In this document: piece by piece, positions 1 through 64,000 of the stretch
How the letters are laid out: each line of letters opens with the position of its first letter
How positions within the stretch are numbered: the stretch's first letter is position 1
DNA from: Phycisphaerales bacterium
GTDB lineage: Bacteria > Planctomycetota > Phycisphaerae > Sedimentisphaerales > Anaerobacaceae
Direction: 5' to 3'
Length of the DNA: 64,000 bases
NCBI GenBank assembly: GCA_003141315.1
Contig: PLLP01000008.1
Span: 1 to 64,000 of the forward strand
Translations under genes and position numbers: made by a program
Notes under the pieces: generated by a model
What the model was told of the DNA's origin: nothing
Seen by the model: only the letters and a program-made list of their open reading frames with translations
Database searches by the model: none

Positions 1-74
1 GCGATTGAGGCGTCTCAGGTAAAGATTAAATGGCAGGGGGAAGAAAGAATTTTTACCTGAGACGCCTCAATCGC
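1..74. repeat. 23-bp perfect inverted repeat around a 28-bp loop (fold-back at the window edge)
   Basis: Positions 1-23 are the exact reverse complement of 52-74, and 24-51 form the spacer. Read forward, 1-60 translates as AIEASQVKIKWQGEERIFT followed by TGA. This is a better C-terminus for the neighbouring minus-strand GspC/PilP-like gene than the one it has in the contig. The innermost 9 bp (TCAGGTAAA/TTTACCTGA) would be native to that gene, and the outer 14 bp would arise if a strand ending there folded back and copied itself. I infer a contig-end fold-back artefact; a tiny invertible segment is the alternative. Confidence 0.9.
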
Positions 75-464
75 CACTATCTGGGCATCCTCGACCTTCT
101 CGCCGAGTTTATACCATCTGCCGTTTATCAGAACCTCGCTTCCGAAAATGCCTGATACATTTTTGACGGGATTTTCCTTCTGCGCCATACCAATCGCAAA
201 GATATTTCTCTTCTTCAAATCATTCGCAATATTTTGTGAAGGCGCACACAACTGGTCTATATTGGCAGATTGCTTACTCTCCTGCTCCTGCTCGAATGCC
301 TTTTTGATAAGCCCCTCGGCCTTCGCGGAGGAAACAAAAAAATCCGCAAGCTTTACAAAAACCGTAAAGACAAGAACCGCACCCACACAAAACAGCACAA
401 ACGACACTGTCTCCTTTTTTAATTTGATTTTCAAAAAACGCTCCATAAAATCACCTCTTGACAA
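15..464 (-). CDS. GspC/PilP-like type II secretion inner-membrane protein (3' end probably rearranged)
   Basis: This 149-residue protein is the last gene of the secretion operon in the window. It has a short basic cytoplasmic N-terminus, one membrane segment at about residues 20-45, a linker, and a small C-terminal domain (about 95-140) with the NVSGIFGSEVLINGRWYKLGEKV-like beta pattern of GspC homology regions and PilP (family assignment inferred from this pattern). Such proteins link the inner-membrane platform to the secretin, and gspD may lie beyond the left edge. It overlaps the upstream gspM-like gene by 14 bp, as expected for coupled translation. The last residues (LSSPCHLIFT) come from the inverted loop at 24-51. 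The native end is more likely KWQGEERIFT, read on the other strand. Confidence 0.65.
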   Translation of the reverse strand: MSRGDFMERFLKIKLKKETVSFVLFCVGAVLVFTVFVKLADFFVSSAKAEGLIKKAFEQEQESKQSANIDQLCAPSQNIANDLKKRNIFAIGMAQKENPVKNVSGIFGSEVLINGRWYKLGEKVEDAQIVAIEASQVKILSSPCHLIFT

Positions 465-981
465 AAGTCGATACTTTTAATTCGAGATTTACATCCCTCG
501 ATTGAGGATTTCCCGCGCTGGCCTTGCTTATCACCAGTTCTTCTATGCCGACAAGGTACGGGTTCTTTTTCAAATCCGCCAGCAGGTTCAGCACGCCTTC
601 GAAACTCCCTTTGCCACTGCACTGGATAAAGAGGTATTTGTATTCGGGCCTTGGCGATTTTGCGACAACGGAAACCTTAAAAGGTTTCACCTGGATGCCT
701 GCACGTTTCAGCTGCATATTGAGGGCGTCCCTGAATGCGAAAAGCTGTTTTTGTTCCTTCTGAGGAATTTCAACAACAGGCACTTTTGTGCGAAGCGCCG
801 CAAGGCTTTCATCCGAACCCGAAAGATACTGAAGCTGCTTTTGACTCTGCGATATGGATTGCCGCAGCATTCTCCAGCTGTCAAGCCAGTTCAGGACAAT
901 CATTGCAAAAATGATAACCAAAAGGCCGGCAAAACCGAGCTTCAGCGCCTTTTTGCTTCTCTGGTCCAGATTAATATTCAT
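451..981 (-). CDS. GspM/PilO-like type II secretion protein
   Basis: 176 residues: a short basic start, one membrane segment at about 14-32 (LGFAGLLVIIFAMIVLNWL), a coiled coil (about 35-65), then a periplasmic ferredoxin-like domain. The layout is that of GspM/PilO, the assembly-platform partner of GspL/PilN. It sits directly after the gspL-like gene (33-bp gap) and overlaps the next gene by 14 bp. Sequence conservation in this family is low, so the call rests on architecture and operon position. Confidence 0.65.
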   Translation of the reverse strand: MNINLDQRSKKALKLGFAGLLVIIFAMIVLNWLDSWRMLRQSISQSQKQLQYLSGSDESLAALRTKVPVVEIPQKEQKQLFAFRDALNMQLKRAGIQVKPFKVSVVAKSPRPEYKYLFIQCSGKGSFEGVLNLLADLKKNPYLVGIEELVISKASAGNPQSRDVNLELKVSTFVKR

Positions 982-1014
982 AAATTCTCCACATTTCTGC
1001 TCTTCGCAGCCCGA

Positions 1015-2499
1015 TTACGGCTGACCCGGCGTCTTTTTGACCGCCCAGTCCTTATAGGCGAAGGTTATAGTGAATTTTAGCCTTTTTGTTTTTTCATCCT
1101 CAGGCGCACTTTGAATTTTTACATCTTTTATGTCTTTTTTCTCCGAGAGCCTTTCCTGAAACTGGTAGAGCTGGTCGGCGCCGGAAACAGTGCCGGTAAT
1201 TTTTACCGCCTGACCCTTTTTGAAATCAAACCCGTCCACCACGACGCCATTAACGTTGACGGAGTTCAAAACGCTTAACAGCTCCAGCACATCAGGTCTT
1301 ACGCCGGCTATGATTTCGGCAAGCTTCTGTTTTTCGACAAGCGTATCGTAATTCATCTTTTCCTTCATTGCATCGAGCCGGCCGGCAGTAGCAACATCAA
1401 GCAGGTAAAAAAGAAAGATTGCGCCCGCAAGCATCAGGCCTGCCGCCGTCAAAACTTTCCGCAGCGATGACAAGAAAGGTGTCTTTTGCCTTTCGCTCGC
1501 AGGCCTGCACAGAGAATCGAAAAGCCCGAGCGTTTCATCCCCGTCAATCGCTGCCAGGGCAAGCCCTGTCGGCACACGATAATCATAAATCTGCCTGCCG
1601 TCTTTCACAGATAACCGGCTGGAAAGCGGACCGGACAAGTCCGCAATCTTCGCATTAACGCCGCCATTAGTCATAGACGAAACTATCGCTTTAATTATTG
1701 CAGATTCATCGTCAGGTTCGGCAGCTTCGCCATTTCCGCAGGAAAGGAAATTTACCCCGACGTCAGCTGGTTTCCTAATCCCAAACAGGCCAAGAATGTT
1801 CCGGGTATCCTGAACGAACCTTTCCATAACCGCCGGCGAAACCTCGCCGGATTCCGCACGCAAATCCTCGAATCCTATATCCACAATCGCCGCATTACTC
1901 ATGCTGCCGGCCTCGACAAGGCATATCTTTGTCGACGTCGCACCGATACTTGCGACAACGGCAGTTTTTTCTGACCCGCCGAAGAAATACGACCATATCT
2001 TCGCAATCGCCTCGTAATCGAGCATAATCCTCGAAGGTGCGACTGTCTTTACCGAATCGACGAAGCCCTGAAGGTTCTGCCTGCGTGCGGCAGCCGCAAT
2101 AACAGGAATATGCCCGTTATGCAAAGCCGACGCCCTGTATGAAAATTCCACCTGGTCGGCGGGCAGGGGCAGTTTCGTCTCGGTCTGAAGCCTGACGATT
2201 TTCGCAATCTCATCTTTGCTTACAGCGGGCAAATCGAAATGATAAAAGACGACGCCGAGACTGTCATAACCAATAATAACAGACCCATTATGTCCGGAAT
2301 CCGCTCCGCCCAACAGGACGCACTGCCGGGCAAAGGATACCCAGTTTTCCTCGCCGGCCTGTGAATCCTTCGTCCAGGCGATTTCCACCTGCCCCTCTCT
2401 TTGCGAAAGGCAGGCAGCCCTGAAGCGATTGTCTTCTCTGGTTATTGCGATAACCGTTTTTGCTGCTGTATCTTTTTTCTCGAACATATAATCAGTCAT
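1015..2499 (-). CDS. GspL-like type II secretion protein (PilM-like ATPase fold plus PilN-like tail)
   Basis: 494 residues. The first ~330 form an actin-like PilM/GspL cytoplasmic domain (for example VVASIGATSTKICLVE, a typical nucleotide-fold strand-loop). A single membrane segment at about 347-368 follows, then a coiled coil and a PilN-like ferredoxin-fold domain (VVVDGFDFKKGQAVKITGTV). GspL recruits the GspE ATPase to the membrane and pairs with GspM. Combining PilM- and PilN-like parts in one chain is standard for GspL. The start is ATG at 2499 with AAGG just upstream; an in-frame ATG four codons on is possible. The gap to gspK contains a strong palindrome. Confidence 0.75.
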   Translation of the reverse strand: MTDYMFEKKDTAAKTVIAITREDNRFRAACLSQREGQVEIAWTKDSQAGEENWVSFARQCVLLGGADSGHNGSVIIGYDSLGVVFYHFDLPAVSKDEIAKIVRLQTETKLPLPADQVEFSYRASALHNGHIPVIAAAARRQNLQGFVDSVKTVAPSRIMLDYEAIAKIWSYFFGGSEKTAVVASIGATSTKICLVEAGSMSNAAIVDIGFEDLRAESGEVSPAVMERFVQDTRNILGLFGIRKPADVGVNFLSCGNGEAAEPDDESAIIKAIVSSMTNGGVNAKIADLSGPLSSRLSVKDGRQIYDYRVPTGLALAAIDGDETLGLFDSLCRPASERQKTPFLSSLRKVLTAAGLMLAGAIFLFYLLDVATAGRLDAMKEKMNYDTLVEKQKLAEIIAGVRPDVLELLSVLNSVNVNGVVVDGFDFKKGQAVKITGTVSGADQLYQFQERLSEKKDIKDVKIQSAPEDEKTKRLKFTITFAYKDWAVKKTPGQP

Positions 2500-2510
2500 T
2501 CACCTTCTTG

Positions 2511-2557
2511 TCCGCTCCGCCTGCGGTCCGCCGGAGGTCCGCCGAAGGCGGAGCGGA
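2511..2557. repeat. Compound palindrome of the TCCGCC/GGCGGA dispersed family
   Basis: The outer arms TCCGCTCCGCC (2511-2521) and GGCGGAGCGGA (2547-2557) are perfect reverse complements, with further GGTCCGCC units inside. It fills the gspK-gspL gap inside an operon, so it could form an mRNA hairpin that stabilises or attenuates the transcript. Related elements occur at 9361, 40397, 44880, 49247 and 53452. Confidence 0.8.
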
Positions 2558-2561
2558 TAAA

Positions 2562-3899
2562 TTAATTTGTTTGTCCCTGATAACGGTAAAGAATCCGGTT
2601 TGGCCGGCTGCTTCTGTCAATCACTTCCTCGGTCTGCAATTGGGCGGTCGTCAAATTGCCCCTCTCGGTCGTTGCGAAACTGCGAACGCCAAACACATAC
2701 GACCGCACCGTGATAACGTCGGCAATCTGTTTGAAACTCGCCGTATCCATCGATAGCACGCTCACCAGCTCGCCTATACTTTTGATGCCGTCCGGCAAAT
2801 TGTCTCTGTAGGAGATAATATTATCCGCATACTGCTCGGCATTATTGACATCCGCCAGCAATCCCAGCAGAACATATCTCGGCGCAGTATTGATATTGAT
2901 TTTGCCGACAACCCTGTTGACGTCATTTATGCTTATCTTTTCAGCAATATTGGCAAAGGTGGCTGCATCGAGCGGTGTTGTCTGTGCCGATTGACCGGCT
3001 TGCGAAGCCCCCTGTCCCGCAGTTGTCCCTGTCTGGCCCGTCTGGCTGGTCGTTGTTGTGGTCAGCAGGTCTGCTACGCTGGTAAACCGTTTTGTCCGGC
3101 GGGTCTGAATTATCCAAGCGGCATTCTGCTGCGACAAACCGAGAGAATCGATAAGAGTTGACTGGCTGGCGGTATTTACGTTCACCCGTGCGCTGCCGTC
3201 AGGAGCGAGATTGGAATCAAACGAATAACAGGTAAGATAATTTATCCAGCCATCATCGAGAGTGTATTCGGTATTTTCATTCAAAACGCCAACACTACCC
3301 ATCGACTCACTGGAAGCGACCCTGCCGCCCCACGACTTGTCGGGGTTGTAGCCATACAGAAGTTCTTCGTTTATACCCTTTACGAGCAGCAGTTCCCTAA
3401 TTGTTCTGAACGGGCCGTTGCGAATCATATAGCCAAACGGCAGACTCTGATAGTAGCCGCTCTCGACGCCGCTCTGGTTCGGCTCGTCATCGGTATCGCG
3501 CCAGTCAATTATCGCATCGGCAATCTGCTCGGTCATATTGGGAAGCATAAGCAGCTGGTCCCGGCTTACGGTATTGACGTTCAATTTGCCGGATTCGTCT
3601 GTCACAGTCACATTAAATCTGGAATTGCCAAGTCTAATATTATTAAAATCTGAGGTATTATAGCTCCATAAATCCGTAAAACTGTCGGATTCCTTCGAAT
3701 CCTCATTAAGAACCGCCTGTGCGGTTTCAATACCGGCTCTTGCCGCCCATTTGCAGCGAACCGAATCAATCGATGCGGTGCAGAGCTTGGTATCGAGCTG
3801 GCCGTTGCGGGCAACCGATGCGACGATTATAGTGAGCAATACAACCACCCACAAAACCACAATGATAACCAGCCCTTTTTTATTTTGTTTCATTTTCAT
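2562..3899 (-). CDS. gspK: Type II secretion minor pseudopilin GspK
   Basis: 445 residues. The prepilin-like N-terminus KKGLVIIVVLWVVVLLTIIV lacks Glu at position 5 after the predicted G|L cleavage site, as is normal for GspK, which caps the pseudopilus tip. The body contains helix-hairpin-helix-type repeats typical of GspK (KLNVNTVSRDQLLMLP, RVNVNTASQSTLIDSLG, KININTAPRYVLLGLL). A Gln/Thr/Gly-rich low-complexity stretch lies at about residues 285-310. It follows gspJ in the operon by 24 bp. The C-terminal INRVV-type region is intact and the length is slightly above that of enterobacterial GspK. Confidence 0.85.
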   Translation of the reverse strand: MKMKQNKKGLVIIVVLWVVVLLTIIVASVARNGQLDTKLCTASIDSVRCKWAARAGIETAQAVLNEDSKESDSFTDLWSYNTSDFNNIRLGNSRFNVTVTDESGKLNVNTVSRDQLLMLPNMTEQIADAIIDWRDTDDEPNQSGVESGYYQSLPFGYMIRNGPFRTIRELLLVKGINEELLYGYNPDKSWGGRVASSESMGSVGVLNENTEYTLDDGWINYLTCYSFDSNLAPDGSARVNVNTASQSTLIDSLGLSQQNAAWIIQTRRTKRFTSVADLLTTTTTSQTGQTGTTAGQGASQAGQSAQTTPLDAATFANIAEKISINDVNRVVGKININTAPRYVLLGLLADVNNAEQYADNIISYRDNLPDGIKSIGELVSVLSMDTASFKQIADVITVRSYVFGVRSFATTERGNLTTAQLQTEEVIDRSSRPNRILYRYQGQTN

Positions 3900-3923
3900 C
3901 GTTTAATTTCCCGCCCGCTCCTA

Positions 3924-4640
3924 TTAAGAACCGCCGCTCGTATCGGTAGTCGATGTAGTTTCCGTCTCGCTCTGCTGTGCCTGCTCCATTGCCTCCAGCG
4001 TATTTGTCGCAGTGGCATTACTTTTCAGGTTCACCATTACCGTCTGCGCCATCACGTCATTAGACAAAGGCGTTCTGCCGAGAAGCGTCACTTCCACAAG
4101 GTCGGGCAAAGTCTCTAATTGCTCGGATGACCATTGCTCATACCATTTCTGGCCGTCAAAATACCTGACGGAAAACGTTTCGATATTTTCCGCAAGCTCT
4201 GTAAGTATCCCTGCCGGCCTGGAACTCTTATCAGGATTTGGCCAGAGGCGTCTTTCCAACCTTGACTTTCCGCCATCCTTCGAGAGATAATATTCGACCT
4301 CGTAAATATCCCCTTCCGGCTGGTCGAATCTCGCCTTTGTCCCGCCGACCGTATAGAACGTAATAGAAGATAGATTGCCCTCGGGTGTTTCTTTAACTTC
4401 TCCCACCAATTTACGATATAGAGAATTGCTGTCTTTGTATAAATTCGTAAGGTCTGTTTCAATTTCTCTCGCGGCAAAACGCACTTCAGAGGCCGTATCG
4501 ACCGCACCGCTCATCTTCTCCGATGTCGCGGTAATAGCCCGAAGCGCACCTACCGCCACCAGCATAATGAACGAACCCAGCAGCGAGGCTATCATTATCT
4601 CGACAAGTGTGAACCCTTTTCTCTTTCTCAAACGCAACAC
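3924..4640 (-). CDS. gspJ: Type II secretion minor pseudopilin GspJ
   Basis: 238 residues from the chosen GTG at 4640. That start has GGAGGT five bases upstream, formed by the last codons of gspI, so translation is coupled. A longer reading from 4712 would put about 24 unrelated residues before the leader. The mature protein begins at RKRKG|FTLVEIMIAS, a classic prepilin site with Glu5 for processing by the prepilin peptidase. The body matches GspJ, including the region around ETFSVRYFDGQKWYEQW. GspJ forms part of the I-J-K tip complex. Confidence 0.8.
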   Translation of the reverse strand: MLRLRKRKGFTLVEIMIASLLGSFIMLVAVGALRAITATSEKMSGAVDTASEVRFAAREIETDLTNLYKDSNSLYRKLVGEVKETPEGNLSSITFYTVGGTKARFDQPEGDIYEVEYYLSKDGGKSRLERRLWPNPDKSSRPAGILTELAENIETFSVRYFDGQKWYEQWSSEQLETLPDLVEVTLLGRTPLSNDVMAQTVMVNLKSNATATNTLEAMEQAQQSETETTSTTDTSGGS

Positions 4641-4641
4641 C

Positions 4642-5088
4642 TTAACCTCCGGATGAGCTTGTTTGTGTCGTGCTGCTCGGTGCAAGCAATTCAACAGTGC
4701 CGCCCGTGCCATTCAGCCTCGATTCCACGACAACCTTGTACTGCCTGTTGCGATGCATCCAGCTTACCGTAAGCGTGACGCCATACAGGTTGTCGATTCC
4801 GAGATACGCAATATCTGCTCGCCAGGTATATTTGACCTGGCTATTTTCAAATTCGCCTTCCGTCTGCCCCTTCTGAATAAACACGTCGACACCGGCATAA
4901 TCTATAAGCGAAAGCTGCCTGTCCGCCAGCGCCGCCGCGGTTTCGTATTGACCGTTCAGCTTCGTCTGCGTAAGGCACACCGTCCCTACCGCCCCAAGTG
5001 TCACGACCGCCCCGCAAAGAATCACGTTCGAGACAATCGTTTCGACAAGCGTAAAACCCGCAGCAAATTTTTCTTTCGCTCTTTTAAT
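4642..5088 (-). CDS. gspI: Type II secretion minor pseudopilin GspI, apparently started at ATT
   Basis: The frame encodes a prepilin site AAG|FTLVETIVSN upstream of any ATG/GTG/TTG in this frame. The first such codon is a GTG at about 5025, which would delete the leader and half the membrane helix. Between the in-frame TGA at 5092-5094 and the cleavage site, the only plausible initiator is ATT at 5088, nine bases after GAGG. This gives 148 residues, close to normal GspI size, and a leader KRAKEKFAAG. The body contains GspI-like RADIAYLGIDNLYGVTLTVSW. The stop TAA overlaps the ribosome site of gspJ. The start call is inference. Confidence 0.65.
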   Translation of the reverse strand: MKRAKEKFAAGFTLVETIVSNVILCGAVVTLGAVGTVCLTQTKLNGQYETAAALADRQLSLIDYAGVDVFIQKGQTEGEFENSQVKYTWRADIAYLGIDNLYGVTLTVSWMHRNRQYKVVVESRLNGTGGTVELLAPSSTTQTSSSGG

Positions 5089-5113
5089 TTTTCACTACCT
5101 CGAATAATTTGTC

Positions 5114-5770
5114 TTACTGAACCAAATTTAAATCCACAACGCCGGTCTGAGCATTTTCTGCGGTACCGGAAGCTAACTTTGCCCTGCCGGTTGCGGGATT
5201 AATGTTCGTCGTAAAATGGTCCCGCCCGTCGCCAATCTGCACAACGGCTGCCTGTGCCGTTCCATCCGGGTAAAAAAATACCGACAGAACAGTCTCACCT
5301 TCCCCGGTATTTTCCGGCGCACCAATATTGTTTATCTGAATATCCTCGAACTGAACGCCGTTCGGCAATCTTGTCGGCTTAAAAAACTGGCTCCTCACAG
5401 GCGTCTCCTCAGCCTGACCCGTCCGAAGATTATAACGTTCCGAAACGAGCGAATAAGAATTCTCATTTCTGTTAATCGCAATCTGACAAACCTGCTGGCT
5501 CTCTATGGCGGTTATCCGCGCGAATTTCGCAGCGAGCAAAAAATCTCTTGCCCCCTTTTTAACCAGCAAACCCCGATAAGTGCCCGCGGCAAAACCGGAG
5601 CCGACGCTTGCTATCAGCCCGATAAGCAAAATCACCAGCATTATCTCCATCAGGGTAAATCCCCTTCTGCTCTGCGCAGCACGAGTTGTGGTGAGCCTGT
5701 CGAATCCACTGCTAATCGTTGTAGATGTCTGCGTTATCACCTTCGCCGCCTTCGACGCCATCAGCGCCAT
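5114..5770 (-). CDS. gspH: Type II secretion minor pseudopilin GspH
   Basis: 218 residues. The prepilin site SRRG|FTLMEIMLVILLIGL is followed by a hydrophobic helix and a GspH domain (ARDFLLAAKFARITAIESQQ). From the ATG at 5770 the leader is about 37 residues and overlaps gspG by 59 bp, which is unusually long. A GTG ten codons in would shorten both. GspH binds the minor pseudopilin tip complex. Gene order G-H-I-J-K is conserved with enterobacterial T2SS. Confidence 0.8.
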   Translation of the reverse strand: MALMASKAAKVITQTSTTISSGFDRLTTTRAAQSRRGFTLMEIMLVILLIGLIASVGSGFAAGTYRGLLVKKGARDFLLAAKFARITAIESQQVCQIAINRNENSYSLVSERYNLRTGQAEETPVRSQFFKPTRLPNGVQFEDIQINNIGAPENTGEGETVLSVFFYPDGTAQAAVVQIGDGRDHFTTNINPATGRAKLASGTAENAQTGVVDLNLVQ

Positions 5771-6131
5771 AACTTATCAAATCATAACTGCCCTGATTGA
5801 CCTCGCCGGCCGCCCTATAGATGTATGGATTTCCCCACGCATCGAGCAGGTCGCTTTTTTTCAGGTAAGGCCCTTTCCATTTATCTTCAAGACCTGAAGG
5901 GCAAACAAGCATCGCCTCCAAACCTTCCGAATCATCAGGATATCTATCACAATCCAGATAAAACCTGTTCACGGCATTTTCGAGGGTTGCCATTTTTGCC
6001 TTTGTAAGCTTTGCCTTCTGCTGGCCAAGGCTTTTGAACATCCTCGGCGCTATCAGGGTGGCGATAAGACTGATGAGAATAATCACCACAAGAATTTCAA
6101 CAATTGTAAATCCGTTTTTTCTCTTCTTCAT
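5712..6131 (-). CDS. gspG: Type II secretion major pseudopilin GspG
   Basis: 139 residues, the normal size. Leader MKKRKNG|FTIVEILVVIILISLIATL with Glu5, then the GspG core KAKMATLENAVNRFYLDCDRYP and the calcium-loop region (LLDAWGNPYIYRAAGE, then YDLISYGADGVEGGEGDNADI). It forms the periplasmic pseudopilus rod. It starts 19 bp after gspF. Confidence 0.93.
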   Translation of the reverse strand: MKKRKNGFTIVEILVVIILISLIATLIAPRMFKSLGQQKAKLTKAKMATLENAVNRFYLDCDRYPDDSEGLEAMLVCPSGLEDKWKGPYLKKSDLLDAWGNPYIYRAAGEVNQGSYDLISYGADGVEGGEGDNADIYND

Positions 6132-6150
6132 AATCGTCCTTCCTTAAAAT

Positions 6151-7425
6151 TTACAGGTTCGCTGCGCCGAGTTCCATCATAACCAGCGGCAGCAAAGTTG
6201 ACGCAATTATAAAACCTACAATTAGTGCCAGCAGCAAAATCAGCACCGCCGGGTAAATAGCCACAAATCTGTTAATAGCGGCATCGGCCTGCTCGTCGAA
6301 GGTCTCCGCGGCATTCAATAATAACTCATCGAGTTTGCCCGTCTGCTCGCCAACAGCAGTAATCTGGACAAGCAAAGGCGGAAAATAACCTGACTGCGCC
6401 AGAGGCTCCGCGAGAGTGGCGCCCCCCCTTACTTTTTCTGCCACCCTGTCAATTTCGCTGCCGAGAAGCTCATTACCGAGCGTATCCCGGACAACCGACA
6501 ACGCTTCGAGTATTGTCACGCCTCCCTGTGTAAGCGAGCCGAGCGTCCGTGCGAATCTACCGACCGCTATCGAACACAAAACCGAACCAAAAACAGGAAT
6601 CTTCAGCTTAAACGAATCCCACTGAAGCCTGCCTGCCGTTTTAGTCCATCTCCTGAAATAAACAAAACCGGAAATAATAAGTGCAATAAAGAACCAGCCC
6701 TGCACGGTAGTCACACAGACCGTGAAAAAATGGCTCATCGCCAGCAGCATCCGCGTCGGCAGCGGAAGCATCGCCACGCTTATTGTTATAGTGCTTAAAA
6801 TCTTCGGCAAAATCCAGGTAATAACAATTACAACCGAAACAAGACCAAGACTGAGAACAAATATCGGGTAAGCAGAGGCGTTTTTCAGATTGGTCTTGAT
6901 TTTTTCATCCCTCGAAAGCAGGTTCGTAAGCTGCGAGGAAGTCTTGTCGAGAAACCCGCCTGTCTCGCCGACCCTTATCATCGAAATATAGAGCGGACTG
7001 AACACATCTGGAAACATCAAAAGGGCATCCGACAACGACTGCCCCGAACGGACGCTATCGGCTATCCTTTCGAGCATTTGCCGAACCTTCGACTTCGTCT
7101 GCTGCTGCATAATCAGCTCAATTGCATTAAGCAGGGGCAGCCCCGCACGCAGGGCGGTACTCAACTGGCTGGTAAACGCCAGAACATCCCTGCTGCTGAT
7201 TCTGCCGGCCCCGAAATTTAAAATCGACTTCGACAAACTGCGAATCCCGGCAACATTCATCGTAACGGGCTCTGCCGTACCCGCAGCGAAGCCCTGTTCC
7301 ATCTCGATAACAAATTGCCCCTTCTCCGTAAGAATGGCAACAGCATCTCTGCGGTCAGGGGCATCTAACTGGCCGGTTATATGCTCGCCTGAAGACGTAA
7401 CAGCTTTATAATTGAAACTACTCAT
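6151..7425 (-). CDS. gspF: Type II secretion inner-membrane platform protein GspF
   Basis: 424 residues with two T2SSF domains (about 75-195 and 275-400) and three membrane helices (near 190-215, 240-260 and 390-415). Typical motifs are FTSQLSTALRAGLPLLNAIE in the first domain and ARTLGSLTQGGVTILEALS in the second. The protein sits in the inner membrane and transmits movement of the GspE ATPase to the pseudopilus. It lies 27 bp downstream of gspE. Confidence 0.92.
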   Translation of the reverse strand: MSSFNYKAVTSSGEHITGQLDAPDRRDAVAILTEKGQFVIEMEQGFAAGTAEPVTMNVAGIRSLSKSILNFGAGRISSRDVLAFTSQLSTALRAGLPLLNAIELIMQQQTKSKVRQMLERIADSVRSGQSLSDALLMFPDVFSPLYISMIRVGETGGFLDKTSSQLTNLLSRDEKIKTNLKNASAYPIFVLSLGLVSVVIVITWILPKILSTITISVAMLPLPTRMLLAMSHFFTVCVTTVQGWFFIALIISGFVYFRRWTKTAGRLQWDSFKLKIPVFGSVLCSIAVGRFARTLGSLTQGGVTILEALSVVRDTLGNELLGSEIDRVAEKVRGGATLAEPLAQSGYFPPLLVQITAVGEQTGKLDELLLNAAETFDEQADAAINRFVAIYPAVLILLLALIVGFIIASTLLPLVMMELGAANL

Positions 7426-7452
7426 AATTTTTTGGTTTTAAGTTTTAACTTT

Positions 7453-9165
7453 TTATGTTTCCTCATTGTCTGCCTGCGTCACCCTTAACACCTCTTCAGG
7501 ATTCGTCAGGCCTGCCAGAATTTTTGCGATGCCGTCTTCCCGCATACTGATATGGTCTGCCGGCGCCGCCTTCATAATCTGGTCGGCAGAAGGTCTTTCC
7601 GCTATAAGCTGCCGAAGCGTATCGTTTATTCGAAGCAGTTCGAATATGCCCATCCTTCCCTTCATCCCAGTCTGCAGACAATCGTTGCAGCCGGCGCCGT
7701 GGTAAAATTTCATATTCGCTTTCAGCCTGATGCCGCCGTTAAAACTTCTAAGCAGGGCCTCGTCAGGCTGATAACTTTGTTTGCACTTCGAGCAAATCCT
7801 GCGAACCAGCCTCTGCGCCAGCACAGCCTCCAGACAGCTTGCCAACAGGAAAGGCTCCACGCCCATATCGAGCAGCCGCGTAATCGCCCCCACCGCATCA
7901 TTGGTATGCAAAGTCGAAAAAACCAGGTGACCCGTAAGTGCGGCACGAATGGCAATGTCGGCTGTTTCCCTGTCGCGGATTTCACCGACCATTACAATAT
8001 CCGGGTCCTGACGAAGAATATGCCGAAGCCCCGTCGCGAAAGTCAAACCGCGTTTCGGATTTACCGGCATCTGGATAACGCCGTCGAGCTGATACTCGAC
8101 GGGGTCTTCAATCGTAATTATTTTAAGCGTGGGTGTATAAATTTTATTGAGGGCGCCGTAGAGCGTGGTCGTTTTTCCGCAGCCGGTAGGCCCCGTCACA
8201 AGAACTATACCGTGTGCCCTCTGCAGCGCCTGGCTAAATCCCTTAAGGCACTCATCGCTCATTCCGAGGTCGGTCAAATTCATCAGCGACGCCGACCTGT
8301 CGAGAAGCCTCATCGTCACTGATTCGCCATAAATAGTCGGCACCGTCGAAACGCGAATATCAATCTTGCTGTTTTTGCCGTGAAAATCTATGTGCCCATC
8401 CTGCGGCACAAACCGCTCAGCTATATTCATACTCGCCATAATCTTGATGCGCGAGGTAATCGCCGCCTGAAGCCGTTTCGACGACGGCGCCTTTTCCACA
8501 AGCAAACCGTCAACGCGATATTTGATTTTTACTTCTGTCTCGAACGGCTCGATGTGAATATCGCTTGCCCTCGCCTCGATAGCTTCGAGGATAATCAAAT
8601 TGACCAGGTTCACCAGTGACGGCTCTCTGGCAAGCTCGCTCAACTTCGCCTCTGAATAGTCGCCGTTAGTCTGCTGCTCATCTGGTTTGCGGTCCTGCGG
8701 CGCAAGGTTGTCGAGCATTCGCGCCACGTTGCTGCCGTAGTATTTCAGGATCGCTTTTTCCATCTGCGCCGGTTCCGCATAAAATCTTTTAATGGCACAG
8801 TTCGCAACAAGCCGCAGGTCCTCGACAATCTGGGGATTAAACGGGTCCGTCATCGCCACTGCGAGCCTGCCATTATTCCGGCTCACGGGAATTATATTAT
8901 ATTTGCTTACAAGCTCCGCAGGCACCAGCGAAATGACTTCCGGCGGTATCGTAAGGCCGGCCAGATTAATTTTTTCAATGCCAGACTGCCCGGAAAGAAC
9001 CTCATTCAATTGTGCAGCGGTTATGTAATCGAGGTCGAGCAGTATTCTGCCTATCGGCTTATGCTCTTGCTGCTGACTATCGAGTGCAATATGCAGGCTC
9101 GCCTCGTCCAGATAGTCCTTCTCACAGAGAAGCTCTCCAACCATTTTTCTCGCTATTGATGCCAT
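7453..9165 (-). CDS. gspE: Type II secretion ATPase GspE
   Basis: 570 residues. An MshE-type N-terminal domain (about 1-150) is followed by the secretion ATPase core. Walker A GPTGCGKTTT is near residue 325, the Asp box and Walker B region include DPDIVMVGEIRDRETADIA, and the His box is LVFSTLHTNDA. A tetracysteine zinc site (CSKC ... CNDC) lies before GRMGIFELL. It powers pseudopilus assembly from the cytoplasm. As the first gene of the operon it has a perfect consensus promoter ~60 bp upstream. A PilB-type pilus ATPase is possible from sequence alone, but the GspG-K context supports T2SS. Confidence 0.9.
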   Translation of the reverse strand: MASIARKMVGELLCEKDYLDEASLHIALDSQQQEHKPIGRILLDLDYITAAQLNEVLSGQSGIEKINLAGLTIPPEVISLVPAELVSKYNIIPVSRNNGRLAVAMTDPFNPQIVEDLRLVANCAIKRFYAEPAQMEKAILKYYGSNVARMLDNLAPQDRKPDEQQTNGDYSEAKLSELAREPSLVNLVNLIILEAIEARASDIHIEPFETEVKIKYRVDGLLVEKAPSSKRLQAAITSRIKIMASMNIAERFVPQDGHIDFHGKNSKIDIRVSTVPTIYGESVTMRLLDRSASLMNLTDLGMSDECLKGFSQALQRAHGIVLVTGPTGCGKTTTLYGALNKIYTPTLKIITIEDPVEYQLDGVIQMPVNPKRGLTFATGLRHILRQDPDIVMVGEIRDRETADIAIRAALTGHLVFSTLHTNDAVGAITRLLDMGVEPFLLASCLEAVLAQRLVRRICSKCKQSYQPDEALLRSFNGGIRLKANMKFYHGAGCNDCLQTGMKGRMGIFELLRINDTLRQLIAERPSADQIMKAAPADHISMREDGIAKILAGLTNPEEVLRVTQADNEET

Positions 9166-9222
9166 CTGCCTCTCAAAGCCTAATTAAACAAGATTAAAAA
9201 AATATGCCCATTTAAAGTTATA

Positions 9223-9251
9223 ATTATATACAAATAAAGAGTTTATGTCAA
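9223..9251 (-). promoter_or_regulatory. Perfect sigma-70-type promoter of the type II secretion operon
   Basis: On the minus strand TTGACA (9246-9251) is followed after exactly 17 bp by TATAAT (9223-9228), both matching consensus at all six positions. It lies 58 bp upstream of the gspE start and no competing gene lies between them. Confidence 0.8.
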
Positions 9252-9360
9252 ATTAAAGCCATAATCCAGACCGCATTCCGACTTATAACTATTTAGACGT
9301 CTGCTGGCTGCGTTTTATTACAGCAAAATGTGTGATTTTAAGCTTTTTTCTGGGACTATA

Positions 9361-9374
9361 CCGCCGCAGGCGGA
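9361..9374. repeat. Short palindrome of the TCCGCC/GGCGGA dispersed family
   Basis: CCGCCGCAGGCGGA lies upstream of the secretion-operon promoter and belongs to the same family as the element at 2511-2557. Confidence 0.6.
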
Positions 9375-9424
9375 TTCTCGATGAACTGGAATGTGAAAAA
9401 TTTTTAAGCAGACTGTTTGCAGTT

Positions 9425-9438
9425 TGCGCCGCGGCGCA
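9425..9438. repeat. 14-bp perfect palindrome
   Basis: TGCGCCGCGGCGCA is its own reverse complement. It sits three bases beyond the U-tract of the terminator at 9441-9473. It may extend the termination structure or be a protein-binding site; its role is unknown. Confidence 0.55.
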
Positions 9439-9440
9439 GA

Positions 9441-9473
9441 AAAAAACGCCCCGAGCTTTTATGCTCGGGGCGT
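9441..9473 (-). terminator. Rho-independent terminator of the TPR-protein gene
   Basis: An 11-bp perfect stem (ACGCCCCGAGC at 9446-9456, GCTCGGGGCGT at 9463-9473) with a 6-base loop is followed on the minus strand by a run of six T (9441-9446 complement). It starts 31 bp after the stop of the 9505-11682 gene. Confidence 0.9.
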
Positions 9474-9504
9474 CTTAATTCCAAATACTCATATTCCTCG
9501 TTGC

Positions 9505-11682
9505 TTATTTCAGGTTCGGCTGGCTCACCGCAGGCAGGTTCGGCTGAACAGCGTTTGAATCCAGAACCCTTGCCTTCATTTTCGCCAGAATATCGAGAAG
9601 CACATTCGCAGCAGGAGCATTTCTTATATCCTGGTTCGCCTGAGTCAAATGCGTCTCGGCATCATCCAGCTCGCCAAGACCCAGCATCTGGTAACCCAAA
9701 ATGAGCTGCAGGTCGGCATCATAAGGATACAACTTTGCCTTTTCATCGAGCAAATTTATCTGATTGGTCAAAGTATCTTCATCAGCATACAGGCCTCTCG
9801 GATAAAATACGCCTTCCTTGTCCGGCGTCACCTTCACCATTGCCGTCCGCAGCACATCAGCAGCCTCTGTATATTTTTCGAGAGCCACAAGCGACTGGCC
9901 ATAAGCGAACGGCAGAATCATATCATCCGGCGCAAGTTTCATCGCCTCGGCAAACTTGTCGGCTGCGAGATTGAAACAGTTAATCTCGAAAGCCTTTACA
10001 GCCTCTTCAAAATAGGCATCCGCCTGCGTGGCAGCATCAGGTGTGCGCTCTGCATTCTGCTGCATCCTCGCACGAACGTCGGCAAATGTTGTTTCATCCA
10101 CAGGTTGTGTCGCGGCTGATGTGGTATAGGCAGCAGCGGTTGAACCATTATCAGTACTCCCGTAATAGTTGTAAGTGTAATAGTTGCTCGTATCGCCGCT
10201 ATAAACTTCCTGCGGGACAGGGTAGTATCCATACCAGTCATAACTATGATAAGGATACCAGTAGTATCGCACGCAGCCGTAATCAGGCCACCAGCCGCCA
10301 AGACTTACGAAGAGGTATTTGTGGAAATAATATGGGTGGACATAACTGAATGACCAGGAAGGCCCGCAGCCGTAACCAACATAGAAATAATATCCAGGCC
10401 AGGTGACAACGGTGCGGAAGTTATTATGGTAATCCCTGTAGCTATGTTCAAAGCGATCCAAGTGTCTCACATTATAAGGCCGGTCGTGAAATTCGATTGT
10501 CCTCGAATGCTGTCCATTGCGGAATTCAACCCGTTTATCGATGATATTCCTATCCCTTGTAATGCTGGTTTCTCTTACATTTTTACCAAATACTCTTTCT
10601 TCTCTATGGCCCGGCACCCTTTGTTCCATCGCCCTGTCTTTTCCTGCTGAATCAGAATTATGCGTCCGCAGAAAAGAGTTTTCCGGAATTTGACTGCGGC
10701 TGTCTCTTTCATTTTTCAATGTCCTGCCGCCCACATCTTTTGCTCTTTCCAGATTCCCAGGACGGTTATCGGTATCTTTAGCTACACGCCGTTCCACCAT
10801 TTGGCCGCCTCTGTTGTCAGCAATGCCTTTGCCGGGATTGTCCTTTCCAATTACGGTGCCGATTTTTTCCATCTCGCTTTTAGGTGCAACCTTTGTATCT
10901 CCCTGATTCCTGTTGCGACCGCCGTTTCTATCCAAAGCGACTGAATCAGCCGGCCGATTTGTCCTGCCAACATTTACATTTGTATTTTTGTCATCGCCGA
11001 TGTTCCTTCCTATCCTCGACGCCCTTTCAGTATTGATTTTTACCGGGGGTTGTTCTTTGGCAACATTCGTATTTACAGAACCGGCAGGCGCAGGATTGGA
11101 TTTCACTATCTGACGTGGATTGTTCCTTTCAACCGTCACCTGCGGCTGGTTAGCAGCCCGATTCTCCCTGCCCTTGTTGGTCACTACCGTAGAAGCCGCA
11201 TTAGCATTTCTGTTTTGAGATGCAGGCGGCGACACAGTCACCGTTGGTGCATCTTGCTGCCTGCGAACCGTCACCGTAGGATTTCCAGAGACATTATGTG
11301 TTTGTGCGGGGGTGTTTTGCCGGGCAGGCTCTGCCGAACGAACATTAGATGGTTGTGATTGAACGGCAGGCCTCTGTGTTTCAGCTCTGTCAGGTGCAGT
11401 CTGCCTTGAAGCAGGAGCCTGCGCCTCAGCCCTGGCAGGAGGAGATTGCCTCGAAGGCTGGCTTTTCCGGACTTCCCCGCCTCCCTGGCCCGAAGCCGGG
11501 GCTGACCTCTGCGGCGAAGATTCCCGACTTTGAGCAGAAACGTTTCCCTGCCCCGACCTGCCCTGCTCCTGGCCGCCTCCACGACCCTGCCTCGAATCAG
11601 AATATAGTGCCGAGCAAAAGTAGAGGTTAATTATCAATGCGAGGCCGATTGTTAAATAAAGTTTGATTCTTTTGCCTAACAT
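9505..11682 (-). CDS. Secreted low-complexity, Tyr-rich protein with C-terminal TPR repeats
   Basis: 725 residues. A signal peptide or membrane anchor (about 7-27) is followed by ~330 residues rich in Gln, Arg, Ser, Pro and Asn with repeated RQ/PA motifs, probably disordered. Residues ~395-520 are extremely Tyr/Trp-rich (YYFYVGYGCGPSW, YYWYPYHSYDWYGYYP). The last ~170 residues are helical TPR-like repeats (AVKAFEINCFNLAADKFAEAM, PYDADLQLILGYQMLGLGEL). I do not recognise a named family. The position between the T2SS operon and an independent promoter suggests a cell-surface or periplasmic role, possibly as a scaffold. The start ATG has GGAGG six bases upstream, and there is a strong terminator after the gene. 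Confidence 0.8.
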   Translation of the reverse strand: MLGKRIKLYLTIGLALIINLYFCSALYSDSRQGRGGGQEQGRSGQGNVSAQSRESSPQRSAPASGQGGGEVRKSQPSRQSPPARAEAQAPASRQTAPDRAETQRPAVQSQPSNVRSAEPARQNTPAQTHNVSGNPTVTVRRQQDAPTVTVSPPASQNRNANAASTVVTNKGRENRAANQPQVTVERNNPRQIVKSNPAPAGSVNTNVAKEQPPVKINTERASRIGRNIGDDKNTNVNVGRTNRPADSVALDRNGGRNRNQGDTKVAPKSEMEKIGTVIGKDNPGKGIADNRGGQMVERRVAKDTDNRPGNLERAKDVGGRTLKNERDSRSQIPENSFLRTHNSDSAGKDRAMEQRVPGHREERVFGKNVRETSITRDRNIIDKRVEFRNGQHSRTIEFHDRPYNVRHLDRFEHSYRDYHNNFRTVVTWPGYYFYVGYGCGPSWSFSYVHPYYFHKYLFVSLGGWWPDYGCVRYYWYPYHSYDWYGYYPVPQEVYSGDTSNYYTYNYYGSTDNGSTAAAYTTSAATQPVDETTFADVRARMQQNAERTPDAATQADAYFEEAVKAFEINCFNLAADKFAEAMKLAPDDMILPFAYGQSLVALEKYTEAADVLRTAMVKVTPDKEGVFYPRGLYADEDTLTNQINLLDEKAKLYPYDADLQLILGYQMLGLGELDDAETHLTQANQDIRNAPAANVLLDILAKMKARVLDSNAVQPNLPAVSQPNLK

Positions 11683-11772
11683 AATACGCCTCCTTTTCTC
11701 TATTTTAACATCTAATCCATCTCTTGTTTAATACCCAAATTCCTTCTATTTTCACTTTCATATCTACATTTC

Positions 11773-11800
11773 ATCATAATTAAAGACGCTTAAAAGTCAA
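11773..11800 (-). promoter_or_regulatory. Promoter of the TPR-protein gene
   Basis: TTGACT (11795-11800, minus) is followed after 16 bp by TATGAT (11773-11778). It lies ~90 bp upstream of the ATG at 11682. The rest of the 326-bp divergent gap holds the plus-strand promoter at 11910 and otherwise AT-rich DNA with nothing recognised. Confidence 0.6.
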
Positions 11801-11909
11801 GTATTTTTTTCATAATTGTTAAGAATTTTTTGCTTTTTCGTAAAATCTATATAACATCCTGCAATACAACGACTTAAGATATATGGCTTTCAACTGATAG
11901 TGTAAAATT

Positions 11910-11938
11910 TTGACAATTTAGCTTGTTATTTTTTACAT
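11910..11938 (+). promoter_or_regulatory. Promoter of the HTH-CDPS operon
   Basis: TTGACA (11910-11915) and a weaker TTACAT (11933-11938) are 17 bp apart. They lie 70 bp before the first gene, whose ATG has AAGGGG seven bases upstream. Confidence 0.55.
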
Positions 11939-12008
11939 TGCCCCTATAATCGCCAATGTTGAGCAGCAATAATCCCGATAAAACTCGTAATAATAAGGGG
12001 ATAGACTA

Positions 12009-13163
12009 ATGGCAGAAAAAATCCGAAATCCTCTTGCACAGGCGCTCGGATTGGTTTTTCAGCACACCAGAGACAAGATGGGCGGCGTTTCATCATCTGA
12101 TATCGCCTCGCGTCTTGGCCTGGCCGCATCGCACTACCGTATGATTGAGGCTGGTTCCGCCATTTTGCAGCCATCAAGAGTCATAAAGGTAATACAAACC
12201 TTTGAAACTATTGAATATGTTCCTCTGTGCCAAATCCTCGTTGCCATACAAATTCTCGATTCAGTCAAAGATTCGGTTGATGATATGCGGACAACGTCGG
12301 CAGTCCTCGCAGAAGCTGTGCCTCCGATGTCAGGAATCTTCAAAGGACTCAGCAGACTCTGGAATACAATAGAAACAAAAGAGCCTTTTGACGTCACAAA
12401 AAAAATGATTGGCGAGGGAATTGTTAAAGAGCTTGAAACATTCCTTACCACCGAGCCTGTGCTGCTCACGGATGGGCAGCTCAATAATTTTATGACGCCG
12501 ACTTATCAATATCCCATTTCAGGTCAGCTATACAGCAAGATAGGCAACATCCTGCACGGCGTCGCCCCGTTTTATCTCGATACGATTTTGCAGCTTATTG
12601 AAAACCTGAAAGGAATTACCCCTCGCGTCACCGCTGAAGAGCTGGCCCGATGGGAAAGCAGGCACAAAAACAGAATCACCCATATAATAGGAATAATACG
12701 AAACCCTGAGATTGTATTCAACGTGGAATCCTTCGATTATGGCTTCCTGTGGGAAGAGAGCTTCCAGAAACTGCTGATTATCCACAGAGACCAGCCGAAT
12801 CTCAAGGATACATCCGTCAGGGAAAAAATTGTCCAGTCTCTCAGGAAAAAATATGAGACCGAACGCGTAAAATACGAGCATCAGATGCAGACCTTCGAAA
12901 AAACACTTACTTCGAAACTCGACGTAAAACACGCAAAGCAAAACAAGGAAAAGATAGACAAGATTCTTACCCACAGAAATACGAAAATGAACAACCTGTG
13001 GCTTTATATTATGAATAACGGCTACGTCGTGCCGTTTATCGATAACGCAGCGATGAGCGTATCAGCCGAAAACCTTTACGGCACAAGTTTAACTTATGAC
13101 GAAACCTGTGAAAAACTTGCAGATATTAAGGAATTATGCACTGATGCCGGATCCAGCATTTAA
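12009..13163 (+). CDS. HTH-domain protein, first gene of the cyclodipeptide synthase operon
   Basis: 384 residues. An XRE-like helix-turn-helix lies near residues 29-60 (SSDIASRLGLAASHYRMIEAG). The remaining ~320 residues are mainly helical with no family I recognise and a charged coiled-coil stretch at about 280-330. No membrane segment is visible. It overlaps the cyclodipeptide synthase gene by 20 bp, so the two are probably translated together. A regulator or an intracellular sensor for the operon product is the simplest inference, although the large C-terminal part could have another activity. Confidence 0.7.
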   Translation: MAEKIRNPLAQALGLVFQHTRDKMGGVSSSDIASRLGLAASHYRMIEAGSAILQPSRVIKVIQTFETIEYVPLCQILVAIQILDSVKDSVDDMRTTSAVLAEAVPPMSGIFKGLSRLWNTIETKEPFDVTKKMIGEGIVKELETFLTTEPVLLTDGQLNNFMTPTYQYPISGQLYSKIGNILHGVAPFYLDTILQLIENLKGITPRVTAEELARWESRHKNRITHIIGIIRNPEIVFNVESFDYGFLWEESFQKLLIIHRDQPNLKDTSVREKIVQSLRKKYETERVKYEHQMQTFEKTLTSKLDVKHAKQNKEKIDKILTHRNTKMNNLWLYIMNNGYVVPFIDNAAMSVSAENLYGTSLTYDETCEKLADIKELCTDAGSSI

Positions 13164-13902
13164 AAGTCCAGATTTGCCGCAGATAAGAATTGTCAAAACC
13201 ATTCCCAAAGCGACTCAGCAGCAGCTTTCCTCGTATAAACATTGTTATATGGGCATAAGCCTCGATAATCCTTCGTTTTACGGTCGGTCACTCCAGGCCC
13301 TGCTATTATGGGCAGCAGGCAATTATGAACAATGTCTTGTTATCGTCGGCGATTTCCTGCGAAGATACAACGAGCAGATATTCAGCGGCACCGCCGGCGA
13401 GGCTGCGGAAAATGCGTCACTACAGTCCGGGGAAAATTACATCGCACAGACAAGGGAAATCTTCAGCCGGTTTTCAGAACCCGCCGTCAAAATTATCAGG
13501 TGGAAAGACTGCCTCGAAAAAGAGGAATATAAAAAGGCAAAGAAAGTCCTCGATAATCTTTACGATTCGGACGAGGCCTTTCGTTCGAGCCTGCAGAAGG
13601 ACGCTTTTTCTTTTATCAACAGGCAAAAACGAAATAAACAAAATCCGAAAGTATCCATCGAGAACGCTATCGATATTTCGAGCAAATATCTTCTCGAAGA
13701 GGTGGCCGTTTTCAGCGCGCTGTCGGAAGCGGGCTGGAACGTCGAGATATATCCCGGCCCGGAACTGAACGTCCTTGTCGATATTGCAGGGGGAAGTTTC
13801 AGGGATGTGCCGGCAGGATTGAAAAAAAGGATTAACATCGAACTTCAGATAGACAAACAGCAGATAACGCAGGGAAAAAAGACAGGATATAGTAGTCAGT
13901 AA
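13144..13902 (+). CDS. tRNA-dependent cyclodipeptide synthase (CDPS)
   Basis: 252 residues from the ATG at 13144. A frame start at 13096 also exists but lacks a ribosome site. The fold matches AlbC-type CDPSs from memory. GISLDNPSF with the presumed nucleophile Ser39 is followed by helix LQALLLWA, then the strand CLVIVGDFL. Tyr182 and Glu186 in YLLEE correspond to AlbC Tyr178/Glu182, and Tyr203 in VEIYPG to Tyr202. CDPSs transfer two aminoacyl groups from charged tRNAs to the enzyme and release a diketopiperazine. The Tyr-Pro pair suggests the XYP subfamily, yet the residue three after Ser39 is Asn, as in the NYQ subfamily. The product cannot be predicted. The next gene is a symporter 35 bp on. 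Confidence 0.82.
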   Translation: MPDPAFKSPDLPQIRIVKTIPKATQQQLSSYKHCYMGISLDNPSFYGRSLQALLLWAAGNYEQCLVIVGDFLRRYNEQIFSGTAGEAAENASLQSGENYIAQTREIFSRFSEPAVKIIRWKDCLEKEEYKKAKKVLDNLYDSDEAFRSSLQKDAFSFINRQKRNKQNPKVSIENAIDISSKYLLEEVAVFSALSEAGWNVEIYPGPELNVLVDIAGGSFRDVPAGLKKRINIELQIDKQQITQGKKTGYSSQ

Positions 13903-13937
13903 AGGAATTCGGGCGACAAGTCACGAGCGACTAAATT

Positions 13938-15434
13938 ATGAGTGTAATTGTAATAGCTGCGCTTCTCACGTCATTTACCATCTGCACAGTCGTGAGCGTA
14001 TATCTCGGCATTCGCGCAAAAAGCGTTGCGGATATGCTGCCGCTTTCCGAAAAAAAAATGGCGCAGATAAAAAGTTCGGGCGAATTTTCTGCCAGCACCG
14101 TCGCTACCACGATTTCGCTCGCCACGGTGGTACTGGCATTCTTCGAGCTGGCCGACAAGTTCGGCCTGTGGCTCTTCTGGGCGGTAATTACGACTTCGGC
14201 GGGTCTGCTGCTGGTGCGGCTTTTCGCAAATAAAATCTGGACAAAAATTTCCGCTTACGACCATCGCCCGACATTAAACGAGTTTTTGGGCAGGGAATTT
14301 AACTCAACGTCCGTACGCTCCGTAAGCGCGGTCTGCACAAGCCTGGGCTTTTTAAGCGCGTTTGCCCTCGAACTGATTGTCGGGTCGGCGTTCTTCGCAG
14401 GATTAGTGCCGGGCGTTAAACCTTTCACAGCGTTGGTCATCCTGTCTCTTGCTGTTTTCCTCTATACAGCCGTTGGCGGTTTCCGGGCGGTAATTATTTC
14501 CGACAGAATACAAATGTTCACAATCTGGATGTTTCTTTTCTTTTTGTCTGTCTTTTACGCCTGTTATGTAATGCAAAATGGCGGGTGGGCAAAGGGAATT
14601 GAAAATATACCGCAGGGCGTCTTAAATCTTTCTGGCAGAGAAGGCCTTTCCTCGTTCCTGGCGGGCATATTCGTTATGAACGTGCCAACGTATCTTTCGG
14701 ATATCGGCATCTGGCAGAGAATCGCAGGCGCGCAGCACTCATCCATTGTCCTCAAAGGCCTGCTGCGAAGCGCACTGGGGGCAGCCATAAGCTGGTCGCT
14801 GATTATTCTGCTTGCCTGTTTCGCGTTTATGTTAATCAAAACAGACCAGACTACCAACCCGCTGATTCTCGTCATACAAACGGTCAGCAGCAGTAAAAGC
14901 TTCTTTGCCGTTCTCGTGCTTTTTTTCATTACCCTCGGACTCTACGGCGCGATGCTTTCAACGGCTTCGACACAGCTGATAGCCGTTTCGCATACCATTT
15001 ATGAAGATATTCTTTCGAGTATGAGAAATCGCTCTCTCAAAGAACGGCTGGTTTTAGCAAAGGAGCTTTACATATCGAGATTGATTCTGGTTGTTTCCGC
15101 TATTGCGTCCATCGCGGTCGTTTATTACCTGTGGCGAAGAGGATTGTCGATAGCAGACCTCGTTTTTACGATATACGGCGCACAGGTCGGGCTTTGTCCT
15201 CTGGTGATTGCCGCCCTGCTGCTGAAACCCGGCCAGCTTGCCCGATTATCCGGCTGGGCTGTCGCTGCGGTATCGGTCGGCTTCCTGACCGGCTGGTCGA
15301 GCGCAATTTATGGAAACTTTTTCGGAACGGAAAGCCTGGTCTATTCGTCTCCCGTCAGCAGCCTGTTTGTTTCGTCAGTCATATTGCTGTCGGGTCTGAT
15401 TTTTACATCGAAAAAATCAAAGGGTGAAAAATGA
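13938..15434 (+). CDS. Sodium:solute symporter (SSS) family transporter
   Basis: 498 residues with about 13 hydrophobic segments and the SSS signature region VGGFRAVIISDRIQMF near residues 175-190. The substrate cannot be inferred from sequence. The family normally imports sugars, amino acids or other solutes with Na+. Placement directly after the CDPS gene suggests uptake or exchange of the diketopiperazine or its precursor amino acids (inference). Its last codons overlap the next gene (ATGA). Confidence 0.85.
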   Translation: MSVIVIAALLTSFTICTVVSVYLGIRAKSVADMLPLSEKKMAQIKSSGEFSASTVATTISLATVVLAFFELADKFGLWLFWAVITTSAGLLLVRLFANKIWTKISAYDHRPTLNEFLGREFNSTSVRSVSAVCTSLGFLSAFALELIVGSAFFAGLVPGVKPFTALVILSLAVFLYTAVGGFRAVIISDRIQMFTIWMFLFFLSVFYACYVMQNGGWAKGIENIPQGVLNLSGREGLSSFLAGIFVMNVPTYLSDIGIWQRIAGAQHSSIVLKGLLRSALGAAISWSLIILLACFAFMLIKTDQTTNPLILVIQTVSSSKSFFAVLVLFFITLGLYGAMLSTASTQLIAVSHTIYEDILSSMRNRSLKERLVLAKELYISRLILVVSAIASIAVVYYLWRRGLSIADLVFTIYGAQVGLCPLVIAALLLKPGQLARLSGWAVAAVSVGFLTGWSSAIYGNFFGTESLVYSSPVSSLFVSSVILLSGLIFTSKKSKGEK

Positions 15435-15895
15435 ACTGGGTATTGATAAAGGCCGTTCATAAAGCCAGGAAAAAAGGTCTCCTTCATCTCAAGCGAGCCG
15501 ATAAGCCTTTGCAATTCGTTTGTCTTGCGGAAAAATGCGGCCTCTGCTGCAAACTGCTGGGTTCGCCCGTAGTTTCCGAAAAAGAGGCGGAGAAAATCGA
15601 CCCAAACCATATCTTAAAAAACAAATACGGCTTATTCATCAAATCAAATGACTGCACCTGTTCTGTCCTCAAAGACAATCTCTGTTCTATTTATTCTGTA
15701 AGGCCGAGAGGCTGCCGGGAATACCCGTGGTATAACATTGACGGCCGGTTGTTTTACGATTCGGGCTGTCCCGGCTTTACCGCACAAGGCGACAACAGGC
15801 CGGATGTAAATACGATTCAGCCCTTTGAAAATTTCTTCCCGGGGTCATCGAAATTTTTTGTCTCGCTTATAAAAAAAATCTGCCTGAAAAAATAA
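15431..15895 (+). CDS. YkgJ-type cysteine-cluster protein
   Basis: 154 residues with the CxxCC cluster near the start (EKCGLCCKLLG, about residues 36-46) and a second set of Cys (NDCTCSVLKDNLCSIYSVRP, GCREYPW, SGCPGF). This is the YkgJ/UPF0153 pattern, thought to bind zinc or an iron-sulfur cluster. It overlaps the symporter gene by 4 bp and is therefore the last member of the HTH-CDPS-SSS unit. Function unknown; a tailoring role on the cyclodipeptide is possible but has no direct evidence. Confidence 0.75.
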   Translation: MNWVLIKAVHKARKKGLLHLKRADKPLQFVCLAEKCGLCCKLLGSPVVSEKEAEKIDPNHILKNKYGLFIKSNDCTCSVLKDNLCSIYSVRPRGCREYPWYNIDGRLFYDSGCPGFTAQGDNRPDVNTIQPFENFFPGSSKFFVSLIKKICLKK

Positions 15896-15910
15896 ACCGG
15901 CCTTTAGCAT

Positions 15911-15938
15911 TTGACAATTCTGTTTCAGCCGTTATAAT
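15911..15938 (+). promoter_or_regulatory. Consensus promoter of a 29-codon gene
   Basis: TTGACA (15911-15916) and TATAAT (15933-15938) both match consensus fully with a 16-bp spacer. The first coding sequence downstream is the small ORF at 15994, giving a leader of about 50 bases. Confidence 0.8.
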
Positions 15939-15993
15939 ATACCTGAGTTCGTAAAAATATTAAGATGCATCCTTTTTTTGAAAGGGTTTCAGA

Positions 15994-16083
15994 ATGTGTA
16001 ATACCTGCGGCTGCCGAAGCGGAAAAAAAACAGTGAAATCGAAGGCAAAATCCTCGAAGAGCAAAAAATCCTCAAAGAAATAA
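15994..16083 (+). CDS. Small Cys/Lys-rich protein with a CxxCGC N-terminus
   Basis: This 29-codon ORF starts MCNTCGCRSGKK and ends in a Lys/Ser tail (KSSKSKKSSKK). AAGGG lies about eight bases before the ATG and a perfect promoter lies further upstream. The CxxCGC start resembles the nickel-binding N-terminus of HypB (MCTxCGC), but there is no GTPase domain. It may bind a metal or nucleic acid. The isolated position and strong promoter argue that it is real; it could also be a small RNA with a chance ORF. Confidence 0.55.
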   Translation: MCNTCGCRSGKKTVKSKAKSSKSKKSSKK

Positions 16084-16085
16084 GG

Positions 16086-16126
16086 CCGCCGCCGCTCAAT
16101 AAAAAACACCGGCGCCTCTTTTAACA
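16086..16126 (+). terminator. Possible terminator after the small CxxCGC gene
   Basis: GGCCGCCG (bulged) can pair with CGGCGCC across a CTCAATAAAAAACAC loop, followed by TCTTTT. The stem has one bulged base, so efficiency is uncertain. Confidence 0.4.
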
Positions 16127-16329
16127 AGACCAACGTTCTTAATCAGATTGTTTAGTCACAGGGGGATTGTTCTTTCCTCATGAAGGCGCATCCCCTCAAA
16201 AAATGCCGCCTGCCCACTTTTGCCGTTTATGCCGAAGCGAATAATTATAGAACCTTGCGGAAATCCGCAAAACCGTTTATTATTTTATTCATAAGATATC
16301 GAAAAGCTGAAAATATACAGGGAAAAGAT

Positions 16330-17694
16330 ATGGCTGAAAAATTTGACATTGTAGTAATAGGCGGCGGGCCGGGCGGCGCAAGGGCAGCAAGAAGATGCGC
16401 ACAGAAAGGCAAAAAAGTCGCCCTGATTGAAAAAGAATATATCGGCGGGGTCTGCCTCAACTGGGGATGCATCCCGACAAAGACTCTTCTTGCTTCGGCA
16501 CATACCCTTATTAAAGCCAAAGAGGCCGCCGAGATGGGCATCATAATTGAATCCGCAAAACCCGACTGGGAAAAAATTCAGCAGAGAACAAAAAAAATAG
16601 TCGAAACTTTCCGCAGCGGAATGAGCTTTACAATGAAGAACAGCAAGGTAGCCGTCTTTCAGGGTAAGGCATCTGTCCTTTCGCCGAAATTAGTGCAGGT
16701 CGAGACAGAAACAGGACGCACGGAACTGCAAACCGAAAAACTGATTATCGCAACCGGCTCCGAACCGTCGCAGATACCGGCGATGCCATTCGACGGACGG
16801 GCAATCATCAGCAGCACAGATGCGCTTTTCCTGCCGCAAATTCCGAAATCAATGGCCGTCATAGGCGGCGGATTTATCGGCTGTGAAATCGGCTGCCTGT
16901 ATGCCGCTCTCGGATGCAGCGTCACCATAATCGAAGCGCTCGACAAAATCCTGCAGCGGGAAGATGAGTGGGTCAGTAAATTGCTTATAAGAGAATTCAA
17001 AAAATTAAACATCAATGTATTAACAGGCAGGAAAGTCGTATCCGCGGAAAAACAAAATGGCACTGCAAAAATAAACCTCGAAGATGGACAAACAATCGAG
17101 GCTGAAAAAATCCTCGTCGCCGTGGGCAGGAAACCATACTGCGATAAACAAATCACCGGTGCATTAGGACTCGAAATGAACCGTTCGGCAATCAGGGTCA
17201 ATGATAAATTCGAGACAAACGTTTCGGGCGTCTTTGCGGTTGGCGATTGTATCGGCACAACTTTCCTCGCTCATGGCGCAACGACAGAAGCTGAAGTCGC
17301 AGCGGCAAACGCTGCCGGCGGAAATGAAAAAATGTCAGATTACGATTTGATACCGCGGGCAATTTTCACATTCCCCGAGGTCGCAGGCGTCGGTAAAACC
17401 GAGCAGCAGTGCAAGGCTGAAGGATTGGACATCGCCGTCGGCAAGGCATTTTTCAGGGCGGACGGCAGAAGCGTCGCCCAAAACGAGCCTGCCGGCGAGA
17501 TAAGGGCCATCCGCAGCAAGACCACAAATAAAATCGTCGGCATAACTATGGTCGGCGGACGCGTCACGGAATTTGCTGCGCTGGCGCGAACGCTTATCGG
17601 AACGCAGGAAAAAATCGGCAGTATCTGTTTTCCGCACCCCACCGTTTCCGAAGTCGTGGGCGAAGCGGTCGAAAACGCATTCAGTGCAAAATAG
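16330..17694 (+). CDS. lpd: Dihydrolipoamide dehydrogenase
   Basis: 454 residues from the ATG at 16330, which has an AGGGA-like ribosome site and begins the FAD motif (FDIVVIGGGPGGARAA). An upstream in-frame ATG at 16180 would add 50 unrelated residues. The redox disulfide motif GGVCLNWGCIPTK, the NAD-binding GGGFIGCEIGC, the FAD motif GVFAVGDC and the C-terminal His-Glu region (FPHPTVSEVVGEA) are all present. It reoxidises lipoamide in pyruvate/2-oxoacid dehydrogenase or glycine cleavage complexes. It is directly followed by lipB and lipA, so the operon couples lipoyl formation to lipoamide turnover. Confidence 0.93.
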   Translation: MAEKFDIVVIGGGPGGARAARRCAQKGKKVALIEKEYIGGVCLNWGCIPTKTLLASAHTLIKAKEAAEMGIIIESAKPDWEKIQQRTKKIVETFRSGMSFTMKNSKVAVFQGKASVLSPKLVQVETETGRTELQTEKLIIATGSEPSQIPAMPFDGRAIISSTDALFLPQIPKSMAVIGGGFIGCEIGCLYAALGCSVTIIEALDKILQREDEWVSKLLIREFKKLNINVLTGRKVVSAEKQNGTAKINLEDGQTIEAEKILVAVGRKPYCDKQITGALGLEMNRSAIRVNDKFETNVSGVFAVGDCIGTTFLAHGATTEAEVAAANAAGGNEKMSDYDLIPRAIFTFPEVAGVGKTEQQCKAEGLDIAVGKAFFRADGRSVAQNEPAGEIRAIRSKTTNKIVGITMVGGRVTEFAALARTLIGTQEKIGSICFPHPTVSEVVGEAVENAFSAK

Positions 17695-17706
17695 GAAAAT
17701 CCCGCC

Positions 17707-18366
17707 GTGCCGGCAATAACAAAAAACATACCGTTGCAAATAATCGATTGCGGCCTTGCCGATTACAAAGAAATTCTGGGTTTGCAGCTGAAACTCCAGG
17801 AGCAAAGACGCAGCGGCCAAATCCGCGATACTGTTTTAATTGTCGAACATCTGCCTGTTATCACGCTCGGCGCACGCAAACCTGCTAACAGGTTCACTGC
17901 GAATGAGGCGATGATAAAGACTAAAAATATCGACATTATCCAGACCCGGCGAGGCGGAGGCATTACCGCTCACAACCCGGGACAGCTTGTCTTTTACCCG
18001 ATACTTAATCTTTTTAAACTTCACCTCGGCATCACGGAATACATCGGCAGGCTCGAACAAATCGGCAGAACGCTCCTCGCACAAACCGGCGTAAAAAGCG
18101 AAAGCAGAAAGGGTTACCCGGGTTTGTGGGTCGGCGAAAAAAAAATCGCATCTATCGGCGTTCGCGTTTCAAAAGGCATCACCTGCCACGGTATGGCAAT
18201 CAACATCAATAATGATTTGAGTATTTTTGATTTATTTGTCCCCTGCGGTCTAAGCGGCGTAAAAATTACAAGCGTTTCCAATGAGACCTCAACAGAATAC
18301 CCGATTGCCTCTGTAAAACAAAAATTGTCGCAGATTTTGAAAGAATATTTTATCGAAAATGAATAA
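17707..18366 (+). CDS. lipB: Octanoyl-[ACP]:protein transferase LipB
   Basis: 219 residues, GTG start at 17707. It moves the octanoyl group from acyl carrier protein to lipoyl domains. It has the signature RRGGGITAHNPGQLVFYPI, the Lys of GEKKIASIGVRV and the catalytic Cys in GITCHGMAINI. It lies 12 bp after lpd and overlaps lipA by 8 bp. Confidence 0.93.
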   Translation: MPAITKNIPLQIIDCGLADYKEILGLQLKLQEQRRSGQIRDTVLIVEHLPVITLGARKPANRFTANEAMIKTKNIDIIQTRRGGGITAHNPGQLVFYPILNLFKLHLGITEYIGRLEQIGRTLLAQTGVKSESRKGYPGLWVGEKKIASIGVRVSKGITCHGMAININNDLSIFDLFVPCGLSGVKITSVSNETSTEYPIASVKQKLSQILKEYFIENE

Positions 18367-19243
18367 CGAGATACGGAATACGGGCAGTGAGCGACGAAAC
18401 TTACCGGACTGGCTTAAAAGACCACTGCCCGCGGGTCATAAATTTTCACACACGCAAACCGTTCTTTCCTCGCTCGGCATTCAAACAATATGCACAAACG
18501 CAAATTGTCCCAACAGGGGCGAATGCTGGGACAGGGGAACCGCAACGGTGCTGATTCTCGGCAAAACCTGCACGCGGGGCTGTAAATTCTGCTCGGTCGC
18601 AAAAGGAAAACCGCAGCCGCCCGACCCGGATGAGCCGGCGAAACTCGCGCAAATGACAAAACAAATGAACCTGAAATATTTAGTGATTACAAGCGTGACC
18701 CGCGATGACCTGCCTGACGGCGGCGCTTCGCATTACCGGGACTGCATCAATGCGGTAAGGAAAGAATTGCCATTCGTGGAATTCGAGATTCTGACTCCGG
18801 ATTTCCGGCATTGCCAGAAACCGGCAATCGAAATACTAACCGATGCGCTGCCCTTCGTTTTTGCACACAACATCGAGACCGTGCCTTCTTTCTACCCGAT
18901 TGCCAGGACAGGTGCGGATTATCAGCTTTCGCTGAACCTGCTGAAAATGGCAAAAGAGCATTATCGCACCATTCAGACAAAATCGTCCATTATGCTCGGA
19001 CTGGGCGAGACCGACAGCGAAGTGAAACAGGTCTTATATGACTTGCGAAATGCCGGCTGCGACAGAATCACGATTGGCCAATACCTCAAACCATCAAAGG
19101 ATTGCCTCGAAGTAGCCGAATTCGTAAAACCAGAAAAATTCGAATTCTGGAAACAGAAAGCCGTCGAAATCGGCTTTAAGTGGGTAATGTCTTCCCCTTT
19201 TACACGAAGCTCATATTTCGCAGAAAACAAATATACAGATTAA
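18359..19243 (+). CDS. lipA: Lipoyl synthase LipA
   Basis: 294 residues, radical SAM enzyme that inserts two sulfurs into protein-bound octanoyl groups. It carries both clusters: the auxiliary one, CX4CX5C (CTNANCPNRGEC), and the SAM cluster, CX3CX2C (CTRGCKFC). The C-terminal RSSYFAE motif (serine ligand of the auxiliary cluster) is present. It is the last gene of lpd-lipB-lipA. The 218-bp gap after it contains a short TTCTGGG tandem repeat (around 19279-19301) and the promoter of the next gene. Confidence 0.95.
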   Translation: MNNEIRNTGSERRNLPDWLKRPLPAGHKFSHTQTVLSSLGIQTICTNANCPNRGECWDRGTATVLILGKTCTRGCKFCSVAKGKPQPPDPDEPAKLAQMTKQMNLKYLVITSVTRDDLPDGGASHYRDCINAVRKELPFVEFEILTPDFRHCQKPAIEILTDALPFVFAHNIETVPSFYPIARTGADYQLSLNLLKMAKEHYRTIQTKSSIMLGLGETDSEVKQVLYDLRNAGCDRITIGQYLKPSKDCLEVAEFVKPEKFEFWKQKAVEIGFKWVMSSPFTRSSYFAENKYTD

Positions 19244-19376
19244 ACAAATCCAACAACAGGCTACCAAAGACGGATTGTCTTCTGGGTTCTGGGTTCTGGA
19301 TTCTTATAAAATAAATCCCCTTCTTATCGGACAAACCCGATAAAATATTATTTTGCGCAAAATCCACAAGACATTT

Positions 19377-19404
19377 TTGTTTCTCGTTAAACATTTGTTA
19401 TATT
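19377..19404 (+). promoter_or_regulatory. Promoter of the first PilX-like gene
   Basis: TTGTTT (19377-19382) and TATATT (19399-19404) are 16 bp apart, about 58 bp before the ATG. GGGGG lies eight bases upstream of that ATG. Confidence 0.5.
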
Positions 19405-19461
19405 TTAAATTGTCAGGGTAACGAGAATAGCTTCAATGGCCCTGTTTAGGGGGATATTTTT

Positions 19462-21378
19462 ATGAAAGCGATAGTTAAAAAGCTCATTTACCGTAAATCG
19501 TGCGGAGTCGCCATGCTGGCAGCGCTGATTTTTGTTGCCATTTTTTCCGCATTTGCCATTTCGATGGCGGCGCTGTCCACGACCAACGCCCAGATTTCAT
19601 CGCAGCAGCATAAAGTTAATAGCGCACTCGCTGCTGCACAATCAGGCCTTGACTGCGGTAAATATCTAATCGCACAATTGCCTGCCCAGGCCAGCACAAA
19701 CGACAATACTGTATCCGCAACAGAGGCAGGTATCGTCTGGGATAGTCTCTGTGCCAAAATTACAAGCACCCCTATCAGCAACAAAACTGCAATTGTCAAC
19801 GGCAACGAGGTGAACATACCATCCATTTCTTACGGCGGCAATGCAGCATTTAAGATTACATTTACCTATAACAGCAACAGCGATCCCAGGACAATCACTG
19901 TTAAATCCACGGGAACGGACGGCCAGGTTACAAGGTCCGCCAGTATTGTAAAAGAAATTACCAAAAGCGCGGATGTCCTCAAATATGCTATCGCCTCCAG
20001 AGGCAGGATGTGGATTACCGGCGACAGCACCATCCACGGCAGCGTATATAGCGCATGGAACCTCTCGACATCGCAACTTACGCAACTGACCGCGCTCGAT
20101 GCGCAGGTAAAGGCGAAGATGGCTGCCGGGACTCTGAACAGCACATCCTTTGCGACCCTGGTGACATCGCTTTCACTGAGTGCCACGAATCGCACGACAG
20201 TGCTGAACGAACTGCTTGCCGGCACTCTGAGTCCTGAGAAGGCAGCTGCCAGATGTATCGGATTTATGTCGACATCTTCTCTCTCGGTTGCGCCCTTCAA
20301 CATGACCGGCGACTCCACTATTCTGGGCACCATTAATACATGCTGGACGAAGGACCAGATAGAGCCCAAGAGCTGGCAGTTCGAGACATGGGATGCCGGC
20401 AAAAATCCCATCTACCGGACTGACAGCAGCGGCAACATCATATATGAGAAAGACAGTAGCGGCAACTTCCTGCTCGACGACTATGGCGATAAGATCAAGT
20501 CCAGAGTGGTAAGCTCCGGTGATGAGATACAAGGCGTCTGCGCGGGCATCAACTACGGCGAAGCTCCCCAGAATCTGGCCGGCATGAACATCTCCGACTA
20601 CGATACGACGGTATACTACAATAAGACCAAAACGGTTAACGGCGGCAACGGAGATATTACAACATCTAGTACCACCCGCACCGAATACTTCCCTAACGGC
20701 GTTAACTCGAACGGCACAAACAACTATCAGAAATCCGTTTCAGGTAGCCTCGCTCTTACAAGGCACGTCTATACCAACCAGACCTTTACCAACAGACGGC
20801 TAAAAGCCAGCGACAACGCACTATTCCAGAACTGCACGTTTAACGGCGTCCTGTTCGTTGACTGCTACGGCAATGTCGCAACGAACGCTGGCAGTTCAAC
20901 CTATAATAATGTCCGCTTCGACAGCTGCACGTTTAACGGCACTATAGTGTCAAATACTCCACAGACTTTCAACTGGCAGAAGAACACGCTGTATTTTACC
21001 GGCAGCGCAACATTCCCGGAAGATTCAAGTGCCGATACGAAAATCCTGGCGCCTCACTTCAACGTGAACCTCGGCAATGCGAATCCAGTCGCCGGCACTG
21101 ATAACGTCCTCCACGGGGCTATTGTCGGCGGCATCGTGGACGTTCGCGGAAACGCCGAGGTATTCGGTACCATCATTTCGATGGCAGATACGAGTTCATA
21201 CACCAGCGGCTACGTCACCAATATCGGCGCTACGCTCAACGACGGCGGCAGCGAAACAGTAGCTATCGGCGATATCGGCACTATCAACATAACGCCCGAC
21301 CCGGCCAAACTGCTGCCGAGTGGAATTAAAACCCCTATTGTAATCATAGATAAGCTGGATAGTTATTCAGAACAGTAA
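19462..21378 (+). CDS. PilX-like prepilin-family surface protein 1
   Basis: 638 residues. The N-terminus KSCGVAMLAALIFVAIFSAF is a prepilin-like helix (no Glu5) followed by a PilX-type QHKVNSALAAAQSGLDCGKY segment. The long remainder is Ser/Thr/Asn/Gly-rich and contains repeated short beta motifs (CTFNGVLFVDCYGN, SCTFNGTIVSN), suggesting a beta-helix-like passenger. It resembles proteins annotated in planctomycetes as PilX N-terminal domain proteins. It is paired with a shorter homologue at 21916. A surface or pseudopilus-associated role is likely; the substrate is unknown. Confidence 0.75.
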   Translation: MKAIVKKLIYRKSCGVAMLAALIFVAIFSAFAISMAALSTTNAQISSQQHKVNSALAAAQSGLDCGKYLIAQLPAQASTNDNTVSATEAGIVWDSLCAKITSTPISNKTAIVNGNEVNIPSISYGGNAAFKITFTYNSNSDPRTITVKSTGTDGQVTRSASIVKEITKSADVLKYAIASRGRMWITGDSTIHGSVYSAWNLSTSQLTQLTALDAQVKAKMAAGTLNSTSFATLVTSLSLSATNRTTVLNELLAGTLSPEKAAARCIGFMSTSSLSVAPFNMTGDSTILGTINTCWTKDQIEPKSWQFETWDAGKNPIYRTDSSGNIIYEKDSSGNFLLDDYGDKIKSRVVSSGDEIQGVCAGINYGEAPQNLAGMNISDYDTTVYYNKTKTVNGGNGDITTSSTTRTEYFPNGVNSNGTNNYQKSVSGSLALTRHVYTNQTFTNRRLKASDNALFQNCTFNGVLFVDCYGNVATNAGSSTYNNVRFDSCTFNGTIVSNTPQTFNWQKNTLYFTGSATFPEDSSADTKILAPHFNVNLGNANPVAGTDNVLHGAIVGGIVDVRGNAEVFGTIISMADTSSYTSGYVTNIGATLNDGGSETVAIGDIGTINITPDPAKLLPSGIKTPIVIIDKLDSYSEQ

Positions 21379-21402
21379 TTGTAATTATTAAAGGAGAAAA
21401 AA

Positions 21403-21615
21403 ATGAAAACCAAGACAATGATGTTGATGCTTGCGATTGTTCTGATTGCAGGATTTGCCGTTGCCCTTGCGCAGACAAACACGGCGGCCTACTCCGATGA
21501 CGACCCCAATGCACCACCGCCGCCGGAACTCTGCCTTCAGACAACAGCCGGCAACCAGGTGGCACTGCTCGATGACGATGACCCGAATGCACCACCACCG
21601 CCGGAACTATTCTAA
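21403..21615 (+). CDS. Small secreted protein with two DDDPNAPPPPEL repeats
   Basis: 70 residues. A signal peptide (about 1-23, MLMLAIVLIAGFAVALA) is followed by a ~45-residue mature part carrying two copies of (D)DDPNAPPPPEL separated by ~19 residues, the second at the C-terminus. GGAG lies eight bases before the ATG and the gene begins 24 bp after the PilX-like gene, so it is probably co-transcribed. The acidic-polyproline motif could bind a partner domain. No known family recognised. Confidence 0.65.
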   Translation: MKTKTMMLMLAIVLIAGFAVALAQTNTAAYSDDDPNAPPPPELCLQTTAGNQVALLDDDDPNAPPPPELF

Positions 21616-21664
21616 TTAAAGCGATTAAACACCAACGATTCTTCACCATTGGAAAGTAAAGAGG

Positions 21665-21732
21665 TCCACGATGCCGAATGCCCGATAAAAACTCAGGCAT
21701 ACGGACAAGCCCCTTAATTATGGCATCGTGGA
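21665..21732. repeat. 11-bp inverted repeat with a nested hairpin
   Basis: TCCACGATGCC (21665-21675) pairs perfectly with GGCATCGTGGA (21722-21732); inside, ATGCC (21678-21682) can pair with GGCAT (21696-21700). The right arm is part of the gene remnant at 21722-21774. There is no T-run, so it does not look like a standard terminator. Confidence 0.6.
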
Positions 21733-21774
21733 TATTCGTGGCTATGAAGAAATCTCACAGAAGGCATCATTTCG
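21722..21774 (+). pseudogene. Remnant of a PilX-like gene
   Basis: This stretch resembles 21130-21180 inside the upstream gene. Both begin GGCATCGTGGA and end CATCATTTCG, and the former reads GIVDIRG as against GIVDVRG. The middle has diverged and the two differ by 2 bp, which breaks the frame. It looks like the trace of a duplicated or deleted homologue between the two PilX-like genes. Confidence 0.5.
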
Positions 21775-21915
21775 TATAATATCCTTTATCCGATAAAAAC
21801 CCTTTTGAGCTGAAATATCAGATATTTTTTTGGTTATCGGAATTATTTTTTATACTTTATTCTGAGAGGGTTTAGATTCTTTGCAAATACGGTCTATAGT
21901 TTGGGCGGGTCCAAA

Positions 21916-23325
21916 ATGCGACTTTTATCAAAACAGTTAATTCGTTGTAAAAAATACGGCGCAGTGCTGGTCATATCGTTAATATTTATCGTTATTTTTT
22001 CTGCCCTTGCAGTATCACTTGCATCTACATCGACAGCCAACGTCCAGATAGCAAATAACTATATAAAAGCCGACCGTGCCAGGGCTGCCGCAGAATCCGG
22101 CCTCGAAATCATACGGTACTGGATTGCCAAAGAACCCAATACTATTCCAAGCGAGATTGAGCTATCTATGAAAATGCAGGCAATCCAGTCGAATCTGAAA
22201 AATAAGCTCAACGGCGCAACGAATATCCCTATCTCGGACGTAGATCCATCGAACAACACGGTAACAATCCAACCGGTAATCCTCAATACTAATCCGGTTC
22301 AAAACTTTGGCGTGGTCTTCAGTCTGGCTGACAGCGGCAAAAAACTGCGAGCGAGGATAACCGGCACATACAGTGATGCCAGTAAGCAAATTATAGTAGA
22401 TTACAACGTTGTTCCGAATGCTCTGAACAGCAAGGGAGTTTTTGGTTACGGCGTTGCCACAAAAGGGACTATGAGCATGAAAGGCCAGGCGAATATCGCT
22501 GATGTAAATATCACTGTCAAGTCGGGTGTGTATATTGAGGGTGATGGTACCGCCAGTGATGCATTTTCGAGTACGAGTAACACAAGCGTTGCAGGCGACG
22601 TGAGCATCGCAGATCCCTACGCGACCGTTTCGGTGGGAGGGTCGGTCGGCGGGGTGCAAGGCGGTGTCGGCCATGTTCATATCGGCGTTCCTGAGGTTGA
22701 TTTCCCAACGCCAGATCCTCAGCATTTTCTGAAGTATGCTACAGTGCAGGCAATAGATCCAAAACAAGCCACTGTTTTGAGCAATATTATCATAGAACCC
22801 AATACCAACCCGACATTCGCAAAAAACATCACGATAAACGGAGTATTATATATTCAGCCGCCAAATCAGGTTCATTTTTCCGGCAAGGTTACGGTCAACG
22901 GTATTATCGCTGGAGCCGGCATCGAAAATGGCCACAATGGTACTTCAGGCCTTACATTCTCGGGACAGGTAACCAGTAATGATGTTTCGGTGCTGCCAGA
23001 CTCATACGGCGCTTTATTAAAACAGGAGACCGGCACATTTATCTGCGCTCCCGGCTTTCAGCTTGCGTTCACCGGGCAAGACCTCAATATGGGCGGCGCG
23101 ATTGCGGGAAACGGCATATCCTTCAGCGGTCAGGCGGGGGGAATAGTCAAAAATTCAATCATCAATTATTCAAAGGATCCAGATTCTATGACTATGGTGG
23201 GCCAAGGCACATTAACATTCAACCGCAGCGACTGCTCTAAGCCAGCGGCGGGTTTTGATCCGCAGCTGCCTGACGAGAGATTGGACTTTATGCCTGACTC
23301 ATATTCAGAAATCGCAGGACAATAA
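21916..23325 (+). CDS. PilX-like prepilin-family surface protein 2
   Basis: 469 residues from the ATG at 21916; a TTG 15 bp upstream is less likely. The N-terminal helix YGAVLVISLIFIVIFSALAV and the following RARAAAESGLEIIRYWIA are the PilX pattern. The rest is a Gly/Ser/Thr-rich beta-repeat region (KGTMSMKGQANIADVNITV, GGSVGGVQGGVGHVH). It resembles the first PilX-like protein in layout and in its final ...DSYSE residues (LDSYSEQ as against PDSYSEIAGQ), so the two are paralogues. Confidence 0.75.
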   Translation: MRLLSKQLIRCKKYGAVLVISLIFIVIFSALAVSLASTSTANVQIANNYIKADRARAAAESGLEIIRYWIAKEPNTIPSEIELSMKMQAIQSNLKNKLNGATNIPISDVDPSNNTVTIQPVILNTNPVQNFGVVFSLADSGKKLRARITGTYSDASKQIIVDYNVVPNALNSKGVFGYGVATKGTMSMKGQANIADVNITVKSGVYIEGDGTASDAFSSTSNTSVAGDVSIADPYATVSVGGSVGGVQGGVGHVHIGVPEVDFPTPDPQHFLKYATVQAIDPKQATVLSNIIIEPNTNPTFAKNITINGVLYIQPPNQVHFSGKVTVNGIIAGAGIENGHNGTSGLTFSGQVTSNDVSVLPDSYGALLKQETGTFICAPGFQLAFTGQDLNMGGAIAGNGISFSGQAGGIVKNSIINYSKDPDSMTMVGQGTLTFNRSDCSKPAAGFDPQLPDERLDFMPDSYSEIAGQ

Positions 23326-23350
23326 ATTACCGCTGATGTTAATTTTTTTA

Positions 23351-23373
23351 GCGTTTTTTGCCTTAAAAAACGC
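23351..23373. terminator. Hairpin after the second PilX-like gene
   Basis: GCGTTTTTT (23351-23359) and AAAAAACGC (23365-23373) form a 9-bp stem 25 bp after the stop. No T-run follows on the plus strand, so it is either a weak terminator or acts with the A/T-rich flank. Confidence 0.4.
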
Positions 23374-23481
23374 CATATAAAGCGTCATTGGCCGTAAGCC
23401 ATTTTATGCACCCAGCCTGCAAAAACCCCCTGTTTAACCGCACAATTCAGGCCACAAACCCAGAATTCCCGAACATTTAGC

Positions 23482-23510
23482 TTGACGCCGAAAGAAACTT
23501 GTAGTAAAAT
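23482..23510 (+). promoter_or_regulatory. Promoter of the PEP-CTERM gene
   Basis: TTGACG (23482-23487) and TAAAAT (23505-23510) with a 17-bp spacer lie ~79 bp before the ATG at 23589, which has AAGG upstream. Confidence 0.7.
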
Positions 23511-23588
23511 AGGTAAACTAATAAGACTACTGTTTATGGACATTGAGAAGCGGAAAATGGACAGTCGTCATAAGGAAAGGGTGAGAAA

Positions 23589-24251
23589 ATGAAGAGGGTG
23601 TTGGTATCTCTGGTCGTAGCGTTAACATGCCTTGCAGGCAGCAATTCCTACGGAATACTAATGTCGGTCTGGGATTTTGGTCCGGACCAAGCAAATTTCA
23701 CGCTTGTTCCGCAATTCGAAAATGTTTCAGGCATACCTACTTTAGTCTTCGGCGGCGCCGACTTTGACATAAACGGCGGGAACGGCACTGCATTCACCGA
23801 TGCCGCAGGAAATTCTCATATTGCCGGTCAGTGTCTCCATTGGAACGATGTATCGAAAAGCGGCGGCAACAACGCTTATATCATTCTTACAATCGACACT
23901 ACCGGATGGCAGGATATGTCAATCCGCTGGGATTATAAATCGAAAGATGCCACGAAAAAAGGGCCTGACAGTTTTGATTTGGATTATGTGGTTGGCAACG
24001 GCAGCTGGGTCAACATTCTGAACAATTACGGAATTATAAGAGATGGTGCCTGGCACGAATTCAGTTACGATTTATCTTCGATAACCGGTATTGACAATCA
24101 GTCATCTGTGCAATTCCGCATAAATGATTTCAACCAAAATGACCTGAACGGCGATTATTGGCAGGACAATATCCAGATGACCGGCACTCCGGAACCTGCT
24201 ACATTACTTCTGCTCGGCCTCGGCGCGATGTTGATGAGAAGGAAAAGCTAA
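23589..24251 (+). CDS. PEP-CTERM sorted exported protein
   Basis: 220 residues. A signal peptide (about 1-22) precedes a beta-rich extracellular domain (about 25-198) with WDFGPDQANF near the start. The C-terminal sorting signal is PEPATLLLLGLGAMLMRRKS: PEP motif, hydrophobic helix, basic tail. Such signals are processed by exosortase in organisms that make exopolysaccharide; no exosortase gene is in this window. The domain resembles carbohydrate-binding-like planctomycete surface proteins, but I do not name a family. It has its own promoter. Confidence 0.85.
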   Translation: MKRVLVSLVVALTCLAGSNSYGILMSVWDFGPDQANFTLVPQFENVSGIPTLVFGGADFDINGGNGTAFTDAAGNSHIAGQCLHWNDVSKSGGNNAYIILTIDTTGWQDMSIRWDYKSKDATKKGPDSFDLDYVVGNGSWVNILNNYGIIRDGAWHEFSYDLSSITGIDNQSSVQFRINDFNQNDLNGDYWQDNIQMTGTPEPATLLLLGLGAMLMRRKS

Positions 24252-24345
24252 TCACGCCTTCGTGTCGTATTTCAGTACCGTTCCGTGAAAAGTTTTTCAA
24301 ATCTTTGCTTTGCTTTTAAAACAGTATCGCTTAAGATACTGCCCT

Positions 24346-26784
24346 ATGGCAACCAGCTTCGACAATTTGTTCACGCATAATTTTTTTCTGGTAGAGATTC
24401 CGCCTGAAGAAACCGCCGACATCGAGAAGTATTTAAACGAAGCCCACGAACAGACCCGGGAAAATAACCATACAACCAAATTGCCGAAGGTAATCGGTAT
24501 CCTGCCGATTCGAAATGTGGTCGTCTATCCCGGCACGGTCACGCCCCTTGCCATCGGCCGCGATAAAAGCAAGCGGCTGGTTGATGAAACCAAAGTCAAC
24601 GAAACCGTCGTAGGCCTCGTCACGCAAAAAACAGCTGAAACAAACGAGCCGGGTTTCAATGACATCTATTCGGTCGGTTCAGCCGCTACCATTCTGAAGG
24701 TAATAAAACTTCCGCAGGGTTCGATTCATATCGTCGTTCACGCATTGTCGCGATTCAGAATAATCAGGCCTGTGACAACGGAACCGTATTTGAAGGCGGC
24801 CATTGAACAGCTCGATGTAAGATTCAAAATGACAAAGAAGCTGCAGGCCCTTATGGTGGGCGTCCGCAGGGCAGCAGGCCGAGTCATCCAGTTAAGCCCT
24901 AATGTTCCCGAAGAGGCCGCAGTGCTCCTTGAAAATATCGAAAATCCATCGGCGCTGGCCGATTTCCTGGCAGCCAACTTAAATATCAAAACACCTGAAA
25001 AACAGGAACTGCTCGAAGAGCTCGATGCCGGCAGGCGGCTCGAAAAAGTTTCGCTCGCACTGGCAAATCAGCTCGACGTTCTCGAAATGAGCCACAAAAT
25101 TCAGGGCAGGGTAAGAGAATCCATCGAGAAATCGCAGCGGGAATATTTTCTGCAGGAACAACTAAAGGCGATTCAATCCGAGCTGGGCAGGGAAGACAGC
25201 CAGACCGAGGAATTAAAGCAAATCAGGAACAATATAAAAAAGGCCAAAATGCCGAAAAAGGTCGAAGAGGAATCGCTTCGCGAACTTGACAGGTTAAGTA
25301 AAATTCCGCCCGTCTCGCCCGAATACAGCGTAATCAGAACCTATCTCGACTGGGTCTGCGAGCTGCCCTGGTCCATGCAGACAGAAGACAAGCTCGACAT
25401 AAAAAAGGCGGAAAAAATTCTCAACCAGGACCATTACGACCTTAAAAAAGTCAAGAAGCGAATCCTCGAATTTCTCGCCGTCCGCAAACTAAACCCGACA
25501 GGCAAAAGCCCCATACTTTGCTTTATAGGCCCACCCGGCGTAGGCAAGACCTCGCTCGGCAAATCAATCGCACGAACATTAGGGAGAAAATTTATCCGGA
25601 TATCGCTGGGCGGCATACGGGACGAGGCCGACATCCGCGGGCATCGCAGAACCTACATCGGGGCACTGCCCGGCAGAATCCTGCAGGAACTGCGAAAGGC
25701 TGCCAGCAGGAATCCTGTTTTTATGCTCGATGAGCTTGACAAAATTGGCGTCGATTTCAGAGGCGACCCCGCAAGCGCACTTCTGGAGGTGCTCGACCCC
25801 GAGCAGAATAATACCTTCTCCGACCATTACCTCGACCAGCCTTTCGACCTCTCGAAGGTGATGTTCATCGGCACGGCAAACTATACCGAGCCGATTCCAC
25901 CCGCCCTCTTCGACAGAATGGAAATTATCGAGCTGCCCGGCTATACCGAGACGGAAAAATTAAGCATCGCAAAAAAATATCTTGTGCCGAGACAATTATC
26001 CGAAAACGGCCTGACAAAAAATAAGCTGGCCATAAAAGACGACGCAATTCTTTCGATAATAGGAAATTACACGCGTGAGGCCGGCGTCAGAAACCTCGAG
26101 CGAAATCTCGCCGCAATCTGCCGCAGCGTCGCAACTCAAATCGCCAAAAACAAAAGATACAGGGCCAAGATTACCAAAAATGAACTGCCGAAGATTCTCG
26201 GCCCCACCCAGTTTGAATCGGAGCTTGCCCTGCGGACGGGCATCCCCGGCGTGGCAACCGCACTCGCATATACGCCGGTCGGCGGCGAGTTGCTCTTTAT
26301 CGAATCCGCATCGATGCCAGGCAGAGGCCTTCTGCAACTAACAGGACAAATCGGCGAGGTTATGAAGGAAAGCGCGCAGGCCGCCTTCTCCGTCGTAAAG
26401 TCAAATGCCAAAAAGCTCGGAATCGATGCCGACAAATTCAAGAAATTCGATTATCACATCCACGTCCCCGCCGGCGCTGTCCCGAAGGATGGCCCAAGCG
26501 CAGGCGTAGCGATGTTCACTTCTCTGGTTAGCCTGCTTTTGGGAAAGCCGACCCGGCCCGATGTGGCTATGACAGGCGAGATAACATTACGCGGTCTGGT
26601 TTTGCCGATTGGCGGCCTGAAAGAAAAAATCCTCGCCGCAAAAAGGGCCGGCATTAAAACCGTTATCCTGCCTGCCAGAAACAAAAAGGATTTGCCCGAA
26701 GTGCCCGTAGAGGCCAAAAAAGGCCTCCATTTCAAATTTGCCAAAACCACCAGCGACGCCCTCAAAATCGCCCTGGGTGATTAA
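24346..26784 (+). CDS. lon: ATP-dependent protease Lon
   Basis: 812 residues from the ATG at 24346; a TTG at 24310 would add 12 residues. Order: LON substrate-binding domain (about 45-240), coiled coil, AAA+ ATPase with Walker A GPPGVGKTS (near 395) and Walker B VFMLDELDKIG, then the protease domain. The catalytic dyad is Ser718 in PKDGPSAGVAMF and Lys761 in GLKEKILAAKR, with the 43-residue spacing seen in E. coli Lon. It degrades misfolded and regulatory proteins in the cytosol. Its 3' end overlaps the convergent folP gene by 23 bp. Confidence 0.95.
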   Translation: MATSFDNLFTHNFFLVEIPPEETADIEKYLNEAHEQTRENNHTTKLPKVIGILPIRNVVVYPGTVTPLAIGRDKSKRLVDETKVNETVVGLVTQKTAETNEPGFNDIYSVGSAATILKVIKLPQGSIHIVVHALSRFRIIRPVTTEPYLKAAIEQLDVRFKMTKKLQALMVGVRRAAGRVIQLSPNVPEEAAVLLENIENPSALADFLAANLNIKTPEKQELLEELDAGRRLEKVSLALANQLDVLEMSHKIQGRVRESIEKSQREYFLQEQLKAIQSELGREDSQTEELKQIRNNIKKAKMPKKVEEESLRELDRLSKIPPVSPEYSVIRTYLDWVCELPWSMQTEDKLDIKKAEKILNQDHYDLKKVKKRILEFLAVRKLNPTGKSPILCFIGPPGVGKTSLGKSIARTLGRKFIRISLGGIRDEADIRGHRRTYIGALPGRILQELRKAASRNPVFMLDELDKIGVDFRGDPASALLEVLDPEQNNTFSDHYLDQPFDLSKVMFIGTANYTEPIPPALFDRMEIIELPGYTETEKLSIAKKYLVPRQLSENGLTKNKLAIKDDAILSIIGNYTREAGVRNLERNLAAICRSVATQIAKNKRYRAKITKNELPKILGPTQFESELALRTGIPGVATALAYTPVGGELLFIESASMPGRGLLQLTGQIGEVMKESAQAAFSVVKSNAKKLGIDADKFKKFDYHIHVPAGAVPKDGPSAGVAMFTSLVSLLLGKPTRPDVAMTGEITLRGLVLPIGGLKEKILAAKRAGIKTVILPARNKKDLPEVPVEAKKGLHFKFAKTTSDALKIALGD

Positions 26785-27628
26785 TTGCGTTTATCACATT
26801 TACTACATCCTTCATTTCGGCGACGTCGTGCACGCGCACAATCGATACGCCGGCAGCGGCACAAAGGGCAACAGTAGCAGCGGTTCCAAAAATGCGGTCT
26901 TTTGGATTTTCTTTTCCGGTGATTTTGCCGATAAAGGCCTTGCGGCTCGTACCAACAATGACTCCGAAACCTGTTCCGACAAACTTATCGATATTTTTCA
27001 AAAGCAAAAGATTATGCTCGATAGTCTTGCCGAAACCGATGCCGGGGTCGATAAAAATTCGCTCCTTCGATATTCCAAATTGCTCAGCACGTTTTGCGCG
27101 TTCGAGAAGAAATTGCAAAACTTCGCCGACTACATCTTTATATACCGGATTGGCCTGCATAGTTTTCGGCGTGCCCTGAGTGTGCATTAACACAACCGGC
27201 ACCTGTCTTTCAGCCGCCAATCTTCCCATTCGCTCATCGCTTAACGCGGTTATATCATTTATCATTACTGCCCCTGCTTCGAGAGAGGCTCTGGCAACAT
27301 CATAGTTATAGGTATCGATACTAATCGGCACATTAATTTTTTTCGAAAGAGATTTGATTACAGGAACTGCCCTTTTAATCTGCTCATCAGCCGGCACCGA
27401 CTCTGAACCGGGCCTGGTCGATTCTGCCCCGACATCGATAATTGCCGCCCCGTCGGCAGCCATTTGCAGGCCGTGCGCAATCGCTTTTTCGGAATCGAAA
27501 AATTGCCCGCCGTCACTGAACGAGTCCGGCGTGACATTTAAAATTCCCATCAAGAGGCACCCCGCCGAAAAATCCAGCCTGCCTCCGGGCCACTCAAGTA
27601 TATCTTTTTTACCGCTTTTCGCCTTCAC
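26762..27628 (-). CDS. folP: Dihydropteroate synthase
   Basis: 288 residues, joining pterin diphosphate with p-aminobenzoate in folate synthesis. Signature regions are MGILNVTPDSFSDGG, IDVGAESTRPGSE, PISIDTYNYDVA and DPGIGFGKTIEHN. It overlaps pdxB by 20 bp at its start and lon by 23 bp at its tail. Confidence 0.93.
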   Translation of the reverse strand: MKAKSGKKDILEWPGGRLDFSAGCLLMGILNVTPDSFSDGGQFFDSEKAIAHGLQMAADGAAIIDVGAESTRPGSESVPADEQIKRAVPVIKSLSKKINVPISIDTYNYDVARASLEAGAVMINDITALSDERMGRLAAERQVPVVLMHTQGTPKTMQANPVYKDVVGEVLQFLLERAKRAEQFGISKERIFIDPGIGFGKTIEHNLLLLKNIDKFVGTGFGVIVGTSRKAFIGKITGKENPKDRIFGTAATVALCAAAGVSIVRVHDVAEMKDVVNVINAINHPGRF

Positions 27629-28799
27629 TTACCTTGAATCCAATCCCTTTTAGTTTTTTTACTAACCTTTTCTCTGTGGCTGAAACCTTATCTTTACCCT
27701 CTGTAGCTAAAACACAAACCGTATTATGGAATTCCCTGCGAAAATGATATGACTTCCGCAGCCGGTCGAATATAAAACTCCTCTTGTTGGAAGGAAGCTT
27801 CAGAATCCGCCGAAAGTCCGCATCATCTTTTGTGATATCGTAAATCCTTTTAACTGTCCGCCGCAGAATGTCCTGTTCGCCGGCATCACTGATTTCGATT
27901 TCGACTTTCGGCACATCGGCAGCGGGCAGAAAATCATCCACATTTTTTTTCATCGGCAGGCTGAAATATTCACAAACCGCATTTTGGACCATAACCATTC
28001 CCGCCACTTTTCCGTCGAGCGAATAGCCCGCGATGTGCGGCGTGCCGATGTCGGCCATTTCGAGAAGCTCAATATCGATATCCGGCTCATTTTCCCAGAC
28101 ATCTATCACAGCCGCCTTTATCCTGCCGTCCTTGATTGCCTTTTTCAACGCACCCGTTTCCGCAACGGCCCCGCGGGCGGTATTAACAAAAATGCAGCCG
28201 GCCTTTAGCGAATCAAAAAAATTCCCGTCCGCCAAATGATATGTTTTGTCAATCCCTTCGAATGTAAGAGGCGTATGAAGCGTTATAAAATCGCAACCAA
28301 ATAATTCTTTCAAAGGCAGAAATTTTTTATCGCCCGTTTGTCTTTGCAGAGGCGGGTCGTTCAGCAAAACCTTCATACCAATCGCTGCACACTTTTTCGC
28401 TACCCTGCCTCCGATTCTGCCCGCGCCGATAATGCCTATCGTTTTGCCTTCCAGCTCGAATCCGTTTTTGTGTGCCAGTTCCAGCAGTGCCGCAATTACA
28501 AACTCCGCAACCGAATTAGCATTCGAACCCGGTGCAGAAGCAAAACCAATACCTTTTTTTTTGAGATACTCAATATCTATATGGTCGAACCCCGTTGTAG
28601 CCGTCCCGACAAATCGCACACGGCTTTTCGTAAGCAGCTTTTCATCAACCTTCGTGGCGGTTCCCACAATCACAATATCGGCATCGCTTATCGCCGCAGG
28701 CGTAATCTCTCTGCCGTCCAAAAGAACGAGTTCGCCAATCGGCGAAAAACCCTCAGCAACAAAAGTCGTACTCTTATCCGCTACTATCTTCATATTCAA
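27609..28799 (-). CDS. pdxB: Erythronate-4-phosphate dehydrogenase
   Basis: 396 residues of the 2-hydroxyacid dehydrogenase superfamily. It matches PdxB rather than SerA: RFVGTATTGFDHIDIEYL, an NAD motif GIIGAGRIGGRVAKK, then DVWENEPDIDIELLEMAD and IGTPHIAGYSLDGK. It also has the PdxB-specific C-terminal dimerisation segment (YDITKDDADFRRILKLP, FDRLRKSYHFRREF). It oxidises 4-phosphoerythronate in DXP-dependent pyridoxal phosphate synthesis. It is co-directional with folP. Confidence 0.85.
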   Translation of the reverse strand: MNMKIVADKSTTFVAEGFSPIGELVLLDGREITPAAISDADIVIVGTATKVDEKLLTKSRVRFVGTATTGFDHIDIEYLKKKGIGFASAPGSNANSVAEFVIAALLELAHKNGFELEGKTIGIIGAGRIGGRVAKKCAAIGMKVLLNDPPLQRQTGDKKFLPLKELFGCDFITLHTPLTFEGIDKTYHLADGNFFDSLKAGCIFVNTARGAVAETGALKKAIKDGRIKAAVIDVWENEPDIDIELLEMADIGTPHIAGYSLDGKVAGMVMVQNAVCEYFSLPMKKNVDDFLPAADVPKVEIEISDAGEQDILRRTVKRIYDITKDDADFRRILKLPSNKRSFIFDRLRKSYHFRREFHNTVCVLATEGKDKVSATEKRLVKKLKGIGFKVSEGEKR

Positions 28800-28811
28800 A
28801 AACCAACATTA

Positions 28812-28932
28812 ACCACGAAGACACAAAAACACTAAGTTTTTATTCGATTCATATTAACCGCAAAAACAATAATAACTACAAAATCATTCTTTTTATTCCA
28901 TCTTTTGTGTCTTTGTGCCTTGGTGGCGAAAA
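28812..28932. repeat. Inverted pair of the CACGAAG-ACACAAA intergenic repeat
   Basis: TTAACCACGAAGACACAAAA (from about 28810) and TGTGTCTTTGTGCCTTGGTGG (about 28907-28927) are inverted copies of a motif that recurs as TTTGTGTCTTTGAGCCTTCG at about 49298. They flank AT-rich DNA upstream of pdxB. Similar motifs are common between genes in several phyla, with unknown function. Confidence 0.6.
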
Positions 28933-28934
28933 AA

Positions 28935-29966
28935 CTAAATTTCAAAGCCGGCGATTTTCGCACCGCAATCCGGACAGGCCTTTTCCTTTATTGCATTGGA
29001 AAGAACCCTGTAGCCGATGCGGTCCACCAGCAATCTGCCGCATTTAAAACAAAAAGTCTTTTCAGTTTTTGTGCCGGGGACATTTCCGAGATAAACATAA
29101 TGCAGCCCTGCCGCCCTGCCGATTTCGCAGGCCCGCTCCAGAGTTTCCACCGGCGTAGGTTCGGAATCCTGTAATTTATACTGCGGATAAAACCTGCTTA
29201 TATGCCAGGGAACATCGGCGCCTGCCTTTTTGACGAGAAAATCCGCCAGCCTTTTCAATTCGTCATCAGAATCATTTTCTCCCGGCACTAATAACGTCGT
29301 AATCTCCATCCAGATTTTCGTTTCCTTTGCGATATATTCAATCGTATCAAGCACCGGCTGCATCTTCGCCTTACAAAGCCGTTTATAATAATCCTCGCTA
29401 AAGGCCTTCAGGTCAACGTTTATGCCGTCTAACCAATCCTTCGCAAAATCAATCGCCTCTTTGGTTTGATAGCCGTTGCTTACAAATACATTGGCCAGGC
29501 CATTCTTTTTTGCGAGCCTGCCCGTCTCTTCGCACAACTCCATAAAAATCGTCGGCTCGGTATATGTATATGCGATTGATTTACAGCCGCTTGCCGCCGC
29601 CTCTTCGACAATTCGCTGCGGGCTTATCGGCTGGCCGTCGATTGTCCCCTGCTCGACAGGCGCCTGGCTAATCTGCCAGTTCTGGCAAAATCCGCAGTGA
29701 AAATTACAGCCTTCGGCGGCAATCGAAAAACTCTTTGAGCCGGGCTGAAAATGATATAAAGGCTTTTTTTCTATCGGGTCAATATTGGCAGCGCAAACCT
29801 TGTAGAAATTCAGCGAATACAATACGCCTTCGATATTTTTCCTTACCGCACAAAAACCCAGCCTGCCTTCGGCAATCAAACAGCGGTGCGCGCATAAAAA
29901 GCACTGCACCTTCTTATCCGAAGCCTTTTCCCACAAAACAGCCTTCTTTAAATTTTCTCTTTCCAT
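28935..29966 (-). CDS. amrS: AmmeMemoRadiSam-type radical SAM enzyme AmrS
   Basis: 343 residues. The SAM cluster motif CNFHCGFCQNW (CX3CX2C) lies near residues 86-96. There is also an N-terminal CFLCAHRC pair, a C-terminal FCFKCG/CPDCG zinc-like knuckle, and the family motif DPIEKKPLYHFQPG. The partners AMMECR1 and MEMO are absent from the window, so the substrate is unknown. The 136-bp gap to pdxB holds the inverted repeat. Confidence 0.8.
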   Translation of the reverse strand: MERENLKKAVLWEKASDKKVQCFLCAHRCLIAEGRLGFCAVRKNIEGVLYSLNFYKVCAANIDPIEKKPLYHFQPGSKSFSIAAEGCNFHCGFCQNWQISQAPVEQGTIDGQPISPQRIVEEAAASGCKSIAYTYTEPTIFMELCEETGRLAKKNGLANVFVSNGYQTKEAIDFAKDWLDGINVDLKAFSEDYYKRLCKAKMQPVLDTIEYIAKETKIWMEITTLLVPGENDSDDELKRLADFLVKKAGADVPWHISRFYPQYKLQDSEPTPVETLERACEIGRAAGLHYVYLGNVPGTKTEKTFCFKCGRLLVDRIGYRVLSNAIKEKACPDCGAKIAGFEI

Positions 29967-30018
29967 AATTGAAAAATTTTCCTTTTACCAAAGAATGTTA
30001 TAATTTAAAACCCAACAA

Positions 30019-30981
30019 CTATGGTACATGTATAAAATCCTTCAAACCAACTATATTGTCTACCTCACCCGATGCGATATACTCATAACTTGTAACCGAG
30101 TTAGATATGCCTAAACAACATGCAAACTTTTCCATCCGATGACTTGCAAATAAATATTCATTATCCTCCAAATTCCTTACCTTATTAGTAAATCCTTTCT
30201 CAAAAAACACCCTATTCATTTCGGCATTCATTTCCTTTTGCTCTTCAGGGCTAACATGAAGAATCCTATATTCTTCAGAGTTCATTCGACTCTTCCTAAA
30301 TTCTTCAACTATTTTAATTATTAATTCATGCATTTTCGGATTTATCTCTACATATTTCCGTAATTCCTCGGGATCTTTCAACCCCTTACTCTTAGCTTCT
30401 TTCGCCAAAGATTTAAATGTCTCCTCTGATAATTGTGGATTCTCAGATAAAAAATTCTTCACTTTCTCAGGAGTATTAACAAAAACACTAATTTCCTTCG
30501 ATAAAGCCCCCCATTTTTGAACTTGTTCTCTTATCTTTTTAGGGAGTTCTAAGGGTTTGCGAGAAAAAGAGGGTTTAAGAATTTTACCAATCTCATCAAT
30601 TTCACCAGAACTATTAACTAAATGCGTAAAAACTTCAGGGCGACCTTTAAGCCTTTTCCTTTCAGATCGAGAAGTTTCTTCACCAAAATAATCTGGAAAT
30701 GAATTGTATTCATCTATTAACTTTTTGTTTCGATAATACCAATAACAAAAAAAATCATCGTCATGAACCATCAACCCCAAAACATCAAAATCTACAAACT
30801 CTGCTATAGCACCAGCAAGAGGAATCTGCCCGTAATTATCAGGAAAAATGCCAATCCATCCACTAATTGGTTTCGACATATAAAATTTATAACCTTCTTT
30901 TTTCGAAAGGTTTTCAAGAACACCTTTTATCAAATCAAATGATCCTGAACGAATATGAACTGAACCATAAAAACCACCCAT
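30019..30981 (-). CDS. Conserved hypothetical protein (AT-rich)
   Basis: 320 residues, no signal peptide or membrane segment. The first ~120 residues (MGGFYGSVHIRSGSFDLIKG, PISGWIGIFPDNYGQ, LMVHDDDFFCYWYYRNKK, SFPDYFGEE) match a domain I recall in unnamed proteins of planctomycetes and related phyla. The middle (about 160-270) is charged and helical. The gene is visibly AT-richer than its neighbours, with many AAA/TTT/ATA codons, hinting at transfer. It lies alone between amrS and mlaF. Function unknown. Confidence 0.7.
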   Translation of the reverse strand: MGGFYGSVHIRSGSFDLIKGVLENLSKKEGYKFYMSKPISGWIGIFPDNYGQIPLAGAIAEFVDFDVLGLMVHDDDFFCYWYYRNKKLIDEYNSFPDYFGEETSRSERKRLKGRPEVFTHLVNSSGEIDEIGKILKPSFSRKPLELPKKIREQVQKWGALSKEISVFVNTPEKVKNFLSENPQLSEETFKSLAKEAKSKGLKDPEELRKYVEINPKMHELIIKIVEEFRKSRMNSEEYRILHVSPEEQKEMNAEMNRVFFEKGFTNKVRNLEDNEYLFASHRMEKFACCLGISNSVTSYEYIASGEVDNIVGLKDFIHVP

Positions 30982-31094
30982 ATAAACACCTCTGTTATCT
31001 CACAAGAACTTTCCCCACAAAACAGCCTGTTTTATTTTCTGCTCTGCCATTAAAATCCGTCACAATAAGAAAAACCTTCAGTGAAATTGCTGAA

Positions 31095-31946
31095 TTAACG
31101 CGGAATGTTTGTCCACAATTTGGTGGCGTCGTAAGAATCTCGCATCCGGAGGATTTCAAGCTCCTCCTCACTGATTTGCCCGTTAATAAACTGCTGAACC
31201 ACGGGATTGTTAATGTCGCGGATATAATCAGCAGAGCCGTCGGCAATTATTTTGCCCTGATGCAGCATAACGATGCGGTCGGCTATCTTATAAGCGCTCG
31301 TCATATCGTGAGTGACGGCCACGCTCGTAATCTTCAGCTCGCGTTTCAGCTTGAGGATAAGCTCATTTATCACATCGGAACGAATCGGGTCAAGACCCGT
31401 TGTCGGCTCATCATAAATTATCACCTCAGGACTAAGCGCGATTGCGCGTGCCAGCGCAACCCGCTTTCGCTGCCCGCCGGAAAGCTGCGAGGGATAACGC
31501 TCCTGGAAGCCATCCATGCCAACCATTTGCAATTTTATCTTCACAACTTCTTCAGCCTCTTTTTGGCTTGGAATCTTAAAAAAATGCTCTATCGGGAAAA
31601 GAATATTTCCCGCAACGGTAAGGCTGTCGAACAATGCGCCGCTCTGAAAAAGATAGCCAAAATGAACGCGGATTTTACCAAGCTGGTCTTCGTTGAGATT
31701 GTCTATGCGTTTCCCTTTGAAAAAAACCTGGCCCGAAGTCGGCCGAAGCAAACCGATGATATGCTTAACCAGCACGGTCTTTCCGCATCCGCTCGGCCCA
31801 ATCACTACCGTGGTTTTTCCGCTCTCTATCGCAAGGTTAATTTTATCGAGAACAATATTCTGTCCGAAATTCCTGGTCACGTTCCGCAGCACAATTATGC
31901 CGTCGTCCTTCGATATTTTATTATTGCTGTCACTCGCTTTTACCAC
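31095..31946 (-). CDS. mlaF: MlaF-type ABC transporter ATPase
   Basis: 283 residues: Walker A GPSGCGKTVLVKHI, Q-loop LFQSGALFD, signature LSGGQRKRVALARAIA, Walker B VIIYDEPTTGLDP and H-loop VTHD. The LFQSGALFDSLTV stretch and GLDPIRSDVI are typical of MlaF/MKL ATPases that drive phospholipid or sterol transport across the envelope. It is 31 bp after mlaE. No MlaD lies in the operon. Confidence 0.85.
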   Translation of the reverse strand: MVKASDSNNKISKDDGIIVLRNVTRNFGQNIVLDKINLAIESGKTTVVIGPSGCGKTVLVKHIIGLLRPTSGQVFFKGKRIDNLNEDQLGKIRVHFGYLFQSGALFDSLTVAGNILFPIEHFFKIPSQKEAEEVVKIKLQMVGMDGFQERYPSQLSGGQRKRVALARAIALSPEVIIYDEPTTGLDPIRSDVINELILKLKRELKITSVAVTHDMTSAYKIADRIVMLHQGKIIADGSADYIRDINNPVVQQFINGQISEEELEILRMRDSYDATKLWTNIPR

Positions 31947-31977
31947 TGCCTGTCAATCCTTCAAACTATCCCTGCAA

Positions 31978-32790
31978 TTAAAACATACTCCTTAAAGGCC
32001 AGAGAGTATTGTAAATCGACTTGAAAATAACCACCAGCATAAAATCGAGCGCCAATATCGAGATCAAACTCGCCACAAAAGCCTCGGTGCAGGCCTTGCC
32101 TACCCCGTGGGCGCCATCTTCGCAGTTAAACCCCTTATAGCAGCTAATCACAGCCATTGCGGCGCCGAAGAAAAACCCCTTAATCACGCCGACCGATACA
32201 TCCCACAATTCCACCACCGATGCGCTGTAATCCCAGTAAGGCCTGCCGCTGATACCCAAAACATGGACGCTCACGAAATACCCGCCGAGACTACAAAGCA
32301 AATCCGCATAAATAATCAGCACCGGCGCCAAAAGCAGGCACGCCAGCAGCCTCGGTGCAACAAGATAATACATCGGGTCAACGCCCATGCTCTTGACAGC
32401 CTCAATCTGCTCGGTCACCTTCATTGTCCCCAGTTCCGCCGTCAATGCTCCGCCGACCCGCCCTGCCAACATCACCGCAGCAAGCACAGGCCCAAGCTCT
32501 TTTACGCCCGAAATATTTATCAATGCGCCGAGTCTTTCTTCGAGTCCCATGCCGGCAAGCTGGTCATAAGCCTGCACCGCCAGCGTCATCCCGACGAATG
32601 CGCCTGTAATCATAATCACCGGCACGCTGCGGACGCCGATAATATACATCTGCGACCAGATGAGCGGATATGTTGCGGGCTTAAAACAGCTGAAAAACGA
32701 AACAACAATTGCCCGCCAGACAAACCGCCCAAACTCTCCGAGGCGTTCCAAATGATCCGCAATTCTCCCTGCCGCCGCTGGCATCCTCAT
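31978..32790 (-). CDS. mlaE: MlaE-type ABC transporter permease
   Basis: 270 residues with 5-6 hydrophobic segments and the MlaE hallmarks (ITGAFVGMTLAVQAYDQLA, ELGPVLAAVMLAGRVGGALTAELG, EQIEAVKSMGVDPMYYLVAPR). It forms the membrane part of an inner-membrane lipid-transport complex with the adjacent MlaF. Confidence 0.88.
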   Translation of the reverse strand: MRMPAAAGRIADHLERLGEFGRFVWRAIVVSFFSCFKPATYPLIWSQMYIIGVRSVPVIMITGAFVGMTLAVQAYDQLAGMGLEERLGALINISGVKELGPVLAAVMLAGRVGGALTAELGTMKVTEQIEAVKSMGVDPMYYLVAPRLLACLLLAPVLIIYADLLCSLGGYFVSVHVLGISGRPYWDYSASVVELWDVSVGVIKGFFFGAAMAVISCYKGFNCEDGAHGVGKACTEAFVASLISILALDFMLVVIFKSIYNTLWPLRSMF

Positions 32791-33312
32791 AAAAACGCTC
32801 CTGTAAAAAACCTATAAAATCCTTTCTGCCCCCACACCTTTTTTTCGCAGAATAGTGGCGAGGTCAGGTTTTATACAATAATCTTGTATCCTTATTTGAT
32901 GCTTTTAGCAAAAAAAATTTTACATTCTTTTCCATATTGACCCCATCAAATGCCAGATACCTGTCGCTGATAAAATCCGGAGTCGCAAAAACACACCCGG
33001 CACAACCATTATAAACCAAATCATACCCCTGAAACTGTTCAACAAGTCCGAGGATTATTAACTCGAAAAAACTTCAAATGCAAAAAAAGTTTGGAAACCA
33101 ATTTTTATCGAAGGTCCTAAAAAAACCCGAATAAAACCAAAAATAACCCTTAAAAGACTCTCTCGTCAGGTTAAAATTTACCCGTGTATCACATCTTGCC
33201 TATTTTAACTAAAGAAATTAAACGGACATTTCCGAAATATATATTATCCAAATTAACATTCTTGTTAAAAGCGATGTTAAAATAGACAATTATTTAGCTT
33301 GGAGATTGAATT
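32791..33312. other. 522-bp divergent intergenic region
   Basis: No gene is visible. On the minus strand a possible mlaE promoter has TTGTAT (32873-32878) and TATTCT (32849-32854) with an 18-bp spacer. The plus side is AT-rich with long A runs; the next gene has GGAG nine bases before its ATG. The rest holds nothing I recognise. Confidence 0.5.
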
Positions 33313-34059
33313 ATGACAGAGACATCAGTTCACGCCCAGTATTTGGAATCGCTTGTAAAAGGAGACAGGAGCAAATGCCGTTCTATAATAGAGAAGGTTC
33401 TTCAAAGCGGCACTCCTACAAATGTTGTCTATACAGATATTGTCTGGCCGATTATGGTCGAAGTTGAAAAACTGGCCCGCAATGACCGCATAACGATTTG
33501 CGCGGAACATCTTGCCACCCGCATTAACAGAACCATTGTTGACCAGCTTCAAAATAAATTGCCGAGAAAACCTCTCAGAAACAAAAAGGTAATTATCTGC
33601 TGTGCGGAAGACGAACTGCAGGAGCTTGGGGCACAAATAACCGCAGACCTTTTCGAAAGCGACGGTTGGCAGGTTAAATTTCTCGGCGGAGGGCTTACCA
33701 ATGATGACATCCTCGCTTATGTCAACGAATACGCCCCCGACATACTGCTCATATACGGCACGGCGCCGAGACAAACGCCGTCCGTTCGCAAGCTCATCGA
33801 CACAATAAAAACCGTCAATGCCTGGCCCAGGCTGCAGATTATGGTATCCGGCGGAATCTTTAACAGGGCTGACGGCCTTTGGGAGGAAATCGGCGCCGAT
33901 ATTTTTGCGGCAACCGCCTTCGAGGCCGTCCAGGCTGCTTCATCAGAACGCTCAGCGCAGCCGCAGACAAGAATGATTAACAAGAGAAAAAGAAGATTCA
34001 GAAAAGTCGAACAGGCAGAGGCAGCCGCACCGGCAGCCGTCGCAGAGTTTGCAGACTAA
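33313..34059 (+). CDS. B12-binding-fold protein lacking the lower-ligand His
   Basis: 248 residues. A helical cap-like region (about 1-85) is followed by a Rossmann B12-binding fold (about 90-205: KVIICCAEDELQELG, VKFLGGGLTNDDILAYV, PDILLIYGTAPRQTPSVRKL, MVSGGIF) and a basic, Ala-rich tail. In true B12 domains the first loop has DxHxxG, where His replaces dimethylbenzimidazole; here it reads Glu101-x-Gln103-x-x-Gly106. It may bind cobalamin base-on, bind another ligand, or be a sensor or partner protein. No methyltransferase partner is adjacent. The layout resembles methanol-type corrinoid proteins and B12-dependent regulators. Confidence 0.7.
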   Translation: MTETSVHAQYLESLVKGDRSKCRSIIEKVLQSGTPTNVVYTDIVWPIMVEVEKLARNDRITICAEHLATRINRTIVDQLQNKLPRKPLRNKKVIICCAEDELQELGAQITADLFESDGWQVKFLGGGLTNDDILAYVNEYAPDILLIYGTAPRQTPSVRKLIDTIKTVNAWPRLQIMVSGGIFNRADGLWEEIGADIFAATAFEAVQAASSERSAQPQTRMINKRKRRFRKVEQAEAAAPAAVAEFAD

Positions 34060-34063
34060 AAAA

Positions 34064-35626
34064 TTATCTTATATCCTTCTGCAGCTTGTACTCGACGCCG
34101 TCAATGAGTGCCTGCCAGGAAGCCTCGATGATATTTTCCGAACAGCCGACGGTGCCCCAGAACGAATCTTTGTCGCGGAACTGGATGTTGACGCGAACAC
34201 GGGCGGCGGTACCGGCCCCGGCGTTAACGACACGCACCTTATAATCAATCAGGTGAATATCGCTTATCGACGGATAAAATTTTCCGAGCGATTTTTGTAT
34301 CGCAGCATCGAGGGCATCGACAGGACCATCGCCTTCACCAACCTGGTGTTCCACGTTGCCTGCCACTTTAAGCTTAACCGTCGCCTCGGTGAACATCTCG
34401 CCGGAAGCGTGTTTCACCACTGACGTATTGTATTTGATAAGCTCGAAAAACGGCTTATACGTCCCCATAACCTTCCTCACAAGAAGCTCGAAGCTGGCGT
34501 TGGCGGCCTCGAACTGGTAGCCCTCGTTCTCGAGCCTTTGAACTTCATCAAGTATTCTGCCGGCCAGTTTCTTGTCCCCGGCAATCTTTGATTTTTCAAG
34601 CTCAGCGAGGATATTCGATTTGCCGCTCAGCTCCGATATCAGGAATCTGCGTTCGTTTCCGACAACAGCCGGGTCGATATGTTCATAAGTGCGCCTGTTT
34701 TTGCGCAGGGCATCGACGTGGAGGCCAGCCTTATGAGCAAATGCGCTTTCCCCGACATAAGGCATATTTATCACAGGCGACAGGTTAGCAATCTCAAAAA
34801 TATAGCGGGAAACCTCCGTCAGCTGTTTCAGTTTATCAGGCACAAGCACATCGAATCCCATTTTTATCGCCAGGTTCGGAATCACCGAACACAAATTGGC
34901 GTTCCCACACCGTTCTCCGAGGCCGTTAATCGTCCCCTGGATATGACGGGCGCCGGCCTGCACCGCCGCAAGGCTGTTTGCCACCGCGCAATCGCTGTCG
35001 TTATGCGTGTGAATGCCAATCTCAATTTTGCCGAATTTTTTAAATATAGTTTTGGTAATATTGAAAATTTCTTCCGGCAATGTCCCGCCGTTCGTATCGC
35101 AGAGAACCAGCACATCGGCACCGGCGCCGCAGACCGCTTCAAGTACCTTTGCCGCATATTCCGGATTGTCCCGGAAACCGTCAAAAAAATGCTCAGCATC
35201 GAAAATCACCTCAAGCCCCTTGCTTTTAAGATACTTGACCGAGTCCGCACAAATCTGCAGATTCCTGTCGAGCGAACAGCCGAGAACCGTCTCTACCTGC
35301 ATATCCCAGGCCTTGCCCACCAGCGTAGCGACAGGTGTTTTGCAGGTTATAATACTGTTAATGGATATATCGTCAGCAGGTTTTGTATCGGCACGGTGAG
35401 TGCTGCCAAACGCCGCCAATCTCGAATTCTTCAGGCCCAGGCCGGCCGCATCCTTAAAAAACTGCATCTCTTTGGGGTTAGAGGCAGCATAACCGCCTTC
35501 GATATAATCAACCCCAAGCCCATCGAGGCGCTTGGCAATCAGCAGCTTATCTTCCAGTGAAAAGGTGATCCCTTCCGTTTGCATGCCGTCCCGAAGCGTA
35601 GTATCGTAAATTTTTATCTTTTCCAT
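34064..35626 (-). CDS. cimA: (R)-citramalate synthase
   Basis: 520 residues from the ATG at 35626, which begins MEKIKIYDTTLRDGMQTEG; a longer reading from 35683 adds 19 hydrophobic residues and is less likely. A HMGL-like TIM barrel (DTTLRDG; HTHNDSDCAVANSLAAVQAG; NGLGERCGN) is followed by a C-terminal LeuA dimer/regulatory domain. The DGMQTEGITFSLEDKL pattern is that of the long CimA family, which condenses pyruvate with acetyl-CoA toward isoleucine, rather than LeuA. Feedback inhibition by isoleucine is expected from the family. Confidence 0.85.
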   Translation of the reverse strand: MEKIKIYDTTLRDGMQTEGITFSLEDKLLIAKRLDGLGVDYIEGGYAASNPKEMQFFKDAAGLGLKNSRLAAFGSTHRADTKPADDISINSIITCKTPVATLVGKAWDMQVETVLGCSLDRNLQICADSVKYLKSKGLEVIFDAEHFFDGFRDNPEYAAKVLEAVCGAGADVLVLCDTNGGTLPEEIFNITKTIFKKFGKIEIGIHTHNDSDCAVANSLAAVQAGARHIQGTINGLGERCGNANLCSVIPNLAIKMGFDVLVPDKLKQLTEVSRYIFEIANLSPVINMPYVGESAFAHKAGLHVDALRKNRRTYEHIDPAVVGNERRFLISELSGKSNILAELEKSKIAGDKKLAGRILDEVQRLENEGYQFEAANASFELLVRKVMGTYKPFFELIKYNTSVVKHASGEMFTEATVKLKVAGNVEHQVGEGDGPVDALDAAIQKSLGKFYPSISDIHLIDYKVRVVNAGAGTAARVRVNIQFRDKDSFWGTVGCSENIIEASWQALIDGVEYKLQKDIR

Positions 35627-35878
35627 AATTTTTGACTGAATACCTAAAAAATCAAAAATAAATATCCCGAAACAACCAAACATTCTATATTTCCGGCCAT
35701 AATTGTAAAGGCCTAATTCAGAGACAAACGATGCGGCATATACCAGAAAATCTGCACGAGAGGGGCTGAAAATTTAAAAATTTTTAATAAAATGCTGGCT
35801 TTCCGTTTGAATTAAGTTATAATTCCCCTTTTCAATTTTAATAATGACATTTATATTTGGTATTGAGCCTGAATAATT

Positions 35879-36337
35879 ATGAATTTAACGCAAATTCTTC
35901 AGCCGGGTTGTGTAAGAATACCCCTTGAGGGCAAGGATAAACAATCGGTAATAACCGAACTGGTGGACCTGCTGGATGCTAATCACCTCCTTTCAGACAA
36001 AAAGGTTGTTCTCGATGCCGTGTTGCTTCGCGAAAAAACGAGAAGCACGGGCATAGGTTCCGGCATAGCGATACCGCACGGCAAGTGCGCCGCCGTCAAG
36101 GAACTGGTAATGGCTTTGGGCATTGCGGAGCAGCCTGTCGATTTCGAGAGCATCGACGGCAAACCGGTAAAGATTATCCTGCTTCTCGTTTCACCGTTAA
36201 ACCAGACCGGCCCGCACATCCAGGCACTCGCAAAGATAAGCAGACTGATGCTTGACGAATCCTTCAAAGGCAAATTAGAGAAATGCACCTCCGCACAGCA
36301 GGCTTACGAACTGATAAGCAAAAAAGAAGGACTGTAG
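35879..36337 (+). CDS. ptsN: PTS IIA-like nitrogen-regulatory protein (PtsN)
   Basis: 152 residues, the full length of EIIA-Ntr. The phosphorylated His is His67 in GIAIPHGKC. LLLVSPLNQTGPHIQALAKISRLM is the family motif. It is a phospho-relay regulator, not a sugar transporter by itself. A TATAAT (35818-35823) lies 55 bp upstream with no clear -35 box. The 195-bp gap to cimA shows nothing else. Confidence 0.88.
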   Translation: MNLTQILQPGCVRIPLEGKDKQSVITELVDLLDANHLLSDKKVVLDAVLLREKTRSTGIGSGIAIPHGKCAAVKELVMALGIAEQPVDFESIDGKPVKIILLLVSPLNQTGPHIQALAKISRLMLDESFKGKLEKCTSAQQAYELISKKEGL

Positions 36338-36377
36338 CCTTTTTCACATCCCGGTCAACAATCAGCTTTTCGCATAT

Positions 36378-38981
36378 TTAATTTTTCGATTCCCAAAGCA
36401 CCAGACCCAAATCGTTCGGGTCGGCAATATCCTGGTGTCTCGGCAGCACCCTCACAGAATAGCCTTGTCTGCCTGAGCTCGTAAAAGACATCGACCCGCG
36501 ATACTGGTATTCGCTGTCCTGGCCGTTAGGGCCTTCACAATTCATTTGAACAGATTGGCCGTCCACAATATTGCCCCAGGCATCGACCTGCCCGTGGTAA
36601 AGTTCCACCGATACCTCTTCAGGCCTGATTGAGCCGAGCCTGATAAAGGCCTTAACTGTAAGTTCGGAACCCACTTTAATCTGCGTTTGGTCGGGCTTAA
36701 GCTCCTTTGGAGGTTCTCCATTCTTTATAGTTGCCTGAACATCTTTTATGGAAAGCTGATGCCATGCAGACCTGATTTTCACCTTCCAGTCGGCCAGCGC
36801 CTTTGCACGAGCCATTGTCTGTTCGGCAAGATATTTCCACTTGTCTGCAGCGGGGTTGTAAAATCTTGTCGTATATTCGGCAACCATCCTGTGCGTATTG
36901 AACATTGGCGTAATCAATTTAATCGATTCTTTTACCCTGTGAATCCAACCCCTCGGCAGCCCGTCGGCACAGCGGGTATAGAACAGGGGAACTACCTCCC
37001 TTTCAAGAATATTGTAAAGCGCCTTGGATTCTATCGCATCCTGATAAGCGGTATCCTGGTAAATCTCACCATTGCCGATAGCCCACCCGCCCTCAGGTTT
37101 GTAGCCTTCGCACCACCAGCCGTCGAGAGTGCTGATGTTCAACGCTCCGTTAAGTGCAGCCTTCATCCCGCTCGTGCCGCTGGCCTCCAGCGGCGGCCTG
37201 GGGGTATTGAGCCAGATGTCAACACCTCTCATCAGGTACCTGGCAACGTTCACATCATAATCTTCGAGGAAAACCACACGCCGGCGAACGTTATATTGAC
37301 TGGCAAAATGAATAATCTGCCGGATTATTTCCTTGCCCTGGCTGTCTTTCGGATGGGCCTTTCCGGAAAAGACAATCTGCACCGGCTTTTCAGGGTCGCT
37401 GAGCAGCTTAACAAATCTGCCGGCATCCTGCAGAAGCAAATTTCCTCTTTTGTAAGTCGTAAATCTCCTGGCGAATCCGATGGTAAGGGCCTGCGGGTCA
37501 AGCACTTCATCCGCCCAGTTCAGTTCCGTATGATAAGTGCCTCTTCGCTGCATCTGGGCCTTAAGACGATTCCTGGCAAACGCCACCAGGCTCTCTTTGC
37601 TTCGCTGGTGTATTCGCCAGAATTCCTCGTCGGGTATCTGGTCAATCGTATCCCACTTGAGACCGTCAACAATATCTTCCGCCCAGTTTGTCCCAAGGTA
37701 TCTTTCGTATAAGGAATTTATCTCCTCGGAGAGCCAGCTTTTGACGTGAACGCCGTTGGTAATGGAAGTAATAGGCACATCATTTTCCGGTAAATCCGGC
37801 CAAAGCGGAAGCCACATCTTTCGTGAGACCTGTCCATGCAGCTTGCTTACGCCGTTTCTGTAGGTGCTAAGGTTAATTGCCAATACGGGCATCTTAAACG
37901 TCTCTTTATCATCTCTGGGGACAACCCTTCCGAGCCCCATAAACTGCTGATGGTCTATGCCGAGTTTCGGATAATAATCAGAGAAATATCTATCCATCAA
38001 GTCCGGCGGAAACTCATCGTTGCCGGCCTTAATTGGCGTATGAATTGTAAAAATGTTTCCGGCTTTCGTCGCCTCGAGAGCCTGCTCGAACGTCATATTC
38101 GAAGACGCTCTCAATGCCCGAATCCTCTCCAGCGCCATAAACGCGGCATGTCCTTCGTTCATATGGCAGACAGCCGGCGATATTCCCAGCGCATCGAGAG
38201 CACGCAGACCGCCGATTCCAAGCATAATCTCCTGGCAGATACGCATCTCGAGGTCGCCGCCGTAAAGATTTGCGGTAATCATACGGTCCTGCGAAGAATT
38301 TTCAGGAAGATTGGTGTCGAGCATATACAATTTGATTCTGCCGACGGAAATCGACCAGATTTGCGCCGCCACCTGCCTCGACGGATATTCGACTTTGATT
38401 TTTACCGGCTTACCTTCGCTATTTTCTACAATTTCTATCGGTATATTATACAGGTCGTTGTCGGAATAGACTTCCTGCTGCCAGCCGTCTATATTCAAAT
38501 ATTGCCTGAAATATCCTTTTTGATACAACAGGCCCACACCTACCAGCGGAACGCCAAGGTCGGAAGCGCTCTTCAAATGGTCGCCCGCCAGAAGGCCGAG
38601 CCCCCCCGAATAAAATGGCAGTGATTCGTGAATGCCGAATTCGGCGCTGAAATATGCAATCACAGGTTTGCCTGATTTCGCGGTATTTCGCTCGTACCAG
38701 ACGGGCGCGTTAAGATAAGAATCCAGCTTCTGACGGGCCCGCTGCACTTCCGAAACAAAGCCGCGGTTTGCGGCAAGCTCATTTAATCTTTCCTGCGTCA
38801 CCGCGCCAAGAAGCTTTACCGGGTTGTGGGAAAAGGCCTTCCAGAGACGGCTGTCTATCCGATTAAAAAGCCCGACATAATCCAGATTCCAGCACCAATA
38901 CATATTCCGGGCAATAAAGTCCAAATCCTTCAAAGCTGCCGGCAGCGCAGGCACAACGGTAAAAGTATGTACACCTGACAT
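36378..38981 (-). CDS. glgP: Alpha-glucan (glycogen) phosphorylase, DUF3417 type
   Basis: 867 residues. An N-terminal DUF3417 segment (about 10-115, LDFIARNMYWCWNLDYV) precedes the GT35 core. The PLP lysine lies in EASGTSGMKAALNGALNIST (about residue 605) and NEGHAAFMALERI forms part of the active site. The C-terminus (about 770-867) is a beta domain found in this long subfamily. It releases glucose-1-phosphate from alpha-glucans. It lies at the promoter-distal end of the minus-strand carbohydrate block (down to 36378). Confidence 0.92.
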   Translation of the reverse strand: MSGVHTFTVVPALPAALKDLDFIARNMYWCWNLDYVGLFNRIDSRLWKAFSHNPVKLLGAVTQERLNELAANRGFVSEVQRARQKLDSYLNAPVWYERNTAKSGKPVIAYFSAEFGIHESLPFYSGGLGLLAGDHLKSASDLGVPLVGVGLLYQKGYFRQYLNIDGWQQEVYSDNDLYNIPIEIVENSEGKPVKIKVEYPSRQVAAQIWSISVGRIKLYMLDTNLPENSSQDRMITANLYGGDLEMRICQEIMLGIGGLRALDALGISPAVCHMNEGHAAFMALERIRALRASSNMTFEQALEATKAGNIFTIHTPIKAGNDEFPPDLMDRYFSDYYPKLGIDHQQFMGLGRVVPRDDKETFKMPVLAINLSTYRNGVSKLHGQVSRKMWLPLWPDLPENDVPITSITNGVHVKSWLSEEINSLYERYLGTNWAEDIVDGLKWDTIDQIPDEEFWRIHQRSKESLVAFARNRLKAQMQRRGTYHTELNWADEVLDPQALTIGFARRFTTYKRGNLLLQDAGRFVKLLSDPEKPVQIVFSGKAHPKDSQGKEIIRQIIHFASQYNVRRRVVFLEDYDVNVARYLMRGVDIWLNTPRPPLEASGTSGMKAALNGALNISTLDGWWCEGYKPEGGWAIGNGEIYQDTAYQDAIESKALYNILEREVVPLFYTRCADGLPRGWIHRVKESIKLITPMFNTHRMVAEYTTRFYNPAADKWKYLAEQTMARAKALADWKVKIRSAWHQLSIKDVQATIKNGEPPKELKPDQTQIKVGSELTVKAFIRLGSIRPEEVSVELYHGQVDAWGNIVDGQSVQMNCEGPNGQDSEYQYRGSMSFTSSGRQGYSVRVLPRHQDIADPNDLGLVLWESKN

Positions 38982-39232
38982 GACAAACCCTCAGTTAGTC
39001 CTAAAAAATCAGTAATAGTTTATCCAGCCAAAAAAACGTTCTATCTAACCTAAGATAATCGACAATTCTGCCGGTTTGCTTAATCGCAAAAAACGCCGCG
39101 GGATAGCCAACATCCAAAGTCCTATATAATCACAGGTTTCAGCGAAAGATAAGATAAACGGTTCTTAAAGCCATTAAAATGTATAAGGAAAAAACCGTTG
39201 TGTGAGAACTGCTTCAGAATGAAAGGAGAAGA

Positions 39233-40387
39233 TTACCTGAGCCGGTCAAAAAATATAGTGCTTTTCTGCTCTACGCAGGCAGCCGCATAAAGATACATCG
39301 CCGCCGACCAGCTCTGCCAGTCCTGGCCGGCAGGTTTGCCGTCCTGGGCCTTTAGCCACTCATTAAAACCGAATTCGACATCGGCCTTTCGTGCAGGCCT
39401 TACGAGTTCGGTAAGGTTTAACAACCTCTGCTCGGCAAGTTCATATTTGCCCGCCGCAACAAGGGCCGCCACATAAAAGCCGCATATAAAAGGCCAGATA
39501 CCCCCGTTATGATACTCGCCCGGCTGATTATATTTTTCATACCGGCTCATCCAGTCGGCATCTTTCGGCCTGATAAACGGAAACAAATTCGGCGGCAAAC
39601 GTACTGCCAAATCGCCGCTCTTTCTTAATGCCGTTGTTTCCCTTTCAACCCAGGAAATTATTTTTTTCGACCGATGAGAATCCGCCAAGCCTGAAATTAT
39701 CGCCAGGCTGTTGCCCAAAAGGTCAAACCGTTCGCTCTGATACACCTTATACGCCCAAAGCGCGTAATAAGGTTTATTGCGCACCTTCAATCCCTCGTGA
39801 ACCCGGCCCGCTGGTATTGCGAACCTGTCCATTGCCTCCCGCAGATTTGCCGCCCGCTTATTCTGCCCCAAAAGCCGCAGATACGTGTACACTATCGTAT
39901 TTACATACAAACCATAACCGAGCACCCACTGCTCATCACGCCAGTCGCTTGTGGGAAGCTGCGCAACCAGAAAACGATTCGTCGGGCTTTGGTATTCCAT
40001 CCACTTCATCGCCCGCTGCAAAGCCTCTTCGAGAAATTTCTTCTCGCCGGCCGTCTTGCGATACAGTGCGACAGCCATAATAAATAACGGCGTCGTATCG
40101 CTTGCCCCCCTGTCATCCTTGTCGTGAACGAGTGATGGGATATGCCCAAGCGGCGACTGGTTTTTCGCCAGCGTTTCGAGAACCCTGCGGAGCATCCCGA
40201 TTAGTTTTTCATTCCCGCTGGCTAAAATCCCCAGCGAGCTTATCAGCAAATCTCTTGTGTAAGGTTCCGGATACCCCCAGCCCGCAGCCCTCGGCAGCCC
40301 CCTGAAAGGCCCCCTGTTGTTATGCAATAAAACCTCAACAGCCGCCTTCTTCGCACGATTTACTAAACCAATATGCTCTTCATTCAT
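39233..40387 (-). CDS. GH100-like (alkaline/neutral invertase family) glycoside hydrolase
   Basis: 384 residues, alpha/alpha-barrel type. The features are AAGWGYPEPYTRDLLISSLG near the start, PTSDWRDEQWVLGYGLYVN with an Asp-Trp pair, PGEYHNGGIWPFICGFYVAAL, and GQDWQSWSAAMYLYA near the end. These match the GH100 or amylo-alpha-1,6-glucosidase clan from memory. Sucrose or a related glycoside could be the substrate. No signal peptide, so cytoplasmic. Neighbours are a phosphorylase and two GT4 enzymes. Confidence 0.65.
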   Translation of the reverse strand: MNEEHIGLVNRAKKAAVEVLLHNNRGPFRGLPRAAGWGYPEPYTRDLLISSLGILASGNEKLIGMLRRVLETLAKNQSPLGHIPSLVHDKDDRGASDTTPLFIMAVALYRKTAGEKKFLEEALQRAMKWMEYQSPTNRFLVAQLPTSDWRDEQWVLGYGLYVNTIVYTYLRLLGQNKRAANLREAMDRFAIPAGRVHEGLKVRNKPYYALWAYKVYQSERFDLLGNSLAIISGLADSHRSKKIISWVERETTALRKSGDLAVRLPPNLFPFIRPKDADWMSRYEKYNQPGEYHNGGIWPFICGFYVAALVAAGKYELAEQRLLNLTELVRPARKADVEFGFNEWLKAQDGKPAGQDWQSWSAAMYLYAAACVEQKSTIFFDRLR

Positions 40388-40396
40388 TTTTTATTC

Positions 40397-40411
40397 TCCG
40401 CCGCAGGCGGA
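40397..40411. repeat. Short palindrome of the TCCGCC/GGCGGA dispersed family
   Basis: TCCGCCGCAGGCGGA lies in the 58-bp gap between the hydrolase and the GT4 gene. Confidence 0.7.
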
Positions 40412-40445
40412 CTGGATTTCGGATATCCGATATTCCTGATAATTT

Positions 40446-41588
40446 TCAATCTATGCCGAGTTTTCGCTGAACTATTTCGACAAATTTTTTCGCCACGACG
40501 CGATAATCGAAATTCTCGACAACCCTTTTTCTTCCCTCCTGCCCCATCTTATCCCGCAGCGACGCATCGGTCATCAGCTCCATCAGGTACTTCGCAATAT
40601 CGTGAACGCTCGCCCTGTAATCCACAATGCGGGGGCTCTTAAACACTATCTTCTGCACCGTCCCGTCGCCGGAATCATCGCCGGATACCATTTCCCGCAA
40701 TCTTATCTCCGTCGCAACATCCGCCAGGTATCCCGTTTTCCCGTGTATCATCGTATCGAGCATTCCCATCGCTTTTATTCCGATGACAGGCTTGCCGCAG
40801 GCATTCGCCTCGACCTGTATCATACCGAACCCTTCCAGCCTCGATGGCGCCGCATAGATATCGCATGCTGCCAGAATATACGGCATAAAATTACGCGACA
40901 CCCGGCTTGTCGTATAGACAACATTTTTGTCGATGCCGAGATGCGCCGCCAACTGCAAATCCTCGAAGTTCTGCTTTTCTGTTCGCGGCTGAGGCCAGAC
41001 CTTGCAGACATATTTCCAGTCCGGCGCCTTTGTGTCGTTGATTGCAAGGGCCTGCATAACCTCCTGCCCGCCTTTCGATGCCGCATCGCCGCCGACGGTA
41101 AGAACCATAATCTGGTCATCGGCAATACCAAGCGTCTCGCGAACCGCCGCCACTTTGGTATCCTTTTTGTCGCGGGGCATAAAGGAATCCGTATCACAGC
41201 CGACAGGCAGCACCTCGATATTCTTACCCGAAAGCCCGTCCCTGATATACACCTTCTTAACCCAGTTCGATGTCACAAGAATCAGCGGCAAATCTTCCAG
41301 CACTTCCGCATAATTGGCAAGATAACCATCAGCTACCAGCCACGGAACAGGCGTAATGCCATATCTTTGAGGATGAAGAACCAAATGCGGTGTATGCCCC
41401 CAATACCCGACGCCGACAACTATATCAGGCTCGAACCACCGGTAATACCATTCCTTTTCCTGGGCAGCCTCGAAATTTACCGAATGAACATCGACGCCCA
41501 TCTCCTCCAGCCCCCTGTGAAGCAGATGTCCCTGCGTCGCCAATCCTGCCGGCGAAGGCGGATAATCATACAAAAGCAAAATCTTCAT
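40446..41588 (-). CDS. GT4-family glycosyltransferase
   Basis: 380 residues, GT-B fold: N-terminal domain with YYRWFEPDIVVGVGYWG, then a C-terminal domain with LTVGGDAASKGGQEVMQALA and the nucleotide-sugar motif APSRLEGFGMIQVEANACGKPVIG (E-x7-E type). Cytoplasmic, no signal peptide. It overlaps the PIG-L gene by 4 bp (ATGA), a sign of one operon. The acceptor and donor are not predictable. Confidence 0.85.
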   Translation of the reverse strand: MKILLLYDYPPSPAGLATQGHLLHRGLEEMGVDVHSVNFEAAQEKEWYYRWFEPDIVVGVGYWGHTPHLVLHPQRYGITPVPWLVADGYLANYAEVLEDLPLILVTSNWVKKVYIRDGLSGKNIEVLPVGCDTDSFMPRDKKDTKVAAVRETLGIADDQIMVLTVGGDAASKGGQEVMQALAINDTKAPDWKYVCKVWPQPRTEKQNFEDLQLAAHLGIDKNVVYTTSRVSRNFMPYILAACDIYAAPSRLEGFGMIQVEANACGKPVIGIKAMGMLDTMIHGKTGYLADVATEIRLREMVSGDDSGDGTVQKIVFKSPRIVDYRASVHDIAKYLMELMTDASLRDKMGQEGRKRVVENFDYRVVAKKFVEIVQRKLGID

Positions 41589-42256
41589 TGACCAGACTCC
41601 TTTTTTGAACCAGTATTACCAGTCTTGTTTTTCAGCCAGAACGCCTCCTGTCCTGGTGTCGTCCTTGCCTCGAAACTATCCTTACCAAATCCGTAAAGGC
41701 TGGTGATAATCTCGTATTTTTTCCGCCACACTTTTGCGGGCAGCTGCGTAAATAAATCCGCACCTTCTATCGCCCTCGGCAGATACTGCATGAGGCCGTC
41801 CTCATAAGCAAAGGTAAACACACGTCCCGCCGACAGCTCGCCCTCCCGCCATAATTCCAGCACCGCACTGCCCGTTTCCTCGTGCCGGAGGTGCCTTGTG
41901 TATTCTCCCGAAATACTGTGTGTAATAATAACGTCAAAACTCTTTTCCGGCAACAAGTCCATTATTGTTCGTTTGACGAGTTTTCCATCGAGCGGCTTCT
42001 TGTTCGCATCTGGCGAATCATCGAGGTCGCCCATAAATCCCGCTGCTCCGTATTCCTTTACAACACGGAAAAATTTCGGCGCCCTGTCCGCATCGCTCTT
42101 CCTGCAAAGCGTTATTATAGTCCATTTCGTCTCCGGGTGCATCAGCATAGTCCCCCCTGCCCATAATGTTTCATCATCAGGATGTGCGACAATCACAGCG
42201 GCAGTGCCGGCTTTCGGAAAAAATTCGGGACTTTTTTTGTCGCCATTTACGGCCAT
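41585..42256 (-). CDS. PIG-L/LmbE-family deacetylase
   Basis: 223 residues. The zinc-binding motif AHPDDETLWAGG lies near residues 21-32, and HSISGEYTRHLRHEETGSAV has the later His. Such enzymes remove acetyl groups from N-acetylglucosaminyl compounds. It is coupled to the GT4 gene, a typical pairing for building a glycoside. Confidence 0.85.
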   Translation of the reverse strand: MAVNGDKKSPEFFPKAGTAAVIVAHPDDETLWAGGTMLMHPETKWTIITLCRKSDADRAPKFFRVVKEYGAAGFMGDLDDSPDANKKPLDGKLVKRTIMDLLPEKSFDVIITHSISGEYTRHLRHEETGSAVLELWREGELSAGRVFTFAYEDGLMQYLPRAIEGADLFTQLPAKVWRKKYEIITSLYGFGKDSFEARTTPGQEAFWLKNKTGNTGSKKESGQ

Positions 42257-42260
42257 CAGT

Positions 42261-43364
42261 TCACGAGCCTTTAGTTTGTGCGTAGAGCAGAACCAGGTCT
42301 ATGATAAACAAAAGCACGATTGTGGTTTCCAGCACAACCATCAGGAAATTATTCGCATCCTGCTGCAGAAGCTGATAAAGGTCGCCGAGAGTCTTCTGCT
42401 TCTCCTGGATAATCCTGTGCCAGTCAAAAAGGTGAAAACGCTTGGAGAGGTGCTGATAAATCCTCGCAAAGTGCCAGTCGCCGAAAAATTTCGTAACGTT
42501 CAAAAACTCGTCGCTAAGCCTTGCGAGGTCCACGCGAATCTCCCGCAGATTTCTGTGAACCTCCCTGTTAATCCGCATCCTTCTGCGGGACATATCCCGA
42601 TACGCCACCTCGAGAGCGGCATCCATAATGCGGTCATAAGCCTCCAGTTCCACCAGCTGAACGTTTGCCATTTCCATAATATGCAGGATGTCCGCGAGGT
42701 CCTCTTTTTCCCCCACGACCAGCGCCGCATCCCAGTCCACAACCACCAGGTCGCTGTCATAATATGTAAGGTAAAATTCGGTCGATTCAATCATTTCCTG
42801 TTCCGAGAGGGCGGTTTCATTTTGCTCTTCCGTAAGCATCGCCGCAACCTCTCTTCGATTACTCATCAGCCACTGCTCAGCCGATATTTTCGCCTCGCCC
42901 TCCGAACCCGGCAGCGACTTCAAACAAAAAACCGTATAATTCTCGCTCTGCTCAAGGCTGGAAACAGGCTTGATACAAAATGGCTTTATTTCCTTGAACA
43001 CATCTTGTGCGAGGGTTCTGGCCTGCGCCTCTAAAGAAACGCCGTCAATATCGATGTTGTGATACCCGACCAAATCCTTTATTTTTTCAACCTCGAAGGG
43101 AACGCGAATCTGGATACTCACGGCACCGACATTAAACAGCTTCACACTTACTCTAACAGGCACCTGTGCAGAACCGACTTTTCGCATTTTCTCCGGCAGT
43201 TCCGCCATTTGTGGCCGGTAGAAGAACAGCTGTTTCGGGCTGCGTTTATCCGGCTCAATCGAATACTCCTTCAGAGGCACGCCCAGAAGCTGCTTAATCT
43301 GTTCGCGGCTCATATCGTAAGCCAGGTCAAACGCAAAAATATAGACAACTTCTCCACGATACAT
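42261..43364 (-). CDS. DUF155/RMD1-like membrane-anchored protein
   Basis: 367 residues. The soluble part has acidic helical stretches (YYDSDLVVVDWDAALVVGEKEDL; ELEAYDRIMDAALEVAYRDMSRRR), then a coiled coil. One hydrophobic segment lies at the C-terminus (about 342-362, FLMVVLETTIVLLFIIDLVLL). This matches the RMD1/DUF155 layout, although similarity is weak. It sits five bp upstream of the PIG-L gene in the same direction. Function unknown. Confidence 0.5.
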   Translation of the reverse strand: MYRGEVVYIFAFDLAYDMSREQIKQLLGVPLKEYSIEPDKRSPKQLFFYRPQMAELPEKMRKVGSAQVPVRVSVKLFNVGAVSIQIRVPFEVEKIKDLVGYHNIDIDGVSLEAQARTLAQDVFKEIKPFCIKPVSSLEQSENYTVFCLKSLPGSEGEAKISAEQWLMSNRREVAAMLTEEQNETALSEQEMIESTEFYLTYYDSDLVVVDWDAALVVGEKEDLADILHIMEMANVQLVELEAYDRIMDAALEVAYRDMSRRRMRINREVHRNLREIRVDLARLSDEFLNVTKFFGDWHFARIYQHLSKRFHLFDWHRIIQEKQKTLGDLYQLLQQDANNFLMVVLETTIVLLFIIDLVLLYAQTKGS

Positions 43365-43424
43365 AAAGTCTTTTCCCGGATTTCAATAAATCAGCATCAA
43401 GCACACGTCTTTTATCTTACCAGA

Positions 43425-44798
43425 TTAACTCTGCTTTTGAAAGCGTGATGGTTTTTCTCTTGTGAATTTTGCGCCCCTGCCCGTCACAATCTCCTTCTCT
43501 TCCCGCACAAAATCTATATGCTGCAAAAGCGCCCAGGCGGTATTCTGCCATCTCATCTGATAGCCTCTTTCGTGCGCCTGTTTTTCCATTCGCAGCCTGC
43601 GGGCCTCATCAAAGACCAGATAATCAAGGGCCTCGGCTATCTGGTCAACAGAATCATCCCGGCTGTCAACGAGAATCCCGCGGGCGTGTCTTCCAATCAC
43701 AACCCCCGCAGGACAGGTCTTGTTCGAGAGAATTAGTTCGAGAGCATAGCGGAATTTGGTCGCTATCGCCGCCCTGCCCGAACCCATTGTATCCGCCAGG
43801 ATGCCGCTCGATATCTGCTGCATATTGAGATATGGCAGAAGCATAACATTGGCCGCCCCGTATAATTTCAGAAGGAAACTATCATCGAGAAATGCATCCA
43901 GAAATACCACGTCATAGTTTCTAAAATCCAGCCCTTTCAAATCCGTAACGGTGCAAGACCTCACCTTTGCGTCTTCGAGGCTTTTCTTTAGCGTATCCTG
44001 AAACTGCCGGTACGATTGCCCGCCGTCACCTTTTACAAATTCAGGGTGACACTCGCCGGCGATTAAATACACAATCCGTTTCTTCTGCTCTGCGCTGCAC
44101 GACTCATCCAGAAACCTGCCATATCCCCTGATGCCGTATTGAATTCCTTTATCCGGCGACAAAAGTCCGAGCGTCAGAACAAGAAAGAAACCATCCAGAC
44201 CCAATTCTTTTTTCACCGCTAATCTGTCATACTGCGACGGGTGCTGCATCCGTATCCCGTGGTCGATATGCTTAAGTTTATTGTGGTCTATGCCGTAAGT
44301 TTTCGATTCGAGTATCTGGATTGCGCTCTCGGTCGTCACAATCAGGGCCTGGCAGTATTGTGCCAGCGATTGCAGAACCATTTTCTGGTGTTCGTCCGGC
44401 TCATCGAGCACGGTATGCAGATATGCGAAGGTCGTCATTCCGTTTTCGGCAAACGCCTTCGCCATTTCGACAAAGTTTGTCCCCTGTGCATCGTGCCCCT
44501 GGCCGTCCGGGTCAAGGCCGTATTCGTGCTGCAGCAGAACAATCGTGGGGATTATCGATTCACCGGCACGGGCAATTATATTTTTTGTGCAGTCTTCCCA
44601 GGATTCCGGGATATATTGGTCTATTACCAAATCGACGGGTATATTGTATGGCAGCCTGCCGTTATCTATCGCCGCCACCCTTATATGCCCCACTTCGCCG
44701 GTGAAGTGCGACAGCGCACCCGCGAGGTCTCGCGAAAACGTCCCGATTCCGCACCTTCTCGGCGGATACGTGCTTACTATTCTTATATTATATGGCAT
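43425..44798 (-). CDS. GT4-family glycosyltransferase
   Basis: 457 residues, starting RIVSTYPPRRCGIGTFSRDL, a common start for planctomycete GT4 enzymes. LLQHEYGLDPDGQGHD, LTLGLLSPDKGIQYGI and NVMLLPYLNMQQISSGILADTMGSGR form the GT-B active site region. It is the first gene of the minus-strand carbohydrate block, so these enzymes may build one oligosaccharide or glycan (inference). Confidence 0.8.
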   Translation of the reverse strand: MPYNIRIVSTYPPRRCGIGTFSRDLAGALSHFTGEVGHIRVAAIDNGRLPYNIPVDLVIDQYIPESWEDCTKNIIARAGESIIPTIVLLQHEYGLDPDGQGHDAQGTNFVEMAKAFAENGMTTFAYLHTVLDEPDEHQKMVLQSLAQYCQALIVTTESAIQILESKTYGIDHNKLKHIDHGIRMQHPSQYDRLAVKKELGLDGFFLVLTLGLLSPDKGIQYGIRGYGRFLDESCSAEQKKRIVYLIAGECHPEFVKGDGGQSYRQFQDTLKKSLEDAKVRSCTVTDLKGLDFRNYDVVFLDAFLDDSFLLKLYGAANVMLLPYLNMQQISSGILADTMGSGRAAIATKFRYALELILSNKTCPAGVVIGRHARGILVDSRDDSVDQIAEALDYLVFDEARRLRMEKQAHERGYQMRWQNTAWALLQHIDFVREEKEIVTGRGAKFTREKPSRFQKQS

Positions 44799-44879
44799 AT
44801 TCAGTCCCCTGCAAAAGTTGAAGCCAATCTTCGCTTGATTTATCTTAAATCCGTATCCGAATTAGTCAACACTTTTCCC

Positions 44880-44896
44880 CCGCCGAAGGCGGAGCA
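44880..44896. repeat. Short palindrome of the TCCGCC/GGCGGA dispersed family
   Basis: CCGCCGAAGGCGGAGCA is a partial copy in the gap before the zinc-ribbon gene. Confidence 0.55.
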
Positions 44897-44913
44897 GATT
44901 GTATTCTGTCTTC

Positions 44914-45234
44914 TTATTTTCTGATAAAATTACGAGTCCCCTTGCACATAGGATATCGAGAACACCCATAAAACTTGCCAAATCTTCCATTTCTAAGAAA
45001 CATTTTGGAACCACATTTCGGACACGGTTTTGCCTCACTTGTTGATATCTTGATGCTATCGGTATGAACTGGATGAACTGGTGATATGCGTTTTTTATTT
45101 TTACAATCGCAGCATATCCTGCCGACTTTTGTTTTTAGCTCGCCATCCTCAAAATACCGAAGCTCTTTATACAAACCACATTTGGGACATTGCTTGACAT
45201 CGCCGTTGACAATCTTTGCATAGCCATCTGCCAT
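44914..45234 (-). CDS. Zinc-ribbon protein (topoisomerase C4 type)
   Basis: 106 residues with two Cys4 modules: CPKCGLYKELRYF...CCDC (about 18-44) and CPKCGSKMFLRNGRFGKFYGCSRYPMC (about 71-97), the latter typical of topoisomerase I C-terminal zinc fingers, which bind single-stranded DNA. It lies 20 bp downstream of the helicase gene and shares its AT-rich composition, so it is a likely accessory subunit. Alternatively it is a stray topoisomerase fragment. Confidence 0.7.
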   Translation of the reverse strand: MADGYAKIVNGDVKQCPKCGLYKELRYFEDGELKTKVGRICCDCKNKKRISPVHPVHTDSIKISTSEAKPCPKCGSKMFLRNGRFGKFYGCSRYPMCKGTRNFIRK

Positions 45235-45254
45235 TTCGGTATATAAAGGATTAT

Positions 45255-48200
45255 CTAAATTTTTTTTTTACAATGTACTTCCAACTGCTCATTTAGGAAT
45301 GTTATAGGGTCGTCTCGCAATAAAAACTTATTCATGCGTATAAACGGGAAACCATATGATTCGATGGTTTTTCGTCTCTCTACATCACCCTCAACATAGA
45401 ATCTGTCATAATTAAACTTGTTTATGAATTCCGAATCCTCAAAATGGTTTTCATAACCGTCATATTCAAGGATAATCATTCTGGTTTGTTCTTCGCCGTT
45501 GTAAATAAATAGGAAGTCGTTTCTATAATCTGGAATTTTAGCAAAGATATCAAGTTGCTTGATATACTTGCCTATCTCGAACTGAGGAATTATTTCGATT
45601 CGGGATTCGTTTTCCTTATAGAATGGGGTCTGCTTTACAAGATTGTAAAGCTCAGCTTCTTTACCATGTGACTTGGGGTCTGTTTTTTTAATCAATTCGA
45701 AATCGTCGGGCTTTTTAAGAGCTTTCTCATACCATCGCAATGCCTCGCCCACCGCACCACGAATATCTTTTGGATTTTTACTTAGAACGAACCTGATGCT
45801 TTCTTTGGCTCTGCTAAAACCAACGTTTAGACGTTGAGACTTCAATTTCCCATCATCGTCACCGACACCATTTGGATCGATGGGGAAAATATGTCGCAGG
45901 ATATCTTCATCGAGTTTTTCAACCATTGAATAATAAATAATATCCTTTTCATCGCCTTGGCAAGAATCAAACGTCATTACTTTCAGCTTGAATTGATTCT
46001 GATAGAATGTCCAATGTTCAGAATCATATACTCTGCTTGAAATCAACTTTTGCTGATTTGTGAAGGGTGTAATAATTCCTATCGAACCTTGGAAATTTTC
46101 GTTTTTGAGCCGCTGAAGTTCAGCAAGTATAAAATCAACCTCAGCTTGATTTGTGTTTTTGTATTTTTCTATTTTATTTTCTGTTTCAACTGGATAAAAT
46201 TGAATGACATCGTTAATGCTTTTGCCTCTTATCTTCATAACTTGAAGCGAACCTTTATAAAAGGTATCGTTGGAATAACCAATAATTTCCATGTATCCCC
46301 TAAAATGTTTTTTCAACATACAGCGGTAATTGGGAATGCTTCTAATAAAGTCAAGGATAGAATTCTTGATATTGAAACTCTCCACCTTATCTTTGACTTT
46401 CTCCTTTATATCAACGTCTAAATTGCTAATGCCACGTTTAAAAGCATCTTTGACATGGTTTAATAATTGGTTATTTATTTGCTTGCCTGCGTTATGAGAT
46501 TTTACATTGCTATACTGTTTTTCATCTCCTAAAACGACAACCTTTTTCCCCCTTAGAATCGCCGGGAAAGCCTGCGCGATACTGACTTGCGATGCCTCAT
46601 CTATGATAACAATATCGAACAAGTTAGGCTCCAATGGAATAAATTCCCCCAACTCTCTGACACTTACGATTAAACATGGAAAAGCTGTTACCAATTTTTG
46701 TAGATAATCCCGTGGAATTTTTCTCTTGGCTTTTATTATTTTTATGAGTTCTTGAGCATCAGCATAATTGTTCTCCCGGAAATCTATAACGCTCCCATCT
46801 AAAATGTTTGTCATCTTAAAGACAAAACAGTTTTCCAAGGCCGCTCGCATCGAGGTGTAATCGCTACGCACGATTTTTGCGCTTGCGTCAAGAACAGAAA
46901 AATAGTTTGTTAAATATTCCGTTAATTCTGAAATGTCATCTTCTTTAAACTTGAGGAAACTATTCGACAAAACAGTATTTACATCTTCGACATTGAGTCC
47001 CATCATTTGGCATGCGGCTGGCAACTCGTCTATAACGGACAAAATGGTTTGGATTGATTGACTCATCTGTTGTAGAGTTGTACTAACTTTGTTAAAGCAA
47101 TTTTCCTTTAGTACCACAAAAAGGTCCAAGCTGATGTTGTTCCAATTTTCGTTTATTCTCTGGCAATACTTGTAAAGCTGTAATTCTTTCTGTAAATGTT
47201 TTCTCTTGTGTTTAAGGGATATGGTTGCCGAAACAAAAAACTGTTCTTCAAACTTTTTTTGAAGAGCTTCGACTTTCTTGCCGCTGAATAGATAACCTAT
47301 AACTGGCTTTTTGAGTTTCTCTATTTCTGTGAGGCACTCTTCAAGAAAATCTACGTTTTGCCTTGTGATCTCTTTTGATAACAGAATTGAAGGATATTCA
47401 CTGCAAATTTTCTTATGCAAGGCAATCAGGTCTTTGTCTAGCGATACCGTGATTGTATTAAGTGCTGCAAGTGGAAGTTGTGTTTTGATTATATTGATTT
47501 TGAATTGGCTATTCAATGAATGACAAGCCCCATATAAATCACGCAACGCCCGCCACAATGTTTTTAGCAGTTCTAGGGAATTTCCCGTGTCCTGCAATTC
47601 GTCCAAATCAAGCAATTTATCCCATAATGTTTCATAGGTTTTTTCATACTGTAGTATTTTCTGAATTCTTGCTGGATCAAGTACGAGTCCCCCTTCTACT
47701 TCATCGTCGATATGTCTTTTGATCGCACTTAATGTATTCTCAATTTCTTGCTCGACACGTTTTTTGTTGCGTTGATAATTAATGAATCGATCTTTAATTT
47801 TTCCAAAATTTTCTTGTTTGAATATTCCAGCAAAAGTATTTTCTTTCTTTCCCAATCTCACAATTGGGTTCTGTATAAAATCCTCTAACTTCATTTTATC
47901 GAGTACGCCATTGATTTTTTCCTCAACAACATCTAATGCTTCTTTTTTATCAGAGACCATGAGTACAGATTTCTTATTTAGCAACGCATGATAGATTATC
48001 GCAGTTATTGTGTGGCTTTTCCCAGTTCCAGGCGGCCCTTCTATGATTATTCGATCACAGTCTTTTTTGGTAATGGCGCTTAAAACCTTTAACTGTTCCG
48101 TATTCAGTGGGATAGGGCTACTGTATGCCAGCTTGGTACTAACCCCTTGGTTATTATATTCGTCATCAACTTCTTTGGTAAAAATCTTTGGATTCTCTCC

Positions 48201-49082
48201 AAAAAGATAATCGGCACTCAACTTTGAAAAGATTTCAAGGGCTTCGCCCTCTTTTCCAGAATTGATTATGTTTAGAAGTTCTTCATAATCGTTGAGTATC
48301 GCTTCATCCGATTTGTCGAATATCGAAAAATAACATTTGTTGCTAATATCGAGATTCCCATTATTGATTTCTGTGGCTATGATTTCGTCTATTTTTCCAA
48401 ATTGACGTAACCCGAAACATTGGCAAATTTCGTTCACTATCTTTTGGAGGAAAGAAAGTAAGTCTCCTTTCTCCTCGAATTTACTTAGATATACATGACG
48501 CGGCGGCAAGTCTATAATCGGCACTTTGTCATTCTCATTGCGGAGTTGTTCGTTTACATATTGAATGGCTTTTTTGTTGATTAAAAGAACTGGGTCGAAT
48601 TCTACGGCAAATCCTCCCTCATCAGTACGTTCAATAGTTAGAGGCATATAGAAGAGCGGGTAAACCACGTCTTTGAACTTTAAGTCGAAAAGATACAAGT
48701 AGAAGTCTTGCTTATCTAAAACTTGCTTGTTCTTCCAAAGGTCATAGATCTCATCGTAGAACAAGTTTGTGGCGTCGTCTGATGAGCTTTGTTGAAAAAA
48801 TCCATTATCTTCGTATTTTGCTTTTCTTGTGTTGGGCGAATCTTTTTTGCAAATATTTGCAAAAGGATTTTTTTGAAAATTAGATAAAAGTGAATTTATT
48901 GCCTGCTCATTGAGTCTCGGGTATTTTGATAACCTGATATCGGTCATAAATCCGTCATTATTGCGGAAAGATATTTTCCTACTGGGCGGTCTATTCACAT
49001 GAAAGTCCGTCTCGAGGAATTCCATGTAATATTTGCACAACTCGATCAAAAACTCTTTGGGTTCAAATGCTATCTGGGGCAT
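45255..49082 (-). CDS. SF1 helicase fused to a Vsr/DUF559-like nuclease (putative defence protein)
   Basis: 1275 residues. The N-terminal region (about 1-330) is of unknown fold. The SF1 (DNA2/NAM7-like) core has Walker A EGPPGTGKSHT (about 347), a long helical insertion, Walker B VIIDEASQVSIAQAFPA (about 827), then GIITPFTNQQ, TFDSCQGDEKDIIYYSMV and LNVGFSRAKESIRF. The last ~135 residues form an endonuclease-like domain: QLDIFAKI, then RMIILEYDGYENHF, the E-x-D-G-x-x-H signature of Vsr/DUF559 folds. The gene is visibly AT-rich with no nearby mobile element. Similar helicase-nuclease fusions are anti-phage systems (Hhe-type); exact identity unknown. Confidence 0.8.
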   Translation of the reverse strand: MPQIAFEPKEFLIELCKYYMEFLETDFHVNRPPSRKISFRNNDGFMTDIRLSKYPRLNEQAINSLLSNFQKNPFANICKKDSPNTRKAKYEDNGFFQQSSSDDATNLFYDEIYDLWKNKQVLDKQDFYLYLFDLKFKDVVYPLFYMPLTIERTDEGGFAVEFDPVLLINKKAIQYVNEQLRNENDKVPIIDLPPRHVYLSKFEEKGDLLSFLQKIVNEICQCFGLRQFGKIDEIIATEINNGNLDISNKCYFSIFDKSDEAILNDYEELLNIINSGKEGEALEIFSKLSADYLFGENPKIFTKEVDDEYNNQGVSTKLAYSSPIPLNTEQLKVLSAITKKDCDRIIIEGPPGTGKSHTITAIIYHALLNKKSVLMVSDKKEALDVVEEKINGVLDKMKLEDFIQNPIVRLGKKENTFAGIFKQENFGKIKDRFINYQRNKKRVEQEIENTLSAIKRHIDDEVEGGLVLDPARIQKILQYEKTYETLWDKLLDLDELQDTGNSLELLKTLWRALRDLYGACHSLNSQFKINIIKTQLPLAALNTITVSLDKDLIALHKKICSEYPSILLSKEITRQNVDFLEECLTEIEKLKKPVIGYLFSGKKVEALQKKFEEQFFVSATISLKHKRKHLQKELQLYKYCQRINENWNNISLDLFVVLKENCFNKVSTTLQQMSQSIQTILSVIDELPAACQMMGLNVEDVNTVLSNSFLKFKEDDISELTEYLTNYFSVLDASAKIVRSDYTSMRAALENCFVFKMTNILDGSVIDFRENNYADAQELIKIIKAKRKIPRDYLQKLVTAFPCLIVSVRELGEFIPLEPNLFDIVIIDEASQVSIAQAFPAILRGKKVVVLGDEKQYSNVKSHNAGKQINNQLLNHVKDAFKRGISNLDVDIKEKVKDKVESFNIKNSILDFIRSIPNYRCMLKKHFRGYMEIIGYSNDTFYKGSLQVMKIRGKSINDVIQFYPVETENKIEKYKNTNQAEVDFILAELQRLKNENFQGSIGIITPFTNQQKLISSRVYDSEHWTFYQNQFKLKVMTFDSCQGDEKDIIYYSMVEKLDEDILRHIFPIDPNGVGDDDGKLKSQRLNVGFSRAKESIRFVLSKNPKDIRGAVGEALRWYEKALKKPDDFELIKKTDPKSHGKEAELYNLVKQTPFYKENESRIEIIPQFEIGKYIKQLDIFAKIPDYRNDFLFIYNGEEQTRMIILEYDGYENHFEDSEFINKFNYDRFYVEGDVERRKTIESYGFPFIRMNKFLLRDDPITFLNEQLEVHCKKKI

Positions 49083-49246
49083 AATCTCCCATCTTTCTGT
49101 AGCGTGCGTCTTTTGTCATAGCTCTCCTGAAATCTCCGTTTGCTATAAAATCTTCCAGCATTTTCCTTCAAATATTATCTTTTGTCAACATTAAATAGGG
49201 TGTAGGGAATAGGGTATAGGGGATAGTAAAAATCCGTGTAAATCAG

Positions 49247-49272
49247 TCCGCCATCCGCCTAGGCGGAGCGGA
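49247..49272. repeat. Palindrome of the TCCGCC/GGCGGA dispersed family
   Basis: A 26-bp copy with arms ATCCGCCT and AGGCGGA lies in the 295-bp gap between the helicase and the deacetylase. The same gap also carries one TTTGTGTCTTTGAGCCTTCG copy (about 49298) and a short TAGGG(T/A) tandem run at 49195-49225. No promoter is obvious. Confidence 0.65.
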
Positions 49273-49377
49273 TAAACTCCATCTGCGGTTAAATATCTTT
49301 GTGTCTTTGAGCCTTCGTGGCTCAAATTGACAACTGGTGATTGACTCAAACAGCCTGAACATTTACACTTACCGCAA

Positions 49378-50232
49378 ATGGATAGATTACTCATAATTAA
49401 CGCTGACGATTTCGGCCTGTGCGAAGGCGTCAACAGGGCAATCGCAGAGGCACACACAAACGGCATCCTCACAAGCACAACCCTTATGGCAAATATGCCA
49501 TCCGCAGAAGACGCAATCAAAATCGCAAAATCATTACCAACGCTCGGCACAGGCATCCATCTCAACCTCACCGATGGCAAACCCCTGTCCAAAGAACAGA
49601 CTGTTAATCTTTTAACAGATACCAATGGCAAATTCTGTTTCAAAGCCAACCAGTTGGCCTTAAAATCTTTAGCCTCCCGTAAATTCAGAGCAGCCATAAA
49701 AGCCGAGCTTGCCGCCCAGATTCAATGGGCAATCGACAAAGGTATAAAGCCGACTCATCTCGATTCGCACAAGCACATCCATAGCTTCCCCTCTATATAC
49801 CCAATCGTTTGCAGCCTCGCAAAGCAATACAACATCGGCGCTATACGTTTTACTTACGAACCGACGAGCGTTTTTTCGGCGCCATGGCCGCCAACGGACA
49901 AAGACGCCCCCAAAAGAACAAGGCTCACCAGAATGATGGCCCGCATAAACCGGTTCCAGAATCCAGAGTTTTTGAAAACCAAAGCAACTTATGGTATTGC
50001 ACATACCGGAAAAATTGATATAAACTTCTTTAAGGCCTTGGTAATGGATACGCCTTCAGGCTACAGCCCTGCCGAGGTAATGACTCACCCGGGATATATT
50101 GAAGGACTGGAAAAGTTCAAAACAAGGCTCGTCGAGAGCCGGAAACTCGAATTCGATACCCTCTGCAGCAAAGAGGTTCGACAGTTTTTGCAGGATGCAG
50201 GCGTAAAACTGATACATTATGGACAATTATAA
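49378..50232 (+). CDS. ChbG/HpnK-family (YdjC) deacetylase
   Basis: 284 residues. The start INADDFGLCEGVNRAIAEAH has the metal-binding Asp pair, and TGIHLNLTDGKPL and HLDSHKHIHSFPSI supply the His ligands. The family removes acetyl groups from chito-oligosaccharides or hopanoid glycosides. It overlaps the GT2 gene by 14 bp, as in HpnK-type or lipid glycosylation operons. Promoter not seen. Confidence 0.85.
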   Translation: MDRLLIINADDFGLCEGVNRAIAEAHTNGILTSTTLMANMPSAEDAIKIAKSLPTLGTGIHLNLTDGKPLSKEQTVNLLTDTNGKFCFKANQLALKSLASRKFRAAIKAELAAQIQWAIDKGIKPTHLDSHKHIHSFPSIYPIVCSLAKQYNIGAIRFTYEPTSVFSAPWPPTDKDAPKRTRLTRMMARINRFQNPEFLKTKATYGIAHTGKIDINFFKALVMDTPSGYSPAEVMTHPGYIEGLEKFKTRLVESRKLEFDTLCSKEVRQFLQDAGVKLIHYGQL

Positions 50233-51223
50233 AACTAAAACCCAAATCGAATGCTCGGTTATTGTGCCGCTTTACAACGAGGCGGCAGTCGTAAGCGAGC
50301 TTTACCAGCGGCTCACAAAAGTGATGAAGCAGACCGGCCTGAATTATCAGCTCGTATTCATAAATGACGGTAGTGAAGACAATACGCTTGAAATACTGAA
50401 AGAAATCGCACTCGGCGACGACAGGGTTGTTGCCGCGGAGCTTGGCCGCAATTTTGGTCAGACCGCCGCCATTGCCGCCGGTTTCGACATCGCCGCCGGA
50501 CAGATTCTCATTACTATGGATGGCGACCTCCAGCACAGCCCCGAAGAGATACCGGATTTCCTCGAAAAAATTAACGAAGGTTTCGACGTCGTCAGCGGCT
50601 GGCGAAAACAGCGGGTCGATAATCTTCTTATGCGGAAAATCCCATCCAGAACCGCCAACTGGATTGCCTCCAAAATCAGCGGCGTCGATATCCACGATTT
50701 CGGCACAACATTCAAGGCATTCAGACGCAATTGCATCCAGAACTTGAACCTTTACGGCGAAATGCACAGGTTCATACCGGCCCTGCTTTCCAGCAGCGGT
50801 GCAAAAATTACCGAAATTCCAATCAAAAATATCGTGCGCCCGAAAGGGACGAGCAACTACGGCATTTCAAGGACGTTTCGCGTCGCCTTCGACCTGATTA
50901 CAATCAGGTTTCTGCTCAGTTATGTCACGCGGCCGCTGCACTTCTTCGGAAAACTTGCCCTCTACTGCATCCTGGCAGGCACCCTTATAAGCGGCTATAT
51001 CCTGTATGATAAATTTGTCTATAACGTCCCTGTCATCGTCGCCCACGGCCCGCTGGCAGGAGTAGCAGGACTGCTTTTTATCACAGGACTTATTTTTATC
51101 ACGACCGGCCTGCTCGGCGAAATGATAAGCAGGATATACTTCGAGGCCACAAATAAAAAGATATACTCGGTTCGTAAAATATATAATAAGGAAAATCTTG
51201 TCTCTGAAAAATCGAATGGGTAA
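50219..51223 (+). CDS. GT2-family polyisoprenyl-phosphate glycosyltransferase
   Basis: 334 residues. The GT-A domain (about 5-220) has VPLYNEAAVVSELYQRL, FINDGSEDNTLEIL, AAELGRNFGQTAAIAAGFDIA and the DGDLQH metal site. Two C-terminal membrane helices (near 235-260 and 270-300) follow, as in ArnC/DPM-like enzymes. It would load sugar onto undecaprenyl phosphate for the GT39 transferase encoded nearby (inference). Confidence 0.85.
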   Translation: MDNYKTKTQIECSVIVPLYNEAAVVSELYQRLTKVMKQTGLNYQLVFINDGSEDNTLEILKEIALGDDRVVAAELGRNFGQTAAIAAGFDIAAGQILITMDGDLQHSPEEIPDFLEKINEGFDVVSGWRKQRVDNLLMRKIPSRTANWIASKISGVDIHDFGTTFKAFRRNCIQNLNLYGEMHRFIPALLSSSGAKITEIPIKNIVRPKGTSNYGISRTFRVAFDLITIRFLLSYVTRPLHFFGKLALYCILAGTLISGYILYDKFVYNVPVIVAHGPLAGVAGLLFITGLIFITTGLLGEMISRIYFEATNKKIYSVRKIYNKENLVSEKSNG

Positions 51224-51764
51224 GAAAAAACCTTCTATCGTAAAAAAGATATTAGTGATTGTGCTGATTGCAGTGAGTGTATACCTGCTGGTCAAGCACT
51301 TTCACATCAAGGGTTTTCGCACAATAGAACCTGCCATTCTTTACACGAGCGGTCAGCCCCGCGGAATGGATTACACCAGATTACGCTATAAGTATCACAT
51401 CACTACGATTGTCAACATCCGCACCATTACTGAACACAAAGAGGACAACTGGCACAGCGAAGAAATTGTCGCATCGAGAAATAACGGCTTTAATTATATT
51501 GAGATGCCTATCGAGAGAAACAACTATTTCCCCAACAACCAGATGCAGGATGCCTTCTTTTCAATAATGAAGGATAAAAATAATCTTCCTGTCCTGCTCC
51601 ACGGCAGCGGCGACGACAAAAGGGTTGCTATGCTCGTGGCCGCATGGCTCGAAAAAACAAAAGGCTATTCCATCGAAGAAACCGTCAGGGTTATCAAAAA
51701 AATCATCGACGACCGCGAATTGACCAATGAAGAAATATCATTTATCAACAATTTAACAAAATAG
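51198..51764 (+). CDS. Membrane-anchored dual-specificity phosphatase-like protein, catalytic Cys lost
   Basis: 188 residues from a TTG at 51198 that has AAGGA five bases upstream; an ATG at 51216 is the alternative. A basic N-terminus and one membrane helix (about 16-37) precede a phosphatase fold (TSGQPRGMDYTRLRYKYHI, TIVNIR). The P-loop HCxxGxxR reads His135-Gly-Ser-Gly-Asp-Asp-Lys-Arg142, so Cys and the conserved Gly are both replaced. It is unlikely to hydrolyse phosphoesters and may be a binding or sensor domain. It overlaps the GT2 gene by 26 bp. Confidence 0.75.
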   Translation: MSLKNRMGKKKPSIVKKILVIVLIAVSVYLLVKHFHIKGFRTIEPAILYTSGQPRGMDYTRLRYKYHITTIVNIRTITEHKEDNWHSEEIVASRNNGFNYIEMPIERNNYFPNNQMQDAFFSIMKDKNNLPVLLHGSGDDKRVAMLVAAWLEKTKGYSIEETVRVIKKIIDDRELTNEEISFINNLTK

Positions 51765-51803
51765 AAACAAAAATAAAATACGTCCCCCTGCTTTTTGCAT
51801 TCT

Positions 51804-53405
51804 CTATTCCGATTTATGAAAGAGGCCTCCTACTGCGTGTTTTCGCAGTTTAGGCTGATAAGCCTTATAGTAAACCATCCCGAAATGGCCGTCCTCCAAC
51901 AGACCGACAACATCCGCTGATGTCGCCACAATCCAATCCCCCTGCTTGTAACATTGATAAAGACTCTCACTATCCGGTATGGGCTGCACCACAGTACCAT
52001 AATAATAAACAAAAGTACTCGATACTCCCCCATAAGATACGAGCTTCGCACCTTTAGGCACTTTCTCTGCAATCTGAGAGGCAAAATCCCTCACCGGGCG
52101 AAAATCCTCAACTACTGTTGCATCATACCATACGTAGACCATAAAGGAAATGCTCACTGAAACAAAACACACCGCCAGTGCCGCTACAAGCTTTCTCTTG
52201 TAGAATAACAAACTCATCAGGATAGTCGCGCCCGCAGCAAATAAGCATAAGATTGTCACTCCCGCAAGCTTCGCAGGCCAAAAAATCGCCGCTGCTCCAA
52301 TGCCGCCGACAACAGCAATAGTAACCAGCGATACATTTACAATTGCAAACCGGCGAATAAATACCGGCGGATAAACCTTCCGGCTGAAAACCATATCCTC
52401 AAGCAATATGCCGACAAGTATGGCCATTGCCGGCATAAGGGGCAAAATGTAATGCTGACGCTTGCCGACATCGATTGTTAAAAATATAAAATCCACAACA
52501 AACCAAAACCACAGGTATTTCATCACCGCTCTCTTTTCCGCCCAGCCCTTAAAAAACGGCGCCGCCATCGCAACAGGCAGAAAAACAACCCACGGCGTAA
52601 TGTATTTGAACATCATAATAAAATAATAATAGAACGGGTATCGCCCCGGTGCATATTCGCCGACAAGCCGGTCCAAAAATTCCTTTTTCCAGATTACGAG
52701 GTTCCAGTTCACCTTATAAGCCACGATTAACGGCCAGGGCAGCAGAATCGCAAGAAAAATAATAATCCCCAAAACCGGCATCATCTTTGGCAATACCGAC
52801 CATTTGCGATTGAAAGCTATATAGAAAAATAAAGGAAGCAGCACAAGCGGCAAAGGAGCCGGCCCTTTCGCAAGATTGCCGATCCCGAAACTTATCCAGA
52901 AAACCATTGCATAAAAAATTTGCCTGCCACGGCTTTCGCTGATTACAAAAGAGTAGAAGCTCAAAAGACAAAGAGTGATGAAAAACGCGACGGGCATATC
53001 CGGCCTGCCTATATGCGAGCAGCGAACGTAAGCCAGGGACGTCGCCCAGACGGCCCCCGATAACGCCGCAATCCGGAAACCAAGCCACTGATAGACAAAA
53101 TAAAAAATAATCGCCGCTGAAAGGACTGCAAAAACCGCGCTCGGCAATCTCGTTGTAAATTCGTTTATATGGCCCGTTATTTTCCCCAGGCCCGCAACGA
53201 GCCAGTAACACAAAGGCGTCTTATTTATACGAGGCTGCCCGTTCATTGTCGGCAGCACCCAATTTCCGCTTGCAAGCATCTCGCGAGCTGTCACCGAAAC
53301 AAAACACTCATGGTCTTCCAGCGTCGCTGCCGGCAGCATCCAAAAAGCATTCACGACGCCGAGAGCCAGAATCCCGACAAGAACAAGATATTCTTTTTTA
53401 CCCAT
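51804..53405 (-). CDS. GT39/ArnT-like membrane glycosyltransferase
   Basis: 533 residues with about 12 membrane helices. The first loop has the family motif (DHECFVSVTAREMLASGNWVLP, with N-G-Q-P-R-I-N-K-T-P-L) and the C-terminal region (about 430-533) is a small periplasmic domain. Such enzymes transfer a sugar from a polyprenyl-phosphate donor to lipid A or protein. It lies convergently with the GT2-phosphatase-like unit and is preceded on its own strand by the LAB_N gene. Confidence 0.85.
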   Translation of the reverse strand: MGKKEYLVLVGILALGVVNAFWMLPAATLEDHECFVSVTAREMLASGNWVLPTMNGQPRINKTPLCYWLVAGLGKITGHINEFTTRLPSAVFAVLSAAIIFYFVYQWLGFRIAALSGAVWATSLAYVRCSHIGRPDMPVAFFITLCLLSFYSFVISESRGRQIFYAMVFWISFGIGNLAKGPAPLPLVLLPLFFYIAFNRKWSVLPKMMPVLGIIIFLAILLPWPLIVAYKVNWNLVIWKKEFLDRLVGEYAPGRYPFYYYFIMMFKYITPWVVFLPVAMAAPFFKGWAEKRAVMKYLWFWFVVDFIFLTIDVGKRQHYILPLMPAMAILVGILLEDMVFSRKVYPPVFIRRFAIVNVSLVTIAVVGGIGAAAIFWPAKLAGVTILCLFAAGATILMSLLFYKRKLVAALAVCFVSVSISFMVYVWYDATVVEDFRPVRDFASQIAEKVPKGAKLVSYGGVSSTFVYYYGTVVQPIPDSESLYQCYKQGDWIVATSADVVGLLEDGHFGMVYYKAYQPKLRKHAVGGLFHKSE

Positions 53406-53444
53406 AAGACTCTGCTGCCCTTTTCTGCGGATCCCTTTCGTCTG

Positions 53445-53777
53445 TCACGCCGGTCCGCCTGCGGCAGATTTAGGCATTCTATAAATCAGGTGAAGATTCC
53501 GCAAATAAATAAGCGTGTTGAGCGAAAAGCCGAGTATAAATACAGGGTTGCTTATATGAACCGAATAGCTCAGCAGCATCAAACTTCCGATAATGGATAA
53601 ATACCAGAACGCAACGGGCACGTAAGACTGCTTTCTGTATTCGCTTGCTATCCACTGCAGGACAAATCTGCCTCCGAAAAACAGCTGCCCCAATAGCCCT
53701 ACGCTCGCCCAGAAAGGGTCGTGCATAATCTGTTCGGTTACAATTTTTCTGAAAAAATCAATTATCGCATCAAACAT
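53445..53777 (-). CDS. LAB_N domain protein (lipid-A-disaccharide-synthase N-terminal type)
   Basis: 110 residues from the ATG at 53777; a start at 53813 would add 12 residues. It has three hydrophobic helices and the LAB_N motif GQLFFGGRFVLQWIASEYRK near residues 30-50, with PVAFWYLSIIGSLMLLSYS after. Stand-alone LAB_N proteins accompany GT2/GT39 sugar-lipid systems and are proposed to flip or present the lipid-linked sugar. A palindrome overlaps its 3' end. Confidence 0.8.
   Translation of the reverse strand: MFDAIIDFFRKIVTEQIMHDPFWASVGLLGQLFFGGRFVLQWIASEYRKQSYVPVAFWYLSIIGSLMLLSYSVHISNPVFILGFSLNTLIYLRNLHLIYRMPKSAAGGPA
53452..53468. repeat. Short palindrome of the TCCGCC/GGCGGA family
   Basis: GGTCCGCCTGCGGCAGA overlaps the last codons of the LAB_N gene and has one mismatch in the arm. 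Confidence 0.5.
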
Positions 53778-53838
53778 TTTACTGCTCCAAATAATCCCGC
53801 AGATAGTCTGCAAAACTTTTCTTTCAGACCATATAATA

Positions 53839-54108
53839 TCAAAATGTTATTTTAAAATCCTTATAAGTATCATCGGGATCTGTCTCTTCAATCCTGGTTT
53901 CTCTGATACTGCCCGCAAACGCTTCGCCAATAGCAGATAGACATCCATCTATATCCTCCGCCCGTCCCTGTGCAAATATCTCGACGCTCCCATCGGGCAG
54001 ATTCCGCACAAAGCCGGTTAATTCCCAGTGTCTTGCAATACCATGCGCAGTGAAACGGAAACCCACCCCCTGCACATTACCTGCGAAAATAATCTTCTTT
54101 GCAATCAT
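53839..54108 (-). CDS. acyP: Acylphosphatase
   Basis: 89 residues, normal length. The catalytic Arg is in GNVQGVGFRFTAHGIA and the Asn in GFVRNLPDGSVEIFAQG. It hydrolyses acyl phosphates in the cytosol. It lies 61 bp upstream of the LAB_N gene. Confidence 0.92.
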   Translation of the reverse strand: MIAKKIIFAGNVQGVGFRFTAHGIARHWELTGFVRNLPDGSVEIFAQGRAEDIDGCLSAIGEAFAGSIRETRIEETDPDDTYKDFKITF

Positions 54109-54278
54109 ATTTTCCCTTAAACAACCTTTCTATATAGGATACTCTTTCAAAGATTTACAATTTTTTAACCAAAACATCAAACATTTTTTACCAAAGTGAG
54201 TATTATTAAATCCGAATACGCCTTTTGGTCCTGAATATGGGGCTTTGAATCCTGATAAGAGTTTTTCGGATATTCGTA

Positions 54279-54307
54279 TTCACGAACGATAAAAATTACT
54301 GTATAAT
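54279..54307 (+). promoter_or_regulatory. Promoter of the GAF-SpoIIE phosphatase gene
   Basis: TTCACG (54279-54284) and a perfect TATAAT (54302-54307) are 17 bp apart, 33 bp before the ATG. Confidence 0.55.
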
Positions 54308-54340
54308 TCGCTTTTTTAGTTTTATTAAAACAGAACAGAT

Positions 54341-55624
54341 ATGGAAAATGACATAAACCAAATTGAACGACAAGAGCAGATTTATCAGCTCACGACGCTG
54401 GTCGCGGGGGCATTCTCACTTCAGGAGGTGCTCGACAAGCTCGCAGAGGCCGCCGTTAAAATTACCGGCGTGAAGGCCTGCTCCATTCGCTTGCTCGACG
54501 AAGATGCCGGCAACCTGAAGATGCGAAGCACCTACGGCCTCTCAGAGGAATACCGCAACAAAGGTCCCGTCACCAGGGACGACCCAGTTATAAAGGCCGC
54601 CTTCGCAGGCGAGGCCGTAATACTCGACGATATGCGAGATGATGACCGCGTCGGCTACAAAGAGGCTACCATAAAAGAAGGACTCGTAAGCCAGCTCACC
54701 GTGGCGATGAAATTCAGAAAACACGCCATCGGCGTCCTGCGGCTCTACAGCCCGAAGCCGAAACATTTCGACAAAAGTGACATTGCAATCGCCCGCTCTG
54801 TCGCATCCCAGTGCGCCGCCGCAATTACCAACGCCCGTCTCTACACCGAGGCCATTGAAGGCGCACGCATCGCCGAGCAGGTCCGGCTGGCAGGAGTAAT
54901 CCAGCGAAGGATGATTCCCGACAAAGCGCCTTTCGTCGAGGGACTCGACATCGCCGCCACATACGTCCCCTGCTTCGATGTCGGCGGGGATTTTTACGAC
55001 TTCCAGTCTATCGGCAGCGGCAGACTCGTCATTACCATAGCCGATGTGATTGGCAAAGGCCTGCCCGCCGCACTAATGATGGGACTGTTCCGCGGCGCAG
55101 TCAGGGCATACACCGACAACGAATGCTCCCGCAGTTTGCCTGCGCAAACAAGCAGCGGCGGTATCGAACAAGTCATTAACAAACTGAACAAAATGGCATG
55201 CAGGGAATGCCGCGACGGCGAGTTCATCTCGCTCTTTTACGGCATCGTCGATACCAACACCAAGACAATCACGTACTGCAATTGCGGCCACGAACCGCCT
55301 CTCCTCGTCCGCAACCAGGAAACCGCCGACCTCGACAAAGGCGGCCTCGTTCTCGGCGTCGATGAAAATGCGTCTTATAACATCGATACCATCGACCTTA
55401 AAAAAGGCGATTCTCTCTTTTTCTACACGGACGGCCTTATCGACGCCGCCAACTTTGATGGCCAGTTCTGGGGCAGGGATAATTTTGTCCAGACCGCAAA
55501 AAAATGCACCCAAGATTCCGCCGAGCAAATTGTCAAAAATATCATCGGCTACAGGAGACGTTTTGTCGGCCTCGCAAAACAGATTGATGATACCAGCGTA
55601 ATTGTTGTGAAATTTAATCTATAA
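54341..55624 (+). CDS. GAF domain-SpoIIE/RsbU-like PP2C phosphatase
   Basis: 427 residues. GAF domain about 10-165 (LAEAAVKITGVKACSIRLLDE; VASQCAAAITNARLYTEA), a linker helix, then a SpoIIE/RsbU phosphatase domain about 200-427. The metal-site motifs are FDVGGDFYDFQSI, ADVIGKGLPAALMMG, CNCGHEPPLLV and YTDGLIDA. It would dephosphorylate an anti-sigma antagonist after sensing a small molecule by GAF. No partner STAS or anti-sigma gene is in the window. Confidence 0.87.
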   Translation: MENDINQIERQEQIYQLTTLVAGAFSLQEVLDKLAEAAVKITGVKACSIRLLDEDAGNLKMRSTYGLSEEYRNKGPVTRDDPVIKAAFAGEAVILDDMRDDDRVGYKEATIKEGLVSQLTVAMKFRKHAIGVLRLYSPKPKHFDKSDIAIARSVASQCAAAITNARLYTEAIEGARIAEQVRLAGVIQRRMIPDKAPFVEGLDIAATYVPCFDVGGDFYDFQSIGSGRLVITIADVIGKGLPAALMMGLFRGAVRAYTDNECSRSLPAQTSSGGIEQVINKLNKMACRECRDGEFISLFYGIVDTNTKTITYCNCGHEPPLLVRNQETADLDKGGLVLGVDENASYNIDTIDLKKGDSLFFYTDGLIDAANFDGQFWGRDNFVQTAKKCTQDSAEQIVKNIIGYRRRFVGLAKQIDDTSVIVVKFNL

Positions 55625-55668
55625 TATAGGCAAATCCCGAAACGGTCGGGAAACTAATCGAACCTGAA

Positions 55669-56352
55669 ATGGCTGAACTTGTAATTACAATTGACGGCCC
55701 TGCCGGCAGCGGCAAAAGCACCGCCGCAAGGCTCCTCGCGAAAAAATTAGACGCCGCCTTCCTCGATACCGGCTCTATGTATCGGGCGGTCACTCTCGCC
55801 GCTATGAAGGCAAAGATAGATTTGAATAACGAAAAACAGCTCCTCGCCGTCCTGGATAAAAACGATTTCAAATTCGAAGCGAAACAGGATAAAATGCTTG
55901 TTTCAATCAATAACGAGGATTCAACCGAACAGATAAGAAGCCCCGAAGTCACCGCCAATGCCAAATACGTGGCATCTTCACCGAAAGTCCGTCAAAGGCT
56001 GGTACAAATGCAAAGAGATTTTGCCGCCCGTTATGATAAGGTCGTCACCGAGGGCAGAGACCAGGGAACAGTCGTCTTTCCCGATGCGATTGCCAAATTT
56101 TTCCTGATTGCGGACCTCGCGGAGCGAGCCCAAAGAAGACAGGCTGAACAATCCGCAAAAGGCATCAATGAATCAGTCGAATCGATACAAAATGCACTCG
56201 ACCGGCGGGATAAAAGCGACCGCGGCAGAACAGTCGGCCCGCTGAAACCCGCACAAGATGCAGTCATAATTAATACAACAGACCTTCCAATCGACCAGGT
56301 GGTCGAGAGGCTATTCGAAATCGTGAAAACAAAATGCTCAAACAAAAATTAA
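55669..56352 (+). CDS. cmk: Cytidylate kinase
   Basis: 227 residues. Walker A GPAGSGKSTAARLLAKKL, then FLDTGSMYRAVTLAAMK and EGRDQGTVVFPDAIAKFFL, with a lid RDKSDRGRTVGPLK, all as in Cmk. It phosphorylates CMP/dCMP. Its end overlaps plsC by 19 bp. Confidence 0.93.
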   Translation: MAELVITIDGPAGSGKSTAARLLAKKLDAAFLDTGSMYRAVTLAAMKAKIDLNNEKQLLAVLDKNDFKFEAKQDKMLVSINNEDSTEQIRSPEVTANAKYVASSPKVRQRLVQMQRDFAARYDKVVTEGRDQGTVVFPDAIAKFFLIADLAERAQRRQAEQSAKGINESVESIQNALDRRDKSDRGRTVGPLKPAQDAVIINTTDLPIDQVVERLFEIVKTKCSNKN

Positions 56353-56993
56353 AATCTTTATGGTATCACTTCGCCAAAAGAGCCTGTTATGTCTTTTGCA
56401 AGATATGTTTCAGCTACAAGACCTCCGGCATGGAAAACATCCCCGCCGACGACGCATTTATTATGGTAAGCAATCATCAGAGTTTCCTCGACCCGCTTTT
56501 CTGCGCCTCCGGAATAAAAAGGCAAATCAATTATCTTGCCCGCGATACCCTTTTTAAAAATCCGTTTTTTCGCCGGCTCCTTTACTCCATTAACGTAATG
56601 CCGCTTCGCCGGGACGAAGCAGATTTTTCTGCAATGAAAACTATTGTTAGAAAACTTCAGGCCGGCCAGCCCCTCCTGCTCTTTCCCGAAGCTACACGAA
56701 CTTCTGATGGCAAAATTGCTCCATTTAAACCCGGCCTTGCTTTTCTATGCAGGCGCGGCAACGCCGCTATTGTGCCTGTGCTTATCGATGGCGCTTTCGA
56801 GTGCTGGCCAAGACACAAAAAAATCTTTTCTCTCGGCAAAAAAATCGTTGTCCGCTACAGCCGACCCATCCCCGCCGACGAGGCCAAATCGATGCCCGAC
56901 GAAAAGCTCGCTGAATTTCTCACAACTACCCTCCGCAATCTCCAGACCGAAGTCCGCCTCGAACAGGGAAAACAGCCCTTCTCTTATGCGTAA
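56334..56993 (+). CDS. plsC: 1-acylglycerol-3-phosphate acyltransferase
   Basis: 219 residues. HX4D motif SNHQSFLDP, then RRLLYSINVMPLRRDEAD and FPEATRTSDGK (Ala replaces the usual Gly). It makes phosphatidic acid at the inner membrane. The cmk-plsC pairing is common in bacteria. The last ~25 bp form the start of a duplicated segment (see 56970-57116). Confidence 0.9.
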   Translation: MLKQKLKSLWYHFAKRACYVFCKICFSYKTSGMENIPADDAFIMVSNHQSFLDPLFCASGIKRQINYLARDTLFKNPFFRRLLYSINVMPLRRDEADFSAMKTIVRKLQAGQPLLLFPEATRTSDGKIAPFKPGLAFLCRRGNAAIVPVLIDGAFECWPRHKKIFSLGKKIVVRYSRPIPADEAKSMPDEKLAEFLTTTLRNLQTEVRLEQGKQPFSYA

Positions 56994-57116
56994 TCCCCCA
57001 ATTCCGATAAAAAACTTGACTTTCAAAACATAGATGATATAAGCTTATATTGATCCCGTTGCAAACGGGCAGGAAAACTAAACTCCGCATCTTATGTGGA
57101 CCAATCTAATTTTGTT
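56970..57116. repeat. Copy 1 of a ~150-bp direct repeat with promoter
   Basis: It starts in the last codons of plsC (AACAGCCCTTCTCTTA) and runs through TTGACT (57016-57021) with TATAAG (57038-57043), then CCCGTTGCAAACGGGCAGG and CTCCGCATCTTATGTGG. Copy 2 at 58075-58227 follows the same order with about 80-85% identity by eye. The copies flank the COG4705-like gene. Confidence 0.85.
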
Positions 57117-57155
57117 GCTGGGTGGTATGAAGCAAACAAGAATAGAATAAGAACC

Positions 57156-57956
57156 ATGAACCGTACGACAGAACAAGCTTTAAGCAAAGTCCCCGAAGTA
57201 ACCCTGATATTCTGGATAATCAAAGTCGCTGCTACTACATTGGGCGAAACCGGCGGCGACGCGGTGTCGATGTCGATGAATCTTGGTTATCTGGTTGGTA
57301 CTGCCATTTTTGCGATTATTTTTATTTTTGCAGTTGCCGCCCAGATTAAGGCCAGGAACTTTCATCCCTTCCTGTATTGGACAACGATTATTGCGACAAC
57401 AACAGTTGGCACGACCTTGGCTGATTTCGCTGACCGCTCTCTGGGTATTGGCTATGCCGGCGGAGCAACACTGCTGTTCATTCTGCTCATGGCATCATTG
57501 TCAATCTGGTATTGGTCGCTCGGCTCGGTTTCAGTCGATACCGTAAATTCGCCGGCGGTAGAGATGTTCTATTGGATCACGATTATGTTTTCTCAGACGC
57601 TGGGTACTGCGTTTGGGGATTGGACAGCCGATACGGCTGGTATCGGCTACGGAGGTGGAGCGATTGTCTTCAGTGTTCTTCTGGGATTGGTGGTTGTGGC
57701 CTATTACTGGACAAACATCTCAAGAACGCTGCTTTTCTGGGTGGCCTTCATACTTACCAGACCCCTCGGTGCCGTCGTAGGTGATTTTCTTGATAAGCCA
57801 ATCAGTGCCGGCGGCCTGGCATTAAGTCGCTATTCAGCATCGGCTGCGCTCCTCGTAATCATCATTGCCTGTATTTTGATTTTTCCACAGCGGACGCCCA
57901 GAAGTTCAGGGCCTTCTTATGCCTTAAAAAAACCTCTTGCCGAAGACGAGATTTAG
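57156..57956 (+). CDS. COG4705-like multi-pass membrane protein
   Basis: 266 residues from the ATG at 57156. A GTG at 57096 would lie inside the duplicated leader, whose second copy has no matching start, so I prefer the later codon. It has eight or so membrane helices and four TTLGxxxxD-like repeats (AATTLGETGGDAV, TTTVGTTLADFADRSLG, FSQTLGTAFGDWTAD, LTRPLGAVVGDFLDKP), suggesting an internal duplication. The family is uncharacterised. Transcription probably starts from the TTGACT/TATAAG box in the repeat. Confidence 0.75.
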   Translation: MNRTTEQALSKVPEVTLIFWIIKVAATTLGETGGDAVSMSMNLGYLVGTAIFAIIFIFAVAAQIKARNFHPFLYWTTIIATTTVGTTLADFADRSLGIGYAGGATLLFILLMASLSIWYWSLGSVSVDTVNSPAVEMFYWITIMFSQTLGTAFGDWTADTAGIGYGGGAIVFSVLLGLVVVAYYWTNISRTLLFWVAFILTRPLGAVVGDFLDKPISAGGLALSRYSASAALLVIIIACILIFPQRTPRSSGPSYALKKPLAEDEI

Positions 57957-58074
57957 GAATTAATCGTGAAAGGCGTTTGTCCATTTCACACTGAACCAGT
58001 ACACACTCGCTGTGATCATTCACGGCGGCTAAGTTTGGGCGTTCGGCAGCAGAGATATCGATAGAAAAAAGCGA

Positions 58075-58227
58075 AACAGCCCTTCTCTTACACATAACAA
58101 ATCCCCCAATTCTGATAAAAAACTTGACTTTTAGAACATAGATAACGTAATCTTATATTGAGCCCGTTGTAAACGGACAGGAAACCGAAACTCTGCATCT
58201 TCTGCGGATCAATCTAAGTTATTGTTA
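58075..58227. repeat. Copy 2 of the ~150-bp direct repeat
   Basis: It repeats the order of copy 1 (56970-57116): AACAGCCCTTCTCTTA, then TTGACT (58124-58129), CCCGTTGTAAACGGACAGG and CTCTGCATCTTCTGCGGATC. It includes a fragment resembling the plsC 3' end, so the segment arose by duplication. It lies 31 bp upstream of the methyltransferase gene and would supply its promoter. The 304-bp gap from 57957 shows nothing else. Confidence 0.85.
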
Positions 58228-58258
58228 GACTGCAAGAAAGGGAAAAATACAGAAACCC

Positions 58259-59149
58259 ATGCGATACGATGAAATGCAAGACAACTCAAAAGCCTTTCCC
58301 CTAATGAATGTGAAGAGTTCTGAATACTCTCCCAATAAGTGCGTCTTCCGAAACGATGAATTTGGTGTCTGGCTTTATCAGGCCAATTGTATCGAATTCA
58401 TGGACATGCTGATAAGTAAATACCCCGATGGCAGGTTTGATATGATATTTGCCGACCCTCCTTATTTTCTCTCAAATGGTGGAATTACCTGTCATGCTGG
58501 AAAAATGGTCAAGGTAGATAAAGGCCAATGGGACAAATCAAACGGGCCGGAAATGAATCACGAGTTCAATACAGCATGGCTGTCGAGATGTCAAAAGCTA
58601 TTGACGCCCAATGGAACGCTTTGGGTATCTGGCACCCACCACGTCATTCATTCTGTAGGTTATGCTATGCAGCAGATAGGAATGAAGATTTTGAATGATA
58701 TAACATGGGAAAAACCAAATCCGCCGCCGAATCTTTCGTGTCGCTATTTCACGCATTCGACAGAGACGATTATCTGGGCAGCAAAAAACGAAAAATCCAA
58801 ACATTGCTTCAACTACGACAAGATGCGCGAAATGAATTCAGGCAAGCAGATGAAGTCCGTTTGGACTATGACCGCCCCAAATGGCGACGAAAAAGGATTA
58901 GGAAAACACCCGACGCAAAAACCCGTTCAACTTCTGGAGAGAATCATTTTGGCAAGCACAACTGAAGGCAACTTGGTATTCGATCCGTTCTCTGGAAGTT
59001 CGACGACTGGTGTTGCCGCTGTAAAACTAAGACGAAAATTTGTCGGTTGTGAACTAGAAGCTGAGTTCTTAGCATTATCTTCAAAGCGTCTTAAAATGGC
59101 AATCAAAGAAAGAACATCTTCTCCTGATTTTGTGGAGGTTTCCAGATGA
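58259..59149 (+). CDS. Type II DNA N-methyltransferase (beta class, DPPY type)
   Basis: 296 residues. Catalytic motif IV ADPPYFLS lies near residue 65 and the SAM motif I FDPFSGSSTTGVAAVKL near 245. This order (IV before I) is class beta, as in the HinfI and DpnA families. The DPPY tetrad suggests adenine-N6 methylation. The target is unknown. The gene is AT-rich relative to neighbours and overlaps the nuclease gene by ATGA. Confidence 0.88.
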   Translation: MRYDEMQDNSKAFPLMNVKSSEYSPNKCVFRNDEFGVWLYQANCIEFMDMLISKYPDGRFDMIFADPPYFLSNGGITCHAGKMVKVDKGQWDKSNGPEMNHEFNTAWLSRCQKLLTPNGTLWVSGTHHVIHSVGYAMQQIGMKILNDITWEKPNPPPNLSCRYFTHSTETIIWAAKNEKSKHCFNYDKMREMNSGKQMKSVWTMTAPNGDEKGLGKHPTQKPVQLLERIILASTTEGNLVFDPFSGSSTTGVAAVKLRRKFVGCELEAEFLALSSKRLKMAIKERTSSPDFVEVSR

Positions 59150-59688
59150 AAACAGGCGGTTTGGGCGGCGCTAATACACTCACCGGATTGAACTTTGAAA
59201 GCAAAGTTGACTTTCAGAAACTTCTTGGGAAAATTTCTGGGTATAGCATTGACAAGATTCCTGATAAGGCTGGTATGGGTGTATTCTTTGAAGGCAAATT
59301 GGTCGCCAGATGCTTCAAGAAACACGATTTTTATAGATTTTTGGAAGAGTCTAAAGTTGATTGGCAGAACATGCTTTCTAAAAAACTACTGCCGGATGAT
59401 GCAATGCTCGTCATCATTCGCGAGACTTTGTTCATTATTGAAGTCAAGTATCAACAGGTAGCAGGATCGGTTGACGAGAAATTGCAGACATGTGATTTTA
59501 AGCGGAAGCAGTATTTGAAATTGGTCGCTTCATTGGGATTGAAAGTTGAATATGTCTATGTGCTGAACGACTGGTTCAAAAGACCAGAATACAAAGATGT
59601 ATTAGATTATATACACAGCGTTAATTGTCACTACAGATTCAATGAATTACCTCTCGCGTGGCTTGGTTTACCTACAAAGAAGGCTTAA
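59146..59688 (+). CDS. Putative type II restriction endonuclease (PD-(D/E)xK)
   Basis: 180 residues. PDDAML at Pro83-Asp84-Asp85, then FIIEVKYQ with Glu99-x-Lys101, form the PD-(D/E)xK core, followed by QVAGSVDEKLQTCDFKRKQY. The coupling to a methyltransferase by a 4-bp overlap supports the restriction role. The recognition site is unknown. It is AT-rich like its partner, which suggests acquisition as a unit. Confidence 0.78.
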   Translation: MKTGGLGGANTLTGLNFESKVDFQKLLGKISGYSIDKIPDKAGMGVFFEGKLVARCFKKHDFYRFLEESKVDWQNMLSKKLLPDDAMLVIIRETLFIIEVKYQQVAGSVDEKLQTCDFKRKQYLKLVASLGLKVEYVYVLNDWFKRPEYKDVLDYIHSVNCHYRFNELPLAWLGLPTKKA

Positions 59689-60022
59689 CAAAGCGATATG
59701 CCAGATGGCAATTCCGCTGCTATCCATTACCACCCGGTAAGATTAGACATTCAGCGGTATAATATGCCGACAGAAAAAACAAAACAACCGCTATGTTATG
59801 GCTGAAAAAGCAAACCGAAAAACTTGTTAGGCCGATAAAATCGCATTTTCTGATAATTTAGGCAATCCCGCCATCGAAAAAGACCGCTGCAAATTGAGAA
59901 CATAAGTCAAATTGGGTAATTCTGACAAATCGGGATAAATTAGGCTTGTTTTTATCGCGGTTTATGGTAAAATACAAATAACCATTGATAATAAGAACGA
60001 AACCCTTTTTAAGGCTAATGAA
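59689..60022. other. 334-bp intergenic region with one promoter
   Basis: TTGTTT (59946-59951) and TAAAAT (59968-59973) with a 16-bp spacer probably serve the exported protein at 60023. A TATAAT near 59757 has no clear partner. No gene or RNA element was recognised in the rest. Confidence 0.5.
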
Positions 60023-60661
60023 ATGAAAAAGGCAGTTAGCCCGTTAATTATTTTTTTGTGTTTAACAGCCTCTATTTGCATAGCCGCGGTTCCGAAACCG
60101 GCCATTGTCGAGAAGCCCAATGAATGGACCGCTGACGTTCGCTTCACACACCCGCAGCAAATCCTGCTGAACACAGAGAACGGCAAACCTGTCCGCTTCT
60201 GGTACTCAATTATTACCGTCACAAACAACACCAATCGCGAAGTCGAGTTTTATCCGCGGTGCGAAGTGCTTACCGATACGTTCCAGCTGATAACAGCCGG
60301 CAACGGCACGCCAGACGAGGTATTCAATGCGATAAAAAAACGCCACATCGGCACATATCCATTCCTCGAACTGCTCGAAAAAACCGGCAACAAACTTATC
60401 ATCGGCGAGGATAACGCAAAAGACATCGTCATCACCTGGCCGGATTTTGACCCGCAGGCCAAGGCAATCAAAGTTTTCATCAGCGGCTTGAGCAACGAAA
60501 TCGCAGTAGTCGACCACCCCCTGCTAAAACAGGATGACGGCAAAGCGGAAAGGGTATTTTTACGCAAGACACTCGAACTTGATTACGATTTGGGCGGCGA
60601 CCCGGCCTTTCGAAATGACACCAAACTTGATTACGCCGCAAAAACCTGGATTATGCGCTGA
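60023..60661 (+). CDS. Exported protein of unknown function
   Basis: 212 residues. Signal peptide about 1-21 (KAVSPLIIFLCLTASICIAA). The mature part has a beta-sandwich look (WYSIITVTNNTNREVEFYPRCEVLTD, DAKDIVITWPDFDPQAKAI). The repeated use of acidic turns suggests a periplasmic protein. No family recognised. It converges with the kimA-like gene 16 bp on. Confidence 0.7.
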   Translation: MKKAVSPLIIFLCLTASICIAAVPKPAIVEKPNEWTADVRFTHPQQILLNTENGKPVRFWYSIITVTNNTNREVEFYPRCEVLTDTFQLITAGNGTPDEVFNAIKKRHIGTYPFLELLEKTGNKLIIGEDNAKDIVITWPDFDPQAKAIKVFISGLSNEIAVVDHPLLKQDDGKAERVFLRKTLELDYDLGGDPAFRNDTKLDYAAKTWIMR

Positions 60662-60677
60662 ACAAAAAAGGTAATAA

Positions 60678-62693
60678 TCACTTAAACCCCTTCTTGTCCC
60701 TTACAAGTGGTCGTGCGGTATCCAGTCTTATCGGCAATATCACGTTAGTGACCCCGTTCCACTGCAATCGTCTTTGAATGGCAAAGGCGGCTTCGTTATG
60801 GAGCAGCCTGTGATAAAATTTCTCAAGCCGGAAAGAAAGCTGTCCGGAAAATACCGTAGATTTGTGGAATTCTTTCGATATCTCCAGCGTCAATTCGGAT
60901 GCCTGCTCGACAAGCTCAGTGCCTGTCGCTATTCTGTATTCAGCCGGGAATCCGAGCCTGCGGGCAAGCTCGACGTATTTCTTCAGGGAATCCTCCACGG
61001 CTTTTTTTAATTCCACCAGGCCTTCTTCGCCCTTGAATACGCCCTGGTCTATTACGGCAACGGAAACAAAGACAAAGTTTTTATACATACCCGGGAAGGA
61101 CCGGATAATCGAAAAAAGAGAATGCACCCCGACACCGTTAAAGCCCCCGACCAGCAGTATCGCGGTCATATCGTTTTTATTCACCGGCGATGTATTAATC
61201 GAATCCGATTTCGGCATCTTCATAAGCACTTCATCCAGCTTTTTCAGTTGGGTCTTCACCTTCGAGTAATGGCTGTTGATTATGTAGCAAAGCAAAATAA
61301 GCAGTGAAGTTATAAGAAGAGTAAGCCAGCCTCCTTCTCTGAATTTTTCACAGATTGTTATGGTAAGAATCGTCAGACAGAATATAAGACCTGTCAATTG
61401 AATACAGAGCTGCCGCTTCCATTTAGGAACAATTTTTCTATTTTTTATATAAAATCGCGCCATTCCAAACTCTGACAGCGAGAACGTGATGAAAACATTT
61501 ATTGAGTACATAACCACCAGGGTTGAAATCGAGCCGTGAGTATAAAACAGCACGGCAAGTGCCAATACGCCTATCATCAGAATACCGTTGCGCATCGTAA
61601 GGCGTTCTGAAAATGAGGCGAACCTGTGAGGCAGCCACGAATCAACCGCCATATTTGCCATAACACGCGGAGCATCGATAAAACCTGTCTGTGCACCAAC
61701 CAGAAGCAGCGCACCTTCGGAAAGAATTGTCACCAGAGCTATCCAGTAGCCGAATTGCCAGTTTTGGTATAAGCTTTCGGCAAGAACGGCGTTAAGCGTC
61801 TTTCCGGAAAGAGGCTTTGCTTCAACAAGCAGGTAGCATAAAAAAAGCCCGCCTGCGGTCAGGGCAAGCGATGCAGCCATATACAACATCGTTCTCTTGC
61901 CAAACTGGACTTTAGGTTCTCTGAGAGCCTGAAGACCATTTGAAACGGCCTCTATTCCCGTATAGGTGCCGCCACCCATAGAATACGCCCGCAGAAATAT
62001 AAAAAGAACACCGAAAAATCCCATAGTAGAAAGGTCGCTGGAAAGATTAGATTGGAAATTGTCAGCGACCTGCTTAACCTGGCCTGCGTGACTGAATATG
62101 CCGTAACCTAACAAAAGAATATGTGTGATTAAAAAGATGATAAAGATTGGCGCTAACACTAATATGGACTCTTTTAGTCCTCTAATATTCAGAAGCATCA
62201 GCAATACAATCAAACCCGCTGCGGTTAAAATCTTATACTTGTGATATTCCGACGGCATAAAACTGAACAATGCATCAACGCAGGAAACTATTGAAACGGA
62301 AATGGTGAGAACATAATCGACAATCAGGGCGCAACCGGAGACAACGCCTGCCTTTTCACCAAGCATGTGAGTAGCGACTATGTAACCGCCGCCGCCATGA
62401 GGAAAATGTTCGATGATATTTGCGTATGCATAAGAAATAACCGAGACGGTTAGTGCCGTCGCAATAGCAAGAAATATAGCAAGGTAGACGTGGCTTCCCA
62501 ACGCCTTAAACGCTTCTTCCGGGCCGTATGACGACGAGGAGAGACCATCGGCGCCCAATCCTATCCAGGCAAGCAATGGGATAAGGGCCAGCTTGTGAAA
62601 AATACGCGGGTCTTGAATATCACGCGGAGCGCCGAATATTTTCCTGGAAACTTTTTCAGTAAAACTCAATTTACCGTCGGAATTTGAATTCAT
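60678..62693 (-). CDS. KimA-like APC-superfamily potassium transporter
   Basis: 671 residues. About 12 membrane helices (roughly 30-485) and a cytosolic C-terminal region (about 490-671). Motifs like those of KimA/YdaO are ADGLSSSSYGPEEAF, FPHGGGGYIVATHMLGEKAG, DYVLTISVSIVS, LNIRGLKES and GIEAVSNGLQALREP. KimA proteins are high-affinity K+ importers inhibited by c-di-AMP. The presence of a c-di-AMP riboswitch in its 5' leader supports the K+ assignment over an amino-acid carrier. An amino-acid permease remains possible. Confidence 0.82.
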   Translation of the reverse strand: MNSNSDGKLSFTEKVSRKIFGAPRDIQDPRIFHKLALIPLLAWIGLGADGLSSSSYGPEEAFKALGSHVYLAIFLAIATALTVSVISYAYANIIEHFPHGGGGYIVATHMLGEKAGVVSGCALIVDYVLTISVSIVSCVDALFSFMPSEYHKYKILTAAGLIVLLMLLNIRGLKESILVLAPIFIIFLITHILLLGYGIFSHAGQVKQVADNFQSNLSSDLSTMGFFGVLFIFLRAYSMGGGTYTGIEAVSNGLQALREPKVQFGKRTMLYMAASLALTAGGLFLCYLLVEAKPLSGKTLNAVLAESLYQNWQFGYWIALVTILSEGALLLVGAQTGFIDAPRVMANMAVDSWLPHRFASFSERLTMRNGILMIGVLALAVLFYTHGSISTLVVMYSINVFITFSLSEFGMARFYIKNRKIVPKWKRQLCIQLTGLIFCLTILTITICEKFREGGWLTLLITSLLILLCYIINSHYSKVKTQLKKLDEVLMKMPKSDSINTSPVNKNDMTAILLVGGFNGVGVHSLFSIIRSFPGMYKNFVFVSVAVIDQGVFKGEEGLVELKKAVEDSLKKYVELARRLGFPAEYRIATGTELVEQASELTLEISKEFHKSTVFSGQLSFRLEKFYHRLLHNEAAFAIQRRLQWNGVTNVILPIRLDTARPLVRDKKGFK

Positions 62694-62725
62694 TTTATCT
62701 GCAATTCAAAGATGAGCCGCAAAAC

Positions 62726-62751
62726 AAAAAAAACTGCCGGCAGAGCAGTTT
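62726..62751 (-). terminator. Riboswitch-controlled terminator with a competing antiterminator
   Basis: On the minus strand AAACTGC (62745-62751) and GCAGTTT (62731-62737) form a 7-bp stem followed by a T-run from the A-tract at 62726-62733. AGAGCA (62765-62770) can instead pair with TGCTCT (62742-62747), which overlaps the terminator stem, giving an antiterminator arrangement. Confidence 0.75.
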
Positions 62752-62773
62752 CTTTAGTATGCGATGCTCTCCC

Positions 62774-62893
62774 AAACGCCTGCGAGGTTAGCTGACGGGC
62801 TCAAGCCTGGAAGTGCCTTATCCCCTGCGGGAATTCGCCCCATAAGCTCGCGTCCCCCGTATCCGTAAATTAAACGGATTTCGGCAACATTAT
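62774..62893 (-). ncRNA. ydaO/yuaA-type c-di-AMP riboswitch
   Basis: The transcript reads TTGCCGAAATCCG, then ACGGGGGACGC, GGGGCGAATTC, GGGGATAAGGCAC, GAGCCCGTCAGCTAACCTCG and AGGCGT. These match the conserved blocks of the ydaO aptamer in order (GCCGAAUCCG...CGGxGGA...GGGGxxAAUC...GGGAUA...CCGxCAGCUAACCUCGxAGGC). It binds c-di-AMP and normally turns off K+ and osmolyte genes at high ligand. Next is the terminator, then the kimA-like gene at 62693. An ORF on this strand (62754-63056) is only a shadow of the RNA. Confidence 0.88.
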
Positions 62894-62953
62894 TTCCCAT
62901 ATTTACTGAATCAGAATTCTCCATTTCACAATTCTGCATCAAATTTCGATGCC

Positions 62954-62981
62954 ATACTACGCAATTCGCGTAGAAAAGCAA
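62954..62981 (-). promoter_or_regulatory. Candidate promoter with operator-like dyad upstream of the riboswitch
   Basis: TTGCTT (62976-62981) and TAGTAT (62954-62959) are 16 bp apart. Inside lies a dyad CTACGC-AATTC-GCGTAG (62957-62973) that could bind a regulator. The leader would be about 250 bases to the ATG. Confidence 0.45.
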
Positions 62982-63138
62982 TATATTTCTCACCCCGCCG
63001 CTGATAGGAGGCAATTCAAATATGCCCCGCAAAAATAAAATCAAACCGGACGGCACTATCCAGGACAGACAAAAAAATATTGTGCATTTTTCCCGCCTTT
63101 ATGCTAAAATGGACATTTGGTTAAAATGGGAAAATCTT

Positions 63139-64000
63139 ATGAGGCAGATACAAAGCCCGAACATAGCACAGCTCTTAATGCAAATGCATTTTGTGCCGGT
63201 CGCAAAACGACACAGGCAGCTGGCAGAGGCGGAGAAGCTGCTCGCAATCGTCGAGAAGAATAAAGAATATCCCTACGAGTTTGTCTGCTATCGCATCACA
63301 GGATACCTGCCGAAAACCAGCACCATCAAAGAGGTCATAAAGGGAGACCTGCTCGCTGAAGACCTGAGGCTTTTCATATCGAAACTGAGCGGCCAAATAG
63401 CGGAGCCCATCGTCAATCTGAAGGAGAAGATTTATACGATTGAGCAGCTCGCTGCCGAATTGTCGGTCACCACAAAAACAATAAACCGCTGGCGAAAAAA
63501 AGGACTCGTCGCAAAAAAATTCGTTTTCGAAGCCGGACAAAAAAAACTCGGGATAACCCAGTCCGCTCTCGATAAATTTATGGAGGCAAATCCGAAACTC
63601 TCAAAAAAAACGCAACGGTTCAAAAGGCTTACCGCGGATGAAAAAAGACAAATAATCAAAATCGCATCGAAGCTGGCAAAAAAAGCCGGCCTGAGCCTTT
63701 ATCAGATAATCGAGCAGACCGCAAAATTAACCGGCAGAAGTCACGAGACCATCAGGTACACGCTGCTGAAATATCAGCAGGCGCACCCCGACCGCATTAT
63801 CGGCAGAGGACGCGGCATTATCGGCACTGACCAGGCAGCGGAAATCTACAAACAATTCAAGGAAGGGGAAAAAGTCAAAAGGCTCATAGAAAAATCCGGT
63901 CGAAGCAAAAGCACATTGTACCGCCTTATAAAAATGAAAAGGGCAAGAACCCTGCTCGGCCAGAAAGTCGAATACATATTCAGCGATGAATTTACGCAGG
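63139..64000 (+). CDS. Sigma-70-like transcription factor with HTH domains (3' end outside window)
   Basis: At least 287 residues, open at the right edge. The ATG at 63139 begins MRQIQSPNIAQLLMQM. Residues ~95-125 (YTIEQLAAELSVTTKTINRWRKKG) form a helix-turn-helix, with a second at about 195-215 (LTGRSHETIRYTLLKYQQ) and a third near 262-280 (LIEKSGRSKSTLYRLIK). This pattern resembles N-terminal regions I recall in planctomycete-specific sigma-70 family factors; the sigma core would be downstream of the window. Alternatively a multi-HTH regulator. A weak promoter-like TTGTGC (63080) and TAAAAT (63105) precede it. Confidence 0.55.
   Translation, partial: MRQIQSPNIAQLLMQMHFVPVAKRHRQLAEAEKLLAIVEKNKEYPYEFVCYRITGYLPKTSTIKEVIKGDLLAEDLRLFISKLSGQIAEPIVNLKEKIYTIEQLAAELSVTTKTINRWRKKGLVAKKFVFEAGQKKLGITQSALDKFMEANPKLSKKTQRFKRLTADEKRQIIKIASKLAKKAGLSLYQIIEQTAKLTGRSHETIRYTLLKYQQAHPDRIIGRGRGIIGTDQAAEIYKQFKEGEKVKRLIEKSGRSKSTLYRLIKMKRARTLLGQKVEYIFSDEFTQ

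Follow-up and report, generated by a model that had tools for sequence, protein, structure and literature searches.

A four-gene cassette with a cyclodipeptide synthase

The window analyzed here, a 64,000-nucleotide stretch of contig PLLP01000008.1 from a Phycisphaerales bacterium (GCA_003141315.1), carries four consecutive genes on the forward strand. They encode a helix-turn-helix (HTH) protein of 384 aa (12009..13163), proposed to be a dedicated regulator; a cyclodipeptide synthase (CDPS) of 252 aa (13144..13902), of XYP type with an N-Y-P signature and intact catalytic residues; a sodium:solute symporter (SSS) of 498 aa (13938..15434), assigned to PF00474 and to a clade exclusive to the cassette; and a YkgJ-type protein of 154 aa (15431..15895), assigned to PF03692 and proposed as an Fe-S partner. 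The HTH and CDPS genes overlap by 20 bp in the window sequence, 35 bp lie between the CDPS and SSS genes, and the SSS and YkgJ-type genes share 4 bp (ATGA), bearing out the coordinates and overlaps given in a previous sequence-only reading of this DNA. The HTH gene runs into the CDPS gene or directly adjoins it at each of the loci inspected. Searches of the cassette region against Rfam and of the cassette for defence systems returned no element and no match, respectively.

Distribution and co-inheritance

Of 161 genomes from one planctomycete order, Sedimentisphaerales, 17 carry the HTH-CDPS-SSS-YkgJ arrangement. All carriers (17 species from 14 genera and two families) belong to that order, and the arrangement is not confined to the window's genome. 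The HTH gene is present in 17 of the 161 genomes, and among those the CDPS gene is found in 16, the SSS gene in 16 and the YkgJ-type gene in 15; members are missing only at contig ends, and otherwise no gene was found without the others, so the four-gene unit posited by the sequence-only reading is a real one. The SSS clade itself occurs in 16 of the 161 genomes, all of them cassette genomes. The distances of the cassette genes are correlated with one another (r 0.75-0.87), their clades are concordant, close pairs have dN/dS ratios of 0.03-0.23, indicating purifying selection, and the outer flanking genes of other carriers differ from those in the window. On this comparative sequence evidence, the four genes are inherited as one block.

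These loci were recovered with an HTH profile, unlike with a single CDPS sequence: single-sequence CDPS scans of the genome and viral collections gave no match. Weak CDPS matches in four genomes (G041, G051, G283, and G365) were rejected on account of marginal scores and the lack of a full-length CDPS-like open reading frame; those in G041 and G051 are interrupted by stop codons, and a local search of all four with the cassette CDPS profile gave nothing over noise. Horizontal transfer of the cassette on plasmids was likewise rejected, as a plasmid search with the YkgJ-type protein found no match and one with the CDPS found only four near-identical matches, at 23% identity, on sponge-symbiont plasmids.

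A genuine CDPS of the XYP subfamily

The product of 13144-13902 scores 45.2 bits against PF16715 (cut-off 27, E 1.2e-11) and 81.2 bits against TIGR04539 (cut-off 45, E 7.4e-23), in agreement with its earlier assignment as a CDPS, and its best matches in the structural database are solved CDPSs. The hallmark regions picked out in the sequence-only reading (GIS, YLLEE, and VEIYPG) are real and held up across 12 CDPS orthologues, in which G37-I38-S39, N42, Y182-x2-E185-E186, and Y203-P204 are invariant. S39, Y182, E186, and Y203 correspond to S37, Y178, E182, and Y202 of AlbC and are invariant in all 12, as is Asp70, whose catalytic role is taken from PMC7613923. Judged by profile, catalytic residues and solved relatives, this gene encodes a genuine CDPS.

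What defines the XYP subfamily is P203; position 40 may hold any residue (PMC13062777, PMC7613923). The invariant Y203-P204 of the 12 orthologues places the enzyme in this subfamily. The NYH signature (N40, Y202, H203) is retained only at N42 and Y203, the His being replaced by Pro in 12/12 sequences. Moreover, the CDPS profile lies far nearer to XYP structures than to AlbC, and PDB 9j61 likewise carries N...Y-P. Since XYP permits any residue at position 40, the N-Y-P signature is not unusual, and the earlier view that the active site mixes subfamily traits is weakened: formally, it is XYP.

Although orthologous CDPSs are only 43-53% identical to that of the window, 13 of 15 substrate-pocket positions are invariant, whereas 46 of all 226 columns are (hypergeometric p = 1.7e-8). 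The pocket motifs are YG[IV]GWVFE for P1 and D[SA]FRGEL for P2, in AlbC positions, with the C-terminal positions aligned by hand: MAFFT misaligned the C-terminal strand of AlbC, and positions 200-207 were fixed by the Y202/Y203 anchor, the AlbC reference sequence having been checked against PDB 3oqv. Because the pocket is near-invariant despite this divergence, one cyclodipeptide is probably common to all carriers. We infer that the enzyme draws on two specific aminoacyl-tRNAs and links their amino acids in a ring to give that one particular product.

The HTH protein, its promoter and the divergent gene

The HTH protein combines a probable XRE-type N-terminal HTH with a conserved C-terminal part of ~300 residues. 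No other protein of the block is as well conserved (56-65% identity), and full-length HTH orthologues share 56-63% identity. The window protein scores 18.5 bits against HTH_3, under the Pfam cut-off of 23, while 13 of 15 orthologues match this family (best E 3.7e-6). An AF2 model of the C-terminal domain (pTM 0.81) gave no confident match in the PDB, and ligand sensing by the protein is termed putative here because this domain has no assigned fold. A phospholipase-D-like fold, suggested by a first fold search, was then not upheld: the PLD-type matches (best E 0.016, TM ~0.4) were mixed with peroxiredoxins and were of low TM on the better model, and the domain has no invariant His to support an HxK motif. 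This fold is kept as a lead only.

Upstream of the HTH gene lies a conserved 30-bp box, TTTTGACAATTTAGCTTGTTATTTTTTACA (11908..11937, forward strand), which covers the -35 region and is a candidate operator. It is present in 17/17 HTH promoters, its leave-one-out score exceeds all 200 shuffles in 16 of the 17, and it is a single site in the window's genome with up to 3 mismatches allowed; shuffles predict 0 occurrences in the window. The -10 element TATAAT (11945..11950, forward strand) begins 7 bp past the box and is separated by a 16-bp spacer from a candidate -35 element, TTGTTA (11923-11928, forward strand). The aligned HTH promoters have a TATAAT-like hexamer at the matching place.

A divergent gene on the reverse strand (9505..11682) encodes a Tyr/His-rich low-complexity protein with a TPR-like C-terminal part. 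Its candidate promoter (11773..11800, reverse strand) consists of TTGACT (11800-11795), a 16-bp spacer and TATGAT (11778-11773), and its GTCAA block is conserved across the aligned loci. This gene adjoins the cassette in every carrier and is co-inherited with it. It is also present in 111 of the 161 genomes, including most of those without the cassette, and positional inheritance may account for its association with the cassette. The divergent fifth gene and the promoter box, like the symporter-YkgJ fusions described below, had not been remarked upon in the sequence-only reading.

The symporter and the YkgJ-type protein

The SSS protein scores 35.9 bits against PF00474 (cut-off 22.8) and is panF-like but under the cut-off in TIGR00813. 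SSS proteins normally import, usually small nutrients, and this one might therefore carry a precursor amino acid instead of the cyclodipeptide.

The YkgJ-type protein scores 37.7 bits against PF03692 (cut-off 23) and has C31-x4-C36-x2-C39-C40 together with C77, C85, C95, and C113, all eight Cys being invariant. In three genomes (G029, G048, and G523; loci L008/L017, L010/L021, and L074), it is joined to the SSS protein in a single open reading frame. The PF03692-like Cys motif of FliB carries a [4Fe-4S] cluster that is catalytic (PMC8598068), and by this analogy the YkgJ-type protein is a plausible tailoring candidate.

Proposed function and alternatives

We propose, with a probability of roughly 0.55, that the cassette is a self-contained, autoregulated operon for cyclodipeptide synthesis and transport with an Fe-S partner. 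The CDPS would make its one cyclodipeptide from two aminoacyl-tRNAs, and the SSS protein would move the product, most likely inward. The YkgJ-type protein, lying at the symporter's cytoplasmic face with a bound [4Fe-4S] cluster, would modify the cyclodipeptide or handle a bound metal; the best precedent for modification is FliB-like SAM-dependent chemistry. The HTH protein would bind the box over its own -35, tuning transcription of the operon to the intracellular level of the product, and perhaps also tune the divergent surface-type gene. The least certain points of this proposal are which cyclodipeptide is made, which way it is transported, what chemistry the cysteine protein performs and what ligand the regulator binds.

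An ordinary biosynthetic unit that does not sense its product is possible, if somewhat unlikely. Here the CDPS would supply a scaffold, the Fe-S YkgJ-type protein would tailor it (for example by methylation), the SSS protein would supply a precursor amino acid or export the product, and the HTH protein would be a simple autorepressor responding to a general signal. CDPSs are commonly adjoined by tailoring genes (PMC5767969, PMC2922099), methyl-transfer chemistry by a related Cys motif has a precedent in FliB, and the box sits on the operon's own -35, all consistent with such a unit; however, the regulator is better conserved than the other members of the block, its ~300 conserved residues past the HTH exceed the needs of a plain repressor, and the YkgJ-type protein is much smaller than FliB.

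We consider it doubtful that the cassette forms a self-sensing circuit, in which the sodium symporter would re-import a single dedicated cyclodipeptide made from aminoacyl-tRNAs, its cytoplasmic Fe-S domain would modify or read it, and the HTH protein would answer at a single operator, with a new ligand-binding domain and control over both the operon and the divergent surface-protein gene.

Pulcherriminic acid is a metal chelator in Bacillus, and a role in metal handling may be imagined for the cassette, in which the cyclodipeptide or a modified form chelates metal, the symporter recovers the complex, the fused Cys domain takes the metal inside the cell membrane, at the cytoplasmic face, and the HTH protein responds to the metal or the complex. 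A domain of the zinc- or iron-chelating type, PF03692 has eight invariant Cys here, and its fusion to the symporter in three genomes would fit, yet SSS proteins are not known to act as metallophore carriers, the cassette has no P450 or other oxygenase for hydroxamate formation, and the block has no TonB receptor or ABC importer. Even with a CDPS-linked siderophore role having been proposed in Burkholderia (PMC5767969), we judge this account quite unlikely.

It is very improbable that the CDPS fold senses aminoacyl-tRNA status and signals through the HTH protein instead of acting as a synthase: the abutting or overlapping HTH and CDPS genes at all loci examined would suit such an arrangement, but a protein that only sensed would not have to retain the nucleophilic Ser or Y203, whereas all catalytic residues are invariant and the pockets are strongly constrained. 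Lastly, adjacency by chance or shared regional ancestry, with no common function, is likewise very improbable, for although some shared synteny is expected where one bacterial order holds all carriers, the 17 genomes come from 14 genera and differ in their remaining flanks, all four genes are present or absent together, and SSS-YkgJ fusions exist.

The genes of the synthesis-transport operon that we favor form a conserved, fixed set within Planctomycetota, which combines a symporter, in some genomes fused to an Fe-S-type protein, with a proposed dedicated regulator and one candidate operator. If the proposal is true, the cassette would provide a compact system, expressible in heterologous hosts, in which to ask whether cyclodipeptides act as signals or bind metals as ligands, and PF03692, a poorly understood domain, would gain a definite partner and a substrate candidate. 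The literature searched yielded no description of an HTH-CDPS-SSS-YkgJ gene set. Collectively, the genomic data point to a small-molecule pathway without earlier description.

Comparison with known systems

Surveys of CDPS clusters have dealt chiefly with Actinobacteria, Firmicutes, and Proteobacteria. The best-scoring solved relatives of the window CDPS are XYP enzymes (Nbra-CDPS 5mlq, Fdum-CDPS 5ocd, Rgry-CDPS 5mlp, and PDB 9j61), with which it shares the fold family, the catalytic Ser/Tyr/Glu/Tyr and the Y-P pair; the similarity is distant only, and the window CDPS differs in its pocket motifs and in pairing N at position 40 with P203, a pairing that XYP formally allows. Like the cassette, the clusters for albonoursin, pulcherriminic acid, mycocyclosin, and nocazine combine a CDPS with regulator, transporter or tailoring genes. 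The enzymes accompanying the CDPS in those clusters are AlbA-type oxidoreductases, P450s or Rossmann methyltransferases, none of which the cassette has, and no AlbA-type oxidoreductase or P450 lies beside the CDPS inside the conserved block at any locus. Moreover, their transporters are efflux pumps, most often MFS (PMC5767969); the cassette instead has a symporter of the SSS family together with its PF03692 protein. For the symporter, PanF and PutP models score next, yet under their equivalog cut-offs, and in contrast to PanF/PutP-like proteins, the cassette clade is found only with a CDPS and is sometimes fused to PF03692. FliB resembles the YkgJ-type protein in its Cys-rich C-x4-C-x2/3-C-C motif and eight conserved cysteines (PMC8598068), the motif being CX4CX3CC in FliB and CX4CX2CC in the YkgJ-type protein. 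FliB is larger, methylates flagellin and has no transporter link, whereas the YkgJ-type protein is a stand-alone protein of 154 aa or a C-terminal fusion to the symporter.

Gene Content and Distribution of the Cassette

The genes for an HTH protein (12009-13163), a cyclodipeptide synthase (CDPS; 13144-13902), a sodium:solute symporter (SSS; 13938-15434) and a YkgJ-type cysteine protein (15431-15895), re-read from the sequence, lie exactly where the sequence-only reading had placed them, with a 20-bp overlap between the first two and an ATGA overlap between the last two. Family profile search upheld the proposed CDPS, which scores 45.2 bits with PF16715 (cut-off 27) and 81.2 bits with TIGR04539 (cut-off 45), and the symporter and cysteine protein score above the cut-offs of PF00474 and PF03692. 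The dihydrolipoamide dehydrogenase, LipB and LipA genes (16180-19243, + strand) follow 3' of the operon in the window genome only, outside the conserved block; neither these lipoate genes nor the upstream pilB-type gene occur in the flanks of other loci. The product of a 29-codon ORF just past the operon (15994-16083, + strand), MCNTCGCRSGKKTVKSKAKSSKSKKSSKK, is a peptide with a CxxCGC motif and a tail of lysine and serine; sampling of the other cassette loci turned up no comparable small ORF.

Searching 99 relatives with the Pfam CDPS profile gave a good match in four further genomes, all four with the identical genes in identical order. The HTH-CDPS-SSS-YkgJ arrangement, claimed as a unit from the window alone, recurs in 17 of 161 genomes of the order save for gaps at contig ends; the 17 genomes with the HTH protein span 14 genera in two families, and the CDPS (16), symporter (16) and YkgJ-type protein (15) are missing only at such ends. 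An HTH profile scan of 84,980 species genomes yielded 14 loci, each maintaining the gene order up to the contig limit, and all from planctomycete MAGs but for a 3.1-kb contig with an archaeal label. On this contig (JAHKLV010000137.1, from a MAG named Methanofastidiosia archaeon) lie HTH, CDPS and SSS genes, in that order, whose proteins are 96-98% identical to those of a planctomycete locus, and its label probably reflects contamination or a binning error. Beyond the order, an even sample of 392 genomes from across the phylum yielded no other believable CDPS or HTH protein. Separately, a hypothetical protein on 33-kb plasmids of the sponge symbiont Candidatus Endohaliclona renieramycinifaciens (MK748462-MK748465) matches the CDPS (23% identity over 70%, E 2e-6) and is possibly an unannotated member of the family.

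Inheritance of the Block and Its Divergent Neighbor

Protein distances of the four cassette proteins are correlated (r 0.75-0.87) and their main clades concordant, which argues that the block is inherited together; dN/dS is 0.03-0.23 in close pairs. Upstream, in every locus of sufficient length, lies a divergent gene (9505-11682, - strand in the window) encoding a Tyr/His-rich protein with a low-complexity N-terminal part and a TPR-like C-terminal part. This gene is not exclusive to the cassette, since 111 of the 161 genomes have it and it adjoins other genes where the cassette is absent; its tree matches the cassette clades, indicating that the two travel together. In several non-cassette genomes, genes for a beta-propeller-like protein and a small glycine-zipper-like protein come after its relative. 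The genome comparisons thus establish, at the level of sequence, a four-gene unit with a co-inherited divergent gene.

In three genomes (G029, G048, and G523), the symporter and YkgJ-type protein form a single open frame of about 650 codons with no intervening stop, direct evidence from gene structure that the two work together. The PutP symporter terminates inside the cell; if this symporter does likewise, the cysteine domain would be cytoplasmic. The fusion loci (L017, L021, and L074) group in one clade with L024, a locus truncated at its end, and because this clade mixes two families of the order, it suggests that the block may have moved between lineages.

Promoter Box and HTH Protein

A 30-bp box, TTTTGACA-n2-TT-n-GYTTG...TTTTTRCA (window 11908-11937, + strand), is common to seventeen HTH promoters; it ends about 7-9 bp 5' of a TATAAT-like -10 and covers the -35 region. 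With a leave-one-out matrix, the box outscores every one of 200 shuffles in 16 of the 17 promoters; none occurs in shuffled windows, and the window's genome holds exactly one site, allowing up to three mismatches. By these searches the box is dedicated to the cassette and, as it covers the -35 region, the simple inference is that the HTH protein may autoregulate through it. Weak but repeated HTH_3 matches hint that this protein binds DNA. Its C-terminal domain is well predicted (pTM 0.81); a fold search with the predicted model gave no confident structural relative, and the resemblance to phospholipase-D-like folds is no more than a lead.

The Synthase and Its Likely Product

The 12 aligned CDPS orthologues all share Ser 39, Asn 42, Asp 70, Tyr 182, Glu 186, Tyr 203 and Pro 204, and the alignment marks the enzyme as genuine, with catalytic residues intact. 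The closest solved structure is 9j61 (E 4.9e-21, improving to 4.9e-34 when the family profile is used), followed by the XYP enzymes 5ocd, 5mlq and 5mlp; the match to AlbC is much weaker (1.2e-8). The pairing of Asn at position 40 and Pro 203 had been read as a "mixed subfamily" signature, but X in XYP may be any residue (PMC13062777; PMC7613923), so the combination formally falls within XYP and is no evidence of a new subfamily. At positions lining the two substrate pockets (PMC5816076), 13 of 15 residues do not vary, compared with 46 of all 226 columns (p = 1.7e-8), and in P1 the counterpart of AlbC position 200 is an invariant Glu. The pockets are evidently under constraint and, with nearly all of their residues invariant, one conserved product is likely across the cassette CDPSs; we infer that the symporter would transport this cyclodipeptide.

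Comparison With Known Systems

The YkgJ-type protein retains C-x4-C-x2-C-C and four further cysteines, and no solved structure was found to resemble its family. In FliB, a CX4CX3CC motif binds the [4Fe-4S] cluster required for SAM-dependent methyl transfer (PMC8598068); both proteins have eight conserved cysteines, and their motifs differ in the second spacing. By analogy the YkgJ-type protein may also hold an Fe-S cluster and, because the similar FliB motif holds a catalytic one, our best guess is a tailoring or redox role. The literature searched contained no description of the HTH-CDPS-SSS-YkgJ set: as far as tested, a member of the known CDPS family sits in an undescribed gene set. Surveys of CDPS clusters name P450s, AlbA-type oxidoreductases, methyltransferases, 2OG oxygenases and MFS-type efflux (PMC5767969; PMC2922099).

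What the first reader, a model, noticed from the sequence alone, without database searches (positions are those of the whole stretch)
62726..62893. c-di-AMP riboswitch controlling a KimA-like potassium transporter
Seen: ydaO aptamer blocks in correct order on the minus strand, an intrinsic terminator, a competing antiterminator, and a KimA-like ORF directly downstream. Known: c-di-AMP shuts down K+ uptake via ydaO riboswitches mainly in Firmicutes and some other phyla. A planctomycete example would extend the range and imply a c-di-AMP cyclase elsewhere in the genome.
Basis: partly seen in the sequence, partly recalled or inferred. Interest (0 to 1): 0.72.

Follow-up and report, generated by a model that had tools for sequence, protein, structure and literature searches.

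The report
c-di-AMP riboswitch before potassium importer
A planctomycete-type bacterium carries a standard RNA switch for the signal molecule c-di-AMP in front of a potassium importer gene, and a second copy in front of its other potassium pump; the switch itself is a known kind, but its use on the Kdp pump outside Bacillus-type bacteria, beside a stripped-down KdpD protein, is a useful extension.

Summary
Rfam RF00379 matches window 62762-62896 (-) over its full length: 82.1 bits against a gathering score of 38, E 1.5e-17. A terminator follows at 62755-62727 and a 671-aa KimA homologue at 62693-60678 (PDB 6s3k, E 4.3e-62). The genome also has a PgpH-like hydrolase and a second riboswitch before kdpFABC. 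TrkH, TrkA_C and Kup were not found, so both K+ importers recognised here carry the switch. The element is not rare: 46 of 392 genomes sampled from the phylum, 23 of 161 in the order. Beyond the finding: 7 of 7 riboswitch-led kdp loci of the order encode a KdpD without kinase core, while the one kdp locus in which no switch was found has full KdpD plus KdpE. A 2019 paper called riboswitch-led kdp restricted to Bacillales. Ligand binding and direction of switching are inferred from the family, not shown.

The parts
62762..62896 (-). c-di-AMP (ydaO/yuaA) riboswitch aptamer
   Evidence: Rfam RF00379, 82.1 bits, full model, E 1.5e-17
62808..62813 (-). 5' strand of the aptamer pseudoknot (loop CUUCCA)
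   Evidence: pairs with 62774-62769; helix 8: 94.0% of cells paired, 6 of 6 pairs with a change on both sides across 29 aptamers
62769..62774 (-). 3' strand of the pseudoknot (UGGGAG), also part of the possible antiterminator
62765..62773 (-). possible antiterminator, 5' side (GGGAGAGCA), pairs with 62747-62739
   Evidence: duplex -14.5 kcal/mol, 1.4% of 500 shuffles as low; inference
62727..62755 (-). intrinsic terminator hairpin with U-run
   Evidence: consensus scan, own terminator scan, fold
60678..62693 (-). KimA-like K+/H+ importer gene, 671 aa, the regulated gene
   Evidence: PDB KimA 6s3k E 4.3e-62; AA_permease_2 76.2 bits; transport residues kept

Best explanation
It is a genuine c-di-AMP riboswitch of the ydaO/yuaA class that turns kimA off by early transcription termination. 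Without c-di-AMP the 3' tail of the aptamer (GGGAGAGCA) is free to pair with the upstream arm of the terminator, so polymerase reads into kimA and K+ is imported. When K+ is plentiful the CdaA cyclase raises c-di-AMP; the ligand locks P1 and the pseudoknot, which occupies the same 3' tail, the terminator forms and kimA is not transcribed. A second aptamer does the same for kdpFABC. SHOWN by computation: aptamer identity, pseudoknot covariation, terminator, gene identities, cyclase and hydrolase genes. INFERRED: ligand binding, direction of the switch, the antiterminator pairing, and that c-di-AMP follows K+ in this organism.
For: RF00379 at 82.1 bits and a second copy at 83.1 bits. Helices plus pseudoknot: 93.9% of 904 cells paired against 80.7% in shuffles, 21 of 32 pairs with changes on both sides. 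Terminator in both own copies, and in 18 of 59 loci against 1.5 expected from mononucleotide shuffles. KimA identity and 11 of 14 checked residues kept. KdpA at 566 bits, with KdpB-, KdpC- and KdpD-like genes, follows the second copy. CdaA equivalog model TIGR00159 199.2 bits against cut-off 188.8. PgpH-like 7TM-HD protein 69.7 bits against 29.4. 46 of 59 riboswitch loci of the phylum have a K+ transporter downstream, most assigned by clustering. 22 of 23 riboswitch genomes of the order have a DAC domain.
Against: The cyclase has D-M-A in place of the usual D-G-A motif, so its activity is not certain, although 19 of 20 DAC domains sampled from the order lack that glycine too and a G73A mutant of M. 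tuberculosis DacA stayed active (PMC3328451, passages). One riboswitch genome, G514 (84% complete), shows no DAC domain. No sigma-70-type promoter was found upstream of the aptamer. Terminators are missing by this scan in 41 of 59 loci, so part of the phylum probably uses another expression platform. The antiterminator pairing is below 5% of shuffles in only 4 of 13 loci tested.
Confidence: 0.87

Rival explanations
1. The aptamer is a true ydaO-class RNA but acts mainly on translation or as an ON switch, the hairpin being incidental.
For: 41 of 59 related loci show no terminator by the same scan; no antiterminator is needed for a translational switch.
Against: Both copies of this genome have a hairpin with a U-run 11-15 nt after the aptamer, and 33 nt separate the hairpin from the kimA start. 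kdp and kimA of B. thuringiensis are described as down-regulated by c-di-AMP-promoted termination (PMC6488665, passages).
Confidence: 0.09
2. A decayed aptamer: the RNA fold is inherited but no longer bound or used, since the cyclase is non-canonical.
For: D-M-A instead of D-G-A in the cyclase.
Against: Full-length match far over threshold, 27 columns invariant over 29 aptamers including this one, strong covariation, and two copies 82% identical in front of two different K+ importers.
Confidence: 0.03
3. Chance similarity: not a riboswitch.
For: None found.
Against: E 1.5e-17 over 64 kb and 4227 families; gene context as expected for the class.
Confidence: 0.01

Closest known systems
c-di-AMP riboswitch of kimA (ydaO), Bacillus subtilis
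   Same: Same Rfam family (RF00379 rings in B. subtilis in the control), same gene family downstream; termination as the mode is from PMC6488665 and recall.
   Different: Other phylum; terminator sequence and the 3' tail/terminator pairing are its own.
c-di-AMP riboswitch of kdpFABC, Bacillus thuringiensis BMB171 (PMC6488665)
   Same: Second copy in this genome leads kdpFABC; the adjacent KdpD lacks its kinase core and no KdpE was seen beside it.
   Different: Here KdpD keeps KdpD-N, Usp, the DUF4118 membrane part and GAF (659-726 aa); in BMB171 it is 365 aa, N-terminal part only. That paper says the arrangement seems restricted to Bacillales.
HK-less KdpD of Deinococcus geothermalis, a c-di-AMP-stimulated serine kinase acting on KdpB (PMC11018627)
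   Same: Walker A G-X5-GKT in the N-terminal domain and the TGES motif of KdpB are present; Usp domain present.
   Different: D. geothermalis KdpD is the short KdpD-Usp form; the form here keeps the membrane and GAF part. Kinase activity and c-di-AMP binding untested.
KimA of B. subtilis (6s3k, 8b70, 8b71)
   Same: Eleven of 14 checked residues identical; His579 and Asn580 of the c-di-AMP site read H and N in the second, weak alignment block.
   Different: Arg337 is His; Gln581 is Glu and Ser582 is Ala in that weak block, so direct c-di-AMP inhibition of this KimA is uncertain.

Membership tests
RF00379 c-di-AMP (ydaO/yuaA) riboswitch | Covariance-model score over the curated gathering score, full length | tested here: met
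   82.1 bits against 38, positions 1-134
RF00379 c-di-AMP (ydaO/yuaA) riboswitch | Helices and pseudoknot kept by compensatory change among relatives | tested here: met
   29 aptamers hand-picked from the 59 loci in hand; 21 of 32 pairs with a change on both sides, 0 of 500 shuffles as high
RF00379 c-di-AMP (ydaO/yuaA) riboswitch | Binds c-di-AMP selectively | not testable with these tools
   needs probing or ITC
RF00379 c-di-AMP (ydaO/yuaA) riboswitch | Lies in the leader of a gene of K+, osmotic or wall function | tested here: met
   kimA 68 nt after the aptamer; KimA match
RF00379 c-di-AMP (ydaO/yuaA) riboswitch | Genome can make c-di-AMP (diadenylate cyclase present) | tested here: met
   PF02457 133.3 bits; TIGR00159 over cut-off; motif D-M-A, not D-G-A
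Transcription-terminating expression platform | Terminator and a mutually exclusive antiterminator | tested here: inconclusive
   terminator met; antiterminator pairing plausible only
KimA (KUP superfamily) K+/H+ symporter | Homology to KimA and its K+-binding residues | tested here: met
   E 4.3e-62; D36, Y43, T121, T230, E233, Y377 identical
CdaA diadenylate cyclase | Equivalog score and RHR motif | tested here: met
CdaA diadenylate cyclase | DGA motif | tested here: not met
   reads DMA; 19 of 20 sampled DACs of the order also lack the glycine
PgpH c-di-AMP phosphodiesterase | 7TM-HD and HD domains | tested here: met
   PF07698 69.7 and PF01966 63 bits; the extracellular 7TMR-HDED domain (name recalled) was not among the matches
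Full KdpD sensor kinase (NF007793) | Score over curated cut-off; HisKA and HATPase domains | tested here: not met
   686.2 against 1123 bits; neither domain found
KdpD_non_kinase (NF038185) | Score over curated cut-off | tested here: not met
   380.7 against 550 bits: it looks like an HK-less KdpD but is not filed in that model

The most novel reading that the evidence does not exclude
[quoted passage not shown] All K+ import of the organism (KimA and Kdp) would then answer to c-di-AMP at the RNA level and again at the protein level, with a cyclase lineage that uses D-M-A instead of D-G-A.
Probability: 0.38. Interest if true: 0.6.

Novelty: new member of a known kind. Interest (0 to 1): 0.42.

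Why it matters
It shows a complete c-di-AMP/K+ circuit (cyclase, hydrolase, two riboswitches, KimA and Kdp) in a bacterium far from the Firmicutes, and gives a second, phylogenetically separate set of cases in which a kdp riboswitch goes with loss of the KdpD kinase core. [quoted passage not shown] The statement that riboswitch-led kdp operons seem restricted to Bacillales would need revising.

Tried and rejected
Chance or a decoy RNA: rejected. A genome without c-di-AMP synthesis: rejected.

A co-transferred riboswitch-KimA cassette: considered because the window's KimA groups (99% SH-aLRT, quick tree) with a Phycisphaerales copy and then with Spirochaetota and Bacteroidota rows, not with the 14-row clade that holds KimA-like proteins of 13 genomes of its own order. 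But the aptamer is most like the kdp aptamer of its own genome (82%), then a kdp aptamer of the same family (80%), then the KimA aptamer of the nearest KimA (75%). Aptamer and gene do not tell one story, so I do not claim a cassette. The tree is the tool's quick method with long branches flagged.

Antiterminator across loci: 13 of the 18 loci with a terminator-like hairpin were given to the test (left out: L029, L030, L049, L052, L058). Fractions of shuffles as low: window 0.014, L035 0.032, L042 0.044, L036 0.046, L046 0.052, L001 0.066, L045 0.114, L040 0.144, L038 0.222, L060 0.416, L047 0.458, L050 0.510, L053 0.656 (for L053 the script set the tail wrongly). Suggestive for the window, not a general result.

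Literature: Nelson 2013, Block 2010 and a 2020 NAR review are not held, so I cannot say whether planctomycete ydaO RNAs were listed there. Searches for c-di-AMP riboswitches with Planctomycetes, planctomycet or Planctomycetota listed no paper on them; one search showed 30 of 107 and one search showed 15 of 239 papers.

Not done: response regulators elsewhere in the genome were not searched, so 'no KdpE' means none seen beside kdpD; K+ channels and GdpP were not searched; no structure was predicted.

Full report
OBSERVATION. The whole window was scanned against Rfam 15. One family reaches its gathering score: RF00379, c-di-AMP riboswitch, at 62762-62896 on the minus strand, 82.1 bits against 38, full model, E 1.5e-17. 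A terminator-like hairpin with a U-run follows at 62755-62727 (-12.8 kcal/mol with a few flanking bases). The next gene on that strand is a 671-aa ORF, 62693-60678. Its only solved relative by sequence at E <= 0.001 is the K+ transporter KimA (6s3k, E 4.3e-62); Pfam places it in the amino-acid permease group. Of 14 KimA residues lining the K+ path or contacting c-di-AMP, 11 are identical (D36, Y43, D117, Y118, T121, S125, T230, E233, N237, T317, Y377) and 3 differ (S320I, Q324R, R337H) (roles from passages of PMC6994465 and PMC10284832).

ORGANISM. The genome (G000, 2.35 Mb, 25 contigs, 96.6% complete) is unnamed. A genome of the same family, G471, has a KimA identical in the tree, and an identical aptamer, to those of a record titled uncultured Phycisphaerales bacterium, so a planctomycete of the Phycisphaerae side is the likely reading.

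THE CIRCUIT IN THE SAME GENOME. A second RF00379 match lies at C11:58887-59022, 83.1 bits. Behind it come a short membrane ORF, a KdpF-like peptide (named by eye), KdpA (566 bits), a P-type ATPase in the KdpB position, KdpC and a KdpD-like protein. One DAC domain is found, at C18:111599-111955; the protein passes the CdaA equivalog cut-off, matches solved CdaA structures, and is followed directly by an ORF in the CdaR/YbbR position that no Pfam or NCBIfam model matched (the name is by position and recall). A PgpH-like 7TM-HD protein lies on C12 beside a PhoH-like gene. TrkH, TrkA_C and Kup (K_trans) were each sought in the genome and not found, while the same searches rang in 11, 13 and 6 of 14 control genomes. 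So the two K+ importers recognised here both have a c-di-AMP riboswitch. The assembly is a draft, and K+ channels were not sought.

THE RNA. Twenty-nine aptamers, hand-picked from the 59 loci in hand, were aligned. With the Rfam helices plus the pseudoknot between the loop CUUCCA and the tail UGGGAG, 93.9% of 904 cells pair (shuffles 80.7%), and 21 of 32 pairs show changes on both sides (0 of 500 shuffles as high); the pseudoknot helix alone has 94.0% of cells paired and 6 of 6 pairs with changes on both sides. The tail of the pseudoknot continues into GGGAGAGCA, which can pair with UGCUCUGCC in the upstream arm and loop of the terminator (-14.5 kcal/mol; 1.4% of 500 shuffled arms as low). Pseudoknot and this pairing exclude each other, which gives a simple OFF switch: ligand holds the pseudoknot, the terminator forms. 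The pairing test was made after seeing the sequence, and in the other 12 loci tested the fraction was 0.032 to 0.656, so this step is inference. The lowest-energy fold without constraints forms the terminator and not the pseudoknot, which that program cannot draw.

RELATIVES. RF00379 is over its cut-off in 46 of 392 genomes sampled from the phylum and 23 of 161 of the order, with Infernal's stricter filters in both. For 59 loci the gene downstream was examined: 23 TrkH (21 by clustering, of which L015 and L026 were scanned, plus L008 and L016 scanned), 16 in the KimA/KUP cluster, 7 in the KdpA cluster, 3 histidine-kinase-like, 2 Band_7-like, 1 PTS-EIIA/P-type ATPase, 1 glycosidase-like, 1 without a family, and 5 without a clear gene. 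That is 46 of 59 with a K+ transporter. Of the 23 riboswitch genomes of the order 22 have a DAC domain; the miss is G514, 84% complete; over the whole order it is 145 of 161. Terminator-like hairpins follow 18 of 59 aptamers (1.5 expected); the other 41 must work otherwise or have hairpins the scan misses. In the KimA search of genome contigs, 22 of the 80 kept loci have the riboswitch 69-252 nt upstream of the match; one of them is the Phycisphaerales record, the others bear Spirochaetota, Bacteroidota-side, deltaproteobacterial or uncertain names. Some loci hold little upstream DNA, so this is a lower bound.

KDP AND KDPD. Ten genomes of the order have a KdpD over the Pfam cut-off. In seven (G000, G539, G541, G417, G414, G415, G470; four genera) kdpA is led by the riboswitch; in all seven KdpD is 659-726 aa and no HisKA or HATPase domain is found. 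No gene of the KdpE type (receiver plus Trans_reg_C) was seen beside it in the stretches read, but not every ORF there was scanned. Against a clean picture, G470 has a receiver-HTH_17 protein and an HDOD-histidine kinase behind kdpD, and G541 a GAF-sigma-54 activator; these could still be regulators of kdp. The phospho-acceptor pattern H-[DE]-L-[RK]-TPL was absent from 8 of 8 other stripped KdpDs tested and present in the full one; the own KdpD reads SLEL at that place. In G412 no RF00379 match was found in the 16 kb holding kdp even at E <= 1, and there KdpD is 895 aa with HisKA and HATPase_c and lies beside a receiver-Trans_reg_C regulator. In G437 and G497 KdpD is stripped too, but the kdp leader is off the contig, so they say nothing on the riboswitch. 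Three of the seven are one genus and two another, so independent cases are about four, and there is one contrasting case. PMC6488665 (section 11 read; passages) reports 12 species with riboswitch-led kdp, all with truncated KdpD, exclusive of KdpDE, and says the arrangement seems restricted to Bacillales; PMC11018627 (passages) names Bacillota for the riboswitch and shows that an HK-less KdpD can be a c-di-AMP-stimulated serine kinase on KdpB. Walker A (10 of 10 KdpDs) and the KdpB TGES motif (own genome) are kept. The pattern therefore appears in a second phylum, with KdpD cut at a different place.

A CAVEAT IN THE CYCLASE. The own CdaA reads HDMA where solved relatives read HDGA. Of 20 DAC domains fetched from the order (12 from riboswitch genomes, 8 from others), 19 lack the glycine (DMA, DLA, DMG or DMS) and 1 has DGA. 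The G73A mutant of M. tuberculosis DacA kept activity (PMC3328451, passages), so activity is likely but unproved.

EVOLUTION. In a quick tree of 99 KimA-like proteins the window row sits with the Phycisphaerales copy and then with Spirochaetota and Bacteroidota rows, away from the clade holding most KimA-like proteins of its own order; the riboswitch label needs 13 changes against 24.6 in shuffles. The two aptamers of the genome are nearest to each other. Lateral gain of this kimA is possible; co-transfer with the aptamer is not shown.

VERDICT. As a riboswitch it is a new member of a known kind. The added value is the complete circuit in one genome and the repeat, outside Bacillales, of the link between a kdp riboswitch and a KdpD without kinase core.

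Noticed in passing
L003:1126-1986 (own CdaA) and L199-L218: CdaA-type cyclases of the order carry D-M-A, D-L-A, D-M-G or D-M-S in place of D-G-A in 19 of 20 sampled domains.
   Followed up: partly
window 62950-62980: Inverted repeat (13-nt arms, 77% complementary, 5 nt apart) between the aptamer and the divergent gene at 63022, where a promoter or operator would lie.
   Followed up: no
window 63022-63999 (+): Divergent ORF running off the window with helix-turn-helix/MerR-like domains.
   Followed up: no
window 58259-59688 (+): DNA methylase (type II-like) with a short ORF behind it that weakly resembles a PD-(D/E)XK nuclease (below the cut-off): a possible restriction-modification pair.
   Followed up: partly
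L062, L072-L091, L111-L127 and others: c-di-AMP riboswitch upstream of KimA-like genes in Spirochaetota, Bacteroidota-side and deltaproteobacterial (incl. Geobacter) records; 22 of 80 loci in all, the Phycisphaerales one included.
   Followed up: partly
L067:14-151 and 2352-2489; L084 and L119 near 5086: A second RF00379 copy before or after the kimA-like gene within the same few kb.
   Followed up: no
L042:1837-3138: Riboswitch upstream of a protein that fuses a PTS EIIA domain to a P-type cation ATPase.
   Followed up: no
L004, L031; L029, L044, L046: RF00379 upstream of Band_7/SPFH-like proteins and of HAMP-PAS kinase-like proteins, gene contexts outside plain K+ import.
   Followed up: no
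L141 near 1085-1267: Extra 28-aa membrane ORF between the riboswitch and the KdpF-like peptide of the kdp operon.
   Followed up: no
window 57096-57956 (+): Membrane protein with four DUF347 repeats.
   Followed up: no
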